In this document: piece after piece, positions 1-15,115 of the stretch
How the letters are laid out: every line of letters begins with the position of its first letter
How positions within the stretch are numbered: the first letter of the stretch is position 1
Assembly (NCBI GenBank): GCA_017618935.1
Contig: JAFZTG010000173.1
Span: 1-15,115 of the forward strand
DNA: 15,115 bases
Source of the DNA: Bacteroidales bacterium
Lineage (GTDB): Bacteria; Bacteroidota; Bacteroidia; Bacteroidales; UBA1715
Direction of reading: 5' to 3'
The notes under the pieces: generated by a model
Told to the model about the DNA's origin: nothing
What the model saw: only the letters and a program-made list of their open reading frames with translations
Database searches by the model: none
Translations under genes and position numbers: made by a program

Positions 1-668
1 TCACGAGTAAGTTGCAGTTTACATTGGTCTATGTGATTTTTGTAAATATGCACATCGCCAAACGAGTGAATGAATTCACCCACTTGTAATCCGCACACTT
101 GTGCTATCATGTGCGTGAGCAAAGCGTACGACGCAATATTGAACGGAACACCGAGGAATAAGTCGGCACTGCGTTGGTAAAGCTGACACGAGAGTTTTCC
201 GTTAGCAACGTAGAATTGAAACAACGTGTGACACGGCGGTAACGCCATATTGTCAACCATTGCGGCGTTCCACGAACTCAAAATCAGTCGTCGGGAATTC
301 GGGTTTGTCTTTATTTGTTGTACAAGATTTGCGATTTGGTCAACTTCGCCACCGTCGTATGTAGGCCAGTGACGCCACTGGTAACCGTAAACAGGACCCA
401 AGTCGCCGTTTTCGTTTGCCCATTCGTCCCAAATCGTTACATTATTATCGTGCAGATATTTTATGTTGGTGTCGCCTTTCAAAAACCAAAGCAATTCGTG
501 AAAAATGGCACGAGTATAGAGTTTCTTGGTCGTAAGCAACGGAAATCCCTTTTGAAGGTCGAATCGCATCTGATAACCGAAAATACTCAATGTACCCGTA
601 CCTGTACGATCTTCTTTTGAAACACCTTCGTCAAGGATTTTTTTAACCAAGTCTAAATATTGTCGCAT
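1..668 (-). CDS. thyA: Thymidylate synthase, 3' end cut by window edge
   Basis: This enzyme methylates dUMP to dTMP using 5,10-methylenetetrahydrofolate, in the cytoplasm, and supplies thymidylate for DNA synthesis. The 222 residues visible (the family is usually about 264) match the family from the first residue. They include the N-terminal DRTGTGT segment (residues 20-26), the catalytic cysteine in LPPCHT (Cys146, the same number as in E. coli ThyA), the phosphate-binding RR at 126-127, the [13 protein letters not shown] block at 165-177 and the HSFGDVHIY motif at 201-209. The correct placing of Cys146 supports the ATG at 668 as the start. The C-terminal 40 or so residues and the stop lie beyond position 1. 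In many Bacteroidales a dihydrofolate reductase gene follows thyA, but that cannot be checked here. The gene is divergent from the outer-membrane protein gene at 746. Identification is close to certain. Confidence 0.98.
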
Positions 669-681
669 AGCACAAAAATTT

Positions 682-697
682 TATTTTTGCAAAAATA
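682..697. promoter_or_regulatory. Palindromic pair of divergent -7 promoter elements
   Basis: TATTTTTG at 682-689 and its exact reverse complement at 690-697 form a perfect 16-bp palindrome. Each half fits the Bacteroidota -7 consensus TAnnTTTG, one facing thyA and one facing the outer-membrane protein gene. For the plus strand a -33-like ATTG ends at 662, leaving 19 bases to the -7 element, which is normal spacing. For thyA no clear -33 box is visible. The predicted thyA leader would be about 15 nt and the plus-strand leader about 50 nt. This is a motif-based prediction; the palindrome itself is directly visible and could alternatively be an operator. Confidence 0.6.
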
Positions 698-745
698 GAA
701 TTTAATTACGTTGGTTTCGGAGATTGGCATTTGCTTTTTTCAACA

Positions 746-3700
746 ATGAAGAAATGGTTTTCAATAATCTTGTTTGTGTTGTGTTGTCAATGTTTGACGG
801 CACAATTCTACAATGGTTATCAACAAGATTTCGGGAAAAATCGGGTGCAGTTCGATGAAAAATTCTGGTTCTTTTTTCGCCACGAAAAATTCGACATTTA
901 TTTTGACAAAAATGGTCGCAATTTGGCGGAATTTGTTGCCCAAAACGTTGATTCCAACTATGCGGAAATCGCTCGTATCCTTGAATTTGAATATTCCCGA
1001 CGAATTGTTTTTGTGGTGTATAACACGTTGAGCGATTTTAGGCAAAGTAACATAGGATTTTCTACCTCGGAAGAAGATTACAACGTGGGAGGAACGACGC
1101 AAATAATTGATAATAAGGTGGTTCTCTATTTTTCGGGCGACCATGCCGATTTGATTCGTCAGATTCGGAAAGGACTTGCCGAAGTTATGATTAGTGAATT
1201 TTTGTATGGTGTTGGCTCATATAGGCGAATACTTTCAAATTCGGCGTTGGCTACCTATCCGCCTTGGTTTTTCGATGGTCTGACCGAGTATTTTTCGCAG
1301 AGTTGGTCATCGGGAAAACAAGATTATATTGTACAAAAGATTGCCGGTGGCTCGTATCGCAAGTTTTCACAATTATATGGCGACGATGCGATTGTGGTTG
1401 GACACGCATTTTGGAATTTCATGTCGGTGCAATATGGCGAGAAAACAATCTCCAACGTTTTGTATATGAGCAAATTGACTGGCGACATAGAGGCAAGTTT
1501 CCAGTACGTTATGGGCAAATCATTTCAGACGGTTTTGGCTGAAATGGCTACATTTTACAGCGCATTGAAACAAGATAATCCTGCAGGGCAGGAGGAACAA
1601 ATTGTTCCGATTCCCAAACGACTGACAAAACGAGTGATTTCCGATGTGGAACTGAACTCTGACGGCTCTAAAATGGTGTATGTAACGAACAAACTAGGGA
1701 AAACGGGCGTTTGGCTCTATGATTTTGACTCACAGAAAAATCAGAGGATATTTGCCATGGGGTCGGTTATCGAACAAATTACGGATTATTCGAATCCCAT
1801 TGTACAATGGCACCCCACACGAAATGCACTCTTGTTTTTTTACGAGAAAAAAGGAAAATTGTGGCTGGCAATCTACAATGCCGAGACAGAGGAATTGGTG
1901 ACACGAGAGTTTCATCATTTTGAAAAAGTGTTGGATTTTTCATTTTCACAGGATGGGCTAACCTTGATTTTTTCGGGCGTTCAGGGTGGCGTAACCGATA
2001 TTTTTACCTATAACATTCAAACGTTTGAATCAACGCAAATCACGAATGACAAGGCTGACGACCGCTATCCTTCGTTTGTGCAGAATGGAAACAAGATTTT
2101 GTACGTTTCCAATCGTGCCGACGACAATTTGCAAAATCAGTTTGTCGGTTTGCAATCTTCCTACGATTTGTTCCTCATTTCAGGTAAATCGTTGGAACGC
2201 ATAGCAACAACGCTCGCTTCGGAACAAAAACCTATGGAGGCGAAATCGGGCACATTTGTCTATCTTTCTACTACGGAAAATAACTCGGAATTGTTTGCCG
2301 TACAAATGGACAGTACCATCCGTGCCGTCGATACGGCGTTTCATTATTCCTATTTCACCAATGACTTTCAGTTGAAAAACACGTCGCAAAGCATTGTGAA
2401 TTATGCAGTTGCTGATTCCACTTTGTTGGAAGTAACTACCAAAAACAATCGTCAGTTTTTACAGTTGAAACGATTGGAAAAGCAAGATTTTGCGCCGATT
2501 CAACTTTTGCAAGACACGGCTGTTTCTCAACGATTGATTTCTCTTTTCGACACGCTTACCTACGAACGGGAAAATGCAAATTTGTATAAAACCAATTTCT
2601 ATATCAATTCCTTGGGTAATCAAATTGATTTCTCTTTTCTAAACACTGGCTATCAGGCGTTTACGGGTGGAGCATACGATTATACGCAGAATTTGAACGT
2701 GTTGCTGAAACTGGGAATCATCGATTTGTTTGAGGATTATCGTGTGACAGGCGCCTATCGTTTTACCGGTTCGTTGGGTACGAACGAATACCTCGTTTCA
2801 GTAGAAAATCTTCGCAAACGCCTTGACCGACAATATGTTTTCCATAGGCAATCGGGATTGACGTACGGCGTAAATTCCTCAAGGTATTTTACTCGTGTGC
2901 AGGACAATAATTTTATTTGTCGCTACAAATATCCCCTAGACCAGATTCGTTCTTTTTCGGTGAATCCCAATTTCCGTTTTGTACGAAATGTGACGTTGGC
3001 AACCGATATGAATTCGTTGCAGGAGCCGAACAATGACGAGTTCTGGATTGGTTTGTCGTGCAATTATGTGTTCGACAATGTTCGGAAACTGGACTTGAAC
3101 ATTTATAACGGAAGTCGGGCAAAAGTCTTTGCCGAAGGCTTTTCGCAACTTACTTCGAGCGATTCCTATTTGTTTGTCGTGGGTTTTGATGCCCGTCATT
3201 ATCAAAAAATCCATAGAAACTTGACATTGGCAGCACGTGTGGCATATAGCACTTCGTGGGGAACGTCGCCGTTGTTGTATTACTTAGGCGCCGTCGATAA
3301 CTGGATAAATTTGTTTGGGCGCTACGATACGTACAATTCATCCATTCAATACGACCATTCTGTTGATTGGGCATATCAGGCGATTGGTACCAATATGAGA
3401 GGTTTTTCTCAAAATATCCGTAATGGAAATTCATTTGCCGTTGCCAATGTGGAACTTCGCTGGCCTATAATCCAATACCTTACTTTACGACCTCTGAAAT
3501 CGGAGGTTTTGAAACATTTCCAAGTGATTGGCTTTGCCGACTTTGGCGGTGCGTGGAGCGGGCTGATTCCGGGTAAGAAGGAGAATGCGTACAACTATAC
3601 TATTATCAATCAGGAACCGATTTATGTGGAAATTGACGAGATGCGTCAACCATTTGTATGCGGTTACGGATTTGGGTTCCGCACCCGATTGTTTGGTTAT

Positions 3701-3784
3701 TTTGTTCGCTTTGATATTGCGTGGGGTTACGATGAAGGATACATTCAGAGAATGAATCAATTCTCGTTAGGATTGGATTTCTAA
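746..3784 (+). CDS. Outer-membrane beta-barrel protein with degenerate peptidase-like domain and TolB-like propeller
   Basis: This is a 1012-residue exported protein whose exact function I cannot name. A signal peptide (basic MKK, hydrophobic core, likely cut near residue 19 after LTA) is followed by a region at about 30-250 resembling the gluzincin/peptidase MA fold. A TolB-like WD40 propeller lies at roughly 295-560, with repeats such as VELNSDGSKMVYV (about 300), SFSQDGLTLIF and DRYPSFVQNGNKILYVSN (about 438). The C-terminal 400 residues are aromatic-rich with alternating strands and end in phenylalanine (SLGLDF), as expected for an outer-membrane barrel. The peptidase signature is lost: where HExxH is expected there is KGLAE (142-146), and the downstream Glu ligand is Asp177 in PWFFDGLTEY. 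I choose the ATG at 746 over the upstream in-frame TTG at 731 because it gives a clean signal peptide. Such TolB-like/barrel fusions are known in Bacteroidota; a role in envelope biogenesis or secretion is only inference. Confidence 0.85.
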   Translation: MKKWFSIILFVLCCQCLTAQFYNGYQQDFGKNRVQFDEKFWFFFRHEKFDIYFDKNGRNLAEFVAQNVDSNYAEIARILEFEYSRRIVFVVYNTLSDFRQSNIGFSTSEEDYNVGGTTQIIDNKVVLYFSGDHADLIRQIRKGLAEVMISEFLYGVGSYRRILSNSALATYPPWFFDGLTEYFSQSWSSGKQDYIVQKIAGGSYRKFSQLYGDDAIVVGHAFWNFMSVQYGEKTISNVLYMSKLTGDIEASFQYVMGKSFQTVLAEMATFYSALKQDNPAGQEEQIVPIPKRLTKRVISDVELNSDGSKMVYVTNKLGKTGVWLYDFDSQKNQRIFAMGSVIEQITDYSNPIVQWHPTRNALLFFYEKKGKLWLAIYNAETEELVTREFHHFEKVLDFSFSQDGLTLIFSGVQGGVTDIFTYNIQTFESTQITNDKADDRYPSFVQNGNKILYVSNRADDNLQNQFVGLQSSYDLFLISGKSLERIATTLASEQKPMEAKSGTFVYLSTTENNSELFAVQMDSTIRAVDTAFHYSYFTNDFQLKNTSQSIVNYAVADSTLLEVTTKNNRQFLQLKRLEKQDFAPIQLLQDTAVSQRLISLFDTLTYERENANLYKTNFYINSLGNQIDFSFLNTGYQAFTGGAYDYTQNLNVLLKLGIIDLFEDYRVTGAYRFTGSLGTNEYLVSVENLRKRLDRQYVFHRQSGLTYGVNSSRYFTRVQDNNFICRYKYPLDQIRSFSVNPNFRFVRNVTLATDMNSLQEPNNDEFWIGLSCNYVFDNVRKLDLNIYNGSRAKVFAEGFSQLTSSDSYLFVVGFDARHYQKIHRNLTLAARVAYSTSWGTSPLLYYLGAVDNWINLFGRYDTYNSSIQYDHSVDWAYQAIGTNMRGFSQNIRNGNSFAVANVELRWPIIQYLTLRPLKSEVLKHFQVIGFADFGGAWSGLIPGKKENAYNYTIINQEPIYVEIDEMRQPFVCGYGFGFRTRLFGYFVRFDIAWGYDEGYIQRMNQFSLGLDF

Positions 3785-3829
3785 ATATTTCTGCCCCATT
3801 CCATTCTTACAACAAGAACCTCAACAGCC

Positions 3830-5077
3830 CTACTCTTTCGGTTTCTTGTGATGAAAATGTTTGTGGGAGAATGGTTTATTTCCTTTTTTATGAAAATGCT
3901 TCTTCTTGGGTTTCGGCTGAATCTCTTTCCAAACGGGCGCTTCGCCTAATTCGGCAGGCAAAGGCAGTTTATTGACAGGACGTTCGATAAGTGCTTCAAT
4001 TTTTTGAAAACGTAAGATATCGCTTTCGCTGATAAACGTCACGGCTTCGCCCTTGGCATCGGCACGTGCAGTTCGTCCGACACGATGAACGTAATCGGCA
4101 GGGTCTTTGGGTACGTCGAAATTGATGACAAGATTGATACCTTTTATATCGATTCCTCGACTGAGGACGTCGGTGGCAACAAGAATCTTTGTCTGTTTTG
4201 CCTTGAATCGCAGCAAAACCTCTTCGCGTTCATTCTGTTCAAAATCCGACGAAATTCCCTCCACCGTCACCTTGCGAATCTTCTTCTTTATTGCCGAGAC
4301 AATGGAATGAATCATACGTTTGGTTGAGGTAAAGATAAGAATGCTGTCGTAATCGGGGTTTTGTTCCAATATGTGCGTTATCAAATCAACTTTTTGATAA
4401 GGATGAGCCATATAGGCAGACTGCGTAACTCCTTCTGCCGGCTTTGCTATGGCAATGGAAACCATTTTGGGATTGACCAGAATCGTGTTTGCCAATTTCC
4501 GTATTTCGGGAGCCATTGTCGCGCTAAACATCATCGTCTGTCGTTTGACAGGAATATAGCCCAAAATCTGTCGGATATCGTCAATAAAGCCCATATCGAG
4601 CATTCTGTCGGCTTCGTCCAACACAAGATGACGAATATGTTTCAAATTCACGTAACCAAGACGCAAATGAGCGATGAGTCGTCCTGGAGTGGCGATAATG
4701 ACATTTGTTCCTTCGGTAAACGCACGTTTTTGTTCGTCCCAATCCATTCCCTTGTCACCGCCATACACCGCCTTGCTCGTCGTGTCGGTGAAGTACGAGA
4801 ATCCTTGCATCTCTTGGTCAATTTGAATGGCGAGTTCTCGCGTCGGCACAATGATTAACGAGGTTAGACCGTGGGCTTCGTTTGTAATCAAATCTTGTAA
4901 GATGGGAATCAGAAATGTGGCAGTCTTTCCCGTTCCTGTTTGTGCACATGCAAGCACATCGTGTCCTTCCAATGCGAGGGGAATAGCTTGTTCCTGAATT
5001 GGCGAGGCCTTTTCAAACTTCATATACGAAATCGCCTCGAGTAATTTTTCGTCTATGTGTAACTCTTCAAATGTCAT
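3830..5077 (-). CDS. DEAD-box ATP-dependent RNA helicase, RhlE-like
   Basis: This 415-residue cytoplasmic enzyme uses ATP to unwind or remodel short RNA duplexes, typically in ribosome assembly, RNA decay or cold adaptation. All core motifs are intact: Q motif around Gln28, Walker A AQTGTGKT (45-52), PTRELA (78-83), TPGR (130-133), DEAD (154-157), SAT (185-187), and in the second RecA domain ILIFTST, ATDVLSRGID and HRVGRTAR. The core is followed by a short tail (about 380-415) rich in lysine and histidine, likely an RNA-binding extension. The short compact core and tail are most like RhlE, but CsdA/DbpA-type assignments cannot be excluded from sequence reading alone. The start ATG overlaps the rimO stop codon by one base (TAATG), so the gene is probably expressed from the rimO promoter by translational coupling. 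It converges on the outer-membrane protein gene, with 45 bases between the two stops. Confidence 0.96.
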   Translation of the reverse strand: MTFEELHIDEKLLEAISYMKFEKASPIQEQAIPLALEGHDVLACAQTGTGKTATFLIPILQDLITNEAHGLTSLIIVPTRELAIQIDQEMQGFSYFTDTTSKAVYGGDKGMDWDEQKRAFTEGTNVIIATPGRLIAHLRLGYVNLKHIRHLVLDEADRMLDMGFIDDIRQILGYIPVKRQTMMFSATMAPEIRKLANTILVNPKMVSIAIAKPAEGVTQSAYMAHPYQKVDLITHILEQNPDYDSILIFTSTKRMIHSIVSAIKKKIRKVTVEGISSDFEQNEREEVLLRFKAKQTKILVATDVLSRGIDIKGINLVINFDVPKDPADYVHRVGRTARADAKGEAVTFISESDILRFQKIEALIERPVNKLPLPAELGEAPVWKEIQPKPKKKHFHKKGNKPFSHKHFHHKKPKE

Positions 5078-6366
5078 TATTTTTTCGCTATACAGCCGAC
5101 CAAATCGTAAGTATCGGCTTCGGTGATTCTAATGGGATAAAATTCCCCTATATGTAATTTTTTCTCTGGTATAAAGACTTCATTGTCAACTTCGTACGCA
5201 TCGTACTGCGTGCGACCGACAAATCCGTCGGACTCTTTTCTGTCAATCAATACCGAAAATGTTTTGCCAACTTTCTCCGTATTCTTTTTCAATGAAATTT
5301 GTTGCTGCAAATTCATAATGATTTCCTGTCGCTCTTGTTTCACGTGCTCAGGAATCGTGTCTTTGTAATGCTCGCCAGCATACGTGCCTTCCTCGTGGGA
5401 ATAGGTGAACACGCCAAGACGGTCAAATTCGGCTTGTTGCACGAAATCGACCAATTTCTGAAATTCCTTCTCCGTTTCCCCGGGATGCCCGACAATCAAG
5501 GTTGTACGAATGGCAATGTCGGGAACTTTCGTCTTTAGTTCCTCCATCAAAGCAAACGTTTCTTTTTCGGAGAAAAAACGGCGCATTTTCGTTAGAACCT
5601 TGTCAGACGCGTGTTGGAACGGAATGTCAATATAATGGCACACTTTCGAAAGTTGATTCATGGAATCAAGCACTTCCTTCGGGAAATTGTTCGGATAGAG
5701 GTAATGCAGGCGAATCCATTCCAAACCATTGATTGGTTGCAATTTCTCAAGCAATTCGGGCAAGACGTTTCTTTTATACAAATCATATCCGAAAAACGAC
5801 AAATCTTGTGCTATCAGCGACAGTTCCTTGGCACCGTTCTGAACTAAGAAATTGGCTTCTTTTACTAAATTTTCTATCGGTTCCGAAGTGTAATTTCCTC
5901 GTATGGAAGGAATTGCACAAAACGCACACGTGCGATTGCAACCTTCGGCAAGTTTCAAATACGCCAAATGTTTAGGCGTTGTAACGACACGTTCTTGCAG
6001 CAATTCATTCTTTTGTTCTATCTTCAATTCCTGCAAAATGTCGTTGAAACCACGAGCACCAAAAAATGCGTCAACTTCGGGTATTTCGGCACGCAAGTCG
6101 TCGGCATAGCGTTGCGAAAGACAGCCGATTACATACAATTTCTTGATTTTTCCCGCCTCTTTTGCCTGTACAGCGTGTAAAATCGTGTCGATAGACTCCT
6201 GTTTCGCATCGTGAATGAATCCACAGGTGTTGATAATCACCACGTCGGTATATTTCTCGGAATCAAAGTATAACGCATAATTCATCGCTGCCAGTTGTCG
6301 GGCAAGATGTTCGGAATCAACCGTATTTTTGGAACAACCAAGTGTTATAATGTTTATTGATTGCAT
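5077..6366 (-). CDS. rimO: Ribosomal protein S12 methylthiotransferase
   Basis: This radical-SAM enzyme adds a methylthio group to the conserved aspartate of ribosomal protein S12. The 429-residue product has the three domains of the MiaB/RimO family. The N-terminal methylthiotransferase domain carries cluster cysteines at Cys11 (TLGCSKN), Cys48 (NTCGF) and Cys82 (GCLSQRY). The radical SAM core has CxxxCxxC at 143/147/150, and a C-terminal TRAM domain covers about 360-429. The TRAM segment GRTQYDAYEVDNEV is of the RimO rather than the MiaB type. An in-frame TTG lies at 6381, but the predicted transcription start falls at about that base and the ATG at 6366 gives the usual short N terminus, so I prefer 6366. 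The gene is first in a two-gene unit with the DEAD-box helicase (one-base overlap). Confidence 0.96.
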   Translation of the reverse strand: MQSINIITLGCSKNTVDSEHLARQLAAMNYALYFDSEKYTDVVIINTCGFIHDAKQESIDTILHAVQAKEAGKIKKLYVIGCLSQRYADDLRAEIPEVDAFFGARGFNDILQELKIEQKNELLQERVVTTPKHLAYLKLAEGCNRTCAFCAIPSIRGNYTSEPIENLVKEANFLVQNGAKELSLIAQDLSFFGYDLYKRNVLPELLEKLQPINGLEWIRLHYLYPNNFPKEVLDSMNQLSKVCHYIDIPFQHASDKVLTKMRRFFSEKETFALMEELKTKVPDIAIRTTLIVGHPGETEKEFQKLVDFVQQAEFDRLGVFTYSHEEGTYAGEHYKDTIPEHVKQERQEIIMNLQQQISLKKNTEKVGKTFSVLIDRKESDGFVGRTQYDAYEVDNEVFIPEKKLHIGEFYPIRITEADTYDLVGCIAKK

Positions 6367-6386
6367 ATTACACGTGTTCAATGGTG

Positions 6387-6394
6387 CAAAAGTA
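6387..6394 (-). promoter_or_regulatory. Probable -7 element of the rimO-helicase promoter
   Basis: Read on the minus strand this is TACTTTTG followed by CACC, an exact match to the Bacteroidota -7 consensus TAnnTTTG. It would start transcription near 6380, giving a leader of about 15 nt before the ATG at 6366. No convincing -33 TTTG was found at the usual distance, so this rests on the -7 match and position. Confidence 0.55.
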
Positions 6395-6585
6395 CATTTT
6401 TTTATAAAACAATACCTTTTGCTCTCAAATGTTTTCCCTCTTTATTCATAAATTACGGAAACATGTGTAACAAGGCAGTATGATATTTACATAAATTAAC
6501 CTTAAGCTTTTGTTGCAATCAGGGAAAAAGGATTTTGGTATTGAAGATGGCAAGGTAAATCTCTAACAAAATTGATTAATTATAT
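6395..6585. other. AT-rich intergenic spacer between divergent transcription units
   Basis: This spacer separates the rimO promoter from the promoter of the giant surface-protein gene. It has no coding frame with convincing protein features, and I saw no clear hairpin, tRNA or repeat in it. It may hold regulatory sites for either gene. Confidence 0.5.
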
Positions 6586-6593
6586 TATATTTG
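6586..6593 (+). promoter_or_regulatory. Probable -7 element of the giant surface-protein gene
   Basis: TATATTTG matches TAnnTTTG exactly and is followed by GCATCGAC. Predicted transcription start is near 6600, 15-16 nt upstream of the ATG at 6616, the same leader length inferred for thyA and rimO. No good -33 box is visible; ATTG at 6571-6574 is too close. Confidence 0.55.
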
Positions 6594-6615
6594 CATCGAC
6601 TAAAATTGAGAAACG

Positions 6616-9600
6616 ATGAAGAAGTTTTTATCTCTTATGCTGACGCTCACATTGTGCACAATAGTTTATGCACAAGCGCCTTGGAAGACAAACATTTTAA
6701 CAAATGGTAGTGCCGAAAGTGGAAACTTTGACGGCTGGACTAAAACTACGAATGGAGGCTCTGGCTGGGCTGTTGGTTTTGCTAATGAAGAATCAAATGC
6801 GTTCGTGTCAAGTTACTCTAACTGTGTGCTTACACAGGATATAGATCTTGAAGCAAAAGGTTTTTCTGCCACAGAACTCGATGGTGGTTGTAAAGCTATG
6901 TTGCAAGGGCATGCCTGCGGTGGTGTTTCTGGTACCAGCAAAGGTGTCATGAAAATGATTGTGTATTTGCTTGATGCAAATAAAAATGTTTTACAAACAG
7001 TAACATTGGTAGATATTACATTTACCACAGCTCCTGACTGGACTGAATATAACACACAGGCTGATTTACCAGTGGGTACACGATATGTTCGCTACCAAAT
7101 TACAGGTAAGGATGCAAAATTTTGGGCTGGACAGTATGGACCAAGATTCACCGGTATGGGGGTTCGTTTGTGCCAATCAAACGATGAATTTAAGTTTACC
7201 GTTACCAACGAAATGTATTCTAATGGTTCGGTAAAATGGATGGGTACCACAGAAATGGATCCTAATGGTAATTCTTCGATTGAAGTTGCTCCGGGAACAC
7301 CAGTTTCTTTTACCGTTACTCCTGATGTAGGTTGTGATTTTGTACGCTGTTCCGTAAAATATGCTTTGGGAAAAATCCCTGTCACTGAAAATGGTACAAC
7401 ATTAAGTTTTACCATGCCAACGAGTGAGGTGGTGATTTCTCCTGTATTTGAAAAAACAGAGGTGCCTTCTCTTAGTGTGGATGGATACTATAATATTTAT
7501 AATGAAAATACACTTAAGTGGTTTGCCAATCAGGTAAATAAAGGTAACAATACCATTAATGGTCGTTTGATGAACGATATAGACATGACTGGAAAACCTT
7601 TTACGCCTATTGGGCTTGGTACAATCTTGGAATATGATGTGTCAACATTAACTCAAAAGGGATTTGCTGGTACATTTGATGGTCAAGGTTATGCAATTCG
7701 TAATCTTACTATTGATGGAGTTAGGGGCGAAGTGGTTACTGGTTTCATAGGCAATCTTTCGGGTACAATTAAAAACACCGTATTTGTAAATTGTCGTTAC
7801 GACCAAGTAAATCAAGATGTTCGTTTTGGTGTTGTTGCAGGTGTTGTTCAACCTGGTGCTGTTGTAGAAAATTGTGGAGTAATAGGTTCCTCTATAAATG
7901 TATCAGGTCATATTGGAGGTGCTGTGGCAGGTGGTAACTATGGTGGTACAATAAGATATTGTTATACGTTTAATAATACGTTGCAAGCACATAGCAGAGT
8001 TGGTTATCTTGTGGGTGATAATGGAAACGATTCGAATACATTAATAGGTACTATTACTGATTGTATTAGTGATAATAAAATTGCAGGTACCACTTCGGAT
8101 GCCCACAAGGGAACGGTAACGAATTGTACGCCGAATTCAACACTGAAACTTGATGATGGATCGCTTGCCAATGCAATGTATGAAAAAAATACAGTATGGC
8201 GTCAGGAATTAGATGTGGATGCATTTCCTCGACCAAATGTCAATGGACCACGTGTATATCCGGCGCAGTGTGTTTCAAACAAGTATTCAAATAATTCATT
8301 GGCAGAATATGGCCATGTGTATGAAGCCGATGGGCATTGTTCTATATGTGGTGTTTTTGGATGTTTGCAAGTCAATGGTGTGTTTCAGATTGCCAACAAA
8401 GAAGATTTGGATTTCTTTAGTAGTTATGTAAACACCACTAATCAGTCGGCAAAAGCGGTACTTGTTGCAGATATTGTTTACAATGACAATTTATTTAATA
8501 AAATAACATTAGACAGTGTGAATGTGGCAACCGTGAATGAAGAAACTACGGTTTATACATGGCAACCAATAGCTGCTTTTACTGGTTCATTTGATGGGCA
8601 AGGACATAGCATTACGGGACTATATATCAATGTAGGGTCTCCTGCTGGTTTATTTGCGGATGCAGGAAGTGGTTCAACTATTGCGAATGTGGTTATAAAA
8701 GATTCATATATTCGAGGTGCGATTTGTGGTGGTATAGTGGCAAAAGCAGATGGTTCTACTATAACAAATTGTGCTATGGAGAATTCGTATGTTGTAGGTT
8801 CGAAAGCATCAGGAACAGGTGGTATAGTTGGTAATAGTGCTTCTGTAAACACAGTTATCCAATCTTGTTACAATACGGCTACAATATATAGTTCAAGGGC
8901 TGATGTTGGTGGTATTTTAGGCTATGGTTATGCAACTATAAACAATTGCTATAACCAAGGAACCGTGCATGGTAGCGTTAATGATACTGGTGGTATAGCG
9001 GGTGAGATAAGAAGTGGTTCTGTTGTCACAAACTGCTACAATTCAGGTGATGTTACTGCTCCTTCTTCCTATGTGGGTGGGATTGCTGGATACAATCCAT
9101 CAACAACAATTAGTAATTGTTATAGTGTAATGACTCCAAGAGTAGGTACTCAAAAATCTGTAGAGGAATTTGCCAGCGGTGAAGTTACATATTTGCTTAA
9201 TAACGGACAAAACGGAGTTTGGTTTCAAAAAATAGGAATCGATGCATTTCCTCATTTTAATGAAACTGGGGATAATACTGTATATCTTTCCAATACTACA
9301 TATACAAACACGCCTACCGACGACTTTTTGTATGGCGGAGGAACTGGTTCTAAAAACAATCCTTTCATTATACGAACCCGTGCTCACTTGGAGAAACTTG
9401 CCACCAAGGTTAATTCGGGTATTACGTATGAAGGTTACTATTTCCTTGTTGCAAACGACATAGATTTGACGACAGAACCATGGACACCTATTGGTAGATT
9501 TACTTCGGCTACCGATATAAAACCGTTTAGGGGTTGTTTTGATGGTGGAAACCATGTGATAGATCATTTGACTATTCAATCAACACAACTCGGGGCGGCA

Positions 9601-12600
9601 GGTTTGTTTGCAATGGTTCTTGGAGGAGAACTTCGGAATATCATCCTTACGAATGTAAATATAGAGCGTCCTATTAATGCAGATGCCTACTCTTTTGCCG
9701 GTGCAGTGGTTGCCCGTGCCAACTATGCTATTATAGAAAATTGCGAGGCGCGTAGTGGAAGCATTACTACTGGTTCAAGTAATGTAAATGCTGGTATTGC
9801 TGGTGCACTTGCAGGTGGAACGATGAGCAATTGTATCAACCGTCTGGATATTACATCATCAACAGGAGCCAATACAAACTACAATGGCGGTATTGTTGGT
9901 AGGGTTGAAGCAGGTATTGAATGGAATGGCTATACAAATCCGTATCCATCCAGCAGAGGCAACTCCTATATTCAAGATTGTCGTAACTATGGTAACGTAA
10001 CAACGGCAGGTTTCTACGCAGGTGGAATTGCGGCTCTGTTAAACAACACTTTTACGAGTTCGTATAAAGGTTATGTGGAACGATGTGCGAATGCCGGTAC
10101 TATTACTGCAAATGGTGGTGTCGGTGGTATAGTTGGTGAATTAACTACATACGGTGAAGTTAATTACAATGTGAATATTGGTTCTATTCGTAACTATTCT
10201 ACAACATCTACCACCTATAGATATGGAGGTATAGTTGGTTCTGTAAGTATCGATAATACTGGTATATATGGTAATTTGAATGCCGGCAATGTTACAACGA
10301 CGTCTTCTCAAGAAACCGGCGGTATTGTTGGTTGTGTTGGTTATGCGAGTCAAGAATATTATTACAACGCAGTACAACGAAATTTGAATGTGGCAGCAGT
10401 TTCTTCAACAGGAACTTATGTGGGAACCCTTGTTGGTAGAAATTCTAAATCTAAGCAAATTGGTGGTGGTATTACTAATTCTCAGGTTAAACTTCATCCA
10501 AATTGCGGAAGTGATTCAGATGCTGTAACATCTTCTTCTTGGGGATTGGGTGGTTTTGTTGAATTGCCGACCGTAGGCATTGCCGGTCTGAGACAACGCG
10601 GTTCTGCCCAATTAGGAAACCAGGATGAATATTTCCATTTTGAAGAAGGTCGTTATCCTTGTCCAAAGGGAATAGAAATGAGCGATATTGTTCGTGTTGC
10701 CACTACACCTGTCTATTTACAAGCAGATGAAATGTACAACACCGCAGGTTCTAAATCACCATCGTTTGCATACAATACCGATGTTGAGTTTAGTACAAAA
10801 AATGATTATATCGATTTTGAAGGTGGTACGGCAACATATGTAGGTGCTGGTGAGGAGGTCATCTATATTACATCTGGTGATGCCCAACGCTACCTTGATG
10901 TTGTTATTGCTTGGAATAAGTCTCGTAAATTGACAGTAACTTCCGCACAAGATCTTGCTGATTTGGCAACGGGTGTTAATGCAGGTTCAGCGAATGGTTT
11001 CAGCTATCATGGTGTAACTTTGCCAAAATATGCGGCAGGATGTACTTTCGTTCAAACATGCGATATAAAACGTGGTGTTCATACACCAATAGGTACTGCA
11101 ACGAATCCATTCCGTGGAACATACGATGGTGGTGGTCATAGCATAACAGGTTTGATTTGTGATACGCAAAATTCTTCGAGTGTAGGTCTTTTTGGTGCGG
11201 CATGCGATGGTGTGGTAATTAAAAATTTAAGTATAGATGGTTCCATAAAAGCATTACACACAGCTGCTGGCTTTGTAGGATTTACTAATTCGGGCTCACT
11301 TACTATCGAAAATTGTTCCAACAATGTCAATGTCGAAACCAAATCAAACACACAAAGTGGAGCTGCCGCTTTTGTTGGTAATGCAGGAAATACAAATGTT
11401 ACGATACGGAATTGCTACAACTCTGCTCAAATTTCATCTTCGGCTGATGGTTATTTGGCCGCAATTGCTAATAAACCAGATGAAGCAACTGGTTTGTTGA
11501 TTATAGAAAATGTACATAACTATGGTACAATTACGGGTGTGTTGAAAACGGGGGGTAATGCGTTTGCAAATAATGCAACGAAAATGACCAACTGTTACAT
11601 AAATATTACAAAAACAGCCACATTGAATACGGTCGCTACTGGTTTAACTCGTGCTACAGAAACAGACTTTAATAATGGTAAAGTGTGTTGGATGCTGAAC
11701 GGAATGCCAGAAACACGCAGTCAGTGCGAGGATGTGTTGTTTACACAAAATATTGACTTGCAAACTGGTGAACTTTGGCCTGTATTCAATAGTTTATATG
11801 TATATCCTAATGGAACGGATGCATTTACAAACATTCGTCCTGATGGTGAATATACTTTGAGTGAGTATATAGTTTATGACATAACGAATTTTCCCAAAGA
11901 CACGCTATTCCCAGCCGCAAACTTGTTGGCTTTTGCACCGGAAAATGCCACATGGAGTTACAATCAAACAGAGTATCTCCAAGTAGATTCCGTCACGAAT
12001 GGGTATGCCTATGTAACATCAAAAACCGATAAGGACCATGATAGTTGGATGGGTACAGAGGTAATAACATATTCCACTATAGTGCAGGATGCAGAAGGAA
12101 CGGTTATTCAAATTGATGTACCTATTAAATATGAAAAGAAATACATTAGCCCCAATGCTTCAACAGACTTAAAAGTATCATTGAGTGCATTTCGTACCGT
12201 AGGTACACCTAATGATTTGTTCCGTATTGATGCTACGGTTATTGGTCGTAGTAATGGAACGAGGTGGTCTCTTGTTAAGAAAGGAACATCAGAAGAATAT
12301 ACTAAGGTAATATTGAGTCAAAACTCATTTTGGCAAATCTTTAAAATTCCAGAGGTCGGTGACTATACGTTGACTTTTACAGCTACAAGTATAGATGAAG
12401 TAAATGGAGTCCAATCGTTCTCTGAGACTAAGGAACTTAGTGTTGTCGGTATAAGCAATCGTCAGCCACACGTTTGTTATGGTGAAAGCATTTCATTGGA
12501 AACTTATAGTCCTGGTTTTATTTGTAATTGGAGTAATGGAAGCTCATCAAGTTCAATTACTGTAAGTCCGACAGAAACAACTACGTATGTAGTTACAATG

Positions 12601-15115
12601 AATAATGGAGCTGCATTTATAGATACGGTAACTGTTAAGGTTTCTACACCTGTTAGCACAACTCCAAATTCATGTATTCACATTGGTAATACCATGGAGG
12701 TTGAAGCCGAAGGAAACTACGAAACATATTCGTGGTCAACTGGCGAAACAACTTCTTCCATTTCGGTTTCCGAGCCAGGTACATATACTGTTGAAACTGT
12801 TGATGCAGATGGTTGTACAAGTAGCGCTTCAACAGAAATATCGGTATATGGTATTACAACAACGGATTTGGCTATATGCTATGGTGAAAATATTACTTTG
12901 AATGCGGCGGCTTCTATGGATAGTGTTGTTTGGAATGACGCGAACAAAACACACAGTGAAACTGTTACGATAAACAATATGCTTGAAACGCAATCTGTTT
13001 CTGCAATATCATATAAAGATGGTGTCCCATATCTTGACGCAGTAACGGTTGTTGTTGGAAAACCTGTGTCATTCAACGATGTGCGTGCTATTTGTGATGG
13101 AGTTACCACCACTATTGCACCTATTGATGACTATGCAACATATAGTTGGGACAATGGTGATGGAACTGATGTGATAAGTACTCAAAGAAGCATAGTTGTC
13201 AGCGAAGCAAATACCTATCGTTTGACTGCAACGGATACACTCGGTTGCGAATCTTCACAAAGTGTTGTGTTGAATGTTGTACCAAAGCCAGTGGTTAATT
13301 TGGGTGAGGATAGAACTATCTGTTATGGCGACACTATCGTTTTTGATGCAGGTGCTGGTTTCTTGAAATATACCTGGTCGGCAACTCGCGACTTTGAAAC
13401 TGCAGAAACAAGCCGAACATTTATTGCCGACACCATTTTGATGCAGACAATTCATGGTTTTGGCAACGAACGTAAACTTTCCGTTGAGGTGCAAGACAAC
13501 TTTGGCTGTTCGAACAGCGACACAGTAGTCCTGACCTTCCGTTCTCGTCCAACAATTACCTTCGGTGAAGGAGGTTTGTATTGTGGTAAGGAAGAATCTG
13601 TTGCACCTACGTTCACTGTTTCGGGTGTCGCTCCGTTCCGATTTGCATATACCGACGGTGTAGAGCAATTCACAGAAGATTTTAGCGAAAAAACATTTAC
13701 TCCTACTGCTCCAGGTATCGGTGAATACACATATAGAATGAATACGTTGGAAGATGCGTATTGCTCGGCTGATACTACAAGTCAGACTACCATAGTAAAA
13801 GTTGTTGCGTTACCGACTGTGGAACTTGGTGCAGATACAACTCTGTGTTATGGCGAAAGTTTTACGTTAAATGTTCACAATGATGGTGCAACATATTCAT
13901 GGTTGCCATTACGTGACGGTGTTCACGCAGAGTTGAAGGATTCATATATCGTCGATACAGCTGTTGTAAACCATAATTTTCCGATATCAAATATTCAGGA
14001 AATTGTTGCCACTGTAACGAGTGAAGAAGGTTGTGTTGTAAAAGATACAGTTTTGGTGACATTTAAAGAACGTCCATCTGTTTCAGTTACAGGTTCAGCA
14101 ACATACTGCGGTCTTGATGAAGCACAAGGTGCAACATTCAATTTGAAAGGAACAGCACCGTTTACATTTACCTATACCGATGGTGAGGAAACAATGAATG
14201 TGGATTCATTGGAAACAGCATCGCTGCAGGCACAAAAACCAACAGCAGTTGGCGTATATGATTATTCTATTCTTTCATTGAAAGACGCAACATGTACAGC
14301 CGATCTTCAAATAAGTAAAGCACGCGTTGTTGTTGCCGAAATACCTGAGGTTGTTCTAGGTAACGATACAACATTGTGTTATGGCGAAGAACTTACATTA
14401 CAATTGAATGCTGAAGAAGGGGCTTCGTATGTATGGAGTCCTCGTCGTGACGGTGTTCACATTACTACTTCGGCGTCATTCCTTGTTGATACAGCAATTG
14501 TAAATAATAATTTCCCTATTTCAAACGTACAGGAAATTATTGCAACAAAAACAACATCTAATGGTTGTTCCGCAAGCGACACGATGACGGTGACATTCAA
14601 GGAACGTCCAAGTGCGACAATATCGGGTAGTGCAACATACTGCGGTACAGAAGGTGTTGAAGGCGTCACAATAATTTTGAAGGGAACAGCACCGTTTACT
14701 TTCGCCTATACAGACGGTGTAGAAACGACAACCGTAGATTCTCAGGATGAGGCGACGCTTCAAACGGCTGCTCCGACAGCAGTAGGTACCTACAACTATT
14801 CAATCGTATCGATGAAGGACGCATACTGTAGCGCCGACTACCAATCATCGAAGGCAAAGGTTGTCGTAGCCGAAATTCCAACGGTTTCTTTAGGAAATGA
14901 CACAACAGTATGCTATGGCGAAAGCGTGGTATTAAATGCTGGCTCAGAAGCAAAATGGTACGCTAACGGAAACTATGTAAGCCGTTCGTCGTCAATGGAG
15001 GTTGATACAGCCTTAATATATGCATACTATCCAAACAAGAACGAACAAGAGATTGTCGCTGTTGTCACGAATGCGGAGGGTTGTTCCGCAAGCGACACGA
15101 TGACGGTGACATTCA
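6616..15115 (+). CDS. Giant modular secreted surface protein (GLUG modules and Ig-like repeats), 3' end beyond window
   Basis: One open frame of at least 2833 codons runs from the ATG at 6616 to the window edge without a stop. In-frame TAA (6601) and TGA (6607) fix the ATG as the first possible start. The order is signal peptide (residues 1-19, cut in VYA|QA), N-terminal domain (20-186), InlB-B-repeat-like domain (about 187-280), GLUG module 1 (289-550), Cys-rich linker (551-583), GLUG 2 (584-891), GLUG 3 (906-1355), a small Ig-like insert, GLUG 4 (1436-1731), a beta-sandwich-like stretch (to about 1945), four short Ig-like repeats, then long tandem repeats from about residue 2227. GLUG motifs and Ig-like CYGE repeats are typical of very large extracellular adhesins in Bacteroidota, often exported by the type IX system. 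The diagnostic C-terminal sorting domain is outside the window, so the export route and function (adhesion, glycan or surface binding) are inference. No catalytic motif was recognised. Composition is rich in Thr, Asn, Gly and Ser. Confidence 0.93.
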   Translation, partial: MKKFLSLMLTLTLCTIVYAQAPWKTNILTNGSAESGNFDGWTKTTNGGSGWAVGFANEESNAFVSSYSNCVLTQDIDLEAKGFSATELDGGCKAMLQGHACGGVSGTSKGVMKMIVYLLDANKNVLQTVTLVDITFTTAPDWTEYNTQADLPVGTRYVRYQITGKDAKFWAGQYGPRFTGMGVRLCQSNDEFKFTVTNEMYSNGSVKWMGTTEMDPNGNSSIEVAPGTPVSFTVTPDVGCDFVRCSVKYALGKIPVTENGTTLSFTMPTSEVVISPVFEKTEVPSLSVDGYYNIYNENTLKWFANQVNKGNNTINGRLMNDIDMTGKPFTPIGLGTILEYDVSTLTQKGFAGTFDGQGYAIRNLTIDGVRGEVVTGFIGNLSGTIKNTVFVNCRYDQVNQDVRFGVVAGVVQPGAVVENCGVIGSSINVSGHIGGAVAGGNYGGTIRYCYTFNNTLQAHSRVGYLVGDNGNDSNTLIGTITDCISDNKIAGTTSDAHKGTVTNCTPNSTLKLDDGSLANAMYEKNTVWRQELDVDAFPRPNVNGPRVYPAQCVSNKYSNNSLAEYGHVYEADGHCSICGVFGCLQVNGVFQIANKEDLDFFSSYVNTTNQSAKAVLVADIVYNDNLFNKITLDSVNVATVNEETTVYTWQPIAAFTGSFDGQGHSITGLYINVGSPAGLFADAGSGSTIANVVIKDSYIRGAICGGIVAKADGSTITNCAMENSYVVGSKASGTGGIVGNSASVNTVIQSCYNTATIYSSRADVGGILGYGYATINNCYNQGTVHGSVNDTGGIAGEIRSGSVVTNCYNSGDVTAPSSYVGGIAGYNPSTTISNCYSVMTPRVGTQKSVEEFASGEVTYLLNNGQNGVWFQKIGIDAFPHFNETGDNTVYLSNTTYTNTPTDDFLYGGGTGSKNNPFIIRTRAHLEKLATKVNSGITYEGYYFLVANDIDLTTEPWTPIGRFTSATDIKPFRGCFDGGNHVIDHLTIQSTQLGAAGLFAMVLGGELRNIILTNVNIERPINADAYSFAGAVVARANYAIIENCEARSGSITTGSSNVNAGIAGALAGGTMSNCINRLDITSSTGANTNYNGGIVGRVEAGIEWNGYTNPYPSSRGNSYIQDCRNYGNVTTAGFYAGGIAALLNNTFTSSYKGYVERCANAGTITANGGVGGIVGELTTYGEVNYNVNIGSIRNYSTTSTTYRYGGIVGSVSIDNTGIYGNLNAGNVTTTSSQETGGIVGCVGYASQEYYYNAVQRNLNVAAVSSTGTYVGTLVGRNSKSKQIGGGITNSQVKLHPNCGSDSDAVTSSSWGLGGFVELPTVGIAGLRQRGSAQLGNQDEYFHFEEGRYPCPKGIEMSDIVRVATTPVYLQADEMYNTAGSKSPSFAYNTDVEFSTKNDYIDFEGGTATYVGAGEEVIYITSGDAQRYLDVVIAWNKSRKLTVTSAQDLADLATGVNAGSANGFSYHGVTLPKYAAGCTFVQTCDIKRGVHTPIGTATNPFRGTYDGGGHSITGLICDTQNSSSVGLFGAACDGVVIKNLSIDGSIKALHTAAGFVGFTNSGSLTIENCSNNVNVETKSNTQSGAAAFVGNAGNTNVTIRNCYNSAQISSSADGYLAAIANKPDEATGLLIIENVHNYGTITGVLKTGGNAFANNATKMTNCYINITKTATLNTVATGLTRATETDFNNGKVCWMLNGMPETRSQCEDVLFTQNIDLQTGELWPVFNSLYVYPNGTDAFTNIRPDGEYTLSEYIVYDITNFPKDTLFPAANLLAFAPENATWSYNQTEYLQVDSVTNGYAYVTSKTDKDHDSWMGTEVITYSTIVQDAEGTVIQIDVPIKYEKKYISPNASTDLKVSLSAFRTVGTPNDLFRIDATVIGRSNGTRWSLVKKGTSEEYTKVILSQNSFWQIFKIPEVGDYTLTFTATSIDEVNGVQSFSETKELSVVGISNRQPHVCYGESISLETYSPGFICNWSNGSSSSSITVSPTETTTYVVTMNNGAAFIDTVTVKVSTPVSTTPNSCIHIGNTMEVEAEGNYETYSWSTGETTSSISVSEPGTYTVETVDADGCTSSASTEISVYGITTTDLAICYGENITLNAAASMDSVVWNDANKTHSETVTINNMLETQSVSAISYKDGVPYLDAVTVVVGKPVSFNDVRAICDGVTTTIAPIDDYATYSWDNGDGTDVISTQRSIVVSEANTYRLTATDTLGCESSQSVVLNVVPKPVVNLGEDRTICYGDTIVFDAGAGFLKYTWSATRDFETAETSRTFIADTILMQTIHGFGNERKLSVEVQDNFGCSNSDTVVLTFRSRPTITFGEGGLYCGKEESVAPTFTVSGVAPFRFAYTDGVEQFTEDFSEKTFTPTAPGIGEYTYRMNTLEDAYCSADTTSQTTIVKVVALPTVELGADTTLCYGESFTLNVHNDGATYSWLPLRDGVHAELKDSYIVDTAVVNHNFPISNIQEIVATVTSEEGCVVKDTVLVTFKERPSVSVTGSATYCGLDEAQGATFNLKGTAPFTFTYTDGEETMNVDSLETASLQAQKPTAVGVYDYSILSLKDATCTADLQISKARVVVAEIPEVVLGNDTTLCYGEELTLQLNAEEGASYVWSPRRDGVHITTSASFLVDTAIVNNNFPISNVQEIIATKTTSNGCSASDTMTVTFKERPSATISGSATYCGTEGVEGVTIILKGTAPFTFAYTDGVETTTVDSQDEATLQTAAPTAVGTYNYSIVSMKDAYCSADYQSSKAKVVVAEIPTVSLGNDTTVCYGESVVLNAGSEAKWYANGNYVSRSSSMEVDTALIYAYYPNKNEQEIVAVVTNAEGCSASDTMTVTF
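6673..7173 (+). other. N-terminal domain of the giant protein, possible carbohydrate-binding-like beta-sandwich
   Basis: Residues 20-186 begin with NILTNGSAESGNFDGWT, a pattern common at the start of jelly-roll, CBM-like domains in secreted Bacteroidota proteins (N-G-x-x-E-x-G-x-F-x-G-W). Alternating hydrophobic strands follow, ending around MGVRLCQ. Ligand binding is a guess from the fold pattern; no binding residues can be named. Confidence 0.45.
7174..7461 (+). other. InlB-B-repeat-like / bacterial repeat domain of the giant protein
   Basis: The segment reads as FTVTNEMYSNGSVKW, then a VAPGTPVSFTVTPDVGCDF block, then FTMPTSEVVISPVFE. The order of a G-T-x-V-x-x-T-x-x-P-x-x-G-x-x-F block and a closing TMPxSxVxxxxxFE strand is typical of the small bacterial repeat domains that act as spacers in surface proteins. 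Confidence 0.6.
7480..8265 (+). repeat. GLUG beta-helix module 1
   Basis: The module opens with YYNIYNENTLKWFANQVNKG, then NDIDM, FTPIGLG and FAGTFDGQGYAIRNLTI. About four degenerate GLUG-like rungs follow (GFIGNLSGTIKN, GVVAGVVQPGAVVENC, GGAVAGGNYGGTIRYC, GYLVGDN...GTITDC). It closes with a cap of the form DGSLANAMYEKNTVWRQ, DAFPRP and VYP. The header, rung and cap order recurs in the next modules. A right-handed beta-helix fold is inferred from known GLUG proteins. Confidence 0.75.
8266..8364 (+). other. Cysteine-rich linker between GLUG modules 1 and 2
   Basis: This 33-residue linker contains cysteines at residues 552, 575, 578 and 583, including HxYxxDGHCSICG (His567 and His574 nearby). 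The CxxC with flanking His and Cys could bind a metal or form disulfides. Similar GxCxxCG linkers precede GLUG modules in other Bacteroidota proteins as I recall them, so it may be a standard element. Confidence 0.55.
8365..9288 (+). repeat. GLUG beta-helix module 2
   Basis: This is the cleanest GLUG module. The header is VFQIANKEDLDFFSSYVN, then WQPIAAFTGSFDGQGHSITGL and GLFADAG. Five rungs follow: GGIVAKADGSTITNC, GGIVGNSASVNTVIQSCYN, GGILGYGYATINNCYN, GGIAGEIRSGSVVTNCYN and GGIAGYNPSTTISNCYS. The cap is SVEEFASGEVTYLLNNGQ, VWFQ, DAFPHF and TVYL. Rungs are spaced about 25-30 residues apart. Confidence 0.85.
9331..10680 (+). repeat. GLUG beta-helix module 3, the longest
   Basis: The header YGGGTGSKNNPFIIRTRAHL is followed by LVANDIDLTTEPWTPIGRF and FRGCFDGGNHVIDHLTI. 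Then come about eight or nine rungs (AGAVVARANYAIIENC, AGIAGALAGGTMSNC, GGIVGRVEAG, GGIAALLNN, GGIVGELTTYGEV, GGIVGSVSIDNTG, GGIVGCVGY, GTLVGRNSKS), ending near 10450. The remaining 75 residues lack GLUG motifs and do not show the DAFP-type cap of modules 1 and 2; instead they end with EEGRYPCPKGIE. Confidence 0.75.
10681..10914 (+). other. Small Ig-like insert between GLUG modules 3 and 4
   Basis: About 78 residues with strand-rich, Ig-like character (DIVRVATTPVYLQADEMYN ... FEGGTATYVGAGEEVIYITSG ... YLDVVIAW). It resembles bacterial Ig-like spacers, with a final strand leading straight into the module 4 header. It cannot be assigned to a named family by eye. Confidence 0.4.
10921..11808 (+). 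repeat. GLUG beta-helix module 4, divergent
   Basis: The header is KLTVTSAQDLADLATGVNAG, then HTPIGTATNPFRGTYDGGGH and GLFGAACDGVVIKNLSI. Five divergent rungs follow (GFVGFTNSGSLTIENCS, AFVGNAGNTNVTIRNCYN, ENVHNYGTITG and others). The cap is TRATETDFNNGKVCWMLNG, then LWPVFNSLYVYP. The header and cap make the common origin with modules 1-3 clear, although the GGIVG core has drifted. Confidence 0.75.
11809..12450 (+). other. Beta-sandwich-like stretch of unknown family in the giant protein
   Basis: About 214 residues without cysteine or GLUG motifs, probably two Ig-like beta-sandwich domains. The second ends with IPEVGDYTLTFTATSID and FSETKELSVV, a typical closing strand pair of secreted Ig-like domains. 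It connects the beta-helix part to the Ig-like repeats. Confidence 0.4.
12451..13284 (+). repeat. Four short Ig-like repeats (66-76 residues each)
   Basis: First cysteines lie at 12475, 12673, 12877 and 13093, with the next, in the long repeats, at 13321. Spacings are therefore 198, 204, 216 and 228 bases. The units share a start like CYGE, a central W-S/N/D-x-G or related core (CNWSNG, YSWSTGE, VVWNDAN, YSWDNGDG), a TxxYxV/L strand, and in two of them a closing GCxSS. These are the Ig-like, SprB-type repeats common in Bacteroidota surface proteins. Confidence 0.75.
13294..15115 (+). repeat. Long tandem repeats, three full units and a cut fourth
   Basis: Units begin at VxLGxDxTxCYGE-like starts at 13294, 13819, 14350 and 14884, giving periods of 525, 531 and 534 bases (175, 177 and 178 residues). 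Each unit has an alpha module (CYGE ... GCxxxDT ... VTFxxRP) and a beta module (YCG ... GTAPFTFxYTDG ... PTAVGxYxYSI ... DAxCxAD ... VVxxxP). Units 2 and 3 are much closer to each other than to unit 1. Unit 4 is cut by the window edge after its alpha module. The repeats probably form a rod that extends the protein away from the cell. Confidence 0.9.

Follow-up and report, generated by a model that had tools for sequence, protein, structure and literature searches.

We ask what is encoded in the last 8.5 kb of this stretch of Bacteroidales DNA (15,115 nucleotides in all, which we call the window), where a single reading frame opens at an ATG at 6616 on the forward strand and continues for 2833 codons (6616..15114) up to the window edge, its 3' end lying past the window. 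A sequence-only reading had proposed that this is one real gene, that the full protein is well over 3000 residues long, and that it carries a signal peptide, GLUG modules, Ig-like repeats and, perhaps, a type IX sorting domain. The simplest question is whether such a frame could be open by chance. Over 6616-15114 each of the five other frames holds between 86 and 234 stops, the G+C content at codon positions 1, 2 and 3 is 0.47, 0.46 and 0.28, and dN/dS lies between 0.16 and 0.48 in all 27 comparisons (nine regions, each against three genomes with the same gene, G006, G001 and G014). Because of these stop-rich alternative frames, the skew in G+C and the purifying dN/dS, together with the length of the open frame itself, we conclude that 6616-15114 is one true coding gene. 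It would specify a giant protein that a gut bacterium secretes to its surface.

The proposed size holds as well. Eight close homologues (P0002-P0009, found among the best 120 of 2346 protein-search matches) are 3290-3814 aa long and are 81-88% identical to the window protein over its first 1000 residues; two of them are labelled "T9SS type A sorting domain-containing protein" in their source. One homologue, P0006, is the giant gene of G006 (locus L006) and another, P0009, is that of G001 (locus L001), so that our alignment A1 of 11 rows contains these two as duplicates. Both loci belong to Bacteroidales metagenome-assembled genomes, one recovered from the rumen of water buffalo and the other from the reticulum of yak, and the third giant-bearing genome, G014, has an open frame of 3476 aa. 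The sequence-only reading also ranked the gene among the largest of its genome; in G001, the closest relative of the window, the giant's 3491 aa are exceeded by three further frames, of 3526, 3698 and 3704 aa. A still longer apparent frame of 25,041 aa in one relative was mostly masked N and was dropped.

What does this protein present at its N-terminus? Residues 1-19 (6616..6672, forward strand) read by inspection as a signal peptide, with Lys-Lys, a hydrophobic core and, ahead of a Gln, small residues. Residues 18-183 (6667..7164, forward strand) match the F-box associated (FBA) lectin domain PF04300 at 60.1 bits, where the cut-off is 32.4. By sequence, the relatives of this head in the PDB are FBXO2, FBXO6 and FBXO44, and identity to bovine FBXO6 is 30%. 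Its AF2 model (pLDDT 92.2) has the jelly-roll fold of the Fbs proteins, which are also the top matches in Foldseek and VIA, and the same searches show this fold to be common to CBM16, CBM22 and CBM61 as well. The FBA head is found in all eight long homologues and in G014.

Animal FBA lectins are intracellular sensors that send misfolded N-glycoproteins to destruction. The giant's head shares with FBXO2 and FBXO6 the sequence family, the predicted fold and, as in FBXO6, a Tyr-Phe-Trp pocket; however, those proteins are ubiquitin-ligase adaptors, whereas here the domain heads a giant protein in which Pfam shows no F-box, whether in the window's part (eight matches at E 0.1) or in its lists for P0002-P0009, and whose signal peptide (by inspection) points outside the cell. 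In the alignment, Tyr67 (6814..6816, forward strand) falls on Fbs1 Phe177 and Phe169-Trp170 (7120..7125, forward strand) fall on Fbs1 Tyr279-Trp280, so that aromatic residues stand at all three positions described in the available part of PMC4603797. This trio alone is insufficient to call an N-glycan lectin because, according to the same part of that paper, FBXO44 keeps similar residues and does not bind sugar.

Behind the head, residues 222-281 (7279..7458, forward strand) form a divergent InlB B-repeat domain (PF18998), which scores 29.8 bits against a cut-off of 23.6 when the piece is scored alone and 22.4 bits, slightly under that cut-off, on the whole protein. The proposed GLUG modules show the same dependence on context and are borne out in part: residues 560-885 (8293..9270, forward strand) reach 43.8 bits in five stretches of PF07581 when scored alone, and 13.6 bits, under the cut-off of 20.5, within the whole protein, while the GLUG-like text at about 283-560, 886-1300 and 1481-1710 has no Pfam match above cut-off. 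The block is predicted to fold as a beta-solenoid (AF2 model, pLDDT 88.2), and among PDB structures it comes closest to 3n6z from Bacteroides ovatus, a putative IgA1 protease (TM 0.67 by query length). It has a predicted GLUG beta-solenoid shaft in common with other GLUG giants and with the N-terminal region of IgA1 proteases (PF07581, PF05342; 3n6z). Unlike an IgA1 protease, the giant shows no protease family above cut-off in the window's part, and Pfam lists none for any of the eight homologues.

The remainder of the readable protein is an Ig-like stalk (13288..15114, forward strand) of alternating modules, delimited with HMMs built from the repeats: A modules at residues 2225-2309, 2399-2484, 2576-2662 and 2754-2833, and B modules at 2311-2396, 2486-2575 and 2664-2753, with the A modules starting every 172-178 residues from about residue 2225. 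Pfam agrees with the earlier call of Ig-like repeats here (Ig_Pom152 45 bits, Ig_7 33.8 bits); we considered a kinship with nucleoporins from the POM152/Pom152-like matches and set it aside, taking these to reflect generic Ig folds. Quantitative comparison of the homologues shows that the stalk varies in length by a 172-aa unit. The start of one such unit (14875..15114, forward strand) is cut by the window edge; 79 of its 80 residues are identical to one of the variable units of P0004, against 36 of 76 for the following unit in P0002, which is without the variable unit. Since the window stops inside this unit, the window protein has at least one copy and should have a full length of about 3467 aa or more. 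Copy number is zero in P0002 and P0007, one in P0005, P0006, P0009 and G014, two in P0004 and three in P0003 and P0008 (as counted in metagenome assemblies, which may miscount repeats), and in the three proteins with at least two copies, those of any one protein are 85-97% identical. A putatively adhesive head on a repeat stalk, with near-identical repeats varying in number, resembles the plan of fibrillar adhesins and Periscope proteins as described in the portions of PMC8286594, PMC9210967 and PMC8201768 available to us; the variation seen here is between assemblies and not inside one strain. The available text of PMC8286594 also describes Por_Secre_tail or CHU_C anchors in fibrillar adhesins of Bacteroidetes, and in the available text of it and of PMC9210967 there is no mention of F-box or PF04300.

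How would so large a protein reach the surface? The window protein's own C-terminus lies past the edge, and an NCBIfam scan of P0001, with the C-terminal tail cut off, gives no match. In all eight long homologues, however, the C-terminal tail TIGR04183 scores 25.1-29.9 bits against a cut-off of 23, which upholds the suggested type IX sorting domain for the group. The translocon component SprA (TIGR04189) of this type IX secretion system (T9SS) is found in five of five relatives searched, three of them giant-bearing, and in none of 14 controls; the same five relatives have 46-75 TIGR04183 matches per genome (E up to 0.001), as against two of the 14 controls with a match, one above cut-off. The signal peptide would take the protein across the inner membrane, and a T9SS would take it across the outer membrane with removal of the tail. 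According to the available part of PMC10202324, T9SS cargo is exported across the outer membrane, loses its tail, and is attached to lipopolysaccharide or released. The giant protein would probably be held near its C-terminus by such attachment, or else be released. If it is attached at the C-terminus, its N-terminus would be the free end and the FBA head would sit at the tip, so that the order from the tip inward would be FBA jelly-roll lectin, InlB-like domain, GLUG beta-solenoid shaft and an Ig-like stalk that changes length in 172-aa steps. By analogy, the closest functional precedent is RemA of Flavobacterium johnsoniae, which in the same part of PMC10202324 is a mobile surface lectin and a T9SS cargo with a type A tail.

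Qualitatively, such a protein could also serve mainly as a structural filament of a surface coat or biofilm matrix, or be released, with a minor or vestigial FBA head. We consider this improbable: the proteins P0010-P0121 (the rest of the best 120 of 2346 matches) are long, have no listed FBA and in many cases have GLUG, and some T9SS cargo goes into the medium (PMC10202324, in the part available), but the FBA head is present in all eight long homologues and in G014 and is under constraint. The reading that we favour, with fair though not strong confidence, is that the gene encodes a giant fibrillar T9SS adhesin of an uncultured, probably ruminant-gut Bacteroidales, whose FBA tip most likely grips GlcNAc-containing glycans.

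Which glycans would these be? Drawing our intuition from the Fbs proteins, the head would bind cores containing GlcNAc2, and a plausible ligand would be Man3GlcNAc2, the core of eukaryotic N-glycans, carried by glycoproteins of the host, the diet, ciliates or fungi. Such cores are present in the gut on glycoproteins from host, plants, fungi and ciliates. The lectin domain of RemA is of a different kind from FBA. It is possible, though we think it rather less likely, that the same surface protein uses its FBA domain on something other than an N-glycan, be it peptidoglycan, chitin-like GlcNAc polymers, plant polysaccharide or, as with FBXO44, a protein. The jelly-roll fold is, as noted, common to three CBM families, and the CBM16 and CBM22 folds bind plant polysaccharide; FBA domains are also found in an archaeal protein and in others from prokaryotes, which may live where N-glycans are absent; and FBXO44 fails to bind sugar despite its similar residues (PMC4603797, in the part available).

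An FBA lectin head is unusual in bacteria. The domain is above cut-off in three of 14 genomes of G001's family (G001, G006 and G014), in three of 393 genomes sampled from its order (G001, G045 and G091) and, at the level of the phylum, in one of 395 sampled genomes, G001 once more (G637 matches below cut-off), and in each case in none of 14 controls. A search with the FBA part only was run on 364 candidates, all of them sharing words with the window protein and between 0.55 and 1.75 times as long; it matches eight, which are the eight homologues. Searching instead with the 236-aa FBA protein of G045 returns 44 proteins (P0122-P0165): eight counted as eukaryotic (seven with an F-box domain, one named as fish FBXO2-like) and 36 others, which by name include one from an archaeal and one from a deltaproteobacterial metagenome-assembled genome. 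Eleven of these 36 have a T9SS tail (PF18962), and four of the 11 a Kunitz domain. Where we read them, several of the prokaryotic proteins in this set begin with a signal-like segment and several end in a hydrophobic segment followed by basic residues. Phage and plasmid records give no FBA match at E 0.01 in either collection. Judged by title and start of abstract, none of the papers listed from the open-access library that we searched has prokaryotic FBA as its topic, and a survey of human-microbiome lectins (PMC9166713) has no mention of F-box, FBA or FBXO.

The rarity of the domain in sampled Bacteroidota, its fame in animals, and the yak reticulum and water buffalo rumen from which two named giant-bearing relatives come, raise the question of whether the head was captured recently from an animal host or a rumen protist. 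In the FBA tree the giants form a branch with G091 (100/99), whose FBA protein is the nearest kin of their head outside the giant group, and the eight eukaryotic rows lie apart (98/99); this tree holds 52 of 55 sequences (three with fewer than 130 model positions were dropped), is unrooted and without protist rows, and has long branches at G091, P0151, P0155 and P0150. The G091 protein (L053:8686-10983, 765 aa) is above cut-off for FBA, and by inspection it has a signal peptide, several InlB-like repeats and a T9SS-like end. A companion alignment, A2, shows 31 chosen rows and omits the T9SS-tailed short proteins and some others. Because the tree separates the giants and G091 from the eukaryotic rows, the giant's head probably comes from a prokaryotic FBA stock rather than a recent host gene. 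Host capture gains no support from this tree, with its long branches, unrooted form and want of protist rows; prokaryotic FBA is diverse and identity to the bovine protein is low, and we regard recent capture as very improbable.

Now we consider how the gene is shared between species. A promoter -7-like box, TATATTTG (6586..6593, forward strand), which we take to match the Bacteroidota promoter consensus TAnnTTTG, is conserved upstream of the giant gene in the window, G006, G001 and G014. Similarity starts at this box, about 36 bases before the ATG (four genomes, by eye), and ends a few bases past the stop (three genomes, by eye, the window being cut). Beyond these limits the readable flanking genes differ: G001 has a sigma factor and an AAA_14/DUF4143 ATPase, G006 has glutamine synthetase III and an aminotransferase, and the window has rimO, while the G014 contig begins 590 bases before the gene. 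We considered a mobile element carrying the giant gene and set it aside; the flanking genes from family searches are ordinary, and in the alignments we saw no shared sequence beyond promoter and stop.

Four window neighbours, thyA, a TolB-like protein, a DEAD-box helicase and rimO, are 95-99% identical in protein to those of G001 and 68-94% identical to those of G006 and G014. Over five genome pairs (window-G006, window-G014, G001-G006, G001-G014 and G006-G014) these neighbours are saturated or above 2 at synonymous sites in 20 of 20 comparisons, whereas the giant gene, over its first 2740 residues, has a dS of 0.30-0.48 in all five. Against G006, the window's giant protein (85.1% identical) is above rimO (79.8%) and helicase (82.6%); against G014 it is below them in protein (78.5% as against 82.3% and 83.4%) and above rimO in DNA (82.8% as against 72.4%). 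The window and G001 behave differently: the giant's dS of 0.345 is inside the neighbours' range of 0.147-0.518, so that plain descent fits at synonymous sites for this pair, although its dN of 0.094 is above their 0.006-0.024. The claim of transfer therefore rests on the five other pairs, whose divergence estimates suggest that species have exchanged the gene by transfer or recombination.

The alleles themselves are mosaics, with segments 74-100% identical in the compared pairs of A1. Between P0003 and P0005, identity is 80-82% in alignment columns 1-500 and 98-100% in columns 1001-2500; between P0005 and P0006 it is 98% over columns 251-750, 78% over 1751-2000 and 99% over 2501-3000. Such mosaics are a sign of recombination between lineages. 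The data fit insertion of the gene as a unit at different sites. They also fit a second account, which we tentatively prefer: the copies are resident, have come to lie at different sites through genome rearrangement, and are kept alike by recombination. This would explain both the mosaic alleles and the end of similarity at the limits of shared sequence. The head, the InlB-like domain, the variable stalk units and this exchange were all absent from the sequence-only reading, whose named parts otherwise stand.

Could the difference in flanks instead be an assembly error, with the window a chimera in which the giant gene was wrongly joined to rimO? In G001, where the four neighbours are 95-99% identical, ribBA lies upstream of rimO and the giant gene is on another contig; yet the giant frame is one open gene in three genomes, and the helicase, ribBA and HtpG-like genes were not found beside rimO in L002-L005, so gene order here is loose. 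We judge a chimera unlikely, and one at the rimO junction would leave the giant gene unaltered.

A giant GLUG and Ig-like T9SS protein is in itself ordinary; what sets this one apart among fibrillar adhesins is its Fbs-type head, together with a stalk of variable length and the evidence that species exchange the gene. In a bolder and more tentative version of the favoured reading, an Fbs-family lectin at the tip of a T9SS periscope-type adhesin would read Man3GlcNAc2, its gene would circulate as a precise promoter-plus-ORF unit with recombining alleles, and it would belong to a wider, essentially uncharacterised family of secreted prokaryotic FBA proteins that may predate the ubiquitin-ligase lectins of animals or have given rise to them. 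The same domain on apparently secreted bacterial and archaeal proteins offers a direct test of where FBA originated. If N-glycan binding is true, gut bacteria would be able to take hold of eukaryotic N-glycans by their invariant core, and FBA heads may yield new N-glycan capture reagents, as human Fbs1 has already been engineered to do (PMC5457524, in the part available). More generally, the evidence for a 10-kb surface gene common to species with differing flanks bears on how Bacteroidota diversify their surface proteins.

Elsewhere in the window, the TolB-like/PD40 protein (731-3784, about 1013 aa), whose C-terminal half looks by inspection like an outer-membrane barrel, adjoins thyA, and the same pair is adjacent in G001, G006, G014, G005 and G002. 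Gene order relative to G001 breaks at 3784-3830 and at 6402-6580, on either side of the helicase-rimO pair, and at these breaks G001 has ribBA on one side and, on the other, a gene that is presumably HtpG-like.
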